Shown in pieces: positions 1 through 49,122 of a stretch of 49,122 nucleotides of DNA. Position numbers and translations under genes: made by a program. The notes under the pieces were generated by a model that saw only the letters and a program-made list of their open reading frames with translations, was not told the DNA's origin and ran no database searches. The stretch comes from Spirochaetia bacterium (GTDB lineage Bacteria > Spirochaetota > Leptospiria > Turneriellales > JAOUFE01). Location: the NCBI GenBank assembly GCA_029857955.1, contig JAOUFY010000014.1, positions 1 through 49,122 on the forward strand. Direction: 5' to 3'. The first letter of the stretch is position 1, and the number at the start of each line of letters is the position of its first letter.

Positions 1-267
1 GGTCTTGTTATTGTGATATCCCCGACACTTGTTTTGAGTAGACGGTTTTTGTAGTTTACCAACCTTAGCGGCTTTTGGCATTGGGGACAGTTTTTTTTTA
101 CTCTTGCAGGAAGCGACCTCTTCAAGAATTTTTTGTTCCATACTCTTGCCTTGCTCTAAAACCCAGCTTTCCTTATCATAAAAGTTATTCAATTTCTCTG
201 TATTCCCTTTGCGGAGCTTTTCTTTGAATTCCTCTGATAACTCTTCAATTTGTTCTTCTGTCAACAT
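1..267 (-). pseudogene. Transposase N-terminal fragment, frameshifted and cut by window edge
   Basis: Reading the minus strand from the ATG at 267 gives an acidic, Glu/Lys-rich N-terminus. In the next frame, downstream of a run of nine A's (plus-strand T's 91-99), comes a zinc-ribbon start (CPQCQKP, about 85-65 on the plus strand) followed by LLKTSVGDITITR. A CxxC ribbon followed by a 'KTxxGDITI' strand is typical of the N-terminal part of ISKra4/UPF0236-like DDE transposases; the exact family is uncertain. The two halves are offset by +1 at or just before the A-run, so the gene is either broken by a one-base change or expressed through slippage. The catalytic part lies outside the window. 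No terminal inverted repeat could be assigned with certainty. Confidence 0.5.
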
Positions 268-327
268 AAGGACAATCTGGCAGAATTACTTGGTATATAA
301 GGCACTTTACCATATTTATATACACGC

Positions 328-348
328 ACCCGTTGAAATGGGTTTTTT
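328..348 (+). terminator. Hairpin plus T-run, terminator-like
   Basis: ACCCGT and ATGGGT (one G-U pair) form a 6-bp stem around TGAA, followed by six T's. It lies between the transposase start and the FKBP gene, pointing toward the latter. It may insulate the FKBP gene from read-through or belong to the end of the insertion element. A second dyad, GTATATAA (293-300) with TTATATAC (316-323), lies just to its left. Confidence 0.4.
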
Positions 349-422
349 CTGGTTGATAACAGGTATATTTCTATAAATTCGGTTTAAGAAATTTTTAGAA
401 TTCAATTTTAAAGGGAAAAAAC

Positions 423-911
423 ATGCACAATAAAATATTTACAGGGATTTTAATTTCCGTATTTTTTATTTTTCAAATTTATGGAACAGATCAGGAATCT
501 CAAAAAAACAACATTGCCGAAATTAATTTCAAAAAAGGGCAGGATTTTTTAAATCAAAATAAAAAAAATCCAGGGGTTGTGGTCAGAGAAAGCGGTTTAC
601 AATACCAGGTTTTGAAAGAAGGAAAAGGCCCTAAACCTCGTATCATTGATAAAGTGGAAGTTCATTATCATGGAACCTTGATCAATGGTGAGGTTTTTGA
701 CAGTTCCGTAGAACGCGGTGAAACAATAACGTTTCCAGTTCGCGGTGTTATTCGCGGGTGGACAGAAGCGTTGCTGTTGATGAATGAAGGCAGTAAGTGG
801 AAATTGTTTATACCAGCTCAACTTGCCTATGGTGAAAGAGGGGCTGGCTCAAAAATCGGTCCTAATGAAACTCTTATTTTTGAAGTTCAATTGATCAGAG
901 TGGAACAATAA
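423..911 (+). CDS. Exported FKBP-type peptidyl-prolyl isomerase
   Basis: Catalyses cis-trans isomerisation of Xaa-Pro bonds in folding proteins, probably in the periplasm. A signal peptide is visible at residues 1-22 (Lys, hydrophobic stretch, then a polar segment). The FKBP domain spans about residues 57-162: the start VHYHGTLINGEVFDSS, the middle WTEALLLMNEGSKWKLFIPA and the end AYGERGAG...IGPNETLIFEVQLI follow the FKBP/Mip pattern. The short N-terminal linker replaces the long dimerisation helix of full Mip/FkpA proteins, so this is a minimal secreted form (162 aa). The gene stands alone, preceded by AAAGGGAAA as a weak ribosome binding site, and converges with the kinase-like gene downstream. 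Confidence 0.88.
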   Translation: MHNKIFTGILISVFFIFQIYGTDQESQKNNIAEINFKKGQDFLNQNKKNPGVVVRESGLQYQVLKEGKGPKPRIIDKVEVHYHGTLINGEVFDSSVERGETITFPVRGVIRGWTEALLLMNEGSKWKLFIPAQLAYGERGAGSKIGPNETLIFEVQLIRVEQ

Positions 912-930
912 TTATTGATTTAAATTTTCT

Positions 931-980
931 GTCCGTATAACATTGAATCCGTATTTTTTCTTAATCGAGAAGATACGGAC
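931..980 (+). terminator. Possible terminator between convergent genes
   Basis: TCCGTAT occurs twice (932-938 and 948-954) and can pair with ATACGGA at 973-979; T-rich DNA follows. The stem is 7-8 bp with a long loop, so efficiency is doubtful. The two alternative left arms are notable. Confidence 0.35.
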
Positions 981-987
981 TTTGTTT

Positions 988-1797
988 TTATGAGTATTTT
1001 TTTGCCAGTGAAAGGGCAGAAGAATAATAGCTGCCTCCAAACAAATTGGCATGTACCAGCAAAGGGTAAATTTGATACAGACTTTTTAAATCATTGTATG
1101 TTTTGTCAACAGGAAGAATTTCATTGTAAGCTGCATAAAAGTCTTTACCGAATCCTCCAAACATTTCGGTAAAAGCCAGATCAACCATGTAATGCCCTCG
1201 GTAAACAGCAGGATCAATAAAAAACGGCCCCTTTGATGAATAATAAAGATTACCTGCCCATATATCTCCGTGTAACAACGATGAAAATTCTGGAAGTAAA
1301 TTGTGTTTTATAAATTTTTTTAGATTTTGCCAGTGTTTTTCATCGGGGTTTGGTTTGTTTTTAAAATACAATTGTAATTGTGCATCGATGCGACATTTTA
1401 TGTAAAACTCCGGCCAGCTATTAAAAATACCATTTTCTTGTTTAAGGGAGCCTATATAATTAGTATACTCCAAACCAAAACTATTTTGCTTTATACTATG
1501 CAATGAAGCCAATTGTCTACCGGCATTGACTTCGTCTTTTAAAATGTGATTTTTTTGAGGAGGTAGATATTCCAGCAGTAAGTGTCGCGTATCAGTATGC
1601 AAAACTTGCGGTACGTTTAATCCATGGCGTTTCAGTAAAGTAAGGCCTGCAGCTTCTTTTTCAAAAAAATCATTTGGAACGTGATCATTGCGTTTTAAAA
1701 CAAAATTACCATTTTCGCAAGTGATTAAAAAAACGTCATTGATGTCGCCTCCGGCAAGAGGTTTTCTGGAAATGATTTTACCAGTTATTTTTTCCAT
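988..1797 (-). CDS. Fructosamine-3-kinase-like / aminoglycoside-phosphotransferase-fold kinase
   Basis: Protein-kinase-like fold enzyme of the fructosamine kinase family, which phosphorylates sugar adducts on protein amines so that they decompose (deglycation). The catalytic loop HGDIWAGN sits at residues 176-183, with D178 as predicted base and N183 as metal ligand; the metal-binding Asp follows at D195 (FIDPAVY). VLKRN near residue 33 supplies the ATP-binding Lys. The end of the domain (YMVDLAFTEMFGGF) also matches the family. Length 269 aa is close to the usual 280-290. It is a single gene, cytosolic, with no membrane segment. A substrate other than fructosamine-lysine cannot be excluded. 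Confidence 0.85.
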   Translation of the reverse strand: MEKITGKIISRKPLAGGDINDVFLITCENGNFVLKRNDHVPNDFFEKEAAGLTLLKRHGLNVPQVLHTDTRHLLLEYLPPQKNHILKDEVNAGRQLASLHSIKQNSFGLEYTNYIGSLKQENGIFNSWPEFYIKCRIDAQLQLYFKNKPNPDEKHWQNLKKFIKHNLLPEFSSLLHGDIWAGNLYYSSKGPFFIDPAVYRGHYMVDLAFTEMFGGFGKDFYAAYNEILPVDKTYNDLKSLYQIYPLLVHANLFGGSYYSSALSLAKKYS

Positions 1798-1922
1798 ATA
1801 GAGTGATATGATTGTACCTTTAGTTTTGTAAACAATATTTCACTGATGATCCGAATATAAAGTATACAGCTTGTGCGATAACCGTGATGCTCGTAGTTAA
1901 TTTTCTATGGTATAGCTGAAAA

Positions 1923-2051
1923 TTACCACCCGGGCAGGATACTGATTTTATTGCGATATTCCTGATGTAATTTCAAAAAATTTTGTAAGGACACAAAATT
2001 ATCTTCTTTACGAAGCTCGACCCATCGACGCAAATGAGCATAAAATTTTAA
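1923..2051 (-). pseudogene. Possible orphan C-terminal coding remnant
   Basis: Between the kinase-like gene and purA, the minus strand holds a 42-codon open stretch ending in TAA that reads like real protein (HLRRWVELRKEDNF, then LHQEYRNKISILPGW) but has no ATG; a TGA precedes it directly. It could be the decayed tail of a lost gene. I do not recognise the family. The rest of 1798-2111 (about 310 bases) holds the divergent promoter region of the two flanking genes and a small dyad TGGTTT/AAACCA near 2083-2102. Confidence 0.2.
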
Positions 2052-2111
2052 TCACTTTATTTCATATAAAAAATGGTTTGTTGAAGTAAACCAAGTAAAA
2101 TTTCTGGTCGT

Positions 2112-3389
2112 ATGCCAGCAACGTTAATTATCGGAACCCAATGGGGCGACGAAGGAAAAGCCAAAGTAATCGATTACTTGTCAAATGATATGGACATCGT
2201 TGTCCGTTATCAGGGAGGTTCAAATGCCGGTCATACGGTAAAAGTGGATGGAAATACGTATGTTTTTCATTTAATTCCTTCTGGAATTTTATACCCTGAT
2301 GTGATATGTGTTTTAGGTGCCGGAATGGCAATTGATCCTGAAGCTTTTTTTAATGAATTACAAAGTCTTGAACTTAAGAATATTCAATACAAAGATCGAT
2401 TAAGAGTCGCTGATAATGCGCATATTTTGTTGCCTCACCACCGACTGATGGATCAGAAATCTGAAGAAAATCTCGGCGATAATAAAATCGGAACCACCAA
2501 AAGAGGTATTGGTCTTTGTTATGCCGATAAAGTTGCCAGAGTTGGTATCCGTCTTGCTGATATTTACACAGATAGTTTTTATACAAAACGGCTTCCTCAT
2601 CTCATTGAAAATAAAAATATTTTACTTGAAAAAATTTACGGAATTGAACCTCTTAAAATCAGCGAGGTGAGCGATTATTTAAAGGAATATGCTGAGAAAT
2701 TTCAAAAATATGTTGTGAACGTTTCGTATTATCTTAATATGGAGCTTGGTTCCGCTAAGAAAGTCATGCTCGAAGGCGCACAGGGAACCATGCTGGACTT
2801 AGATTATGGTACATACCCTTTTGTTACAAGTTCAAACCCAACCACAGGCGGAGCCATCATCGGAAGCGGAATTAATTTTCAATTCATAGAAAATGTAATA
2901 GGAATTACGAAGGCTTACGTTACCCGTGTAGGTGAAGGACCTTTTCCAACTGAAATTATGGGGGCAGATGCCGATCATTTGCGAAAACTCGGCAATGAAT
3001 TTGGAGCAACAACGGGACGTCCCAGACGAGTGGGTTGGTTTGACGTTGAGATCATTCGTCATTCTGCCAGGGTTAATGGACTTCATTCCATTGTATTGAC
3101 AAAGCTTGATATTCTGGATTCTTTTGAGTCCATAAAAGTAGCTGTAGGTTATGAACTACGAGGAAAACGTATTTCATATTTTCCTTCATCGGATTATGAT
3201 AATATTCGTGTTTTATATGAAGAATACCCCGGTTGGAATGAACCTATTCACGAATGTAAAAATTACGGTGATTTACCTAAAAATGCTAAAAAATATATTA
3301 CAGCGCTCGAAAAATTTTGCGGAGTACCTATTAAATTAATATCGGTAGGACCTTCAAGGGAAAGTACTCTTGTAAAAAACAAGTCTTAG
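2112..3389 (+). CDS. purA: Adenylosuccinate synthetase
   Basis: Joins IMP and aspartate using GTP to make adenylosuccinate, the first committed step from IMP to AMP. The start WGDEGKAK (residues 11-18) carries the catalytic D13 and the P-loop K16, and H41 in GGSNAGHT is the general acid; both sit at the same numbers as in the Escherichia coli enzyme. The IMP loop appears as TTKRGIG, the signature EGAQG follows near residue 219, and the GTP-guanine motif TKLD lies near residue 330. Length 425 aa is normal. GKAK replaces the more common GKGK. The start is the ATG at 2112; there is no clear Shine-Dalgarno, and a -10-like TAAAAT lies about 10 bases upstream. The pgsA-like gene follows after 6 bases, probably in the same operon. 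Confidence 0.97.
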   Translation: MPATLIIGTQWGDEGKAKVIDYLSNDMDIVVRYQGGSNAGHTVKVDGNTYVFHLIPSGILYPDVICVLGAGMAIDPEAFFNELQSLELKNIQYKDRLRVADNAHILLPHHRLMDQKSEENLGDNKIGTTKRGIGLCYADKVARVGIRLADIYTDSFYTKRLPHLIENKNILLEKIYGIEPLKISEVSDYLKEYAEKFQKYVVNVSYYLNMELGSAKKVMLEGAQGTMLDLDYGTYPFVTSSNPTTGGAIIGSGINFQFIENVIGITKAYVTRVGEGPFPTEIMGADADHLRKLGNEFGATTGRPRRVGWFDVEIIRHSARVNGLHSIVLTKLDILDSFESIKVAVGYELRGKRISYFPSSDYDNIRVLYEEYPGWNEPIHECKNYGDLPKNAKKYITALEKFCGVPIKLISVGPSRESTLVKNKS

Positions 3390-3395
3390 CAAGTC

Positions 3396-3959
3396 ATGAC
3401 CATAAGGGATTTATTTAGACATAGAGTTTTTACAATATCTAATTTTCTAACTTTTTCCAGAATCTTGCTTCTTTTTCCTCTGTGGTATCTGGTCATTAAC
3501 GAAAACTATATTCATGAATATAGAATAATTACACTGATCATTGCTTTAACGATGATCTCTACTGACTATTTTGACGGTTTACTTGCTCGAAAACTGGGAC
3601 AGGAAAGCGCTCTAGGTCAATATCTAGATCCGGTGGCGGATAAAATCACCATTCTGGTAGGTCTATACTTGATGTACTTAAAAAGAGGGTATCCACTTTA
3701 TATGTTTTTAATTATATTTATTCGTGAAATTTATGGATCTTTTTTTGGAATTTTCTTGTTAATTAAAAGAGATACTCTTGGGAAGCCAAGTCTTTGGGGA
3801 AAATTTGGAGTATTTTTTATTGCCATTTCTGCTTTGTGGTATCTTATGGATTTGCCGATGAAGTGGTTGAGTGATATTCCGGTTGTCATTACACAAATTG
3901 GCGGTCTTGTGGCATATTCATTACGCTATGCTCGCACAATTTTTTATCCGGATAGATAA
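3396..3959 (+). CDS. pgsA: CDP-alcohol phosphatidyltransferase, PgsA-like
   Basis: Integral membrane enzyme that most likely transfers glycerol-3-phosphate to CDP-diacylglycerol, giving phosphatidylglycerol-phosphate. The family motif D-x2-DG-x2-AR-x8-G-x3-D-x3-D is complete: D57, D60, G61, A64, R65, G74, D78, D82. Four to six hydrophobic segments flank it, and the length (187 aa) is typical. It starts 6 bases after the purA stop, so the two are co-transcribed. The CDP-alcohol family also contains synthases using serine, inositol or choline. The short length and general shape favour PgsA, and the cls-like gene at 47.8 kb would use its product. Confidence 0.8.
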   Translation: MTIRDLFRHRVFTISNFLTFSRILLLFPLWYLVINENYIHEYRIITLIIALTMISTDYFDGLLARKLGQESALGQYLDPVADKITILVGLYLMYLKRGYPLYMFLIIFIREIYGSFFGIFLLIKRDTLGKPSLWGKFGVFFIAISALWYLMDLPMKWLSDIPVVITQIGGLVAYSLRYARTIFYPDR

Positions 3960-4011
3960 AATGATTCATAAAAAATAAAAACCCAAAATTTTGAAATATT
4001 TTTTTCAGATG

Positions 4012-5169
4012 CTAGAGTTTTTTATATCCTTCATCACCAACAGAGTCAAGCGGAGTATATTGTTTATTAAGATTGGTAATGTTGATGATCTTATCGTGTA
4101 AAATTTTCGTTACCCGATAAATTTCATGAGGCTGAAAACAATCAATGTTAGAGTATTGTGGTAAATCTTCAATATTAATGTATTCCTGTATGACTTCGCG
4201 TGTGTTGTTATCAATGATGATAAATTCATGTTCAGAGTCTGGAAGTTTTTCGAGGTTAAAAGCACGAATTAGTGGTGTTCCGATAAGACTGTTGTTTATT
4301 TTTTGAATAGCACTGACAATTCCGTGGTATAACTTACCACTTGTGATGGTAGTTGAAATTTCAATTTTTTGCTGTGTAATAGACTTTAAAAACCTATTTA
4401 AATCTTTTTCATAGTTTTTAATTTCTTCTGCGCAGAGCAGGGCATTTATAGTATCTTTATCATATACCACAGGAATTCCAAATGTGCTGATGATTAAATC
4501 ATTTACAATTAGATTTATGGTTCCTCGACTTTTAAATATTATTTTAGAAATATCACCAACGGCTTCATTAACGATGGATTGTACTTTGTCTGAGTCAATC
4601 TGATGAATTAGTGCAGATAATCCATGAAGCCGTATAGATAAAATCGATGCAAATGTATACTTTGCACCCACTTCCTGCTCGTTCTGATCTCCAAGTACCA
4701 GATTTATTATTTCGGGAGAATATTTTTCGGAAAGTATGATGTTTTTGTTTCGAATATTTTTTAATAAAAGATCAACGTCAGATTTCGGTATATTTACCTT
4801 GATAGCATTTTTTATTTTAACAAAGAGTTCATGTAGTTTTATGGGTTTGTGTATAAAACCTTCTGCCCCGCGTGATATACTGAGTATGGCAGATTCATCA
4901 GAAGAATCGATACTCATCATAAGCACTGGAATATTTGAAAGTGCAGGTTTATCTTTTATTTCTTTCAATAGTTGAAATCCTGTAATGTCCGGCATATTCA
5001 GGTCAATGATTATAAGGTCAGGTTTTTGAGTTTCTAATAATTTTAAAGTATTTTTTCCATTTCTGGATTGTATGGTATTATAACCCATATGAATTAAAAT
5101 ATGACTTAAAATATCATTTTGAATTTCATCGTCTTCAACGATCATTATTGTTTTTTGTAAATTTACCAT
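4012..5169 (-). CDS. Response regulator with degenerate class III cyclase-like output domain
   Basis: Residues 1-122 form a complete receiver: acidic pair D13/D14, phospho-acceptor D56 in LIIIDLNMPD, S86 and K108 in HKPI. Residues about 165-320 resemble a class III adenylate/guanylate cyclase domain (ASILSIRLHGLSAL, then NDLIISTFGIP and the following AL-CAEEI helix). The first metal-binding Asp position is R180, while the second (D224, in ND instead of GD) is kept. The domain is therefore probably not catalytic and may bind a nucleotide or a protein. Residues 320-385 are a short tail. It stands alone, divergent from the bactofilin operon, and no histidine kinase is beside it. Confidence 0.8.
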   Translation of the reverse strand: MVNLQKTIMIVEDDEIQNDILSHILIHMGYNTIQSRNGKNTLKLLETQKPDLIIIDLNMPDITGFQLLKEIKDKPALSNIPVLMMSIDSSDESAILSISRGAEGFIHKPIKLHELFVKIKNAIKVNIPKSDVDLLLKNIRNKNIILSEKYSPEIINLVLGDQNEQEVGAKYTFASILSIRLHGLSALIHQIDSDKVQSIVNEAVGDISKIIFKSRGTINLIVNDLIISTFGIPVVYDKDTINALLCAEEIKNYEKDLNRFLKSITQQKIEISTTITSGKLYHGIVSAIQKINNSLIGTPLIRAFNLEKLPDSEHEFIIIDNNTREVIQEYINIEDLPQYSNIDCFQPHEIYRVTKILHDKIINITNLNKQYTPLDSVGDEGYKKL

Positions 5170-5467
5170 ATTAAGGTAATATCTGTAAATTATTCGGTAT
5201 AAGCAATAATTTTTTAAAAATTAAACAATACTCAACAATATGGATTACTTCTTGAAAATGCACTTGTTTCGATGCGCTAAATGTGCCAATACATCGACTT
5301 TAAACAACGAAGGAACACGTACCATTAATTTAAATGTAATTCTGCAAAATTAATATGTTAATTAAACAAATATTTAAAGAACAATTGAAGCAAAGGTAAA
5401 ATTTAATGTTAAAAATGCTTGTCAGTAGATAGTATGCATCTAATTTGTCTTAAATCAGGAAAAAAAT
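5170..5467. promoter_or_regulatory. Divergent intergenic region, response regulator / bactofilin
   Basis: About 300 bases that hold the promoters of both flanking genes. The 37-codon reading frame at 5240-5353 contains one CxxC pair but has no ribosome binding site and no recognisable family. I see no RNA gene or strong hairpin. Confidence 0.35.
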
Positions 5468-5884
5468 ATGGCAAGAGACGACGGACATAATTCAATCATA
5501 GGTGAAGGATCAATATTTGAGGGTCAATTTTACATTGCAGGCAGTATTCGTATTGATGGAAAGTTTGAAGGTGAAATTAAAACAGATGACACTCTCGTTG
5601 TCGGTGAAACTGGTAAAGTTAAGACCAATATTCACGCCAATAATGTTATGCTGGCTGGAACACTTATTGGCGATATTTTTGCGAGAAATGAGGTCAGATT
5701 GGCTGAATCTGGAAAAATGTTAGGCGACATCAATGCTCCAGTGGTACACCTTTCAAAAGGTGTTGTTATGAAGGGTAATATTAATATAAATGCCGGTAAT
5801 AAAAAAGACATTCAAAAACTTGTAGAAGAATCATATGGCAGCAGTTTATTGAAAGAATCTGACCGGCAAGATAAAAAAGATTAG
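5468..5884 (+). CDS. Bactofilin
   Basis: Polymer-forming cytoskeletal protein that builds filaments without nucleotide and positions wall enzymes. Residues 18-115 hold the right-handed beta-helix core, visible as repeated hydrophobic/Gly patterns (IAGSIRIDGKFEGEI, VGETGKVKTNI, VMLAGTLIGDI, VRLAESGKMLGDI, VVHLSKGVVMKGNI). The tails are short and charged, as usual. Length 138 aa is typical. A good ribosome binding site (AGGA) lies upstream. The M23 peptidase follows 69 bases later; bactofilin next to a membrane-anchored M23 peptidase is a recurring cell-shape arrangement, as with Helicobacter pylori CcmA and Csd1. Here it most likely recruits that peptidase. Confidence 0.93.
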   Translation: MARDDGHNSIIGEGSIFEGQFYIAGSIRIDGKFEGEIKTDDTLVVGETGKVKTNIHANNVMLAGTLIGDIFARNEVRLAESGKMLGDINAPVVHLSKGVVMKGNININAGNKKDIQKLVEESYGSSLLKESDRQDKKD

Positions 5885-5953
5885 GAATATTTCTAACAAT
5901 TAAGTAATTTTTGAGACATAAATTGCCGAAAATAATAGATATGGGATTTTTAA

Positions 5954-7111
5954 ATGATTTGGAAAAAACAAAACATAAATAAATCGGTAAACACGAAACA
6001 TGAAAAACCAGGGAACATTGTTTCTGTTTTAAATAAACTCAAGTCAGGAATATTGTTTTATTCTTATAAAAAAAATGGTACATTAAAAATTCAAAGCTTG
6101 AAAATACGTAATTTACCGAAAGAATTTTTTCAGTATTTTGTCAATAATTTGGTGATGTTTTTCAGCGTTGTTCCCATTGTATTTGCATTAATTTTGTTAT
6201 TATCTTTAAGTTCCAAACAAAAAAGCGCCCAAGGAGCGCGTGATCTGGGTGTAGGTGGTATTGGTGAATTAGCAACTGCAAATCATAATGCTCATGACGA
6301 AGCAAAAAGTGAAGCAGATGAAGCTCTAAAAGATAAACTACTTGGAGTTGACGACTCTGCATCTTTTACAAAAAATAAAAATGAAGATCAGGCATTATTT
6401 AAACGTGTATATAAAGTTAAAGAAGGCGATAACTTGACTGGAATATCGAAGAAGTTTGATGTATCAATTGAGGCTATTGCTGGTTCATCTGGTATTCGGA
6501 TGATTGACAGCTTGCAGGTGGGGCAAACTTTACAAATACCTAGTAGAGAAGGGTTTTATTACGCGTTAAAAAAGGGAGAAAGACTTGCAAGTGTTATATC
6601 TCGTTACAATGTACCTAGCGAGAAATTTATTCAGGCAAATTCAAATATCGGAAATGATTTACTTGAAGCTGGAGATGAAGTATTTTTACCTGATGCAAAA
6701 CCAGATGATTTAATTCGCTCATGGTTAATACCAGTTGTCAGTCATTACATTACCAGTGGTTATGGTTGGAGAAATTATCCAGTACGTGCTTTTCATAAAG
6801 GTCTGGATTTTATGGCAAATTATCAGCAAGTAAGGGCAGCTAAATCAGGCAGAGTTACGTATGCTGGTTGGTTAGGCGGATATGGAAATGCTATTGTTGT
6901 TATGCATGAGGACGGTTATAAATCTCTATACGGTCATTTAAGTCAAATCTATGTAAAGCCTGGTGCACGTGTAATGCAGGGAAGTGTAATTGCACAATCA
7001 GGTAATACGGGTTACTCCACCGGTGCTCATTTGCATTTTGAAATCACTCAATATGGCAGAAATATAAATCCTGCAACAGTTTTGACCGGCTTAAGATATT
7101 ATAGTCGGTAA
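5954..7111 (+). CDS. Membrane-anchored LysM / M23 metallopeptidase
   Basis: Cleaves peptidoglycan peptides in the periplasm. Order of parts: a basic cytoplasmic N-terminus, one membrane segment at residues 67-87, an Ala/Glu-rich linker, LysM at about 151-196 (YKVKEGDNLTGISKKF), a second weak LysM-like unit at about 201-246, and the M23 domain from about 262. All zinc ligands are present (H281 and D285 in HKGLD, H361 in HLH), along with catalytic H328 and H359, so it should be active. It follows the bactofilin gene and precedes the NeuB-like gene by 7 bases. Its partner is probably the bactofilin acting through the cytoplasmic N-terminus (inference). Confidence 0.92.
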   Translation: MIWKKQNINKSVNTKHEKPGNIVSVLNKLKSGILFYSYKKNGTLKIQSLKIRNLPKEFFQYFVNNLVMFFSVVPIVFALILLLSLSSKQKSAQGARDLGVGGIGELATANHNAHDEAKSEADEALKDKLLGVDDSASFTKNKNEDQALFKRVYKVKEGDNLTGISKKFDVSIEAIAGSSGIRMIDSLQVGQTLQIPSREGFYYALKKGERLASVISRYNVPSEKFIQANSNIGNDLLEAGDEVFLPDAKPDDLIRSWLIPVVSHYITSGYGWRNYPVRAFHKGLDFMANYQQVRAAKSGRVTYAGWLGGYGNAIVVMHEDGYKSLYGHLSQIYVKPGARVMQGSVIAQSGNTGYSTGAHLHFEITQYGRNINPATVLTGLRYYSR

Positions 7112-7118
7112 TGAGAAC

Positions 7119-8075
7119 ATGGATGACTATTTTTTAAATAAAATTCATTCACAATATAGTTCAAATATCATTTCTCAAAAAAATCGTCCCTACTTGATCG
7201 CGGAAATTGGTCTTAATCATAATCGTGATATTGAATTGGCCCAAAAAATGATACATGAAGCAGCTTCATGTGGTGCAAATGCTGTAAAATTTCAATCGTA
7301 CACAACAGATTTGTTTATAAATAATCAGGTTCCCGATGCGCGTGTATTGTATTCTATATTTAAAAAATATGAACTAAATTATGTTGATCATGAAATATTA
7401 CAAAATGAGGCTAAAAAGGTTGGATTAGATTTTATATCAACTCCTTTAACAGTAGATTGGGTCGAACATTTAGCAATGTTAAAAGCTCCTTTTATTAAAA
7501 TTGCTTCAGGTGATATTAATAATTATTTATTGCTAAAAGAAGTAGTAAAGAAAAAAGTTCCTTTGATCATTTCTACTGGAAACAGCAAGCTATCAGAAAT
7601 TGCAAGCGCAGCATCTTTTTTCAGGGTATTTAACAAAAAAGATGTAATTTTTTTACATTGTATTTCTGAATATCCAGCAAGCACTCACATATTAAATCTT
7701 TCCACAATACCATTTTTACATGATCAATTAAAAGCTCTAATTGGTTTTTCAGATCACTCAGATGGTAGCGATGCAGCGTTTGCCTCTGTTCTTCTTGGTG
7801 CTGTTGTTGTTGAGAAACATTTTACTCTGGATAAAAGCTTACCTGGTCCAGATCATGCCATCAGCTCTACACCCGCAGAGCTACGTGAAATTAGAAAAAA
7901 AATAGATCTTGCGTTAATTATGAGAGGGGAACCTCGTACTGAACCTTATCAGGAAGAAAAAAGCGGCGATGTTCTTGGTAAAAGAAGTATTTATAATATC
8001 AATGGAAAACTAATTCCAATGAGACCTCGTAAACATGGTCTTCCAAAAGACAGTGATTATCTTGATATGATATAG
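7119..8075 (+). CDS. NeuB-family sialic-acid-type synthase lacking most of the SAF domain
   Basis: Condenses phosphoenolpyruvate with an N-acetyl-hexosamine to make a nonulosonic acid (sialic, legionaminic or pseudaminic type). The TIM-barrel signature IAEIGLNHN begins at residue 28, followed by AVKFQSY, IKIASGDI, ISTGNS and GFSDHS...GAVVVEKHFTLD, all typical of NeuB. Length is 318 aa; family members are usually 340-350 with a C-terminal SAF domain that closes the neighbour's active site. Here only a stub (LGKRSIYNINGKLIPMRPRK) remains. Other nonulosonate genes are absent nearby. It may serve flagellin or LPS glycosylation. The truncation leaves its activity uncertain. Confidence 0.85.
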   Translation: MDDYFLNKIHSQYSSNIISQKNRPYLIAEIGLNHNRDIELAQKMIHEAASCGANAVKFQSYTTDLFINNQVPDARVLYSIFKKYELNYVDHEILQNEAKKVGLDFISTPLTVDWVEHLAMLKAPFIKIASGDINNYLLLKEVVKKKVPLIISTGNSKLSEIASAASFFRVFNKKDVIFLHCISEYPASTHILNLSTIPFLHDQLKALIGFSDHSDGSDAAFASVLLGAVVVEKHFTLDKSLPGPDHAISSTPAELREIRKKIDLALIMRGEPRTEPYQEEKSGDVLGKRSIYNINGKLIPMRPRKHGLPKDSDYLDMI

Positions 8076-8113
8076 AATTCGCTTTTATTTCAAAATATCT
8101 GTAAGTTTTCATC

Positions 8114-9754
8114 ATGAATATTTTAAAGATTTATTATAAATTAGTAATTTTCTATTTACTATCATTACTAATTACTGGTTTGTTGCTTGATTCCTATCAA
8201 GCTTTTCCTGGAATATATAATCAACATATTGATCTTTATTCTACAGCAAGACTTCTTCATCAGAACATATTTGAATACGGTTTATGTTTAAATATTTTAA
8301 CAGCAATTGTTCTGTATAATCTTAATGTTTACAATATAGATAATCAACGTTCTGTTTACTTTTTCTGGTTATTTCAAACGGGTATAATGTTTAAAATTTC
8401 TGGAAATTTGGTCGCTAAAATTCAATATTCCGTACAATTCATTTTTGATTGGCTGGCAGTTACTTTAATTGTTTTATCCATTGTCATTTTTGTAACTGAA
8501 GTATGGAATTATTACAAATATAATTTAGAAATTTCTGATTCGTTAGGTAGTTATAAAAAAAATAAAATACGTAAGTCATTAAAAACAAGATACAATCGAG
8601 ATAAAAATTTCATTATAAATTATTATATTATAATTCCAGTGATTGTATTTATGACTGTCTTTATTTTAAAGCATGCCATTGTATCTGGTTTGATTTATGC
8701 TACAATTGGATTTCGATTACCTGTCTTAAACACATTTTTTTCAAATGTTATAGACATATCTTATCACGTTTATATTTATAATTATTTCATCATTACTTTA
8801 TTGTCAGGAATTTTTTATCTTTCATTTTTACCTGATCGTAATCATATTGAAAAAATCAAGATATCCTTATATGCAACTGTTATGGATAAATTGATATTAT
8901 TTATTCAGGCATTCGCGGCATTTTGGCGGCAAAAAAATATTTTTGGTAATAAAGATCGTAATAATGATACTACGTTATTGATGAGAGTAAGTGATTTAGA
9001 CGATGATTCTAAAAGGCATAAAAATATAGATGGTACTATACAGATATGCAAGATTCAGTGGGTTTTAGTAACTTTTATCTATATGATGATTTTATTTTTT
9101 AATATTCAATTTTATATTTATCGTGAATATATTTTATTGATTGAAAAAATAAGTGTATTATTGGTTCCGCTATCATATGCTATTTCGTTTATTTGTTTTA
9201 AATTTGTCACTAAACGATTTATTGAGGATAGTCGTTTTAAAGGAGTGATGAATTTTGCATTTATGTTTTTCACTATTTTTATATTGGCAGAAATCATTAC
9301 CTGCATTCCGAATTTTCAAAATACTTTTATGTTTACCGACTGGATTGTTTCACAACGACATTTGTTTTTATCTGGTTTTTTTCTTCCTGTTTTATATGTA
9401 TTTTTAATAAAAAATCATGATAAATTATCACAAGAAGGTAATTTTAAAGAAGTTATTTCTACAGAGGAACATAATCCAAACGAAAGATTTTGGACAATTT
9501 TTTGGTGGTTTTTTACATTATCTTTGAGTATTTCGGGGTGGGTTATTGGTGCAGTAGAAACTGGACTCTGGAATAAAATGGATGGAGCTGGATATTTAGA
9601 ATATCCCGGCTGGATAGGTATGATTTTGATATTAAAACCTTTTCGCATTGTTCGTTTTATCTTTTTTTCAGCATTAATCTTTTTTGTATTGTTTCTTTTT
9701 CTTTATAAACGTATAGCTATGAAAAGGCGAACTTTCCAGGATTCCAGATTTTAA
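8114..9754 (+). CDS. Polytopic membrane protein, divergent CcoN/heme-copper-oxidase-like
   Basis: 546 aa with about 12 hydrophobic segments and a charged loop at about residues 140-165. Several stretches line up with the cbb3 oxidase subunit CcoN. RLLHQNIFEYG (H49) matches the first heme-b His region. FTDWIVSQRH (residues 407-416) matches the TDW-x-x-GHVH region, with Q414 replacing one heme His and H416 kept. The end PFRIVRFIFFSALIFF matches the last CcoN helix. CuB ligands are not evident. I infer a catalytically dead or repurposed relative rather than an oxidase subunit. It follows the NeuB-like gene by 38 bases without an obvious function in common. It could also be an unrelated membrane protein. 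Confidence 0.5.
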   Translation: MNILKIYYKLVIFYLLSLLITGLLLDSYQAFPGIYNQHIDLYSTARLLHQNIFEYGLCLNILTAIVLYNLNVYNIDNQRSVYFFWLFQTGIMFKISGNLVAKIQYSVQFIFDWLAVTLIVLSIVIFVTEVWNYYKYNLEISDSLGSYKKNKIRKSLKTRYNRDKNFIINYYIIIPVIVFMTVFILKHAIVSGLIYATIGFRLPVLNTFFSNVIDISYHVYIYNYFIITLLSGIFYLSFLPDRNHIEKIKISLYATVMDKLILFIQAFAAFWRQKNIFGNKDRNNDTTLLMRVSDLDDDSKRHKNIDGTIQICKIQWVLVTFIYMMILFFNIQFYIYREYILLIEKISVLLVPLSYAISFICFKFVTKRFIEDSRFKGVMNFAFMFFTIFILAEIITCIPNFQNTFMFTDWIVSQRHLFLSGFFLPVLYVFLIKNHDKLSQEGNFKEVISTEEHNPNERFWTIFWWFFTLSLSISGWVIGAVETGLWNKMDGAGYLEYPGWIGMILILKPFRIVRFIFFSALIFFVLFLFLYKRIAMKRRTFQDSRF

Positions 9755-9800
9755 TAATATATAATTATAAACAATTTTGTCACATAATTGTCAAATCACT

Positions 9801-9955
9801 TAGAGAGGGTCCCAAAACACATCCATGGATTTTGTGACGCATACTTTTTGTGAACAAAAACCGCAAAAAGCTACATTTATGTGCGCTCAGCACACAAAAA
9901 TGCCGGTACATCCCTGTAGCGGAATAGCGCGCACAAGTTTTGGGGCGCGCTCTTA
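9801..9955. repeat. G+C-rich intergenic repeat with imperfect terminal inverted repeats
   Basis: The left end AGAGAGGGTCCCAAAAC (9802-9818) is the imperfect inverse of the right end GTTTTGGGGCGCGCTCT (9937-9953): 14 of 17 positions match. The inside has smaller hairpins (TGTGC/GCACA near 9880-9894, TACA/TGTA near 9907-9918). Its base composition is far richer in G+C than its surroundings. The end sequence recurs in the hairpin at 42051-42083 with 16 of 17 matches. It is probably a mobile or repeated intergenic element (MITE-like), or a structured RNA. Confidence 0.55.
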
Positions 9956-10042
9956 TATTTCTATCTAAAATTACTAAGACTAGCTTATAAACGATGCTCT
10001 AAAATAAAAAAAGATTGATCCGGTGTTTAAAAAATACGACCT

Positions 10043-10068
10043 TTCCATTAGATAATTAAATAATGGAA
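10043..10068. promoter_or_regulatory. Perfect 8-bp inverted repeat upstream of aclA
   Basis: TTCCATTA (10043-10050) and TAATGGAA (10061-10068), spacer of 10 bases, about 95 bases before the aclA start. There is no T-run, so an operator is more likely than a terminator. A second dyad, TGATAAC (10110-10116) with GTTATCA (10129-10135), follows nearer the gene. Confidence 0.4.
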
Positions 10069-10162
10069 TATATTATTATAAAATATTTAAACTATAATAA
10101 TAAAAATATTGATAACAGAATTCTCTAAGTTATCATTTTGTATTTAAATTAAAGAGGGGAAA

Positions 10163-11416
10163 ATGCAATTAACAGGCTTAAAATATGGACGAAAAATTCT
10201 CGAGATGGTTGAATTTCCGGTATCACCGAGTTTAACAGAAGAGGCATCAATTGAAGATATCTCAAAACTCATGGCTGCACACGGCGGTAAATGTGTCGTT
10301 AAACCTTTTTTTACAGGCGGTATTGGTAAAAAAGGAAAAGCTGGTCTTGTTAAAATTGCAAAAAGCGTTCATGAAGCTATTGCTGCAAAACAAGAACTTT
10401 ATTTTGCAAAACATCATCAGGGTAATCATACGGTACAGGCAAACGGTGTTACATTTGAAGGATTTATTCCATCGGATGCTGAAATATACGTAAGCATTAC
10501 ATCATCGACCATTCATAGACAACCAGTCATGACCATCATTGTTGAGGGAGGAGTCGATGTTGAAGAAGTTTCTCCTGACAAGAAAAAAGAAATTGTATTT
10601 AATCCTGTTACTGGCGTTAAATCATTTCATATCATTGATGCGCTTCGTGAACTAAACTGCCCTCAGGAGTACATAAGCCCTCTTGTTCAGCATCTGCCAA
10701 AACTATGGCAGGCCTATGATACCTACGGTCTCATAACACTTGAATTAAATCCAATTCGTATGCAGTCAAAAGGCGGTCGTTTTACGCCGGTTGCCTGCGA
10801 TATTAAAGCATCATTTGATCAGGACAATCCAGGTTGGAAGCGTATGAGTTTTCCAGAGGAAATATTTTCGACAGATATAACAGACTTTGAGGCAGAAATA
10901 AACTTACTTAGAACCTACCAGGGACAAAGTGATGTAACCGAGTTAAACCCGGAGGGTACCATTCTTCCTTTTATATTTGGAGGCGGAGCAAATTCGGCAG
11001 CAACTGAAATTCTTGGGCAAAAAGCCATTATATCATCTGACTTTGGCGGAAACCCTCCATATGCAAAAATGAAATCAATTGCAGATATATCATTTAAACA
11101 TTGGCTGGCAAAAACAAACGTTGTACTATTAATTGGCGGAAAGGCTAACAACACAGATATTTTTGTTACTTTTAAGGGTATTTTTGATTCATTAAAAGAG
11201 CACATTCATCTTAATCCAAATGTTCAAGTTGTTGTAGGCCGTGGCGGTCCAAATCTCATTCGTGGCATGGTCTATGCCCGTGATGTTTTAGATAACCTGA
11301 AAGTACCCTATAGATTTTTTGGTTTTGACAGTTCCATGGTGGGTGTTTTAGAGCATGCTTTAAAACTTGATGACTGGATCATTGACAACCAGAAATCAGG
11401 TAGAGCTGCAGGATAA
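10163..11416 (+). CDS. aclA: ATP-citrate lyase, small (ATP-grasp) subunit
   Basis: Supplies the ATP-grasp part of ATP-citrate lyase: it activates citrate with ATP so that the large subunit can form citryl-CoA and split it to acetyl-CoA and oxaloacetate. Length 417 aa matches AclA. Recognisable stretches are the ATP-grasp start (KCVVKPFFTGGIGKKGKAGL), the metal site LITLELNPIRM, and the C-terminal citrate-binding half (FIFGGGANSAATEILG, LLIGGKANNTDIFVTFKG, VVVGRGGPNLIRGM). A strong ribosome binding site and more balanced codon use than its neighbours suggest high expression. The large subunit follows 77 bases later. Succinyl-CoA synthetase is ruled out by the C-terminal half and the partner. 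Confidence 0.9.
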   Translation: MQLTGLKYGRKILEMVEFPVSPSLTEEASIEDISKLMAAHGGKCVVKPFFTGGIGKKGKAGLVKIAKSVHEAIAAKQELYFAKHHQGNHTVQANGVTFEGFIPSDAEIYVSITSSTIHRQPVMTIIVEGGVDVEEVSPDKKKEIVFNPVTGVKSFHIIDALRELNCPQEYISPLVQHLPKLWQAYDTYGLITLELNPIRMQSKGGRFTPVACDIKASFDQDNPGWKRMSFPEEIFSTDITDFEAEINLLRTYQGQSDVTELNPEGTILPFIFGGGANSAATEILGQKAIISSDFGGNPPYAKMKSIADISFKHWLAKTNVVLLIGGKANNTDIFVTFKGIFDSLKEHIHLNPNVQVVVGRGGPNLIRGMVYARDVLDNLKVPYRFFGFDSSMVGVLEHALKLDDWIIDNQKSGRAAG

Positions 11417-11493
11417 GTTAAAACCTTATCGGAAACATTTTGCAGTAGTTTAAAAAATTTCACGATATAATTTATAATTTAAAGAGGAATAAA

Positions 11494-14238
11494 ATGAAAG
11501 AAAATAATAGAAATAATAAGAGTCCTTTTCCCTATTTTGTTGGAGCAAAGTCACTGGTTGATTTAGCAAATAAAGACTCTAAAGTCGTTGTTATGAACAT
11601 TTTAGGCGGTGAAAGTTCTAAAGTAACGCCAGTATCTCATATTTACAGCAGCGGAAACGTTGTTGCCGGCGTTCAATACGGCAGGGCTGGTGAGGTACTT
11701 GAAACTCCAATTGGTAATATTCCTGTTTATGGCAGCGTTTCTGATATTGTTGAGCATGGCATTAAGTTTGATACTGGAGTAATTTATTTACCTCCAAATG
11801 CAGTATCACATGCCGTATCTGAACTTTGTGCTGGCAATGAACATTTAAAACAAATTGTTATTGTAACTGAAAAAATGTCTGTGCGTGATTCTCGTTACAT
11901 ACGTTGGGGTTGCCAGAGAAGGGGAGTTGATGTAATCGGCGCAAACTCTCTTGGTGTGGCAAATTCATGGGACAGAGTTCGTATTGGCGGGGCTCTTGGC
12001 GGCGATAAGCCAGGCGAATCTCTTGTTAAAGGCAGTGTAGCTATTCATTCAAATTCAGGAAACTTCAGTACAACTATTTCTGAGTACATTAAAACAGCAG
12101 GTTTTGGTACATCTACCATAGTTTCCAGCGGTAAAGACGTTTACATACATTTTGCCTTGCCAGAATTTTTATATGCAGCAGAAAATGACCCAAGAACCAA
12201 GGCTGTTATTGTGTATGTAGAACCAGGCGGATATTATGAACAACAAGCCCTTGAATGGATAGAACAGGGATTGTACCCGTTTACCAAACCAATCATTGCT
12301 GTAGTAACCGGAAGATGGAAGAAAAACCTGACAAGATCAGTAGGTCATGCAGGTGCACTTTCAGGTGTCGGGGACGATGCCATTGCTAAAGAACAAATTT
12401 TTGACAAGTATTTTGGTGTACCGGAATATGATCCTAAAAAACCAAAGGTTTCAAAACGCGGTGTTCGTGTGCAAACCATTCAGCAAATTCCCGAAGCACT
12501 TGCTGAAGTAATGAAAATGCTGGGGCATAAATCTGACTTTGAACCAATTGGCGATTTAAGTTTGAAACCGTGGTTTGTAAACCATCAAGGTTTGCATTTT
12601 CCTAAAGAACTTAATATAGAATCTGTAAAAGCGATGTCTCCGTATGACAAGGAAATTGACGAAGCCAACCATATGGTGGGCGCTCAATATTTACGTCAAA
12701 CGATGAGAAATGCATCCGGCGCAACACGAATGAACAAAAAAACCGATGTAACTGAAATACATGGTAAATCGCTTTTAGACCTTGTCAGTGAAGATTTTGG
12801 CGCATCAAGCTTATTTGCTGTTCTTAGAGATATGCCAAGCGCAAACCAGATGCACATTGTAACTCCGGTTTTAAACTGGCTAACCTCAGAAGGAACTAAA
12901 TATAATGATTTTGCGGTTGAATCGCGTAAAAATGGAGCAACCCCAAATGCTTATATCGGCGCATGTGTATTGATGTCGGGTAACAATGAAATGTATAAAG
13001 CATTTCAGCAAAATACTAAAATTTTAATAGATTTATTTTACGTAGATATTGGTCATAAACTGGATATTGAAGATGATTTAATATCAAAAAAACTGGTTGA
13101 AGTTAAAGATCTTGCCAAATCAGCTACCGGACCAAATGATCAAAAAGTTTATGATCATTTAATGATTGTTATGAAAAAACATTCACTAGAAAATATTTTT
13201 ACGCGTTTTGTGAATGCCTATGTCGAAAAAAACGGCGATAAAGGCGGAGTAAACTCTTTACACCTTATGGTTGTAGCGATTTTACTGGGAGTTTCCTGGA
13301 AGGCTTTAACTGATCGAAGAATTTCGCGAAGTGATGCAGAAAATTTAGGCGTTTATCTGGCGATTAACGGAATCATCGTTGCCAATTCCGTTATTGACAG
13401 AGATAAAAATAAATTCTGGAATGATATGAAATCACTTAAAGATGGTAAAACTCTCGATACAAATTACACCGAAAGTTGTTTTAAAATATTGTTTAACAGG
13501 GCGCCGGAAAAAAATGAATTGTTTGCATTAAATTCGCTTTTTAATTTAACAATAACAAACGGCCCGGGAACCTTAAGCGCTAAAGGAGCCAAAGAAAGCG
13601 TTAGTGCTAAAAATTATATTTCAACTACATTTGCAGGGTTTATGATGAACACCGGTCTTGCACATGGCGGAAATGGATTCGAAGCCATTGCATTTTTAAT
13701 CAGCAAGTTAGATAAGCTTGATCCATATGCAAAGCCGATAAAAGAAATATCAGGTGATCTTGAGAAGCTTGCGGCAACTGTTGCCAGCGATTATTTAAAG
13801 TATAAAAAAGTAGAAAAAGCCAAGGGCAATCTGCAGTACGATAAAATACCATGTACCAATCACCCTGTATTTAAAGGCAAACCGGTTAACGTAGATCCAA
13901 GAGAAGAGTATGTACGTGAATTGTTTGAAAAACATAAAATTGTCAATCCTTTCCTTGAATTTTACCATTATCTGGTTGTTGAACTGCATAAAGTCGGCGC
14001 AACAGATAATGTATTTTGCGTAAATATCGATGCGGTAATTGCAACGGTTTCTCTCGAACTTTTCTGGAAACAGTTTAAAAGCGGCGAAATTAAAGAAGAT
14101 GCTATGAAAGATCTTGTATTTACAATGTTCTTGTTTGGACGAATGGTAGGTACAGCAGCTGAAGTCGCAGATCATTTAAATCGTGGAACCGATATGGATT
14201 GTCGAACTCCGGCTTCTGAGGTTCAATTTGTAACCTGA
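11494..14238 (+). CDS. aclB: ATP-citrate lyase, large subunit with duplicated citrate-synthase-like domain
   Basis: Residues 1-350 form the CoA-binding/ligase part, with the phospho-His loop GHAGALSG (H285). The C-terminal part should cleave citryl-CoA. Length is 914 aa against about 600 for the usual AclB. The excess is explained by two related stretches: copy A about 424-640 and copy B about 645-905. Pairs at matching offsets are SLFAVLRDMP/CFKILFNRAP (438/661), KKHSLENIFTRF/EKHKIVNPFLEF (561/811) and RSDAENLGVYLAINGIIVA/KEDAMKDLVFTMFLFGRMV (612/867). Copy B keeps H790 (TNHPVF) and D846 (VNIDAV), but the first catalytic His of the HGP motif is N689 (NGPGT). Copy A lacks the Asp. A good ribosome binding site (AAAGAGG) precedes it. 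Confidence 0.85.
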   Translation: MKENNRNNKSPFPYFVGAKSLVDLANKDSKVVVMNILGGESSKVTPVSHIYSSGNVVAGVQYGRAGEVLETPIGNIPVYGSVSDIVEHGIKFDTGVIYLPPNAVSHAVSELCAGNEHLKQIVIVTEKMSVRDSRYIRWGCQRRGVDVIGANSLGVANSWDRVRIGGALGGDKPGESLVKGSVAIHSNSGNFSTTISEYIKTAGFGTSTIVSSGKDVYIHFALPEFLYAAENDPRTKAVIVYVEPGGYYEQQALEWIEQGLYPFTKPIIAVVTGRWKKNLTRSVGHAGALSGVGDDAIAKEQIFDKYFGVPEYDPKKPKVSKRGVRVQTIQQIPEALAEVMKMLGHKSDFEPIGDLSLKPWFVNHQGLHFPKELNIESVKAMSPYDKEIDEANHMVGAQYLRQTMRNASGATRMNKKTDVTEIHGKSLLDLVSEDFGASSLFAVLRDMPSANQMHIVTPVLNWLTSEGTKYNDFAVESRKNGATPNAYIGACVLMSGNNEMYKAFQQNTKILIDLFYVDIGHKLDIEDDLISKKLVEVKDLAKSATGPNDQKVYDHLMIVMKKHSLENIFTRFVNAYVEKNGDKGGVNSLHLMVVAILLGVSWKALTDRRISRSDAENLGVYLAINGIIVANSVIDRDKNKFWNDMKSLKDGKTLDTNYTESCFKILFNRAPEKNELFALNSLFNLTITNGPGTLSAKGAKESVSAKNYISTTFAGFMMNTGLAHGGNGFEAIAFLISKLDKLDPYAKPIKEISGDLEKLAATVASDYLKYKKVEKAKGNLQYDKIPCTNHPVFKGKPVNVDPREEYVRELFEKHKIVNPFLEFYHYLVVELHKVGATDNVFCVNIDAVIATVSLELFWKQFKSGEIKEDAMKDLVFTMFLFGRMVGTAAEVADHLNRGTDMDCRTPASEVQFVT

Positions 14239-14255
14239 TTTAAATTTCTTAAAAA

Positions 14256-14277
14256 AAGGGGGTAAGCATACCCCCTT
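14256..14277 (-). terminator. Strong Rho-independent terminator of the diheme cytochrome gene
   Basis: AAGGGGGTA and TACCCCCTT form a perfect 9-bp stem with a 4-base loop; on the minus strand seven T's follow. It can also stop aclB transcription from the other side, though only two T's follow on the plus strand. Confidence 0.85.
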
Positions 14278-14342
14278 GACTACGTCTTTTAAAAACAGGG
14301 TATTTTATAAAAAAAATATCAGGTTTTTAAAGAGACTACGTC
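14278..14342. repeat. Small inverted-repeat element flanked by 9-bp direct repeats
   Basis: GACTACGTC occurs at 14278-14286 and 14334-14342. Between the copies, TTTAAAAAC (14288-14296) and GTTTTTAAA (14323-14331) form a perfect 9-bp inverted repeat. A short inverted-repeat segment between identical 9-mers looks like a tiny insertion with target duplication, or the remains of one. Confidence 0.45.
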
Positions 14343-14366
14343 ACCCCCGACAAAAATCGTTTAATT

Positions 14367-14606
14367 TTAGTTCTTTAAAGGTTTGTGACAAGAACTGCAT
14401 TTTTTCATTGCAGGATGACGTGTAACTGGCGCTTTTTTACCGTCTACTTCTTTACCCTTTTCATGACACTCAAGACAATTTGTATATTTATCGTCTTGAG
14501 CATGCGGTATTTTGGGAGGCACTTTGGATTTTTCTGGGTAAACAAAGCTAACACTGAATGATGTTAAAATCGTTACCATAAAAAATAATTTAACTGTTTT
14601 ACTCAT
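14367..14606 (-). CDS. Small periplasmic diheme c-type cytochrome
   Basis: 79 aa: a signal peptide at residues 1-24, then two heme sites, CLECH and CSSCH. Extra His residues (IPHAQ near 33, RHPA near 66) are likely distal ligands, giving bis-His hemes as in cytochrome c3/NapB-like small electron carriers. It would be matured by the CcmE/CcmF system found at 39.4 kb. Its partners are unknown; the neighbours (ABC exporter, ferredoxin) do not define a pathway. A good ribosome binding site (AAGGAG) lies upstream, and a strong terminator lies about 90 bases downstream. Confidence 0.85.
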   Translation of the reverse strand: MSKTVKLFFMVTILTSFSVSFVYPEKSKVPPKIPHAQDDKYTNCLECHEKGKEVDGKKAPVTRHPAMKKCSSCHKPLKN

Positions 14607-14671
14607 ATTTTAACTCCTTTTAACTATCTTTATCGCGTGATATATTAAGGCAAATATTTTTTATATTTTAA

Positions 14672-15475
14672 TTAGTATTGAGATAATAGCGCTAATTGGC
14701 GGGCTTTCTTTTCCATAAGAGAAAAAAGAAAATATCCAAAAACTCCAAAAATAAGAGAAAAAAATATCTGGTGCATAAGTGGAGAAATCAGATGAAGTTC
14801 ATCTGCTGAAAAGATGTATAATAAATTTTTCATTCCCAGTGTTAAAGGAAATATATCATAAAGTCTGGCAAAAAGACTTCCTTCTACAAGTGAATCTCTG
14901 TTTTGCCAGAAAAGTCCCAGAAAAGCAAAGTTAATAATCTGGAAAAAAAAGCCAACTCGTTTAAATAATAAAGTTAGACCTGCAAATATATAAGCTATTC
15001 CATAAACTCCAAGAGCTATTATAAATAAAAAAAGTATAACAGGTATAAATCTTTCAAAATGAAGGTTCATATCAGGTATGGCAATAACGTAGGCATACAT
15101 TAATATAAAAAAACCAAGAATTTGGCGGGGAAATTGTGAAAATCCCCTTGCAAGCAAAACAGTACCAAGTCGATGTCCTGATATAGAAAGTTGTTCAAGC
15201 GTACCCATTTGACTCTCATTTGATATTTGACCTGACCATCCCATTTGACTGCTCATTATAAACTGCATTAAGCAATAACCGATGATCATCCTCTCCTGAT
15301 GTATGTTTAAACTGCCTCTTGCTGAGAGTTGAGACATGCCAAAAAAAACAGCCAGTAAAATAATATACATAAAAAAAATAAATGACAACGATTCAAAAGG
15401 GTATCGTTTTAAAAAAAGCATTTCTCTTTTAAATTCAGATTTTACTAGCAGTATAAATTCATATGTTACATCCAT
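14672..15475 (-). CDS. ABC-2 type transporter permease
   Basis: 267 aa with six hydrophobic segments, in the usual ABC-2 order: a cytoplasmic N-terminus, a first segment near residues 30-48, and a long run of segments from 110 to 255. The stretch QISNESQMGTLEQLSISGHRLGTVLLAR is typical of ABC-2 export permeases (E-x-G-T-L-E-Q motif). It works as a dimer with the ATPase encoded just upstream (10 bases between them). The substrate is unknown; ABC-2 exporters move drugs, lipids, polysaccharides or peptides. Confidence 0.85.
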   Translation of the reverse strand: MDVTYEFILLVKSEFKREMLFLKRYPFESLSFIFFMYIILLAVFFGMSQLSARGSLNIHQERMIIGYCLMQFIMSSQMGWSGQISNESQMGTLEQLSISGHRLGTVLLARGFSQFPRQILGFFILMYAYVIAIPDMNLHFERFIPVILFLFIIALGVYGIAYIFAGLTLLFKRVGFFFQIINFAFLGLFWQNRDSLVEGSLFARLYDIFPLTLGMKNLLYIFSADELHLISPLMHQIFFSLIFGVFGYFLFSLMEKKARQLALLSQY

Positions 15476-15484
15476 TTTAATTCC

Positions 15485-16423
15485 TTATTCTACATCATTG
15501 GTATTTAAAGATCGTAAAAATACTTCCTCAAGGTTGTCTCTTTTTTTTTGTAAAAAAACAATATCTGTTTTATTTTTAGATAAATAATCAAGTACTTCAC
15601 TTAAACCTGCTTGATTTTTAAAATTAATTTCAAATTCAGTCGTATCATCATGTGACTTGATTTCTTTTAATTGAAAATTACTTTTCCATGAAGGCAAAAT
15701 ATTAAATTTTCCTTTAATACAAATATGATATAAATATTTTAAAGTATTTTCTTTTAATTCATGTATACTACCCTGGCGAATTAATTGACCATTTTGTATT
15801 ATACCAACCTGATCAGCAAGTTGATCTACCAGCTCGAGTTGATGTGTTGTTAATAGTATTACCTTACCTTCTTCTTTTGCCAGACTTCGTATTTTTTCTT
15901 TTATTTTTCTAGAACTGGCAATATCAACCCCAAGGGTCGGTTCATCAAGTAATAAAATTTTAGGATCAGTAATTAACGCTGTTGCAATGGCAAGTTTTTG
16001 CAGCATACCGCGAGAAAGATGACGACTTTGGTTTGTTTTCTTTGCTTCGATATCAAGATCTTTAAGCAATTGATGTGATTTCTCGATTATGTTTCTGGAT
16101 GAAATTCCGCGTAAATTTGCAAAGTAGTGAAGATTTTCAAGCGGCGTTAATCTCCAATATACATTTCTTGAGCCTTCAAGAACTGCGCTCAATACCTTAT
16201 AATTTTTATGTACATTGTTATCGAACAACACCCTTCCAGATGTGGGCGTTACAAGTCCGGCTATCATTTTTATAATAGTTGATTTACCTGCTCCATTTGG
16301 TCCAAGTAATGCGTAAATTTCACCTGATTTGATATTAAAACTTACATCATTAACTGCTTGAAATGATTTTTTAGTAAAAGGCTTCGTATATATTTTACTT
16401 AAATGATCAATATTAATATCCAT
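15485..16423 (-). CDS. ABC-2 type transporter ATP-binding protein
   Basis: Powers the ABC-2 permease encoded next. Walker A GPNGAGKST is near residue 44, the signature is LSRGMLQKLAIA (SRGM instead of SGGQ), Walker B is ILLLDEPTLGVD, and the switch His is in LLTTHQ. An extra C-terminal domain of about 80 residues follows, as in CcmA/DrrA-type subunits. I chose the ATG at 16423 because the longer frame begins with GTG at 16450 and its extra nine residues do not fit the family; the usual N-terminus starts at MDINIDHLSKIY. It precedes the permease gene by 9 bases, so the two form one operon. Confidence 0.9.
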   Translation of the reverse strand: MDINIDHLSKIYTKPFTKKSFQAVNDVSFNIKSGEIYALLGPNGAGKSTIIKMIAGLVTPTSGRVLFDNNVHKNYKVLSAVLEGSRNVYWRLTPLENLHYFANLRGISSRNIIEKSHQLLKDLDIEAKKTNQSRHLSRGMLQKLAIATALITDPKILLLDEPTLGVDIASSRKIKEKIRSLAKEEGKVILLTTHQLELVDQLADQVGIIQNGQLIRQGSIHELKENTLKYLYHICIKGKFNILPSWKSNFQLKEIKSHDDTTEFEINFKNQAGLSEVLDYLSKNKTDIVFLQKKRDNLEEVFLRSLNTNDVE

Positions 16424-16520
16424 ATGATATTTTTTAAAATAGATGCCCACTATAAAGGATAATTTAATATTTTAAATATTAAATCATTTACTTTTCAAAA
16501 TAACTATAGTTGTTCATTGA

Positions 16521-16847
16521 TCATTTACCAACAATCTGTACTCTCATACCATTTAACTCTGGCTTTAATTTAATCTGGCAGGCAAGACGACTGTTTGCTT
16601 TTGGTTTGTCGGTGTATTCAATCATCATCAATTCTTCATCAGTAGGCGGTTCAAGATGATCAAGCCAAATAGTGTCGACATACACATGACAGGTCGAACA
16701 CGCACATTCTCCATCACATGATGCCTCCATTTCCATTTTAGCTCCAGTGATGACCCTCATTAATACGGCATCTCTATCTGCTTTTAATTCCATCCACTTT
16801 TTAGATGAATCCTGTACCTGAACAGTAAGTTTATTGTCGTTACTCAT
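16521..16847 (-). CDS. 2Fe-2S ferredoxin, adrenodoxin type
   Basis: Electron carrier of the vertebrate/bacterial-type (ISC-linked) ferredoxin group. Cluster ligands are C44, C50, C53 and C90, in the spacing C-x5-C-x2-C-x36-C; an extra Cys (C48) lies inside the loop. The acidic stretch near LDHLEPPTDEE is the usual partner-binding helix. Length is 108 aa. It may serve Fe-S assembly with the SufU/IscU-like protein at 22 kb or feed a monooxygenase. It is a single gene, with its own promoter region to the right. Confidence 0.93.
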   Translation of the reverse strand: MSNDNKLTVQVQDSSKKWMELKADRDAVLMRVITGAKMEMEASCDGECACSTCHVYVDTIWLDHLEPPTDEELMMIEYTDKPKANSRLACQIKLKPELNGMRVQIVGK

Positions 16848-16931
16848 GTTATTAGAATAAGTATAATAATGTATATTGTCTACAAATATTGAAAAATATA
16901 CGTTTTGATATTTTATTTAATATTCATAAAT

Positions 16932-17348
16932 TTATAGTTTTTCAAAACCCATGTCAGGTTTTATTCTATATGAGGCTTTGTATGTGGCTGGCGAATTAAG
17001 CCATTCTTCAGATGACAGAAGTGAAAAAAAAGATTCACCGGTTTTTCTTGTATAAAGATGAATGATCATTCCAACTTTTTTTTCAAAGTTACATTTAATT
17101 TTATGAAGTAAGATATCTTCTTCTGCCTGTTCGATGATTTTTTTTGCTTCATTCTGAAGATTTTGAATTTGTTTTAAAATTAAATCCAGTTTTCCATTGA
17201 CATGGCTCTGGATAGTATTTCCTGCTATTTCAATTTCTTTTACTCGGTCAATTAACGTAATGGGAGGGTCAAGAGTTCTTGTCGGGTATGGGATGATGTT
17301 TTTATCTTGAATGACTGGTTCATTTTTATTATGAGTTGAAGTTTGCAT
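16932..17348 (-). CDS. DUF2452-family protein
   Basis: 138 aa soluble protein of unknown function. It shows the family pattern: a Pro-rich N-terminal arm, VNGKLDLILKQIQNLQNEA (about 50-68), then a Cys (KCNFEKKVGMIIHLY), and FFSLLSSEEW near 105-115. Members occur widely in bacteria and in some eukaryotes. No catalytic residues are known to me. It sits between the ferredoxin gene and a strong terminator, so it is transcribed separately from the gene upstream. Confidence 0.65.
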   Translation of the reverse strand: MQTSTHNKNEPVIQDKNIIPYPTRTLDPPITLIDRVKEIEIAGNTIQSHVNGKLDLILKQIQNLQNEAKKIIEQAEEDILLHKIKCNFEKKVGMIIHLYTRKTGESFFSLLSSEEWLNSPATYKASYRIKPDMGFEKL

Positions 17349-17396
17349 TTTTATGTATTTTTACAATCGATTGAGTAAAAATATTAAATTTTAAAA

Positions 17397-17429
17397 AAGC
17401 CGAATAATATTTTGTTTATTATTCGGCTT
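17397..17429 (-). terminator. Rho-independent terminator after the repeat protein
   Basis: AAGCCGAATAATA (17397-17409) and TATTATTCGGCTT (17417-17429) form a perfect 13-bp stem with a 7-base loop. On the minus strand a T-run follows. It ends the transcript of the gene at 17434-18096. Confidence 0.88.
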
Positions 17430-17433
17430 CTTA

Positions 17434-18096
17434 TCACTTAATCTTCAATTTTTTCTTTGCTTGCAACCATGTCTCAAAACGTCTTTCAATCAGCTTTGAT
17501 GAAATATATACATCATCGATAAAGTTAAATGTTTCATACATTTCTTTTGAAAATACTTTATCTTTTCCATTTTTAGAAATAAATGCTTCATGAACTTTTT
17601 TTACATGGTCTACAATTTGTTTTTCTGTTAATCCACGACTACGTCCAATTGGAATGTTTAGTTCTCTAAGGACATTACTCCAGGAGCCAAAACGTTTTAA
17701 AATTACAGCAAGCGAAAACATATTATCAACTTTTGGATTGTAAATAGTAAAATCTTTCATTCTGAAAGTTTTGTCTTGATTTTTATATTTACCTTTACCT
17801 TTTGATTCGGTTAAATATTTTTTATAAACCTTTTTTATGTACGCTGCAATTTCTTCTTTACTAAACTCTTTGTACTGCCTGAATCCAAGAGGAATTGCCG
17901 CTTTTTGAAGTGACACATTCCAACCGCCAAGTTTTTTAACATATACATCAATATACATTCTGGAATTTTCATTCAGTTTGTTGTAATGACGTATGGTAAA
18001 ACGAGTTGGTTCTCCGCCACCTTTTAAAAAAAGTTGATAAATTTTTTTAAGGTGATCGATTGCGTCCTTTTCATCTAATTTTCTTCTAGCTGGCAT
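17434..18096 (-). CDS. Protein of three homing-endonuclease-associated (HNH_repeat-like) repeats
   Basis: 220 aa, very basic, no signal peptide. Three similar units each end in a helix-turn pattern: KKLGGWNVSLQKAAIP (about 51-66), KRFGSWSNVLRELNIP (about 130-145) and ERRFETWLQAKKKLKI (about 204-219). Each is preceded by a helix with I-x-x-VKKV-like spacing (IKKVYKKYL, VKKVHEAFI). This is the pattern of the homing-endonuclease-associated repeat, a small DNA-binding unit. No HNH, GIY-YIG or LAGLIDADG nuclease motif is present, so this is probably a stand-alone DNA-binding protein, perhaps a regulator. A ribosome binding site (GGAGA) lies upstream. It diverges from lpd across a promoter with repeated sites. 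Confidence 0.6.
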   Translation of the reverse strand: MPARRKLDEKDAIDHLKKIYQLFLKGGGEPTRFTIRHYNKLNENSRMYIDVYVKKLGGWNVSLQKAAIPLGFRQYKEFSKEEIAAYIKKVYKKYLTESKGKGKYKNQDKTFRMKDFTIYNPKVDNMFSLAVILKRFGSWSNVLRELNIPIGRSRGLTEKQIVDHVKKVHEAFISKNGKDKVFSKEMYETFNFIDDVYISSKLIERRFETWLQAKKKLKIK

Positions 18097-18194
18097 TTAC
18101 TTTTTTCTCCGTCACAAATTGGTTTACCACGCATTAGCGTTTAATGGCATGCTGAAAAAAGTTATTGTCTTGACAAGAACAATAAAATTTTAAC

Positions 18195-18252
18195 TATTAG
18201 ATTGATTTATAAATCAAAATTACACCATCTGTGTATTAGATTTAATCTAATA
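18195..18252. promoter_or_regulatory. Repeated TATTAGATT sites and palindromes in the divergent promoter
   Basis: TATTAGATT appears at 18195-18203 and 18234-18242 and inverted at 18244-18252; the last two form a 19-base dyad. A perfect 16-base palindrome, TTGATTTATAAATCAA, lies at 18202-18217. A TTGACA box lies at 18170-18175. This organisation suggests binding of a dimeric or repeat-type regulator. Confidence 0.5.
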
Positions 18253-18352
18253 ATATATTGTATCAATGTCAATTAAAACGATTAAAATTATATTTAAAAG
18301 TATTGTTTAAAATAATTTTTTTGATAAAAGTATGTTTATAGGGAGAAAATTA

Positions 18353-19762
18353 ATGGAAAAGCATTTTGACGTAATCGTAATTGGCGGCGGACCAGCAGGT
18401 TATGTTGCCGCTATAAGACTATCGCAACTTGGTAAAAAAACCATGCTCATTGAAAAACGCGAAAAACTCGGCGGAACATGTTTAAATGTAGGTTGTATCC
18501 CAACAAAAGTATTACTTGAGAGTTCCGAATTTTTTAACAATGTCAAAAATCATTCATTAGATTTTGGAATTAATATAACTGACGTAAATTATGATCTTCA
18601 GTTAATCATGAAAAGAAAAAATAGCATAGTTGAAGAAAGATGTACCGGTGTTGATTTTTTAATTAAAAAAAATAAAATATCCAGAGTACATGGAACAGCA
18701 AAACTTCTCGGTAAAAATAGTGTTGAAGTAACTTCTTTGGAAAATGGTGAAAAAAATCAATATACATCCGAGGCTATTATTTTAGCAACAGGTTCAAATC
18801 CGGTTAATATTCCTTCAATACCATTTAATGGTAAAAGCATTATATCTTCTGATGATGCTATTGCATTAAATTCAGTCCCTAAAGATATGATTATAATTGG
18901 AGCCGGTGCCATTGGATTAGAACTTGGCGCTGTATGGAACAGATTAGGTACAAAAGTAACTATTGTTGAAATGATGCCCTCACTTTTTGGAGGAATAGAC
19001 AGACAAATGGCAAATACCGCGCAACGGATATTAGCTGGTCAGGGTTTAAATTTTATGATGGAACATAGGGTTAATGAAGTAAAATTAAACACGAAAAATG
19101 TTGAAGTGCAAGTTATAAACCAAAAAAATGAGACTTCAATTATTCAAGGCGATATGATTCTCGTTGCAGCCGGCAGAAAACCATATTATGAAAATCTTGG
19201 TTTGGAAAATACCAAAATAAGAATTTTAGAAAATGGACGAATTTGGGTAGATCCCGAAACTTTTGAAACAAGCAGTCCTGGTATTTATGCAATTGGAGAT
19301 ATCATAGAAGGTCCAATGTTGGCACACAAAGCCGAAGAAGAGGGCGTAGTTGTAGCCGAGCGAATTTGTGGCTTGGAAAGCAAAGTTAATTACAATACCA
19401 TTTCATCAATCATTTATACTTCTCCTGAAGTTGCATGGGTTGGAAAAGGCGAAGATCAACTTAAATCTGATCAAATAGAGTACAATACCGGCAGATTTTT
19501 ATTTAGAGCAAATGCACGAGCGCATGCTTTAAATGAAATAGAAGGTATGGTTAAAATACTGGCGAATAAAGTAACGGATAAAATACTGGGAATTTTTATT
19601 GTCGGACCAAGGGCTTCTGAACTTATCGCGGAAGCATCACTTGCAATGAAGTATGAAGCTACCGTAGATGATATTATACATACAGTACATTCTCACCCAA
19701 CTTTATCCGAAGTTTTAAAGGAAGCAGCATTGGATGTAAAGAAAAGAGCTATTCATAGTTAA
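18353..19762 (+). CDS. lpd: Dihydrolipoamide dehydrogenase
   Basis: FAD flavoprotein that reoxidises dihydrolipoyl groups of 2-oxoacid dehydrogenase or glycine cleavage complexes with NAD+. It has the FAD motif GGGPAGY, the redox disulfide GGTCLNVGCIPTK, the NAD motif GAGAIGLELG, the second FAD motif AIGDI, and the C-terminal catalytic His-Glu in HSHPTLSE. Length is 469 aa from the chosen start. The ATG at 18353 has the ribosome binding site GGGAGA at 18341-18346, while the ATG at 18332 has none. The E2 and E1 partners are not in the window. It converges with fliD. Confidence 0.95.
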   Translation: MEKHFDVIVIGGGPAGYVAAIRLSQLGKKTMLIEKREKLGGTCLNVGCIPTKVLLESSEFFNNVKNHSLDFGINITDVNYDLQLIMKRKNSIVEERCTGVDFLIKKNKISRVHGTAKLLGKNSVEVTSLENGEKNQYTSEAIILATGSNPVNIPSIPFNGKSIISSDDAIALNSVPKDMIIIGAGAIGLELGAVWNRLGTKVTIVEMMPSLFGGIDRQMANTAQRILAGQGLNFMMEHRVNEVKLNTKNVEVQVINQKNETSIIQGDMILVAAGRKPYYENLGLENTKIRILENGRIWVDPETFETSSPGIYAIGDIIEGPMLAHKAEEEGVVVAERICGLESKVNYNTISSIIYTSPEVAWVGKGEDQLKSDQIEYNTGRFLFRANARAHALNEIEGMVKILANKVTDKILGIFIVGPRASELIAEASLAMKYEATVDDIIHTVHSHPTLSEVLKEAALDVKKRAIHS

Positions 19763-19795
19763 GTATTCGTAGTGATACTTTGCTGTAAATGAGAA

Positions 19796-21850
19796 TTAAT
19801 CATCATTTTTAAATTTTTGCTTTAATGCATTACCAGTTTGTTTTTGTTTACTGATAACTGACTCCATGATTCCAAATTTTATTTTCATTTTCTTTTCATT
19901 TTCATCGACTATGGCTTGTTTTCGATCTTTATCTTTAAGTAAATCTTTAATTCGAGATTCATTCGATAGCATTTGAGATTGAATAACGCCTTGCTTAAGT
20001 TGTGTGGTATAGCCTTTAAGATATTGAACCATTTGGTATGCTAAACCATCATCAAAACTTCTATCGCCATTTTTATCCTGACCAAAAAAATCTTTTACTG
20101 CCGATGGATGTTTATTGATCATTTCTTTAAACAGACCTTCATCTTCAAATCGCAAATGCATGTTTGAAATTTCCTGCCAACTGGAATTTGGTTTTCCTGT
20201 TCCGATTCCAATCATTGGTAAAATTCTAATAAATGGGGCTTCATTTGCAGGATATGCATTTGATATTCGCATTTGTAATCCGCTTACAAGTGATCGTACC
20301 AGCGAGCTTGTTATAAGCGGTGTCTGTTTTCTCTCATCTTCAGAGAGGGTTTCAATTTTTCCGTCGGCATTTTTTTTAACGCCGGATGAAATATTTCTTG
20401 AATAGTCAAGAAGGTCATTGTATTTTTTAATAAAATCAGCCACCATTTCCATACTTTTTTTTTCATTTGTTTTAATGTTTAAGGTTATCGGCGCAGTGGT
20501 TGGTTGTTTAAGTTCAATGGTAGCGCCAACGACAACATCGCTTAAATCTTTATTTTTATCTCTTTCAATATCGATGCCATCTACATTGATTAAGGCATCT
20601 TTGGCAGGATTTAATATGTGAGGGTACATCGATTTTTGTTTTAGCAAATCTTCATCTTCAGCAGTATCTTCATTTTTCGGAGTGTCTTTTTTTTCAATTT
20701 CTTTTATGGAATAAACGAGTTGAACGTTCTTAAAAATAACTTCTTTGTTTTTTGTAAAAAAATCAATATGGCTTGGCAGCTTCCTTATGGGAATATTTAC
20801 CAGCGATCCATTTTTTTTTAATGATTGTAAATTACCTTCCAAAGCCACTCCATAATCAAAATTTTCATTGCTGACATCCGCTTCAGGTTCTTTGTCTCTT
20901 TCACGAGAAACGTTGTACGTGTTTAATAATATGCCCTTTATATTGATGGTATTGACAGGTCCTATGGTTAATTCAGCAGGTGTAGAATCAGATTCTGATT
21001 TTTTGGTATCATTGTTTTTTGGTTCAATTTCAATTGTAATTGCTTTAATTTGTCTTCCTGGTTTTTCTTCTGAAATAATATCCAGTCGACGTGATGAATT
21101 TCCGGCAAGCGTCATACTTTTTTGATTTTCACCAATAGAAGCCGGTCCTTCGTTTAAAACTGACAGTCTTGATAAGTCAAAGGGTACAGATTCAAAATCT
21201 TCACGAGGAACATTTTTGTCGGAACTTTCTGTATTTTTTTTCTTGGGAATAATTCCTGAACCGCTTAATTCAAGTTTTTTAAATAATCCGGCAGAATCTG
21301 AAAATTTTAAAAGTCCCTTTTTGCCTTCTTCTTTACTTTCGATGATTAAAACTGTTGAATTGGGTGTTTTTTGTATTTGTTTTGCTGCAATATTTTTTGA
21401 GAATTCTGAGTTTAAAAAATCATGAAAATCTGATATGTTACCGCCTTTAAAGTGGGCAGTTTTATCATTAATCGTTACATCTGATTGAGGCAGGTTTTCA
21501 TCCGGCTTGATCTCATTAGATGCAATGCTTAATCTTTGAGCCAGATTTTTAACAGAAATCTTGTGTTGGCCGTATGTGGCATTTTTATTGGCAACCCCTT
21601 CTATAAACCCTTCAGGAAGTGTTTCTATTAATTTTTTTTCAAAAGGTGAGTCAAAATTATAAAGTGATTCAAGGCTTTTTTGCAGCTCTAATGACATTTT
21701 TCTAAGTTCATCCAGGGCAATATTTTGGTATTTTAATGCTTCTACGCGCTTGTCATATGCATCAACCTTTTTTTGTTCTGCATCTCTAAGCTTTTTAACG
21801 ATTTCGTCGGTTTTAATGCCCGAACTTAATCCATCCATTGTAACCGGCAT
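19796..21850 (-). CDS. fliD: Flagellar filament cap protein FliD (HAP2)
   Basis: Caps the growing flagellar filament and folds exported flagellin. The N-terminus MDGLSSGIKTDEIVKKL with the following long coiled helix (about 20-70) is typical, and the C-terminal D0/D1 coiled coil is at about 590-680. It is 684 aa, long for the family (about 450-500 in enteric bacteria) but in the range of spirochaetes. The middle (residues 200-420) is charged and low in complexity. No other flagellar gene is near. It implies a motile organism. Confidence 0.88.
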   Translation of the reverse strand: MPVTMDGLSSGIKTDEIVKKLRDAEQKKVDAYDKRVEALKYQNIALDELRKMSLELQKSLESLYNFDSPFEKKLIETLPEGFIEGVANKNATYGQHKISVKNLAQRLSIASNEIKPDENLPQSDVTINDKTAHFKGGNISDFHDFLNSEFSKNIAAKQIQKTPNSTVLIIESKEEGKKGLLKFSDSAGLFKKLELSGSGIIPKKKNTESSDKNVPREDFESVPFDLSRLSVLNEGPASIGENQKSMTLAGNSSRRLDIISEEKPGRQIKAITIEIEPKNNDTKKSESDSTPAELTIGPVNTINIKGILLNTYNVSRERDKEPEADVSNENFDYGVALEGNLQSLKKNGSLVNIPIRKLPSHIDFFTKNKEVIFKNVQLVYSIKEIEKKDTPKNEDTAEDEDLLKQKSMYPHILNPAKDALINVDGIDIERDKNKDLSDVVVGATIELKQPTTAPITLNIKTNEKKSMEMVADFIKKYNDLLDYSRNISSGVKKNADGKIETLSEDERKQTPLITSSLVRSLVSGLQMRISNAYPANEAPFIRILPMIGIGTGKPNSSWQEISNMHLRFEDEGLFKEMINKHPSAVKDFFGQDKNGDRSFDDGLAYQMVQYLKGYTTQLKQGVIQSQMLSNESRIKDLLKDKDRKQAIVDENEKKMKIKFGIMESVISKQKQTGNALKQKFKNDD

Positions 21851-21936
21851 ACTACAATCTCCACTTATATAACATAAGACCTGCTATAAGATTCGGCATA
21901 TTTATATATTTGTAATATCAAAAATCTACAGGTAAA

Positions 21937-21957
21937 AAGGGGTGTAGCACACCCCTT
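21937..21957 (-). terminator. Rho-independent terminator after the SufU/IscU-like gene
   Basis: AAGGGGTGT and ACACCCCTT pair perfectly around a 3-base loop; on the minus strand a T-run follows. Just upstream on that strand is GAACCTTGTTC (21963-21973), a small dyad, preceded by a GCGCGGGG stretch. The layout resembles that at 14256-14350. Confidence 0.82.
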
Positions 21958-22056
21958 ATTCAGAACAAGGTTCTTCATTACCCCGCGCAAAATAAATGAT
22001 CGTTGTAAATTTGTTTAAAAAAAATCGAAAATAAAAAAAGATGAAATATTTAAAAT

Positions 22057-22503
22057 TTATTTTTTGATAAATTTTTTATCAATGGCTTCGTCAAGAGTCG
22101 TCCATCCCAAAAGAGCGCATTTTACCCTTACGGGATATTTTTTAACGCCTTCCAGAGAAGCCAGTTCTTCCAAATCTTCATCTTCAGTAAATGGATTTGG
22201 TTTGTTTTCAAGCATCATTTCTTTAAAATTTGTTATAATTTTTTTAATTTCGTCATATGACTTACCTTGAATGGCTTCAGTTAACATTGAAATGGAGGAT
22301 TGGCTGATCGAACAACCAGAACCTTCAAATTTAACGTCTTTAATTTTGCCCTGTTGATCAAAATTAAGATATAAATCCAATTTATCTCCGCATAATGGAT
22401 TTGAGCCATGCTCATATACATCATGTGGTTCTAATTTTCCCCGGTTTCTGGGATGCTCAAAGTGATCCAGGATAACTTCTCTGTATAAATCGTCTAAACT
22501 CAT
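22057..22503 (-). CDS. SufU/IscU-type Fe-S cluster assembly scaffold
   Basis: Holds or transfers sulfur and iron during Fe-S cluster assembly. The three family Cys are C38 (in LCGDK, with D40), C64 (GSGCSIS) and C129 (VKCALLGW). Between C64 and C129 there is an 18-20 residue insertion, typical of SufU rather than IscU. Length is 148 aa. A cysteine desulfurase (SufS) is not adjacent. It diverges from the DUF2249 operon. A -10-like TATTAT stands six bases before the ATG, and there is no Shine-Dalgarno. Confidence 0.9.
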   Translation of the reverse strand: MSLDDLYREVILDHFEHPRNRGKLEPHDVYEHGSNPLCGDKLDLYLNFDQQGKIKDVKFEGSGCSISQSSISMLTEAIQGKSYDEIKKIITNFKEMMLENKPNPFTEDEDLEELASLEGVKKYPVRVKCALLGWTTLDEAIDKKFIKK

Positions 22504-22579
22504 TTTGCTATAATATATCTTTTTATATTAAAAACGGCATAAATAATGTGTAATTGAAATTTTTAAAAAAGTGTTTTAT

Positions 22580-22611
22580 TTGAAATATTACAATTTCAAG
22601 CATCGATGCTT
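22580..22611. promoter_or_regulatory. Two perfect dyads upstream of the DUF2249 operon
   Basis: TTGAAAT (22580-22586) and ATTTCAA (22593-22599) form an inverted repeat with a 6-base spacer. The perfect 14-base palindrome AAGCATCGATGCTT (22598-22611) overlaps its right arm by two bases and ends 8 bases before the ATG. Both lie in the 116-base divergent promoter region. They are likely operator sites; the first recalls CRP/FNR-family half-sites (TTGAT) without matching them. Confidence 0.5.
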
Positions 22612-22619
22612 AAAAAAAA

Positions 22620-23258
22620 ATGGACAAAATAAACATGAGTAAATTAAACGATAAAAAATTTTCAAATACTGGCGAGGCTGACGCAAGTTTTTTTCATAAT
22701 AAAACTGAAATTTCTTTGGATGTCAGACCCATCATTGATAAAAAGGTTGATCCATTTGATGAGATCATGAAATCGTTAACGTCTTTAAAAGAAACAGAAT
22801 ATTTAAAAATTATAAATTATTTTGAACCGATTCCGCTGTACTCCCGCTTAAAACAATTGGGCTATGAATACAAAACCAAAAAGCATGGGATGTTTTTTCA
22901 TATAAAAATTATTCGAAATACCAATTTAGAGGTAAATGATCAATTTGATGAAAATGGATTTTATCAAGTAAATGAAAATATATTTAAAGACATTCTTGAA
23001 AATTTAAAAAAAAATTATCCTGAAAAAATTGCTTTTATCGACGTATCAGAATTACCGGCTCCGGAACCTTTTACAAAAATTTTAGAAGTTATAAATTTTA
23101 GCTCGAGTCCTGATTTAATTGTTGTTGATCATCGTAAAATGCCGTTGCATTTACCTGCATTTTTAAAAGATAAAAATTATCTTGTTTCTGCCTTTGATAA
23201 AAGTGATCATTTTAAAGTTTATGTTTTTATTTCAAGTTTATTTATAAAATATGGTTAG
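22620..23258 (+). CDS. Tandem DUF2249-domain protein
   Basis: 212 aa, cytosolic. Residues 30-102 hold the first DUF2249 unit (LDVRPIIDKKVDP, then INYFEPIPLYSRLKQLGYEY). Residues 140-210 hold a second, weaker unit (IDVSELPAPEP...LIVVDHRKMPLHLPAFL). DUF2249 proteins resemble the TusA/SirA-like fold and are frequently found beside nitric-oxide or heme-copper genes. The function is unproven. The membrane protein gene follows 4 bases after the stop, so the pair is co-translated. The start could also be ATG 22635. Confidence 0.7.
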   Translation: MDKINMSKLNDKKFSNTGEADASFFHNKTEISLDVRPIIDKKVDPFDEIMKSLTSLKETEYLKIINYFEPIPLYSRLKQLGYEYKTKKHGMFFHIKIIRNTNLEVNDQFDENGFYQVNENIFKDILENLKKNYPEKIAFIDVSELPAPEPFTKILEVINFSSSPDLIVVDHRKMPLHLPAFLKDKNYLVSAFDKSDHFKVYVFISSLFIKYG

Positions 23259-23262
23259 TTAA

Positions 23263-24525
23263 ATGAAAGAATTAAAAAAAAATATTATTGATAAAAATGT
23301 AAATGTTATTTTTATCTATTCAGCTTTTTCGGCTTTCTTTATAAGTCTTGCACATGTTTATGTAATTGTAAAACCGGAGCTGTTATTAAATGCGCCGATT
23401 ACGGGAGGTTTAATCGTATGGGTTCATTTACATACACTGGGAGCCATAACACCTCTTTTTTTAGGGATTGGTTTTTACAATTTAACCAATCGTTATAATA
23501 TTCAAGTTAAAAAAACTCAAATTTTACACCAAATGCTGACATTGTACATTCCTTTACCTTTCTTTTTATTTCTGGTTATTAACAGAGAAGGAAGTATTTG
23601 GTTAACGTTAAGCGCATTTGTTATTTTTACTTCATTTGCATATTATATCTTTATGTATGCAAATGCTTTACGAAAAGTAGAAAAAGGTAATCGTGATTTT
23701 GAATTCTATACAGACGCTGTTTCGCTATATTTTTTATTTCAAGCGGTCTTGTTTGGTTTTGCACTGGCAGCAAATTTAAGCTTTCATTTTTTTCGTCGCG
23801 ATATAACACATTCCATTAAATTACATTCTCATTCAGGAATTTTAGGATTCTGGTTACTTCAGTATTTAAACATGATTTATCGGGTTGTAAAGATCGGTAA
23901 AAAATACAACTCATCAGAATTTAAATCTCAAAACAAGTTTTTAAAGTATGCCGTTGTTACGTTAAGTGTTGGTATATTTTTATGGACATCGGTCCATGAT
24001 CGTTTTTCATGGTTTTTTTATGTTTTTTATGCTTCGGTTGCATTAACCATATTTTTTCTATTTTTATACTTTATTGGAAATAAAAAAAATAAATCCGAAG
24101 AAAACAATACAAATATCTCATATCGTCAAATATTTAATGTTCAAATTTTAATGTTTTTTTTCATGGCTTTTACACTGGCTTCTGTTTTAATTTTTTCAAA
24201 TTCATCGAATTTTATTTATTCTAATCATATTTCTTTAATTTATATATACACAGTTTTTTACTGTATTTTTATTTATGTGCTCATTCAATTTCTGGCAATT
24301 AAAATAAATGAAAACTTTAAACCAAGTGTAAATTTTTATAAAAAATTAAAATCAGCTTATGTAATTTATATTACTTTTGTAATTTTTTTTATTATGTCGA
24401 TAATATTTGAAAATATTTTATATATGCGTTTAAATCAGTTGTTTATGTTATTGGATGTATGGTTCATCAGTTATATTTTTTATTTTGAAAAAAATAATGT
24501 TTTGGTTAAAAGTAGAGGGGTATAA
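23263..24525 (+). CDS. Heme-copper-oxidase-subunit-I-like / NnrS-like membrane protein
   Basis: 420 aa with 11-12 hydrophobic segments. The His-rich motifs WVHLHTLGAITPLFLGIG (about 54-71) and KLHSHSGILGF (about 190-200) match the heme-binding regions of heme-copper oxidase subunit I relatives (compare GHVHSGALGW in CcoN). It probably binds heme. The length is shorter than full subunit I, and there is no evident CuB site or cross-linked Tyr. Small relatives such as NnrS act in nitric-oxide tolerance. Pairing with DUF2249 supports a nitrogen-oxide or redox role (inference). Confidence 0.55.
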   Translation: MKELKKNIIDKNVNVIFIYSAFSAFFISLAHVYVIVKPELLLNAPITGGLIVWVHLHTLGAITPLFLGIGFYNLTNRYNIQVKKTQILHQMLTLYIPLPFFLFLVINREGSIWLTLSAFVIFTSFAYYIFMYANALRKVEKGNRDFEFYTDAVSLYFLFQAVLFGFALAANLSFHFFRRDITHSIKLHSHSGILGFWLLQYLNMIYRVVKIGKKYNSSEFKSQNKFLKYAVVTLSVGIFLWTSVHDRFSWFFYVFYASVALTIFFLFLYFIGNKKNKSEENNTNISYRQIFNVQILMFFFMAFTLASVLIFSNSSNFIYSNHISLIYIYTVFYCIFIYVLIQFLAIKINENFKPSVNFYKKLKSAYVIYITFVIFFIMSIIFENILYMRLNQLFMLLDVWFISYIFYFEKNNVLVKSRGV

Positions 24526-24642
24526 ACCTTTTTACAAATGATAAAATGCTGCGAGGGCCAGCAAATAAATGATAAATACAAGACTAACCATTGTCCTGGT
24601 AAACACTTAAAATGTTTGTCTACATGAATAACTGCGTATGGA

Positions 24643-24672
24643 TTGACGGTGTGTTTTTGTCGCAAATTGTAT
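24643..24672 (+). promoter_or_regulatory. Probable promoter of tRNA-Arg
   Basis: TTGACG (24643-24648) and TTGTAT (24667-24672) are 18 bases apart, and the tRNA starts 10 bases after the second box. The -10 match is weak. Confidence 0.4.
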
Positions 24673-24681
24673 CCCGTAAGA

Positions 24682-24754
24682 GCTCCCATAGCTCAGATGG
24701 ATAGAGCGGCGCCCTCCTAAGGCGTAGAGCCAGGTTCGACTCCTGGTGGGAGCA
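24682..24754 (+). tRNA. tRNA-Arg, anticodon CCU
   Basis: Full cloverleaf: acceptor GCTCCCA/TGGGAGC, D stem GCTC/GAGC, anticodon stem GCGCC/GGCGT (one G-U pair) with loop CTCCTAA, T arm CCAGG-TTCGACT-CCTGG, discriminator A at 24754. The anticodon CCU reads AGG. CCA is not encoded. The gene lies 29 bases ahead of prfA and may be co-transcribed with it. Confidence 0.96.
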
Positions 24755-24783
24755 AAAAACCAATGTCTGATAAAAGAGAAATA

Positions 24784-25848
24784 ATGCTGGAATCTGTCTT
24801 GAAAACATTTCAAGACATTGAAAGAAGACTAACGGATCCGTCTGTTGTCGGTAATTCTGAAAAATTAAGAGATATTTCGCGGGAACGATCGAGAATTTTT
24901 CCTCTGGTAGAACTGATCGAAGCGGAAAAAAAATGCAAAAAAGAACTTCAAGAAGTTAATCAGCATCTTAAAACTGAAAAATCAGGCGAGATGAAAGATG
25001 CATTGATTGAAGAAAGAAATGCCCTTGAACAAAAACTTCTTGAATTAAAACCAAAAATAGAATACGAAATATTGCCAAAAGACCCGAATGTCGGAAAAAA
25101 TATGTTCCTGGAAATCAGGGCAGGTACCGGAGGCCAGGAAGCCGCCTTGTTTTCGCGTGATCTTTTTCGAATGTACACCCGATATTTTGATACAATATCA
25201 ATTCCTTATGAAGTTGTGTCCATGACAGAAAGTGATCTTCATGGTTATAAAGAAATCGTAATTTTAGTTAAAGGTGAAAAAGCATACGATGTGATTCACC
25301 GTGAAGCTGGTACGCACCGAGTTCAGAGAATTCCAGAAACTGAAGCAGGCGGCAGAATTCACACATCTGCATGTACCGTCGCAGTGATTCCTGAAGTTGA
25401 AGAAAGTGAGTTTTACATTGATCCCAGTCAGCTTAGAATTGATACATATCGAGCCAGCGGATCGGGAGGCCAGCACATCAACAAAACAGATTCTGCCGTT
25501 CGAATCACACATATTCCCACCGGTATCTTTGTTGCCTGCCAGGAAGAACGCTCACAGCATAAAAACAAAGCCAGGGCAATGAATATTTTAGTTTCCAGAT
25601 TAAACCAGATGACCAGAGATGAAGAACATAAAAAAAATGCTGAAGAAAAAAAGACGCAGGTCGGTTCCGGCGACCGTTCAGAAAAAATCCGAACTTATAA
25701 CTTCCCTCAAAATCGCTTAACGGATCACAGGATAGATTATACATCACATAACCTGGATAAAATATTGGAAGGCGATATGAATGATCTTGTAGAAGCGCTT
25801 TTACGCGATGAAAAAAAACAACAATTAGAAAAATTCAATATTAATTGA
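24784..25848 (+). CDS. prfA: Peptide chain release factor 1
   Basis: Recognises UAA and UAG stop codons and triggers peptide release on the ribosome. It has the catalytic GGQ in GSGGQHINKTDSAVRITH and the anticodon-like loop region (REAGTHRVQRIPETE), with the usual N-terminal coiled part. Length from ATG 24784 is 354 aa. The longer frame starts at 24763; I prefer 24784 because MLESVLKTFQDIERRL is the family N-terminus and AAAGAG lies 5-10 bases upstream. The usual neighbour prmC, which methylates the GGQ Gln, is missing here; rodA follows instead. Confidence 0.95.
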   Translation: MLESVLKTFQDIERRLTDPSVVGNSEKLRDISRERSRIFPLVELIEAEKKCKKELQEVNQHLKTEKSGEMKDALIEERNALEQKLLELKPKIEYEILPKDPNVGKNMFLEIRAGTGGQEAALFSRDLFRMYTRYFDTISIPYEVVSMTESDLHGYKEIVILVKGEKAYDVIHREAGTHRVQRIPETEAGGRIHTSACTVAVIPEVEESEFYIDPSQLRIDTYRASGSGGQHINKTDSAVRITHIPTGIFVACQEERSQHKNKARAMNILVSRLNQMTRDEEHKKNAEEKKTQVGSGDRSEKIRTYNFPQNRLTDHRIDYTSHNLDKILEGDMNDLVEALLRDEKKQQLEKFNIN

Positions 25849-25860
25849 TATCATGTGCGT

Positions 25861-26970
25861 ATGAAACAAACTTTTAACAATGCGGTTGCTTTGTACAAAA
25901 AAACTGATTATTTTTTATTTTTTTTAATATTGTTGTTGGTAGGGGTTGGGTTAAATATTTTACTGGCGTCAACTTCGTATGAAGCGACAGTTTCTTACGG
26001 AGATCCTTATTATTTTATTAAAAAGCAATCCATTTTTGTTCTCATCGGCAGTGTTGTTTTAATATCATTTAGTCAGATTTCATACAAAATCTGGGAAAAA
26101 ATTACCTGGCCATATTTTGGTATATCAATACTATTATTGATTTTAGTTTTTATTCCGGGAATCGGTCGTGAAGCGGGAGGAGCTCACCGATGGATCACGG
26201 TTGCTGGTTTTTCTATTCAGCCATCTGACCCTGTTCGATTTGGAATAGTATTAGTATTGGCAAGAATGTATACACATGGCGATTCCAGCGGTTTATTAAA
26301 AAACTTTTTGGCGTTTTTTTTTATTTTAATCATTGCATTTTTAATTAAAAAAGAACCAGATTTGGGTACATCCATTCAAACAGTTCTTTTTTCTGGAATA
26401 CTATTGATTATGGCAGGTTATCCTGTTTATGTTTTAATGATCTCTGGTGTTTTGGGAATTCCAGTTATATTATTGACCATGTCATCGTATCAGCTAGAGA
26501 GAATAAGGGCTTTTCTTGATCCATATAAATATCGTTTCGAGACAGCTTTTCAATTGATTGCTTCGTATAAATCTTTTCTAAGCGGTGGATTTTGGGGCCA
26601 GGGGCTCGGTGAAGGTTTAAAAAGGCATAATCTTCAGGCAAGACATACCGACTTTATACTGGCCATTGTAGCAGAAGATCTTGGAACCATAGGAATCGTG
26701 GGTTTACTTATGTTATATATGACCATTTGTCTTTATAGTTTAATGAAGCTCATGAAAGTTGAAGACAGTTATGGACGGTTGCTGGGTACAGGTATTATAT
26801 TACTTTTCATCGTACAGGCGATTATGAATGTAGCAGTTGTTATGGGTTTACTTCCAACTACAGGATTAAATTTACCACTTGTCAGTTATGGTGGAACCTC
26901 GATTTTAAGTTTTTTAGCCATGTTTGGTATCCTTTTAAATATATTAAAAGAAAACCAAAAAACCATATAG
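25861..26970 (+). CDS. rodA: Rod-shape SEDS glycosyltransferase RodA
   Basis: Polymerises lipid II into glycan strands for side-wall growth, with a class B penicillin-binding protein as partner. It shows about 10 membrane segments and SEDS motifs: WITVAGFSIQPSDPVRFG, KKEPDLGTSIQT, QGLGEGLKRHNLQARHTDFILAIVAEDLG and PLVSYGGTSIL near the C-terminus. FtsW is the alternative. The QARHTDFI wording and the 369-aa length suit RodA better. The ATG at 25861 is taken; GTG 25855 is also in frame. It lies 12 bases after prfA. Confidence 0.88.
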   Translation: MKQTFNNAVALYKKTDYFLFFLILLLVGVGLNILLASTSYEATVSYGDPYYFIKKQSIFVLIGSVVLISFSQISYKIWEKITWPYFGISILLLILVFIPGIGREAGGAHRWITVAGFSIQPSDPVRFGIVLVLARMYTHGDSSGLLKNFLAFFFILIIAFLIKKEPDLGTSIQTVLFSGILLIMAGYPVYVLMISGVLGIPVILLTMSSYQLERIRAFLDPYKYRFETAFQLIASYKSFLSGGFWGQGLGEGLKRHNLQARHTDFILAIVAEDLGTIGIVGLLMLYMTICLYSLMKLMKVEDSYGRLLGTGIILLFIVQAIMNVAVVMGLLPTTGLNLPLVSYGGTSILSFLAMFGILLNILKENQKTI

Positions 26971-26992
26971 ACCTTAGTCTAAAAGAGAGTGA

Positions 26993-28048
26993 TTGAATAA
27001 TATGATACCAGTAACGAATTTAAACGTAATAAAGACAATGAGACTGATTAGCCCATCTGAGCTCATCAATGAGTTTCCAGCTACACCTGAGATCAATTTA
27101 TTGGTAAGCGAAAGTAGAAAAATCATTGAAGCTATATTACAACAAAAAGATCAACGTATGTTGATGATTATAGGCCCTTGCTCAATTCATGATGAAAAGT
27201 CTGCGCTTGAGTATGCGTCAAAGCTTGCAAAATTACATAAAAAAATGAAAGATCGTATGTTCATTGTAATGAGGGTTTATTTTGAAAAACCAAGAACAAC
27301 CATTGGCTGGAAAGGACTAATTAACGATCCTCATTTAAACGGAACAAATGATATCGAAACCGGTTTACGAAAAGCGCGCAGCATATTGCTTAAAATAAAT
27401 GAAATGGGTTTACCTGCTGCAACAGAATTGCTTGATCCCATTGTTCCGCAGTACATTTCAGATCTGGTTAGCTGGGTGGCCATTGGAGCTCGAACAACGG
27501 AATCTCAAACACATAGAGAAATGGCAAGCGGTCTTTCTATGCCGGTTGGTTTTAAAAACAACACAGACGGTAATCTTCAAACAGCCATCGATGCCATGCG
27601 TTCATCATTTCATCCACACAGCTTTTTAGGTATTGATCAGGATGGAAGGATTTCTATGGTCAATACAAAAGGAAATTCAAATGGCCATATTATTTTAAGG
27701 GGCGGAAGATTGCGTCCAAATTATGATGTTGAAAGCGTTAAAGATGCAGAAGAAAAACTGAAAAAATCAGGGGCGAATCCTTTGATCATGGTTGATTGTT
27801 CTCATGCAAATTCAAATAAAGTTCCAGAACAACAGGAAGTTGTATGGAAAAGTATAATGGATCAACGCATTTCTGGTAATAAAAATTTAATAGGATTGAT
27901 GCTTGAAAGTAATTTAAATGCCGGAAATCAAGAGCTTGTTGAGGATATCTCTAAATTAAAGTACGGGGTTTCCATAACAGATGCCTGCATAAACTGGTTA
28001 GAAACAGAAAATCTTTTGGAACATTCTTATAATCAATTAAATAGATAA
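26993..28048 (+). CDS. aroG: 3-deoxy-7-phosphoheptulonate synthase (AroG type)
   Basis: First step of the shikimate pathway: condenses phosphoenolpyruvate and erythrose-4-phosphate. It belongs to class I (AroG/AroF/AroH-like): IIGPCSIHD near residue 62, [16 protein letters not shown] near 94, [22 protein letters not shown], and the metal/substrate region [11 protein letters not shown] with E and D ligands later. Length is 351 aa. Which amino acid inhibits it cannot be read reliably. It is upstream of the fused pabBC gene, which uses the chorismate this pathway makes. A short ATG at 26993 is used; ATG 27002 is an alternative. Confidence 0.95.
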
Positions 28049-28111
28049 TAAAGAATTTGCTTTACTGATATTTAAACGTACAAAAATTATCAAGATGAGA
28101 GTTATAGACAA

Positions 28112-28139
28112 AATAAATCAAATGTTTATTTGATTTATT
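28112..28139 (+). terminator. AT-rich hairpin after aroG
   Basis: AATAAATCAAAT and ATTTGATTTATT form a perfect 12-bp stem with a 4-base loop. The A+T-rich stem and weak T-run make it a doubtful terminator; it could instead be an operator for pabBC. Confidence 0.45.
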
Positions 28140-28230
28140 AATTTTAATCTTTATATGATCAATTAAACAATTGAAATTAAAATATAACAAATGGTTTGCT
28201 GCCACAGGCCTATTATGATTTAATCGTTTT

Positions 28231-30012
28231 ATGCGAAATGCTATACCAAAAGAAATTTCTATAATTGTTTCTATTGACAATAAAATAACAAATAAGAAAA
28301 ATTATTTATTCAAAGATGCAGCTAAAACCATTATAGCCAATAATCCATCTGAAATTGAATCTGCTTTAAATCTAATTGATGAATATACTAATCAAGGTAA
28401 ATATCTTTGCGGATATTTTTCCTATGAAGCCAGCTGTTACTTAAAAGGACTTCATGTTTCTCTTTTAGATAATGGTATGCCGATGGTATGGTTTGGTGTT
28501 TTTGATAATCCAATTTTAATACAAGATGAAAAAGTATCAAATGATTACTATTTAACTGAATTTAAAGCTTCTAAAGATTTTAAAAATTACAGCGAAGGAT
28601 TTAAAAAAATTAAAAAATACATTGAAGATGGGGTTGTTTATCAAATTAATTATACTTTTGGGCTTCATTTTTCTTTTTATGGAGACCAAACTTCTTTATT
28701 TTATGATTTAAAACAAAATCAAAAATCATCTTATAATTTTATGTTTTCATTTGATGATAAACATATATTGTCACTTTCACCTGAATTGTTGTTTTATAAA
28801 AATAATCGAAAAATATTGACCAAGCCCATGAAAGGTACCATTTCCAGAAATTCTAATCCAATAATTGATCAAGCAAATAAAGAAAAGCTCCGTAATTCAT
28901 TAAAAAACAAAGCAGAAAATGCCATGATCACAGACATACTGAGAAATGATCTTGGTATAATTTGCGAGCATGGTACGATTCAAGTTGAAAAATATTTAGA
29001 AATTGAAGAATACCCGACTTTATATCAAATGACCTCAACTGTTTCAGGTACATTAAAAAAAGAAATTCGTTATAAAGAAATATTTAAAGCAATGTTTCCT
29101 ATTGCATCGATAACCGGCGCTCCCAAAATTGAGGCGATGAAAAAAATATCAGAGATTGAAAATGAAAAACGAGGTATTTATACAGGCGCCATTGGAATAA
29201 TTCAACCAAATGGCGAAGCTATTTTTAATGTCGCCATTCGTACATTAGAACTCAATAAAAGTAAAGGTAGAATTTGCGTCGGCAGCGGAATTGTTTATGA
29301 TTCTGACGAGATTGATGAATACAATGAATCTTTATTAAAGGCTTCGTTTATAACACTGAACAAAAAAGAGTTTTATTTATTTGAAACCATGTTATTTAAA
29401 CATAAAAAAATTACCTTGTTAAATTTACATTTAGAACGCTTAAAAAAATCTGCAATTTATTTTAATTTTAGGTATTATGAAGATAAAATTTTAACTGCAA
29501 TTAATGAAATAATCGTAACATGCATACAATATAATAAAAATGTTCGTATAAAACTAAAGTTGTATCCTGATGGGAAAATGCAAGTAGAACACAAACCAGT
29601 CGAAAATATATTTCTAAAAAAAAATCAACCATACCGCTTGGCTTTATCAAATGAAAAGATTAATTCAAAAGATGTTTTTAATTATCATAAAACAAATCTT
29701 CGTCAATTAAAAGATGAAAAATACAGAGGTGCAATTGACCTTGGTTTTAATGAAGTAATTTTTATAAATGAAAAAGATGAAGTGACCGAATGTTGTGTAC
29801 ATAATATTGCTATGGAATCAGGAGGCAGGTGGTATACACCTCCGTTAATTTCAGGTTTACTTCCAGGTACATTTCGTCAGTATTTATTAAATAAAAAATA
29901 TCTAGTTGAAAGAAAAATATCTATGGATGATTTAAAAAAAGCTGATAAAATACTTTTAATCAACTCTGTTCGTGGTTTTAACCAGGGAGAGTTATCTGAT
30001 CAGTTATTGTAG
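28231..30012 (+). CDS. pabBC: Fused aminodeoxychorismate synthase component I and lyase (PabB-PabC)
   Basis: Makes 4-aminobenzoate for folate. Residues about 60-375 are PabB: K201 in PMKGT is the nucleophile that marks aminodeoxychorismate synthase rather than anthranilate synthase, which has Ala there. The region PIASITGAPKIEAMK and the end VGSGIVYDSD follow. Residues about 376-593 are PabC, a PLP fold-type IV lyase: K487 in YHKTNLRQL is the PLP lysine and FNEVIFINEKDEVTECCVHNI is characteristic. The glutaminase PabA is not in the window. The fusion is seen in several bacterial groups. The start ATG has no clear ribosome binding site. Confidence 0.93.
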   Translation: MRNAIPKEISIIVSIDNKITNKKNYLFKDAAKTIIANNPSEIESALNLIDEYTNQGKYLCGYFSYEASCYLKGLHVSLLDNGMPMVWFGVFDNPILIQDEKVSNDYYLTEFKASKDFKNYSEGFKKIKKYIEDGVVYQINYTFGLHFSFYGDQTSLFYDLKQNQKSSYNFMFSFDDKHILSLSPELLFYKNNRKILTKPMKGTISRNSNPIIDQANKEKLRNSLKNKAENAMITDILRNDLGIICEHGTIQVEKYLEIEEYPTLYQMTSTVSGTLKKEIRYKEIFKAMFPIASITGAPKIEAMKKISEIENEKRGIYTGAIGIIQPNGEAIFNVAIRTLELNKSKGRICVGSGIVYDSDEIDEYNESLLKASFITLNKKEFYLFETMLFKHKKITLLNLHLERLKKSAIYFNFRYYEDKILTAINEIIVTCIQYNKNVRIKLKLYPDGKMQVEHKPVENIFLKKNQPYRLALSNEKINSKDVFNYHKTNLRQLKDEKYRGAIDLGFNEVIFINEKDEVTECCVHNIAMESGGRWYTPPLISGLLPGTFRQYLLNKKYLVERKISMDDLKKADKILLINSVRGFNQGELSDQLL

Positions 30013-30107
30013 AGTTTTTATCGATGAAAAGATGAAAACCACAAGGTTGTAAATCTTTAATGCTTGATGATGGTGAGTGAAACTGATTCTTGTCCAATAA
30101 TAAATTT

Positions 30108-30800
30108 ATGGCTGGATCAATTAATAAATCATTTATCGGTGTATATAAAATTCTATTAACTCTTTCTTTTAGTAAAAAACCCGGAGTTTGCGTAGAAACG
30201 GGAACATACATGGGCGACAGTTCATTGTTGTTTTCCAAGATATTTCCTAAAGTTCATACAATTGAAATAAGTAAAAAATGGTATGATTTTGCGAAAAAAC
30301 GTCTTGCTGATGAAAAATCGGTCGAATGTCATTTCGGCGACAGCGCAGATGTAATTTCCGAGCTTACTACTAAAATTAAAGAACCTGTTTTTTATTACCT
30401 GGATGCACATTTTGCAGGTGGCGACACTGGTTTTGGTAAAAAAGAAGTTCCCCTCAATGAAGAATTAACTTCCATAAGTCAACGATCTTATCAAGATGTA
30501 ATTATAATCGATGATTTACGACTTATCGGTAAAAGCGGAGAAAGCGGAACGAAAGACAATACAAAATACAGTCCAATGAAATACGATTGGCGTGACATTA
30601 CATTTTCTGGAATTGCAAAAATTACTGGCCGTAATTTACATAACATATGGTTTTTTAAAGGTGATCGACTTATTATTTTTAGAAATAGAAATATCATACA
30701 AGGTATCTTGCTTTATTTTTGGATTATTTTGGGTAAACTACTTGATAAAGTTCTTGTTAAAACATATAAAAAAATATTGTTTTTAATCAGAGGCCGTTAG
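30108..30800 (+). CDS. Class I SAM-dependent methyltransferase-like protein
   Basis: About 230 aa with a Rossmann core: motif I CVETGTYMGDSS (near residue 32), acidic strand IEISKKWYD, and motif post-II FYYLDAHF. Two later helices near the C-terminus are hydrophobic (FWIILGKLLDKVL) and may lie on the membrane. It resembles methyltransferase family 24 / glycosyl-modifying enzymes. The substrate is unknown; the neighbouring glycosyltransferase suggests surface glycans. The start is uncertain: TTG 30090 or ATG 30108. The ATG at 30066 is out of frame. Confidence 0.65.
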   Translation: MAGSINKSFIGVYKILLTLSFSKKPGVCVETGTYMGDSSLLFSKIFPKVHTIEISKKWYDFAKKRLADEKSVECHFGDSADVISELTTKIKEPVFYYLDAHFAGGDTGFGKKEVPLNEELTSISQRSYQDVIIIDDLRLIGKSGESGTKDNTKYSPMKYDWRDITFSGIAKITGRNLHNIWFFKGDRLIIFRNRNIIQGILLYFWIILGKLLDKVLVKTYKKILFLIRGR

Positions 30801-30834
30801 TATTAAAAAATTTCATTTGTAATTAAAATACAGA

Positions 30835-31884
30835 TTAAAGGTTTTGAATATAGTTATTGTATTGAAAATCAAATGAAAACTTTGAATATGAATTTATTTT
30901 TTTAATAATCTTCTGTATTTGTTCCGGTTTGCTTTCAATGCTTTTTATTTTAGATGCAAGATTTAAAATATTATAAAAAATAGAGCTTACTTGAAAATCA
31001 TCAATTCCTGAAAAAGCTTCGTGCATGAACATTGGTTTTTTATAAGCAAATGCAAAGTTAAAAGCTCCTGAAATATTTTTTGTAAGGTAGCTGTTAACAC
31101 TTGTAACATCCGGGTGCAGTAAGGGCATTATAAAATCAGATGACTTTATCCACGCATGATACGCATTTTCAGAAAGATATTCATGAAATAAAATAAACTG
31201 GCTTTCGAGTTTTTTATTTAATATATATTGTTTAATTTTTTCTCCGTCGCCTCGTGCACAATTGCCAAGTAAAACAAATTTAATGGATTTAAATTTTGCC
31301 TTTTCTACAACATCAATTAAACTTATGTAATCTCTTCTTTTTAATTCCAGTTGCCCCGGTATTACAATCATGATTTTATTTTTAGCGGGTTTAAATGAAT
31401 CTTTGATCTCAGGAAAAAATATCGGATAAAATGAAGATACTTTATTTTGGTATTTTTCTTCTATTGAGTTTTTTAAATAATCGTTCAATATAAAGTAGTT
31501 TTTTATTCTTCTACTGATAATTTTTTGATTTTGACTTGAATTAATTTTTAAAACATCATGTAGTATACCATAACATTGAATTTTAGGCGTTAAAAATAAA
31601 AGGTTACGTACAACAGCATTTTCGGCGGTATTAAAAATTATTTTTTTTATTTTATTTTTTTTAAAATAACGTGATATCTTATACAGCTCAAGAATACTGC
31701 TTGAACCGTTAACATCATGTAAATATAATTGATTCCATATGGGCGAATAATTAATTAAATGAATTAATTGTTTGGATACAATAAGATGAACATTATAACC
31801 TGCTTTTTTTAAAAATAGAAGTTGTGCATATAAACATTCCTGATGGTTTTCTCCTAATTCAATCAATGCAACATCTGTACTCAT
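30835..31884 (-). CDS. Glycosyltransferase-like protein
   Basis: 349 aa from ATG 31884. The N-terminus (DVALIELGENHQECLYAQ) and the middle segment (MIVIPGQLELKRRDYISLIDV, then IKFVLLGNC) give the two-Rossmann layout of GT-B enzymes. The GT4-like motif E-x7-E is not clear. The longer frame to 31992 begins with TTG and does not fit. It probably modifies LPS or another surface glycan. It is flanked by two methyltransferase genes, with pairs of genes facing opposite ways. Confidence 0.6.
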   Translation of the reverse strand: MSTDVALIELGENHQECLYAQLLFLKKAGYNVHLIVSKQLIHLINYSPIWNQLYLHDVNGSSSILELYKISRYFKKNKIKKIIFNTAENAVVRNLLFLTPKIQCYGILHDVLKINSSQNQKIISRRIKNYFILNDYLKNSIEEKYQNKVSSFYPIFFPEIKDSFKPAKNKIMIVIPGQLELKRRDYISLIDVVEKAKFKSIKFVLLGNCARGDGEKIKQYILNKKLESQFILFHEYLSENAYHAWIKSSDFIMPLLHPDVTSVNSYLTKNISGAFNFAFAYKKPMFMHEAFSGIDDFQVSSIFYNILNLASKIKSIESKPEQIQKIIKKINSYSKFSFDFQYNNYIQNL

Positions 31885-32081
31885 ATAATTTAAAAATTTA
31901 AAGGAAGTCAAAATAAAGCAGCAAAGACGTAAATCATTATATATAGAAAATTCTAAATTGTAGGTAACGGCTACATCATGGCACAACAGCAATTTTCTAC
32001 AATGAAGTTGGCACTTTCGATTTATAAATTGAAATAAAGAGATAATTGTTTATATAAAATAAATCCAAAATAAAGTTTTCC

Positions 32082-33014
32082 ATGTTTAAACCAAAAATGA
32101 CGTTGACCAGCCAAACCTGTTTAACGGAAATGTTTGGTCCTCATATGAAAAAATTGGCACATGAAGATAATCCGGATAGTATTAAATACTATGTTAAAAA
32201 ATATATATTAAACAATAAAGAACTGTTTAAAGGTAAAAAAGTTCTTGATGTGCCGGCAGGATCCGGAATAACTTCGCGTATCTTAAATGAGGTTGGCGCG
32301 AAAGTTTATCCCTATGATTTGTTTCCGGAGTTTTTTCATGAGTCGAAAGAAACCTGTAAATTCTGTGATTTAACCGAAAAAATCCCCGAAAAAGATGGTT
32401 TTTTTGACATCGTTATATGCCAGGAAGGAATCGAGCATCTTCCAAATGCCTGTCATGCTCTAGGTGAGATGAACAGGGTTTTAAAAAAAAATGGACTGTT
32501 GATCATCACCACTCCAAATTATTCCAGTCTTCAAGCCAGACTTTCTAATTTAATTTTTGAATCTGAAAATTCAAAACGATTTATGCCGCCAAATGAATAT
32601 GAGAGTATATGGTTTTCAGGCAAAAAGACATCTTCTGCATCCAGGGCAAAGTATTATTTTGGACATGCTTTTCTTCTGGGTATTCAAAAGTTTCGATTAC
32701 TCTGGAAAATCAATGGATTTGACCTCATGGAACTTGTAAAAAATAAAGTTAAAATGAGGAACTTCTTTTTATTCGTGCTGTGGTATCCATTTCTGCTTTT
32801 TGGAAGTTTTTATTTATGGCAAAAAAATACAAGAAAGCTCAACACAGAAAAAAATGCAAGAAATATAGTATTTAAAGAACAGCTTAAATTAAACCTGTCC
32901 TTAACCATATTACTTCACAGTCATTTGTTTGTTGTCTTGAAGAAAACAAAAACAACGAACGAGGCTTTTCAAATTTATAAAACAGAGAATATAAAATTAT
33001 TTAAAGAAACCTAA
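32082..33014 (+). CDS. SAM-dependent methyltransferase with C-terminal membrane segment
   Basis: 310 aa. The Methyltransf_11/UbiE core has motif I VLDVPAGSGITSR (about 50), then FDIVICQEGIEHLPN (about 107) and LKKNGLLIITTPN (about 130). After residue 200 comes a hydrophobic segment (LFVLWYPFLLFGSFYLW), so it is membrane-bound. The substrate is unknown. It likely acts on a lipid-linked sugar, given the glycosyltransferase beside it (inference). It lies upstream of leuS, separated by 90 bases. Confidence 0.7.
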   Translation: MFKPKMTLTSQTCLTEMFGPHMKKLAHEDNPDSIKYYVKKYILNNKELFKGKKVLDVPAGSGITSRILNEVGAKVYPYDLFPEFFHESKETCKFCDLTEKIPEKDGFFDIVICQEGIEHLPNACHALGEMNRVLKKNGLLIITTPNYSSLQARLSNLIFESENSKRFMPPNEYESIWFSGKKTSSASRAKYYFGHAFLLGIQKFRLLWKINGFDLMELVKNKVKMRNFFLFVLWYPFLLFGSFYLWQKNTRKLNTEKNARNIVFKEQLKLNLSLTILLHSHLFVVLKKTKTTNEAFQIYKTENIKLFKET

Positions 33015-33104
33015 AATGTATGGCATATAATTATGTTCATTACTTTTCATATTTAAGAAAATAATTACTGGTCAGGTTGTTTCAATCGCAATTTTTTACT
33101 CTAT

Positions 33105-35693
33105 ATGAAATATTCTTTTTCAGAAATTGAATCTAAGTGGCAGCGTTATTGGGATGAAAATAATGTTTTTTTAACGACTGAGAATTCTTCAAAACCAAAA
33201 TACTATGTGCTTGATATGTTTCCATATCCTTCAGGAGCGGGTTTACATGTGGGTCACCCGGAAGGGTATACTGCAACCGATATCATGGCACGTTATAAAC
33301 GAATGTGCGGATTTAATGTTCTTCACCCCATGGGATGGGATGCCTTTGGACTTCCAGCGGAACGATATGCCATGCAAACAGGAATTCATCCAGCTGAAAC
33401 AACAGCAAAAAACATCAGTAATTTTAAGCGTCAGATGAAATCAATTGGCTTTTCATACGACTGGAGCCGTGAGATCAATACTACGGATAAAAATTATTAT
33501 AAATGGACACAGTGGATTTTTTTAAAAGTATTTAATTCATATTATGATGAAAATGAAAATCGGTCAAAGGATATTTCATTACTTCCCATTCCTGTAGAAT
33601 TAAAAGACGAAGATAAGAAAAAAGAACGCGAAGATTATATAAACTCAAAACGACTTGCCTATATTGATGAAATTCCAGTAAACTGGTGTGAAGCCCTGGG
33701 TACAGTTCTTGCCAATGAAGAGGTGGACGAATGGACTGGTAAGGGGTATTCAGTTGTGCGTAAACCCATGCGTCAATGGATGCTTCGAATTACCGCCTAT
33801 GCTGATCGATTGCTTGACGATTTAAAACTGGTTGACTGGCCTTCCGGTACACTTGAGCTTCAACGTGTGTGGATTGGAAAATCATATGGAGCTGAAATTA
33901 CATTTCATATTGAAGGTTCGAAAGAAACCTTTACAGTTTTTACCACCAGGCCCGATACTTTGTTTGGAGCAACTTATATGGTACTTGCTCCTGAACATCC
34001 CCTTGTCCCCCAAATTACATCGATTCAACAAAAAAATGAAATTGAAAAATATATAGAGAAGACATCTCTAAAATCAGAACTTGATCGTCAGATGGACATT
34101 TCGAAAGATGTTGCAAAAGGCGAGAAGGAAGAAAAAACCGGAGTCAATACAGGTGGTTTTGCCATACACCCTATCACAAAAGAAAAAATACCCATTTGGG
34201 TTGCTGACTATGTTTTAATGTCATACGGCACTGGAGCGATAATGGCAGTTCCAGCTCATGATCCACGTGACTTTGAATTTGCAAAAAAGTTTCAGCTCAA
34301 TATAAAATGTGTTTTAAGTACAGACGGACAAAATTTGTCAAATTTAGAAGAAGCCTTTGTTGCTGACGGAATTTCAATAAACTCGGATTTTTTAAATGGT
34401 TTAAAAACTCCAGATGCCAAAGAAGAAATGATCAAATACCTTGAGCAAAATAAAATTGGAGAGCGCAAGGTAAATTTTCGTTTAAGAGATTGGCTTTTTT
34501 CGCGTCAACGGTATTGGGGTGAACCAATTCCGGTGAGCATTGATCAACATGGTTTTTATCATACCGAAAAAACATTGCCTCTGGAGTTACCTCATAGTGA
34601 TAAGTTTCAACCTGCCGGAACAGGTGAGTCTCCTCTGGCAAATTTACCAGAATGGGTAAATGCAAAAAGTCCTGAAGGAATACCAATGCGCCGTGAAACA
34701 AATACAATGCCTCAATGGGCAGGAAGTTCATGGTATTATCTTCGTTTTATTGATCCTGATAATGTAGACAAAATGGTAGATCCTGAAAAAGAAAAGTACT
34801 GGCTAAAAGATGGAGTTGATTTATACGTAGGCGGGGCAGAGCATGCAGTATTGCATTTATTGTATGCGAGATTCTGGCATAAGGTTTTATATGACCATGG
34901 ATATGTAAGTTATCCTGAACCTTTTCGTAAGCTTATTCATCAAGGATTGATCCTGGGTGAAGATGGATCGAAAATGTCTAAATCCAGGGGGAATGTTGTC
35001 AATCCGGATGATGTTGTGAAAAACTACGGAGCAGATGCTTTTCGCCTTTTTGAGATGTTTATGGGGCCACTTGAACAAATGAAGCCCTGGACATCTCGGG
35101 GTATCGAAGGGGTAAATCGATTTTTATTACGCGTCTGGCGCTTTTTTATATTAGATTCTGTCGAAAAGACCGGTGATGATGGTATTGCCAAATTTAATCC
35201 AGAATTTCTAGTAGATAAACCAATTTCTGATCTCATGGTAAAAGTTTTGCACCAGACAATAAAGAAACTAACCTATGATATGGAGAAACTATCTTTTAAT
35301 ACCAGCATATCTCAAATGATGGTATTTATGAACCATGCGTATCAGGATGGTTTTTTAAACAAAGAAGCCTCATCAGTATTTATAAAACTTTTGTATCCGT
35401 TTGCACCGCACATGGCAGAAGAGTTATGGAGTTTAATGGGTAACACTCAAACCATTGCCTATTCAAAATGGCCTGAATATAGAGAAGATCTTGCCAAAGA
35501 AGATAATTATGAAATGGTGATTCAAGTCAACGGAAAAATTCGTTCAAAGCAAATTGCTGTCATGGGAATCAGTGATGAGGAAATGAAAGATCTTGCTTTA
35601 TCAGACGATAAAATTAAAACATATATAGATGCAAAAGAAATAAAGAAAATCATCGTTGTTAAAAACAAACTTGTAAATCTTATTGTGGTTTAA
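33105..35693 (+). CDS. leuS: Leucyl-tRNA synthetase
   Basis: Charges tRNA-Leu. HIGH-type motif [12 protein letters not shown] near residue 48 and KMSKS in [15 protein letters not shown] near 625. The CP1 editing domain ([17 protein letters not shown]) lies at about 265-280, and the tRNA-binding C-terminus ends in a valine-rich strand. Length is 862 aa. The segment between [10 protein letters not shown] and [15 protein letters not shown] (about 147-182) is longer than in E. coli, and the usual CPxC of the zinc region reads CEAL, so the zinc site is lost. The start ATG has a -10-like TCTAT next to it and no Shine-Dalgarno. Confidence 0.96.
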
Positions 35694-35713
35694 TTTGCTA
35701 TAAAAGTGCACGT

Positions 35714-36529
35714 ATGAAAAACAAAAAATTACTTTATTTAATTTCGACTTTTTTAGTTACAATGATTTTATCTTTTGTCATAATAAAATATGAAAACTAT
35801 ATTGCTTCAGTTAATCACTACTTTAAATCAAGTGAGAACTTTAAGAAATTCGTGATACAAAATGTCGCTATCTATGATGATTACAAAAGTTCAGAAATTG
35901 AAAAAGAACTACGAACATATTTATTAATGGATCACTTGAAAATTGCAAGTGATCATAAATATGAGCAGGTTACAAATATAAATGATCTTCTAAAATTATC
36001 AAATGAAGGAAAGCTGGTTTATGTCGATAGTGCAGCGAATGAATCTTATTATTTTTATAATGTAGCAAAAGATTTACGATATTTAAAACCATTTACTAAA
36101 GATGGTTTAGAGTTGATTTCGCAACGATTTGATAAGATATTGCATGAAAAACAAATAAATTCTGATCTTCACAATGATCAATTTAAAGTTAAATTTGCCA
36201 TTTCTTCGGCTACACGACCTGTAGAATATCAAAAAAATCTACGATCGAAAAATGAAAATGCTTCCCTGGAATCTACACATAGTTATGGCATTAGTTTTGA
36301 TATTTTTTATGATGAATACTTTGTATCTGACAAATCAGATAAGATTTCTTTTAAAAGTAAAGAATTTGAAAAAATTCGAAAAATACATGGTTTTGCACTT
36401 GGAAGCGCCTTACGTCGGCAATTACAGAGTGTTTTATCAAGAACTCTTTTAGAGCTTCAACGTGAACATAAACTTTATGCAATTTTAGAGACAAACCAGA
36501 AATGCTATCATGTTACGATTTTACCATGA
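35714..36529 (+). CDS. DUF5715 / M15-like (VanY-fold) periplasmic protein
   Basis: 271 aa. A membrane anchor or signal is at residues 5-25 (LLYLISTFLVTMILSFVII). The conserved middle, SSATRPVEYQKNLRSKNENA then STHSYGISFDI (about 155-196), has the R-x3-Y-Q and S-x-H-x2-G-x2-F-D patterns of the DUF5715 family. The fold is related to M15 D-Ala-D-Ala carboxypeptidases, so a wall-trimming role is possible. The usual zinc ligands (H in STHSYG, D in FDI) are present; the third is unclear. It follows leuS by 20 bases. Confidence 0.6.
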   Translation: MKNKKLLYLISTFLVTMILSFVIIKYENYIASVNHYFKSSENFKKFVIQNVAIYDDYKSSEIEKELRTYLLMDHLKIASDHKYEQVTNINDLLKLSNEGKLVYVDSAANESYYFYNVAKDLRYLKPFTKDGLELISQRFDKILHEKQINSDLHNDQFKVKFAISSATRPVEYQKNLRSKNENASLESTHSYGISFDIFYDEYFVSDKSDKISFKSKEFEKIRKIHGFALGSALRRQLQSVLSRTLLELQREHKLYAILETNQKCYHVTILP

Positions 36530-36563
36530 TCATGCAATTCTGGTTTTGCTTTAATAAATCTTG

Positions 36564-36875
36564 TTAAGTGTTAACTTGCTTGCCTGTTTTTTTTTCTATC
36601 GATTCAATTTTAGACACAAGCCTTCCACTTTTTCCTGCGCGATAATCCACTTTAATTCCAGCATAAATCCGGTTGCTGCTTTTCGACATTTGATCAAAAC
36701 ATTGTTTTACAACACCCATGACTTCATCCCATTCGCCTTCAAGTGTTGTACCCATCGGACCCATTTTATAAGAAATCCCGCTGTCTTGAATGATTTGAAT
36801 GGATTTTGCAACATATTCTGATTTACTTTCCCCGACATCTGTAGGGAATAAACTAAATTCCAGTAATACGCTCAT
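36564..36875 (-). CDS. MTH1187/YkoF-type thiamine-binding protein
   Basis: 103 aa of the MTH1187/DUF77 family, ferredoxin-like fold, cytosolic. It begins VLLEFSLFPTDVGESKSEYVAKSI, carries YKMGPMGTTLEGEWDEVMGVVKQC in the middle and ends KSGRLVSKIESIEKKTGK, all family-typical. Members bind thiamine or a related compound; some lie beside thiamine transporters, but none is here. The gene has a good ribosome binding site (AGGAG) and sits between the DUF5715 gene (convergent) and the lipoprotein gene (upstream on the same strand). Confidence 0.82.
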   Translation of the reverse strand: MSVLLEFSLFPTDVGESKSEYVAKSIQIIQDSGISYKMGPMGTTLEGEWDEVMGVVKQCFDQMSKSSNRIYAGIKVDYRAGKSGRLVSKIESIEKKTGKQVNT

Positions 36876-36908
36876 GTAAATCTCCTTTGTTCTAAATTAA
36901 TCAAGGAT

Positions 36909-37844
36909 TTAAAAGTCAACACGTCTGATTTCAAATTTATCAATTACAGGTTTGCCTCCAAATAAAGAGTCAAGTTCAGCATTAAGTACATAGGGTTGAT
37001 CACGAACCAAGACACCAGTTGTATTAAAGCGCCAGTTTTTTTTATTTGCGGCAATAACTTTTGCTGATTTAAATTCGTTAGTAGTGAGAAGTTTATAAAC
37101 CGTTTGCGAAGGTCCGTTTGCAATAACAACCAGATCTCCATTTGCATCTTTTAACAGTCCGTCAGCACCGATCAATTTTTCTTTCATATCTACCATAGAA
37201 ATATTTTGAGGTTCATTTAACGGGATTTTAAAAAGAGTTCCATCGTTATCTTTTGCAACAATTAGATAGTCTTTAAATAAAACAATTCCATTTAAATTAA
37301 AGCCTTCGCCAGCAAAACGCTGGTCTTTAACAAAAATTGTTGCCTGACCTTCTAAAGAAACTTTATATATTACAGGAGAAAAACTGTCGGTAACATAAAC
37401 CGTTCCGTCTTTTTCATCAAGCGCAATGTCATTTGCAAAGTGTAGATTACCTGGAAGCAGTGCTGAAAGATTTACATATTGGATCAAACTACCGTCAGAA
37501 AGTTTATATATTCCCAGACCGGCAATTTTTTTTTGAGTGAGAGGAGATGTTTTAACACTAACACCAGGATCAGAGTTTGCAACCAATATACGATCTCTTT
37601 TTGCATCGAGGCGAATTCCAATTGCGGATATTAAATTAGGGTCATTGACCAGACGTGTGTATTTTCCCGTTTTATCGACCAAGCCGACTGAACCTTCTTT
37701 TAACGAGGTAACCACGAAATTATTTTTTTGTGAATCGTATTCAAGACCTTCAGGATACAGCCCTGACTTATCAATCCAAACATTTTTTGGTATTCCATAG
37801 CACGAAGTAAATATTGACAATAATATAAGAATTTTTAATCTCAT
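36909..37844 (-). CDS. SMP-30/gluconolactonase-like beta-propeller lipoprotein
   Basis: 311 aa. Signal peptide with lipobox FTSC (C15), so probably a lipoprotein. The rest is a six-bladed propeller of the SMP-30 type: repeats such as PEGLEYDSQKNNFVVTS, HFANDIALDEKDGTVYVTD and GADGLLKDANGDLVVIA show alternating strands with G-D/N turns. The Ca-binding and catalytic residues (E18, N154, D204 in SMP-30) seem represented by PEGLEYD, FANDIA and GADGLL, but activity is unproven. A good ribosome binding site (GAGGA) precedes it. Confidence 0.75.
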   Translation of the reverse strand: MRLKILILLSIFTSCYGIPKNVWIDKSGLYPEGLEYDSQKNNFVVTSLKEGSVGLVDKTGKYTRLVNDPNLISAIGIRLDAKRDRILVANSDPGVSVKTSPLTQKKIAGLGIYKLSDGSLIQYVNLSALLPGNLHFANDIALDEKDGTVYVTDSFSPVIYKVSLEGQATIFVKDQRFAGEGFNLNGIVLFKDYLIVAKDNDGTLFKIPLNEPQNISMVDMKEKLIGADGLLKDANGDLVVIANGPSQTVYKLLTTNEFKSAKVIAANKKNWRFNTTGVLVRDQPYVLNAELDSLFGGKPVIDKFEIRRVDF

Positions 37845-38069
37845 TTTTTCCTCATTTTTTAATAACGTTTTCTTTATAATTTAATTTATTATTAAATTAA
37901 TTCCATAAAATTTGCAATTAATTTGAAAATAGTTTTAAGGTAACTTTTACAGTAGAATTCATGTTTTAGAAGTTAAAAATTGTATAAATTCCATAGAATT
38001 GGGAATTTAGTTAGATCATCCAATACAATGGTTTGACACCACATCTTTCTTTTTTCTAGCGTGTACAAT

Positions 38070-39398
38070 ATGTTGAAAATCAATGTAAACAAGGTTAGTA
38101 AAACAAGGTTTAGCGCTCATGTTAAAGTTTCTCCAGAAGAAAAAACTGTATGCGATAAAAAAGCTTTCGAAAATATTCGATCAAAAGTTAAAATAGATGG
38201 ATTTCGAAAAGGAAAAGTACCTGAACATATTATAAAAACAAGGTATTCGCAGGACTTAGAAGAAAGTTCAGTTCAATATATGATTGATATGGCTTCAGAA
38301 CAACTGATAAAAGAAACAGATAAAGATATTTATAAAATTCGTAAGGTTGAAAATCTGGTTCCCGAAAAGGGCGGCTATAGTTTTGAACTTATATTCGACA
38401 TACATCCAGAAATTAATCTTGGTAAAATGAAGGGAGTAACTTTAAAAGAGCTGATACCAATCATTGATGAAGCAGATATTAAAAAAGAAACGCAAGAAGT
38501 TTTAAAAATTTATTCTGAAAAAAAATTAAAAAATGATGATGAAGCTGCCAACGTTGGCGATTTAATTGTTTTGAGTTATGAGCAATGGGTAGAAGGTGTA
38601 CCAATTGCTCAACCGTCTGAAAACGTTCAAGTTAATTTAGGCAATTTTCAATTTGATAAAGAAATTGAGGAGCATTTAATTGCTGAACAAGTTAAAAAAG
38701 GTCAAGAACATAGAGTCAGTAAAAAATTTATTCAAGACGATGGTGTTGAAAAAAAAGTCGACATAATTATTCATATTGATGCCATATATAACGTCAGTTA
38801 TCCTGAACTTACAGATGAAATTGCTGTAAAATATGATGCGGATTACACTTCTGCAAAAGAGCTCAAAAACGATATTAACAAGGTGCTTTTCAGTCGTTTT
38901 CATCGAAAAAATATGGATGAAGAAATCGGTGAAGCGCTTGATAAATTAAATGAAACAACTGAAATTGATTTTCCTGAAAATTACACTCAAGAAAAACTGC
39001 AAAAATATATGGAAGAAAACAAAACTGATTTATCAGCTTTTGAAGAAAATGAGCATGAAGAGTTTAAATTAATTTTTGAACGTGAACTAAAGAAAAGACT
39101 GGTGAATGAATTTATTTTAAAAGAAGCTCTCAAAGATATAAAAACAGATGAGTATCATTTCGGATTTACTAAATTCATTGATGATAATTTTGATAAAAGA
39201 ATGTTAAGAACATTTAAAATTGTGTATAATAGCGTAATGAGTCAAAATGATAAAAATGAATATGGTAACCAGTTTATAAATCGTTTGTTGCAAATATATC
39301 ATCTTGACATTCTTGAAAGATATTTTCGTGACAAAGGTTTGGTAAAAAAAGATAAAAAAGTTGCCTTTTCTGAATTTATGAGCCAAGTTAAACAATAA
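38070..39398 (+). CDS. tig: Trigger factor
   Basis: Ribosome-bound chaperone that meets nascent chains at the exit tunnel. The ribosome-binding loop signature GFRKGKVP is near residue 46. The N-terminal domain, middle PPIase-like domain (about 145-240, diverged and probably inactive) and C-terminal helical arms (about 245-442) are present. Length is 442 aa. I use ATG 38070; GTG 38061 is in frame. A TTGACA box at 38033-38038 and a TACAAT directly in front of the ATG are 25 bases apart, too far for a standard promoter. clpP/clpX are not adjacent. ccmE follows 14 bases later, behind an AGAGGG site. Confidence 0.92.
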   Translation: MLKINVNKVSKTRFSAHVKVSPEEKTVCDKKAFENIRSKVKIDGFRKGKVPEHIIKTRYSQDLEESSVQYMIDMASEQLIKETDKDIYKIRKVENLVPEKGGYSFELIFDIHPEINLGKMKGVTLKELIPIIDEADIKKETQEVLKIYSEKKLKNDDEAANVGDLIVLSYEQWVEGVPIAQPSENVQVNLGNFQFDKEIEEHLIAEQVKKGQEHRVSKKFIQDDGVEKKVDIIIHIDAIYNVSYPELTDEIAVKYDADYTSAKELKNDINKVLFSRFHRKNMDEEIGEALDKLNETTEIDFPENYTQEKLQKYMEENKTDLSAFEENEHEEFKLIFERELKKRLVNEFILKEALKDIKTDEYHFGFTKFIDDNFDKRMLRTFKIVYNSVMSQNDKNEYGNQFINRLLQIYHLDILERYFRDKGLVKKDKKVAFSEFMSQVKQ

Positions 39399-39412
39399 AA
39401 AGAGGGTTAAAT

Positions 39413-39847
39413 ATGAAATATAAAGTCAGTATTGTCGTAGTTGCTATCGTAGCAGGAATAGCTTTTATGGTTATTTCATCCATAAGTAAGGACACCAAAA
39501 AGTTTTATCAATTAACTGAGTTAGCGGAAATTATTAAAAAAGACAAGCATAGCATATCAGATAAATATTTAATTGTACTTGGTAATGTTAAAGAAGGAAG
39601 CGTTAAAAAAAATGGAATTCAGGCTGACTTTACAATAGAAATGGCAGATGATCGTATGAAGGTTCATCACAATGGGAAAAATTTGTTGCCAGACACTTTT
39701 CAGGCCGGAGCTCAGGTTACGGTTGAAGGTAAATATGATCTAGCCAATGATGAATTTGTTTCAGATAAAGTTATGGCTAAATGCGCTTCTAAGTATCAGT
39801 CCGGTCAGACAATGACAAAAAAAGCGTATTCAAAACAGGATAAATGA
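39413..39847 (+). CDS. ccmE: Cytochrome c maturation heme chaperone CcmE, Cys-type
   Basis: Periplasmic heme carrier in system I cytochrome c maturation, anchored by the membrane segment at residues 5-23. The OB-fold strands (LIVLGNVKEGSV, VHHNGKNLLPDTFQAGAQVTVEGKY) are intact. The heme-binding position that is His in E. coli (LAKHDENY) is C124 here, in MAKCASKY, giving the CxxxY variant known from some sulfate reducers and archaea. Length is 144 aa. It overlaps no gene; ccmF begins 2 bases later. The AAAAGAGGG site upstream is strong. Confidence 0.93.
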   Translation: MKYKVSIVVVAIVAGIAFMVISSISKDTKKFYQLTELAEIIKKDKHSISDKYLIVLGNVKEGSVKKNGIQADFTIEMADDRMKVHHNGKNLLPDTFQAGAQVTVEGKYDLANDEFVSDKVMAKCASKYQSGQTMTKKAYSKQDK

Positions 39848-39848
39848 T

Positions 39849-41978
39849 ATGGAGTTTTTTGGAGCCTTACTTGTAGATATTGGCGCTATTTCAATTCACA
39901 TCTCTCTTGGCACAGCAGTATTATCCATTGTAACTGCTATCCAGGGATTAAAAAAACGAGATGAAAGTTATTTAATTATAAGCAGACAGCTTTTATACCT
40001 CCATTTTATTTTCATCACTACAGCTGTTATTTCATTGATAGTTTTATTAATGAAGGCAGACTTTTCTGTCATTTACGTTGTTGATCATGTAAGTAAATCG
40101 TTACCGACATTTTATCGATTTTCGGCGTTATGGGCTGGAGCTGAAGGCTCAATATTATTCTGGGCATTTCTGTTAATGCTTTTTGCATTTATTGCCATCA
40201 AACAGGTTGAAAATAGAGAGCCTGTTTTAGTTCCTTATATGATTTTAATTTTCATGATGATGGCATTGTTTTTTTCAATATTATTAAGTTTTTCCAAAGA
40301 TTCTGACCCTTTTAAAGTATTTATGTCAGGCGATCAGCGCATGATGAGCGATGAAGGTAAAGGGTTAAATCCTCTTTTACAACACTGGGCTATGGTTATT
40401 CATCCTCCTATATTATTTTTTGGATATGTTTCGTTTGCTGTACCTTTTGCAATTGCAATGGCATCACTTTTGGCAGGAAAAGTAAATCTGGAATGGACCA
40501 GACTTGTAAGAAGATGGACTTTATTTTCCTGGTTTAGTCTTGGCTTGGGCATTATGCTTGGAGGTAAATGGGCATATGAAGAACTTGGCTGGGGAGGTTA
40601 CTGGGCCTGGGATCCTGTTGAAAATGCATCTTTGATGCCATGGCTTACCGGCACAGCCTTTTTACATTCTATTTTGGTACAGGAAAAACGCGGCATGTTA
40701 AAAATGTGGAATATGATTCTTGTTAGTTTATCGTTTACACTTTGTATTTTTGGTACGTTTTTAACAAAATCAGGCATTGTAAATTCTGTTCATGCTTTTA
40801 CCAACACTGACATTGGTCCTTTCTTTGAAGTTTATCTTCTTTTTATTATTGTTTCAAGTATTTCATTGATCGTTTATCGAGCAGATCTTTTAAAATCTGA
40901 ACGATCAATCAATTCGTTTTTAAGTCGCGAAGCAGGATTTTTATTTAACAATGTTCTTTTATTAAGTATGGCAGGTTTTGTTTTTTTCGGAACTTTATGG
41001 CCTGTTTTTAGCGAAATAGTTTACGGAGAAAAGGTTACTGTTTCAGGGATTTGGTTTAATCGTTACATGGGACCTTTGGGACTTTTCTTGTTATTTTTAA
41101 CCGGTGCAGGTCCTTTGTTGGCATGGCGTAAAACAGCAAAAAAAACTTTGGTTAAAAACTTTTTTGTACCAACGATAGCTTTTTTAATCGTTCTCAGCTC
41201 TTATATTGGTTTTCATTTATTTAGATATAAATCGATCAATATGGAAGAATTGCACATACTCGCTGGCTTGACATTTGCGTTAAGTGCATTTGTAATAACA
41301 GGTGTAGTTGAAGAATTTATTCGAACTGCATTAACCAGAACTCGAATAACGAAAGAGTCATTTTTAGTTGGTTTGTTTTTAATGTTTTTTCAAAATAAAA
41401 GAAGATACCTGGGTTATACAGTCCATATTGGTCTTGCCTTATTATTCATCGGTTTTGCAGGAAAAGCTTTTTCAAAAGAAACAAAACTTTCATTAAAACA
41501 AGGCGAATCAGAATATTTTCAGGGTTATCTTATTGAAGCCGGAAGTTTTACTCAAAGTATTTATCCGCCAGAGGCAATGAGAGATCGAAAAATAATTCCT
41601 CTTTATACAGGGCAGGTTGTACGTGTAAATGTATATAAAAATAATAAATTAATAAAATCAGATGTATCTGAAATTAGAAATTATTTTATTTATAATTTAT
41701 CTACTGGAAAGTATGACGGTGAACAACCTACATCAGAACCAGCCATTATGTCAACTTTACTCGAAGATGTCTATGTTCAATTAGGCGGTATTGATGAATC
41801 CGGTAACCTGATTTTACAGGTTTGGATCAACCCGTTAGTTGGTATGGTGTGGTTTGGATTTTTATTTTACAATATATTTTTAATTGTTTTACTTTTACCA
41901 ATTGGCGAAAAAAGAAACATATCTTTATTTGGCAAAGAATACAGTACAGCGCCAGTGTATACGGGCAATGAAGCCTGA
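39849..41978 (+). CDS. ccmF: Cytochrome c heme lyase subunit CcmF
   Basis: Integral membrane protein that moves heme from CcmE to apocytochrome CxxCH sites. It has about 14 membrane segments and the WWD domain GWGGYWAWDPVENASLMPWL (about 247-266). The conserved His residues flanking it lie in the stretches QHWAMVIHPPILFFGY (about 178-193) and FLHSILVQEKRG. Length is 709 aa, slightly longer than E. coli CcmF (about 650). CcmH, CcmI and CcmA-D are not in the window, matching the reduced systems seen with CxxxY-type CcmE. It is co-transcribed with ccmE. Confidence 0.95.
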   Translation: MEFFGALLVDIGAISIHISLGTAVLSIVTAIQGLKKRDESYLIISRQLLYLHFIFITTAVISLIVLLMKADFSVIYVVDHVSKSLPTFYRFSALWAGAEGSILFWAFLLMLFAFIAIKQVENREPVLVPYMILIFMMMALFFSILLSFSKDSDPFKVFMSGDQRMMSDEGKGLNPLLQHWAMVIHPPILFFGYVSFAVPFAIAMASLLAGKVNLEWTRLVRRWTLFSWFSLGLGIMLGGKWAYEELGWGGYWAWDPVENASLMPWLTGTAFLHSILVQEKRGMLKMWNMILVSLSFTLCIFGTFLTKSGIVNSVHAFTNTDIGPFFEVYLLFIIVSSISLIVYRADLLKSERSINSFLSREAGFLFNNVLLLSMAGFVFFGTLWPVFSEIVYGEKVTVSGIWFNRYMGPLGLFLLFLTGAGPLLAWRKTAKKTLVKNFFVPTIAFLIVLSSYIGFHLFRYKSINMEELHILAGLTFALSAFVITGVVEEFIRTALTRTRITKESFLVGLFLMFFQNKRRYLGYTVHIGLALLFIGFAGKAFSKETKLSLKQGESEYFQGYLIEAGSFTQSIYPPEAMRDRKIIPLYTGQVVRVNVYKNNKLIKSDVSEIRNYFIYNLSTGKYDGEQPTSEPAIMSTLLEDVYVQLGGIDESGNLILQVWINPLVGMVWFGFLFYNIFLIVLLLPIGEKRNISLFGKEYSTAPVYTGNEA

Positions 41979-42050
41979 GAAAGAAAAAATATTTAAATTA
42001 ATTTCAACTATTGAAAATTTTTTTAGTGTTATTATGAAAAAACGATACTT

Positions 42051-42083
42051 AGAGCGCGTCCCAAAACTTGGGATGCGCTCTTA
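42051..42083 (-). terminator. G+C-rich hairpin between ccmF and thrB, related to the 9.8 kb repeat
   Basis: AGAGCGCGTCCCAA and TTGGGATGCGCTCT pair over 14 bp with one G-U. It overlaps the thrB stop (42081-42083), and T-rich DNA follows on the minus strand, so it is a good terminator for thrB. The sequence AGAGCGCGTCCCAAAAC matches the end of the 9801-9955 element at 16 of 17 positions. Confidence 0.75.
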
Positions 42084-43052
42084 AAAATTTTCTATTGTGG
42101 TACCCAAATTGTCAAATTCAGGAAAAAATACAGTTGATTCAATTCCATTGTTTAATAAGGCTGCTCTAAAATCAATGTTTTTAAAATTCTGATCTTTATT
42201 CCAAAAAGATAAAAGGGTCGTACCTGCGCCTGATAAATAAGATCCAAGAGCACCTTGAGATTGCCATAAAGTAAAACTCTTCATCATTCCTGGAATTAAA
42301 ACTGAACGCATGGGTTGATGAACTCTGTCTTCTATAGAAAGTCCAAATAAAAATTTATCATGGTCATTCCATGTTTCTTTTGACAATAAATGTGTCATAA
42401 GCGCAGTTCGGGTACTTTGAAAAGTAGTTATGTTTAGAGGCGCTGTCTGAGGAACAACTTTTCTGGCTTCTTCTGTCGAAAGCGAAATATGAGGAATTAT
42501 GCCGGCTAAACGAACCGGAGCTTTTACTTCCATATTAACCGGAGTATATAAACCTGTTTTTTCATCTTTAATATTTAATATCCAGCCTCCATAAAGTGCC
42601 GGTGCTACATTATCGGGATGTCCTTCGATATTTACTGCAAATTGAAATAATTCGTGTATCGAATAAAAATGACCATGTGTTTTGCGAATGACCTCATTGG
42701 CTGCAATTAAACCGCCGACAATTGCCGTAGAAGATGAGCCAAGACCTCTTGAAAGAGGAATGTTTAAAAATACTTCGGCATCAATGTAAATTATATCTAA
42801 ACCCGATTCAGAAAACAATTTTTCATAGCTTTTAATAAATAAATTATTGTCAGGATTTCCAATTTCTGATTGGTAATTTGAAGTGGATGTTTTCGTGAGC
42901 AAAGGGCTTGGAGTGATACCTAGGTGATGTTCTTTGCTCCTTGTGTCTGGATGTACAATAAATTCATTTCTAAGATCAATAGACATTCCCCATATATCAT
43001 AACCTGGACCAATGTTAGCGCTGGTAGCCGGAACACTTATTTTTATTTTCAT
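42081..43052 (-). CDS. thrB: Homoserine kinase
   Basis: Phosphorylates homoserine for threonine synthesis; GHMP family. The ATP loop PLSRGLGSSSTAIVGG is at about 99-114, and the N-terminal strand VPATSANIGPGYDIWG begins at residue 8. The third motif LSGAGTTLLSF is near 274. Length is 323 aa. thrC and hom are not nearby. A single gene, it ends in the hairpin with the 9.8 kb repeat sequence. Confidence 0.93.
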   Translation of the reverse strand: MKIKISVPATSANIGPGYDIWGMSIDLRNEFIVHPDTRSKEHHLGITPSPLLTKTSTSNYQSEIGNPDNNLFIKSYEKLFSESGLDIIYIDAEVFLNIPLSRGLGSSSTAIVGGLIAANEVIRKTHGHFYSIHELFQFAVNIEGHPDNVAPALYGGWILNIKDEKTGLYTPVNMEVKAPVRLAGIIPHISLSTEEARKVVPQTAPLNITTFQSTRTALMTHLLSKETWNDHDKFLFGLSIEDRVHQPMRSVLIPGMMKSFTLWQSQGALGSYLSGAGTTLLSFWNKDQNFKNIDFRAALLNNGIESTVFFPEFDNLGTTIENF

Positions 43053-43217
43053 ATCTAATTTAACTATTTTCCTTTATGCGGTCATTATTTATTAAAAAAA
43101 CTCATGTTCAAACAAAATAAATATCCAACTTTGACCATATAAAATATTTTAAATGATAATCTCTAATTTCTTATTATACATCTCATGCAACTAAAATTTT
43201 TAAACGGACAATAAACT

Positions 43218-45182
43218 ATGAACATATTTTTAAGATTAATGAAGTATGGAGTTAAATATAAGAAATTATTTTTTATCGGTATAACATTATCTTTTCTTGT
43301 TTCTATATTTAATGCAGTTACACTAAGTACGTTAAAACCAATTTTTGACGTATATGGTCAGGGTGTTGAAAAACCATTTCAAATTCAAATACAGGAAGGT
43401 GAATGGGATCTACTTCTTCGAGGCGGCAGATATGAAGAACTAAAAAAGTTAATCAATGACTATGATGTCTATCAACTAAAAAAAGAATGGATCAATTCAT
43501 TAAGCCAGGAAGAAATGCATTTGCCATTAAAGACATGGGAAGCGTTTTCTTATTTTCTGTCGCTTGCCAAACTTAAAATAAATTTAATCACGATTGCTTA
43601 CAATCCATTTAAGTTAATTGTAATGCTATCAATTGGAATACTGCCAATATATTTATTAAAATTACTTTGTTTACTGGGATCTGTTTATTTTTTATCAGCC
43701 ACCGGACTAAATATGGTAAAAGATATTAGAACAGACCTGTATAATAAATTAATAGATTTACCATTAGGTCATTTTGTTAAAGAGAAAAGCGGAGTCTGGA
43801 TGAGCCGAGTAATTAACGATGTGGTATTGATTTCAGATGTTATGGCAAATGATATCAGAGTCTCTATTAGTAACTTGTTTATTGTTATCACTCATCTTAT
43901 GCTTCTTGCGATTATTAATTCTAAATTATTGGTTATTTCGCTTATCGGCGTTCCTCTTTTACTTTGGCCGGTCAATTATTTCGCTCGAAAAATAAAATCC
44001 ATTACCAGAAACGAACAATCCCGACTAGCCGATTTAAACGGACATATTCATGAAATGATTGCAGGTGTACGCGTAATCCGAGCTTTTGGAATGGAAGAAT
44101 ACGAAAAAAGTCGTTTTAAAAAAATTAATGATATGTTAAGAAATGAAGGTTTTAAATATCGTTTAAACAATACGATAGGTCCATCATTGGTTGAATTTAC
44201 TTCTGCCTTTATCATTGCCGGACTTCTTGTTTACGGAGCATCGCAAATTGCCGGTGGCGAACTTACATCGGGTAGTTTTTTTACATTTTTATTTACATTA
44301 TTGATGGTCTTAAGTCCTTTAAAACAACTGGCAACCTGGTATAATTTAATGAATCGTATGAACGTTGCCGGTCAAAGAATATTTGAATTGATGGATGAGG
44401 ATGTTCCTATTGTCACTCCTGAAATTCCGGTAGAACTTAAAAAAATTAAAAAAAGTATCGATTTTAAGCATGTTTCTTTTCACTATAAGCCTGGAGATCG
44501 AGATGTTTTAAAAAATCTTAATTTACAGATACCTGTAGGTTCAACAGTTGCTTTGGTTGGTCATTCCGGGGCTGGTAAATCTACTTTTGTTGATCTCATA
44601 CCGCGTTTTAACGACTGTACCAGCGGTGAAATTCTTTTTGATGGTATAAACATCAAAAATTTATCATTGATAAATTTACGTGAAAAAATTGGAATCGTTA
44701 CACAGGAGGTTTTTCTTTTTAATGCAAGTATACGTGAAAATATTGCATATGGTCAGGAAAGTTTAGATATAAAAGAAATAGAAAAAGCTGCCAGGTTAGC
44801 CTTTGCCCATGACTTTATTATGGAACTACCAAACGGTTATGATACATTGATCGGCGAACGGGGTTTTATGTTATCAGGCGGTCAAAGGCAGCGATTATCC
44901 ATTGCCCGTGCATTGTTAAAAGATCCTGAAATTTTAATTTTTGACGAAGCAACTTCTGCGTTAGATACAAGATCAGAAAAACTGGTTCAAAAAGCAATTA
45001 AAAGAATGGTTAAAAACAGAACAACTTTTGTAATTGCTCACAGGTTATCCACAGTATATGAATCGGATATGATTCTGGTATTTAAAGATGGCAAAATCAT
45101 TGAAACAGGAACGCATGATGAATTGCTTAAGAAATCTGGCGAATATAAAAGTTTATATGATCTTCAGTTTCAGGATGTTTAA
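43218..45182 (+). CDS. msbA: MsbA-type lipid A/ABC exporter with large periplasmic insertion
   Basis: Flips a core-lipid A-type lipid across the inner membrane. It is an ABC half-transporter: six membrane segments (1-345) and a nucleotide-binding domain (about 415-650) with Walker A GHSGAGKST, signature LSGGQRQRLSIARAL and Walker B ILIFDEATSALD. Between segment 1 and segment 2 lies an insertion of about 80 residues (45-125, EGEWDLLLRGG..., charged and helical). Length is 654 aa against about 580 for E. coli MsbA. Other lipid exporters remain possible; MsbA is the best guess from overall likeness. Confidence 0.82.
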   Translation: MNIFLRLMKYGVKYKKLFFIGITLSFLVSIFNAVTLSTLKPIFDVYGQGVEKPFQIQIQEGEWDLLLRGGRYEELKKLINDYDVYQLKKEWINSLSQEEMHLPLKTWEAFSYFLSLAKLKINLITIAYNPFKLIVMLSIGILPIYLLKLLCLLGSVYFLSATGLNMVKDIRTDLYNKLIDLPLGHFVKEKSGVWMSRVINDVVLISDVMANDIRVSISNLFIVITHLMLLAIINSKLLVISLIGVPLLLWPVNYFARKIKSITRNEQSRLADLNGHIHEMIAGVRVIRAFGMEEYEKSRFKKINDMLRNEGFKYRLNNTIGPSLVEFTSAFIIAGLLVYGASQIAGGELTSGSFFTFLFTLLMVLSPLKQLATWYNLMNRMNVAGQRIFELMDEDVPIVTPEIPVELKKIKKSIDFKHVSFHYKPGDRDVLKNLNLQIPVGSTVALVGHSGAGKSTFVDLIPRFNDCTSGEILFDGINIKNLSLINLREKIGIVTQEVFLFNASIRENIAYGQESLDIKEIEKAARLAFAHDFIMELPNGYDTLIGERGFMLSGGQRQRLSIARALLKDPEILIFDEATSALDTRSEKLVQKAIKRMVKNRTTFVIAHRLSTVYESDMILVFKDGKIIETGTHDELLKKSGEYKSLYDLQFQDV

Positions 45183-45205
45183 AATGAAACATTTTCATTT
45201 ATAAA

Positions 45206-45721
45206 TTATATTAAATTTTCTTTACGCAGCAGCATTTCTACTTCATTAATATCGGGAATATCTTTTTGAGGAATATTGGAAAGAACATAGTCGGCAACAC
45301 TGATATATTCGTTATCAGGACGCCCAACACCGATTCGAACACGATGAAAATCAGCGGTGCCAATTTTTTGAATAATATCTCTTAACCCATTGTGTCCTCT
45401 GTGTCCTCCTCCAAATTTATAGGAAACTTTTTGAGGAGGCAGTTCAATTTCATCATGAAATACAACCATATTTGCAGGCAGTATTTTAAATGATCGTAAA
45501 GCCTTAATAACAGCATCACCAGATAAATTCATAAATGTTTGAGGAATTAAATATATTAATTTAATATCACTTGCTGAGTTTTTACCGATTAGAGAATTTA
45601 AAGATTTATCAAATTTATAGTCGCATTCCCTGCTAAGTTGTTGAAGTATGATCGCTCCCACATTATGGCGTGTTTTTAAATATTTATCGCCAGGATTACC
45701 AAGACCTACCCATAAATGCAT
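45206..45721 (-). CDS. pth: Peptidyl-tRNA hydrolase
   Basis: Releases tRNA from dropped-off peptidyl-tRNA. The N-terminus WVGLGNPGDKYLKTRHNVG carries the catalytic His (H20 type, in TRHNVG) and N10; FHDEIELP and YKFGGGHRGHNGLRD supply D93/N-type residues, and FHRVRIGVGRP follows. Length is 171 aa from ATG 45721. The longer frame starts at GTG 45745 and adds a hydrophobic leader that does not fit. It ends in AT-rich DNA before msbA (convergent). Confidence 0.94.
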   Translation of the reverse strand: MHLWVGLGNPGDKYLKTRHNVGAIILQQLSRECDYKFDKSLNSLIGKNSASDIKLIYLIPQTFMNLSGDAVIKALRSFKILPANMVVFHDEIELPPQKVSYKFGGGHRGHNGLRDIIQKIGTADFHRVRIGVGRPDNEYISVADYVLSNIPQKDIPDINEVEMLLRKENLI

Positions 45722-45812
45722 CAGGATGTAATTTAGTATATGCACTGCGGGTCAAGAATCTCACAAATAAATTAGTCTTGACCGGCTAATTTGCTTTTAT
45801 CTTTGCTATCAT

Positions 45813-46112
45813 ATGGAAATCATCAGGGATATCATTGTTTATATATTACTCGGAGCATTGCTTAGCTGGTTTTTTTATTATTTTAGATATAAAGATTTAA
45901 TCGGAGGATTTACAGGCGGTACTATCGTTGGATTGCTGGGTTCTGTTCTGGGTGTTTTATTGTTTCGAAAGCCTTTTACAGTAATACTTGATTTTCTTCA
46001 AAATGGAATGTATATATCCAATGTAGATTTATTTACCGGAATTATTTGCGGTTATTTAGCTCTTTTTGTGTACAATAAAATAAATCATGATAAAACCAGA
46101 AAGGATTATTAA
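45813..46112 (+). CDS. Small membrane protein of unknown function
   Basis: 99 aa with three likely membrane segments: 5-22, 32-50 (Gly-rich GGFTGGTIVGLLGSVLG) and 72-88. The Gly-rich middle resembles the GlsB/YeaQ-type transglycosylase-associated family, but the similarity is weak. It overlaps the next gene by 26 bases, so the two are co-translated. A -10-like TATCAT stands immediately before the ATG and there is no ribosome binding site. Confidence 0.5.
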   Translation: MEIIRDIIVYILLGALLSWFFYYFRYKDLIGGFTGGTIVGLLGSVLGVLLFRKPFTVILDFLQNGMYISNVDLFTGIICGYLALFVYNKINHDKTRKDY

Positions 46113-46899
46113 ATTTGTAAAAATTATCTTCCATAAAAAATTTCTGCCTTTCTGGTTTATCTTTTTTATTGCTGTAATTATTAGTGTTGGTATTTTTATA
46201 CAAAAATATAGAATTTATCTTCAGCAATATTATTCATCTAATTTTATTCATGACCATCTTAATGATCAATTAATATCTGGTATAAGCGATGTTGTAGAAC
46301 CAGATACAGTCGAATCAACTCGCATTTTTTACTTTATTTCTCAATCACTTTCAAATTCTGGATTTATACGTTGCGATCAATATTTGCCAGACATAAATTG
46401 TTACAATGAACTTTCGAAGATAGAAAAAATGAGTTTTTATGAAATCCGCCATAGCGTAACAAAAACTGAAAATGGATTTAAGTTGTCGGGTATAAAGCCG
46501 CCTTACCATACTTTAAAAACCATGGTGATCAATACAGGGCATCCGAAATCAAATTATATTGGGGTGGTTGTATATACCGGAAAAAATGTAAGAAACCGAA
46601 TGTATAATTTATTACTTCTTTTAAATTCATTTTTTATTCAAAATGATCAATGTAATCCATTGTACATGCGATGGTATCTTGTAGAAGATTTATCGATAGG
46701 TGAATTTCTAGAAAGCGAATTTGGTTTACCGGTTTTACAGTTACATCAGTCAATTAATATTTTTAAAAAAGATTCAAATAATCGATGGAAGTATTCAAAA
46801 GAGCAAAATGATAAATTATTAGAATATTTAAATCATGATTTATCTAATACTAAAAATATTTCATATAAAAATTTAAATTCATTGTTGTGTGAAGAATAA
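46087..46899 (+). CDS. Single-span membrane protein of unknown function
   Basis: 270 aa. One membrane segment at about 18-38 (FLPFWFIFFIAVIISVGIFI), with the rest probably periplasmic. It contains four Cys (CDQYLPDINC near 91-100, C near 190 and near the end), suggesting disulfides. The part around LKTMVINTGHPKSNYIGVV is strand-like. I do not recognise the family. The 26-base overlap with the preceding small membrane protein implies that the two products act together. Confidence 0.45.
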   Translation: MIKPERIIKFVKIIFHKKFLPFWFIFFIAVIISVGIFIQKYRIYLQQYYSSNFIHDHLNDQLISGISDVVEPDTVESTRIFYFISQSLSNSGFIRCDQYLPDINCYNELSKIEKMSFYEIRHSVTKTENGFKLSGIKPPYHTLKTMVINTGHPKSNYIGVVVYTGKNVRNRMYNLLLLLNSFFIQNDQCNPLYMRWYLVEDLSIGEFLESEFGLPVLQLHQSINIFKKDSNNRWKYSKEQNDKLLEYLNHDLSNTKNISYKNLNSLLCEE

Positions 46900-47066
46900 A
46901 TTTCGCCACAAAACAAATAAATGTTAAACAAATTACTTTTCTTTTTTATTTATGATCTTGTGCTTTAGTGCTTTTATGGTTAGACATTATAAATGTATCG
47001 TCTGGCAGAAAAGACATATTATGCAAATTATATTGACATAACATAATATTATAATATACATACCTA

Positions 47067-47696
47067 ATGAAGACAAATAAATTATCTGCGTATATTGTAA
47101 TTTTATTTTTTATCTCGATTTTATCGTTTTCTCTATTTTCAGATACACCCTTAATTCCCTCCGAAGAAATGATTAAGTTTCAAGATAAAACAAGCTGCGC
47201 AGCATGGTATTCTGTCAAGTCCATGATATTTAAACCAAGAGTCGCTATGGCAGGAGTAAGCTGCCACATAACCACACGATTAGAGAAAAAAATCGATAAT
47301 TTTCGTTTAATTGCTGAAATGCCACTTTCCAGTTTTGATAGCGCAGACAAAGGGCGAGATAAGTACTTTAGAAAGGCTCTTAATGAAGATGTAAGACCTG
47401 CTTTACTTTTTGAAAGTAGCGCTTTAGATAAAACAAAATGGCGTGATATAATAAATGGTCAATTTAAAACATTAACAGGGGAATTATTCATTGGTAACAA
47501 AAAATTTCCAATAGTTTTTACTCTTAAGAATAATGGTACTTTAATACGTGGAATTTTTAAAGGAAAATTCGATGACTTTGGATTAATACCCCATACAGTT
47601 GGTCCTTTTGGTATGGTCGCTAAAACAGAAAACTATCTAGAAATTCACTTTCAACTGGATTTTAAAAATACAACAGGCATAAATTTACTGGATTAA
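47067..47696 (+). CDS. YceI-like periplasmic protein
   Basis: 209 aa with signal peptide (about 1-25). It is lipocalin-like: the core AEMPLSSFDSADKGRDKYFR, then ALLFES, GELFIGNKKFPIVFTL and FDDFGLIPHTVGPFGMVAKTENYLEIHFQL, follow the YceI pattern (a barrel that binds isoprenoid-type lipids). An N-terminal extension bears two Cys (TSCAAW and GVSCHI, residues about 44 and 66), perhaps a disulfide, not usual for the family. Single gene. Confidence 0.78.
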   Translation: MKTNKLSAYIVILFFISILSFSLFSDTPLIPSEEMIKFQDKTSCAAWYSVKSMIFKPRVAMAGVSCHITTRLEKKIDNFRLIAEMPLSSFDSADKGRDKYFRKALNEDVRPALLFESSALDKTKWRDIINGQFKTLTGELFIGNKKFPIVFTLKNNGTLIRGIFKGKFDDFGLIPHTVGPFGMVAKTENYLEIHFQLDFKNTTGINLLD

Positions 47697-47805
47697 TTAG
47701 TTACCACATTTAACATTCAGATAAGTTACGATCAAATTTATATCCGAAGATAATAGTGTACTTTTATCGGGTTTATAAAAATTTTATAAAATTGTATATT
47801 GTTTG

Positions 47806-48993
47806 CTATTTTTTATGAATGCGTTTTTTAACATTGGCAAAAAATGGTTCAATAGTATTTGCTACGTAGCTCCAGAATTTTTCATAAATTCGATAAATTA
47901 AAGGGCGGTTTATCCAGCTTGAAAGTTTGATTTCATTGCTTTTTTTTAGGTCAGATAAAATCAGCTCAATTACAGTTTGAGCAAAATTTTTATCAAAAAC
48001 TTCCTGGTTTGCTTCAAGGTTTTTTTGTAAACTCCAACGATCTAAATTACAGGAACCAATTGATACCCAGTCATCGCATACATAAATTTTTGAATGATTA
48101 AATACTGGTTGATATTCAAATATCCGAATACCACTGGATAATAATGATGTATAAAGACGCCTGCCCATTTGACGAACCGACGGATGATCTGTAGCTTTTC
48201 CTGGTAGTAAAATCGTTACAGATATTCCTCTATTTGCAGCCTTTTTTAAGGCCCGACGCAGACTCCATGCCGGAAAAAAATAAGCTGTGACAATGTAGAT
48301 TTCTTTTGTAGATTTATTAATTTGTTTGATGGTGGATCTTAGAATATCTTTATAATAAAATCTTTTAGCATACGTTAAACGCCCAGCTTGAAAGAGATGT
48401 TGTGTTGAATCTGAATTGTTTAGCCGCTCATCAGAAAGTATCGTTTGAATGATGTTCTTTTTTCTGTTTTTTCTGGAGAAATTTTTAAAAAAAAGGTCAA
48501 TCCAGTCTTTTAAACATTCTCCTTTAATTTTTATAATAACTTCATGCCACAGGCGACCAGACATGGAAGTAGAAAAAAAATGATCCGTAATTCCAAGCCC
48601 TCCGGTATATACTACATTACTGTCTATAAGAATCATTTTTCTATGGTTTCTAAAAATAATATTTTTAAATCTCGATATACTGATTTTATTGTAAAATTTA
48701 AAATAAATATATGGATGATTTAAATTGAATTTTTCGTTTTGATAAACTTTTATGGAACCATAATGATCAAATATTAAAAAAATATACACACTTGTATTTG
48801 CCTTTTGCAATATTGCCTCAATAAGAAGATCATACATTTCACCTGGTTCTACGAGGTACATTTCTATGGCAATGTACCATTTTGCCTTTTTTATAGAATC
48901 AAGAATTTCAGGAAAATAAGAATTACCGTCAATAAATAAAGAAAATAAATTATGTGACCTTGCTGGATATTTTTTATTGAGTGTAATTTTCAT
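47806..48993 (-). CDS. Cardiolipin synthase (phospholipase D family), ClsB-like
   Basis: Transfers a phosphatidyl group to form cardiolipin. Two HKD motifs: H117-x-K119-x4-D124 (NHRKMILID) followed by GG, and H300-x-K302-x4-D307 (NHSKIYVCD) followed by GSCNLD. There is no N-terminal membrane segment, unlike ClsA, so it is nearest ClsB. Length is 395 aa. The PgsA-like enzyme at 3.4 kb would supply phosphatidylglycerol. A dyad (GATAGA/TCTATC) lies 4 bases ahead of the start codon. Confidence 0.88.
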   Translation of the reverse strand: MKITLNKKYPARSHNLFSLFIDGNSYFPEILDSIKKAKWYIAIEMYLVEPGEMYDLLIEAILQKANTSVYIFLIFDHYGSIKVYQNEKFNLNHPYIYFKFYNKISISRFKNIIFRNHRKMILIDSNVVYTGGLGITDHFFSTSMSGRLWHEVIIKIKGECLKDWIDLFFKNFSRKNRKKNIIQTILSDERLNNSDSTQHLFQAGRLTYAKRFYYKDILRSTIKQINKSTKEIYIVTAYFFPAWSLRRALKKAANRGISVTILLPGKATDHPSVRQMGRRLYTSLLSSGIRIFEYQPVFNHSKIYVCDDWVSIGSCNLDRWSLQKNLEANQEVFDKNFAQTVIELILSDLKKSNEIKLSSWINRPLIYRIYEKFWSYVANTIEPFFANVKKRIHKK

Positions 48994-48996
48994 AAC

Positions 48997-49012
48997 GATA
49001 GATTTTTCTATC
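48997..49012 (-). promoter_or_regulatory. Dyad immediately upstream of the cardiolipin synthase start
   Basis: GATAGA-TTTT-TCTATC on the plus strand (perfect 6-bp arms) stands four bases before the start codon on the minus strand. It could be an operator or an mRNA hairpin that hides the start. The remaining 110 bases to the window end show nothing certain. Confidence 0.35.
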
Positions 49013-49122
49013 TTAAGTAATTCATTTGATTCGACAAGGATTTTATCTGCGACAGGTTAATGTGAATTGAATTTAACTAACAGGGCAGCCATTCTCGGTG
49101 AATGGGTGGGATCTTTATATAA

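Follow-up and report, generated by a model that had tools for sequence, protein, structure and literature searches.

A spirochaete type II ATP-citrate lyase with two tandem citryl-CoA-lyase modules in its large subunit, one of them catalytically depleted

We analysed a 49,122-nucleotide stretch of a Spirochaetia bacterium genome (hereafter the window) and found that an open reading frame at 11494-14238 encodes the 914-residue large (alpha/AclA-type) subunit of a predicted type II ATP-citrate lyase (ACL), in which two citryl-CoA-lyase modules follow one another in tandem. All features described below lie on the forward strand. Taken as a whole, the reading that we regard as probable is that the second module (copy B) would act as the lyase, that the first (copy A) would play a structural role, and that both descend from one ancient duplication.

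The reading frame is intact, and the segment 12764-14238, which the first-pass annotation had described, corresponds to its residues 424-914. Residues 20-340 (11551-12513) form an acyl-CoA-synthetase domain similar to the alpha subunit of succinyl-CoA synthetase (SCS), which is recognised by the Pfam families Succ_CoA_lig and CoA_binding and whose closest relative in the PDB is the small subunit of citryl-CoA synthetase (6hxq, E 5.9e-36). The GHAGA motif of this domain contains H285 (12346-12348), which is a histidine in 21 of 21 homologues and corresponds to H760, the phospho-histidine of human ACLY (PMC10115795). The adjacent gene (10163-11416) encodes a 417-residue small (beta/AclB-type) subunit with an ATP-grasp domain (Pfam ATP-grasp_2, 6.7e-16) and a citrate-binding domain (PF16114, 2.6e-15). 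With the SCS-alpha-like domain and its phospho-histidine, the adjacent ATP-grasp/citrate-binding partner and a C-terminal lyase module, the locus has the parts of an ATP-citrate lyase. Because of the domains of both subunits and the invariant phospho-histidine, the two genes are predicted to encode a heteromeric ATP-citrate lyase, and the large subunit, initially named AclB, is AclA or alpha under the usual naming. In searches with the 914-residue protein, Pfam gave no match beyond residue 291, and NCBIfam gave a weak citryl-CoA lyase match at residues 657-906 (2.9e-10). Since the solved large subunits of type I ACLs measure about 617 residues (6hxj_B), a type I chain having about 610, the chain is indeed some 300 residues longer than expected, as had been noticed from the sequence.

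Copy A occupies residues 412-655 (12727-13458) and copy B residues 656-914 (13459-14235). When profiles of the two copies, built from 18 sequences each, were compared, they aligned over 202 columns with a probability of 97% (P=2e-11), at an offset of 223 at the start that rose to ~256, in agreement with the tandem modules and the offsets claimed at first. This comparison scored 79.4, whereas the highest score among 60 column shuffles was 20.6 and a reversed profile scored 12.7; the shuffles ruled out a chance repeat. In addition, copy A aligned with a single-copy form of ~690 residues (hhalign, P=2.3e-12). In the phylogenetic tree, in which long branches make the position of citrate synthase unsure, all of the copies A formed one clade (support 100/99) and all of the copies B another (99/98), and the two main sub-branches of these clades contained identical loci. 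Because the A and B clades have matching sub-branches, the two modules appear to be derived from a single ancient tandem duplication that predated the split of the lineages. The assembly that contains the window is fragmented (139 contigs), and the 914-residue frame, with its doubled lyase module, might be suspected of being an artefact of assembly or gene fusion; however, an equal architecture of 899-914 residues is present at 18 loci in three phylum-level groups, including complete plasmids, which refutes this explanation and leaves it a negligible probability.

The 18 long homologues come from spirochaete genomes, SAR324/Lambdaproteobacteria and proteobacterial plasmids (of Microvirga, Sinorhizobium, Paraburkholderia and Caballeronia). 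A strict-pattern scan of contigs had returned only 4 loci, and the homologues were therefore sampled from genome searches and plasmids. A shorter form, represented by three spirochaete AclA-like proteins of ~690 residues (L059, 136-2202; L060, 1471-3543; and L061), possesses a single lyase module with the same Asn-His-His-Asp signature as copy B and 39% identity to it, and is without ~225 residues at the place where the long form carries copy A. These three proteins are naturally occurring one-module forms with which type II ACL can be compared.

Primers for type II ACL genes, acl2F1 and acl2R1, have been published (PMC3522073). The reverse complement of acl2R1 encodes NGFEAIA, which has exactly one match in the window (13672-13692), with none expected by chance, while acl2F1 encodes VAKEEWF, whose counterpart reads AKEQIF in the 914-residue protein and AKE.WF in its relatives. 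Because both primer motifs are present, the protein and its group are assigned, from their sequences, to type II ACL, an already named but little studied class that is known from tubeworm symbionts (PMC3522073) and Thioflavicoccus (PMC6315080). The primer motifs, the two-subunit operon and the sequence group are shared with the enzymes of those organisms, and no difference from them was found. The naming of type II ACL was reportedly tentative in the 2011 review by Huegler and Sievert. We found no mention of a spirochaete member in either of two papers on type II ACL (PMC3522073, PMC6315080), and no solved structure of any enzyme in the group. Nor did we find a published description of the doubled module or of the Asn-His-His-Asp set in literature that included neither the 2011 naming review nor the 2019 ACL structure paper; such an absence is not proof of novelty. 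The distinct ACL architecture that had been proposed is therefore distinct relative to the solved ACLs, but it is common to a whole group that already bears the name type II.

Type II ACL genes were also observed on large plasmids of rhizobia and of Paraburkholderia and Caballeronia (L036-L040; NZ_CP016617.1, NZ_CP137017.1, NZ_AP028999.1, NZ_CP071131.1 and NZ_CP029232.1), where they are annotated at best as CoA-binding protein. Those on the Paraburkholderia and Caballeronia plasmids adjoin genes for an MFS transporter and dctA, neighbours that hint at a role in citrate or dicarboxylate use, not autotrophy. Besides an intact copy, NZ_CP016617.1 contains pieces of a second, apparently broken large-subunit gene (1138216-1138407 and 1140373-1140750), and one SAR324-group genome (G090) carries two type II large-subunit genes (L052 and L054).

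The type I heteromeric ACL of Chlorobium limicola (6hxj) and human ACLY have in common with the present enzyme a phospho-histidine synthetase domain, a citrate-binding small subunit and a C-terminal lyase module. However, type I ACL has a single lyase module of ~270 residues with the residue set His-Phe-His-Asp, whereas the 914-residue protein has two modules and the set Asn-His-His-Asp, with NGPG and HGGN instead of DHGP and FGGA; in citryl-CoA lyase and citrate synthase the set is His-His-His-Asp. The citryl-CoA lyase of Hydrogenobacter thermophilus (6hxp) is the best PDB relative of both copies and shares the AHGG histidine with copy B, but it is a separate single-module protein that has retained the DHG histidine.

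Copy B was aligned with the PDB profile of 6hxp (4.7e-6), which placed the catalytic histidine at H724, and with citrate synthase (hhalign, P 1e-6, 202 columns). In the profile alignment to the citrate synthase of the same genome, the His-His-Asp triad falls on H724 of LAHGGNG (13663-13665; HGGAN in citrate synthase and AHGG in citryl-CoA lyase), H790 of NHPVF (13861-13863; GFGHRVY in citrate synthase) and D846 of NIDA (14029-14031; NVDF in citrate synthase, equivalent to D1026 of human ACLY). H724 and H790 are histidines in 21 of 21 proteins, and D846 is an aspartate in each of the 18 long forms and in both short forms that reach the position, the third being cut off. At the position of H724, type I ACLs, both human and Chlorobium, have a phenylalanine. 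These alignments indicate that copy B possesses a complete citrate-synthase-like catalytic triad.

N689 (13558-13560), in the motif NGP, aligns with the DHG histidine of citryl-CoA lyase (6hxp) and with the HADHE histidine of citrate synthase, and the histidine at this position in citrate synthase binds oxaloacetate. The residue is an asparagine in all 18 long and all 3 short homologues, which means that it is no accident of one gene. The first-pass annotation had taken N689 to replace a catalytic histidine and had proposed a search for homologues of about 900 residues to inspect this column; the search bore out the substitution, but the residue lost appears to be a different histidine and not the key catalytic one, which the alignments to 6hxp and to citrate synthase place elsewhere, at H724. 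The histidine and aspartate that it had credited to copy B are retained as H790 and D846. The same annotation had also envisaged an enzyme that stops at citryl-CoA, its lyase site being broken by N689, which does replace a histidine present in citryl-CoA lyase and type I ACL. This outcome is highly improbable, because the triad H724-H790-D846 is intact and invariant and because no stand-alone citryl-CoA lyase (CCL) was found by the CCL profile in the organism's own genome (G000, ~94% complete) or in three relatives. In each of these four genomes, the profile matched only a citrate-synthase-sized protein (citrate synthase itself in the own genome) and the ACL protein. Moreover, a functioning reductive TCA cycle has been reported, from genomic, proteomic, enzymatic and isotopic data, for the Riftia symbiont, whose ACL is of type II (PMC3522073).

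Structures were predicted with AlphaFold (AF2) from 14-16 sequences, with plasmid-derived rows left out. The model of residues 345-914 had a pLDDT of 82 and a pTM of 0.82, and that of copy A alone a pLDDT of 90.3 and a pTM of 0.90. The best 22 PDB fold matches of the copy A model were all citryl-CoA lyases or ACL lyase modules, with 6hxp first, and although these matches were moderate (TM ~0.5, nearly full length, rmsd 6-8 A), the predicted structure agrees with the fold anticipated for this segment; a search of a viral structure library, which served only as a negative control, gave no match. Copy A has no histidine at the HGG or HPVF positions, and its counterpart of D846 is H590 (13261-13263). 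It had been noted that copy A lacks the catalytic aspartate, which is correct for this protein, but because an aspartate is found in 9 of the 18 homologues the loss is lineage-specific.

To compare the constraints on the two copies, we used the same 18 sequences. Mean column identity was 47% in copy A vs. 64% in copy B, and 7 vs. 52 columns were invariant. For the pair L057/L058, omega was 0.14 in copy A and 0.05 in copy B, values that are rough because synonymous sites are near saturation. These comparisons suggest that copy A is under purifying selection, looser than that on copy B, and the confident fold together with this selection ruled out a dead remnant. Because the fold is kept while the histidines are gone, copy A is most likely a structural pseudo-protomer or scaffold, and the earlier suggestion that one copy is structural is plausible for this module. 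Alternatively, copy A might not be only structural and might provide a loading or allosteric CoA site, by analogy with the lyase domain of human ACLY, which has been argued to load CoA and unload acetyl-CoA allosterically (PMC10115795). Such a site would fit the purifying selection on copy A and the aspartate equivalent retained in half of the homologues; however, it is unlikely given how few columns of copy A are invariant in comparison with copy B and the absence of a histidine at either catalytic position.

Under the preferred reading, with copy B as the lyase and copy A as a structural module, the small subunit and the N-terminal synthetase domain would phosphorylate citrate via H285 and form citryl-CoA. 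Copy B would then be the working lyase module, with the triad H724-H790-D846 and an asparagine replacing the oxaloacetate-binding histidine, and the enzyme would yield acetyl-CoA and oxaloacetate. The lyase core of type I ACL is homotetrameric (PMC10115795); copy A would act as a built-in pseudo-protomer that replaces one subunit of such a core, and two large chains would together give four lyase modules. For human ACLY, it has been argued that cleavage itself takes place in the synthetase domain (PMC10115795), and if this is so, the copy B triad may be less important than supposed here. The site of citryl-CoA cleavage in human ACLY is disputed between the lyase module and the synthetase domain, and type II ACL provides a natural contrast, in which a full-triad module and a copy without catalytic histidines sit in one chain, so that one copy can be mutated with the other untouched.

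The type II group is relevant, too, to the evolution of citrate synthase from single lyase modules. For the model comprising both copies, the fold search gave whole citrate synthase chains as the best matches (target-normalised TM up to 0.68). In addition, the match of the CCL profile to citrate synthase consists of two segments with ~116 residues between them at profile position 52/53, and this is the point at which type II ACL has its extra ~225 residues. These observations favour the idea that the two-module half is related to the way in which citrate synthase evolved, and that a single duplication could underlie both citrate synthase and type II ACL. However, the fold matches to citrate synthase had a high rmsd, and the middle segment of citrate synthase scored 11.1 against copy A, below the shuffle maximum of 15.5, so that homology of the two at the sequence level was rejected. 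Because the insert has no detectable relation to copy A in sequence, a shared duplication is unlikely. A bolder proposal is that type II ACL has preserved an intermediate stage from the emergence of citrate synthase, that is, a fused citryl-CoA-lyase pair in which copy A became structural and copy B kept a citrate-synthase-type triad lost in type I, the N-terminal part of citrate synthase being an eroded remnant of the same duplication; we consider this decidedly unlikely. Citrate synthase and the 914-residue protein share the positions of the triad and the insert point in the module, but the insert sequences are unrelated at a detectable level. The Pfam citrate synthase family (PF00285) gave no match to the 914-residue protein, and the true citrate synthase of this genome is encoded by a separate gene (at C107).

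With regard to the metabolic context, one pyruvate:ferredoxin-oxidoreductase-sized protein and no RuBisCO were found in the organism's own genome (~94% complete). A ferredoxin-oxidoreductase gene of KorA size (583 residues) was found in the sister genome (G001) and not in the own genome, whose missing 6% may contain it. Because of this gene in the sister genome, a reductive TCA cycle is possible in the organism, judging from its gene content. Genomes with type II ACL can be missed in searches for this cycle, because Pfam is blind to the lyase half and the plasmid copies are labelled 'CoA-binding protein'. We also observed, in other genomes, neighbouring pairs of single-domain citryl-CoA-lyase-like genes of ~300 and 345-375 residues (L065-L068; G125:C129:595-1305 and 1569-2327, G114:C75, G289:C45 and G223:C17). 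In the ~300-residue gene of these pairs the NVD motif reads NM[IV]GAGN, and one of the partners may be non-catalytic.
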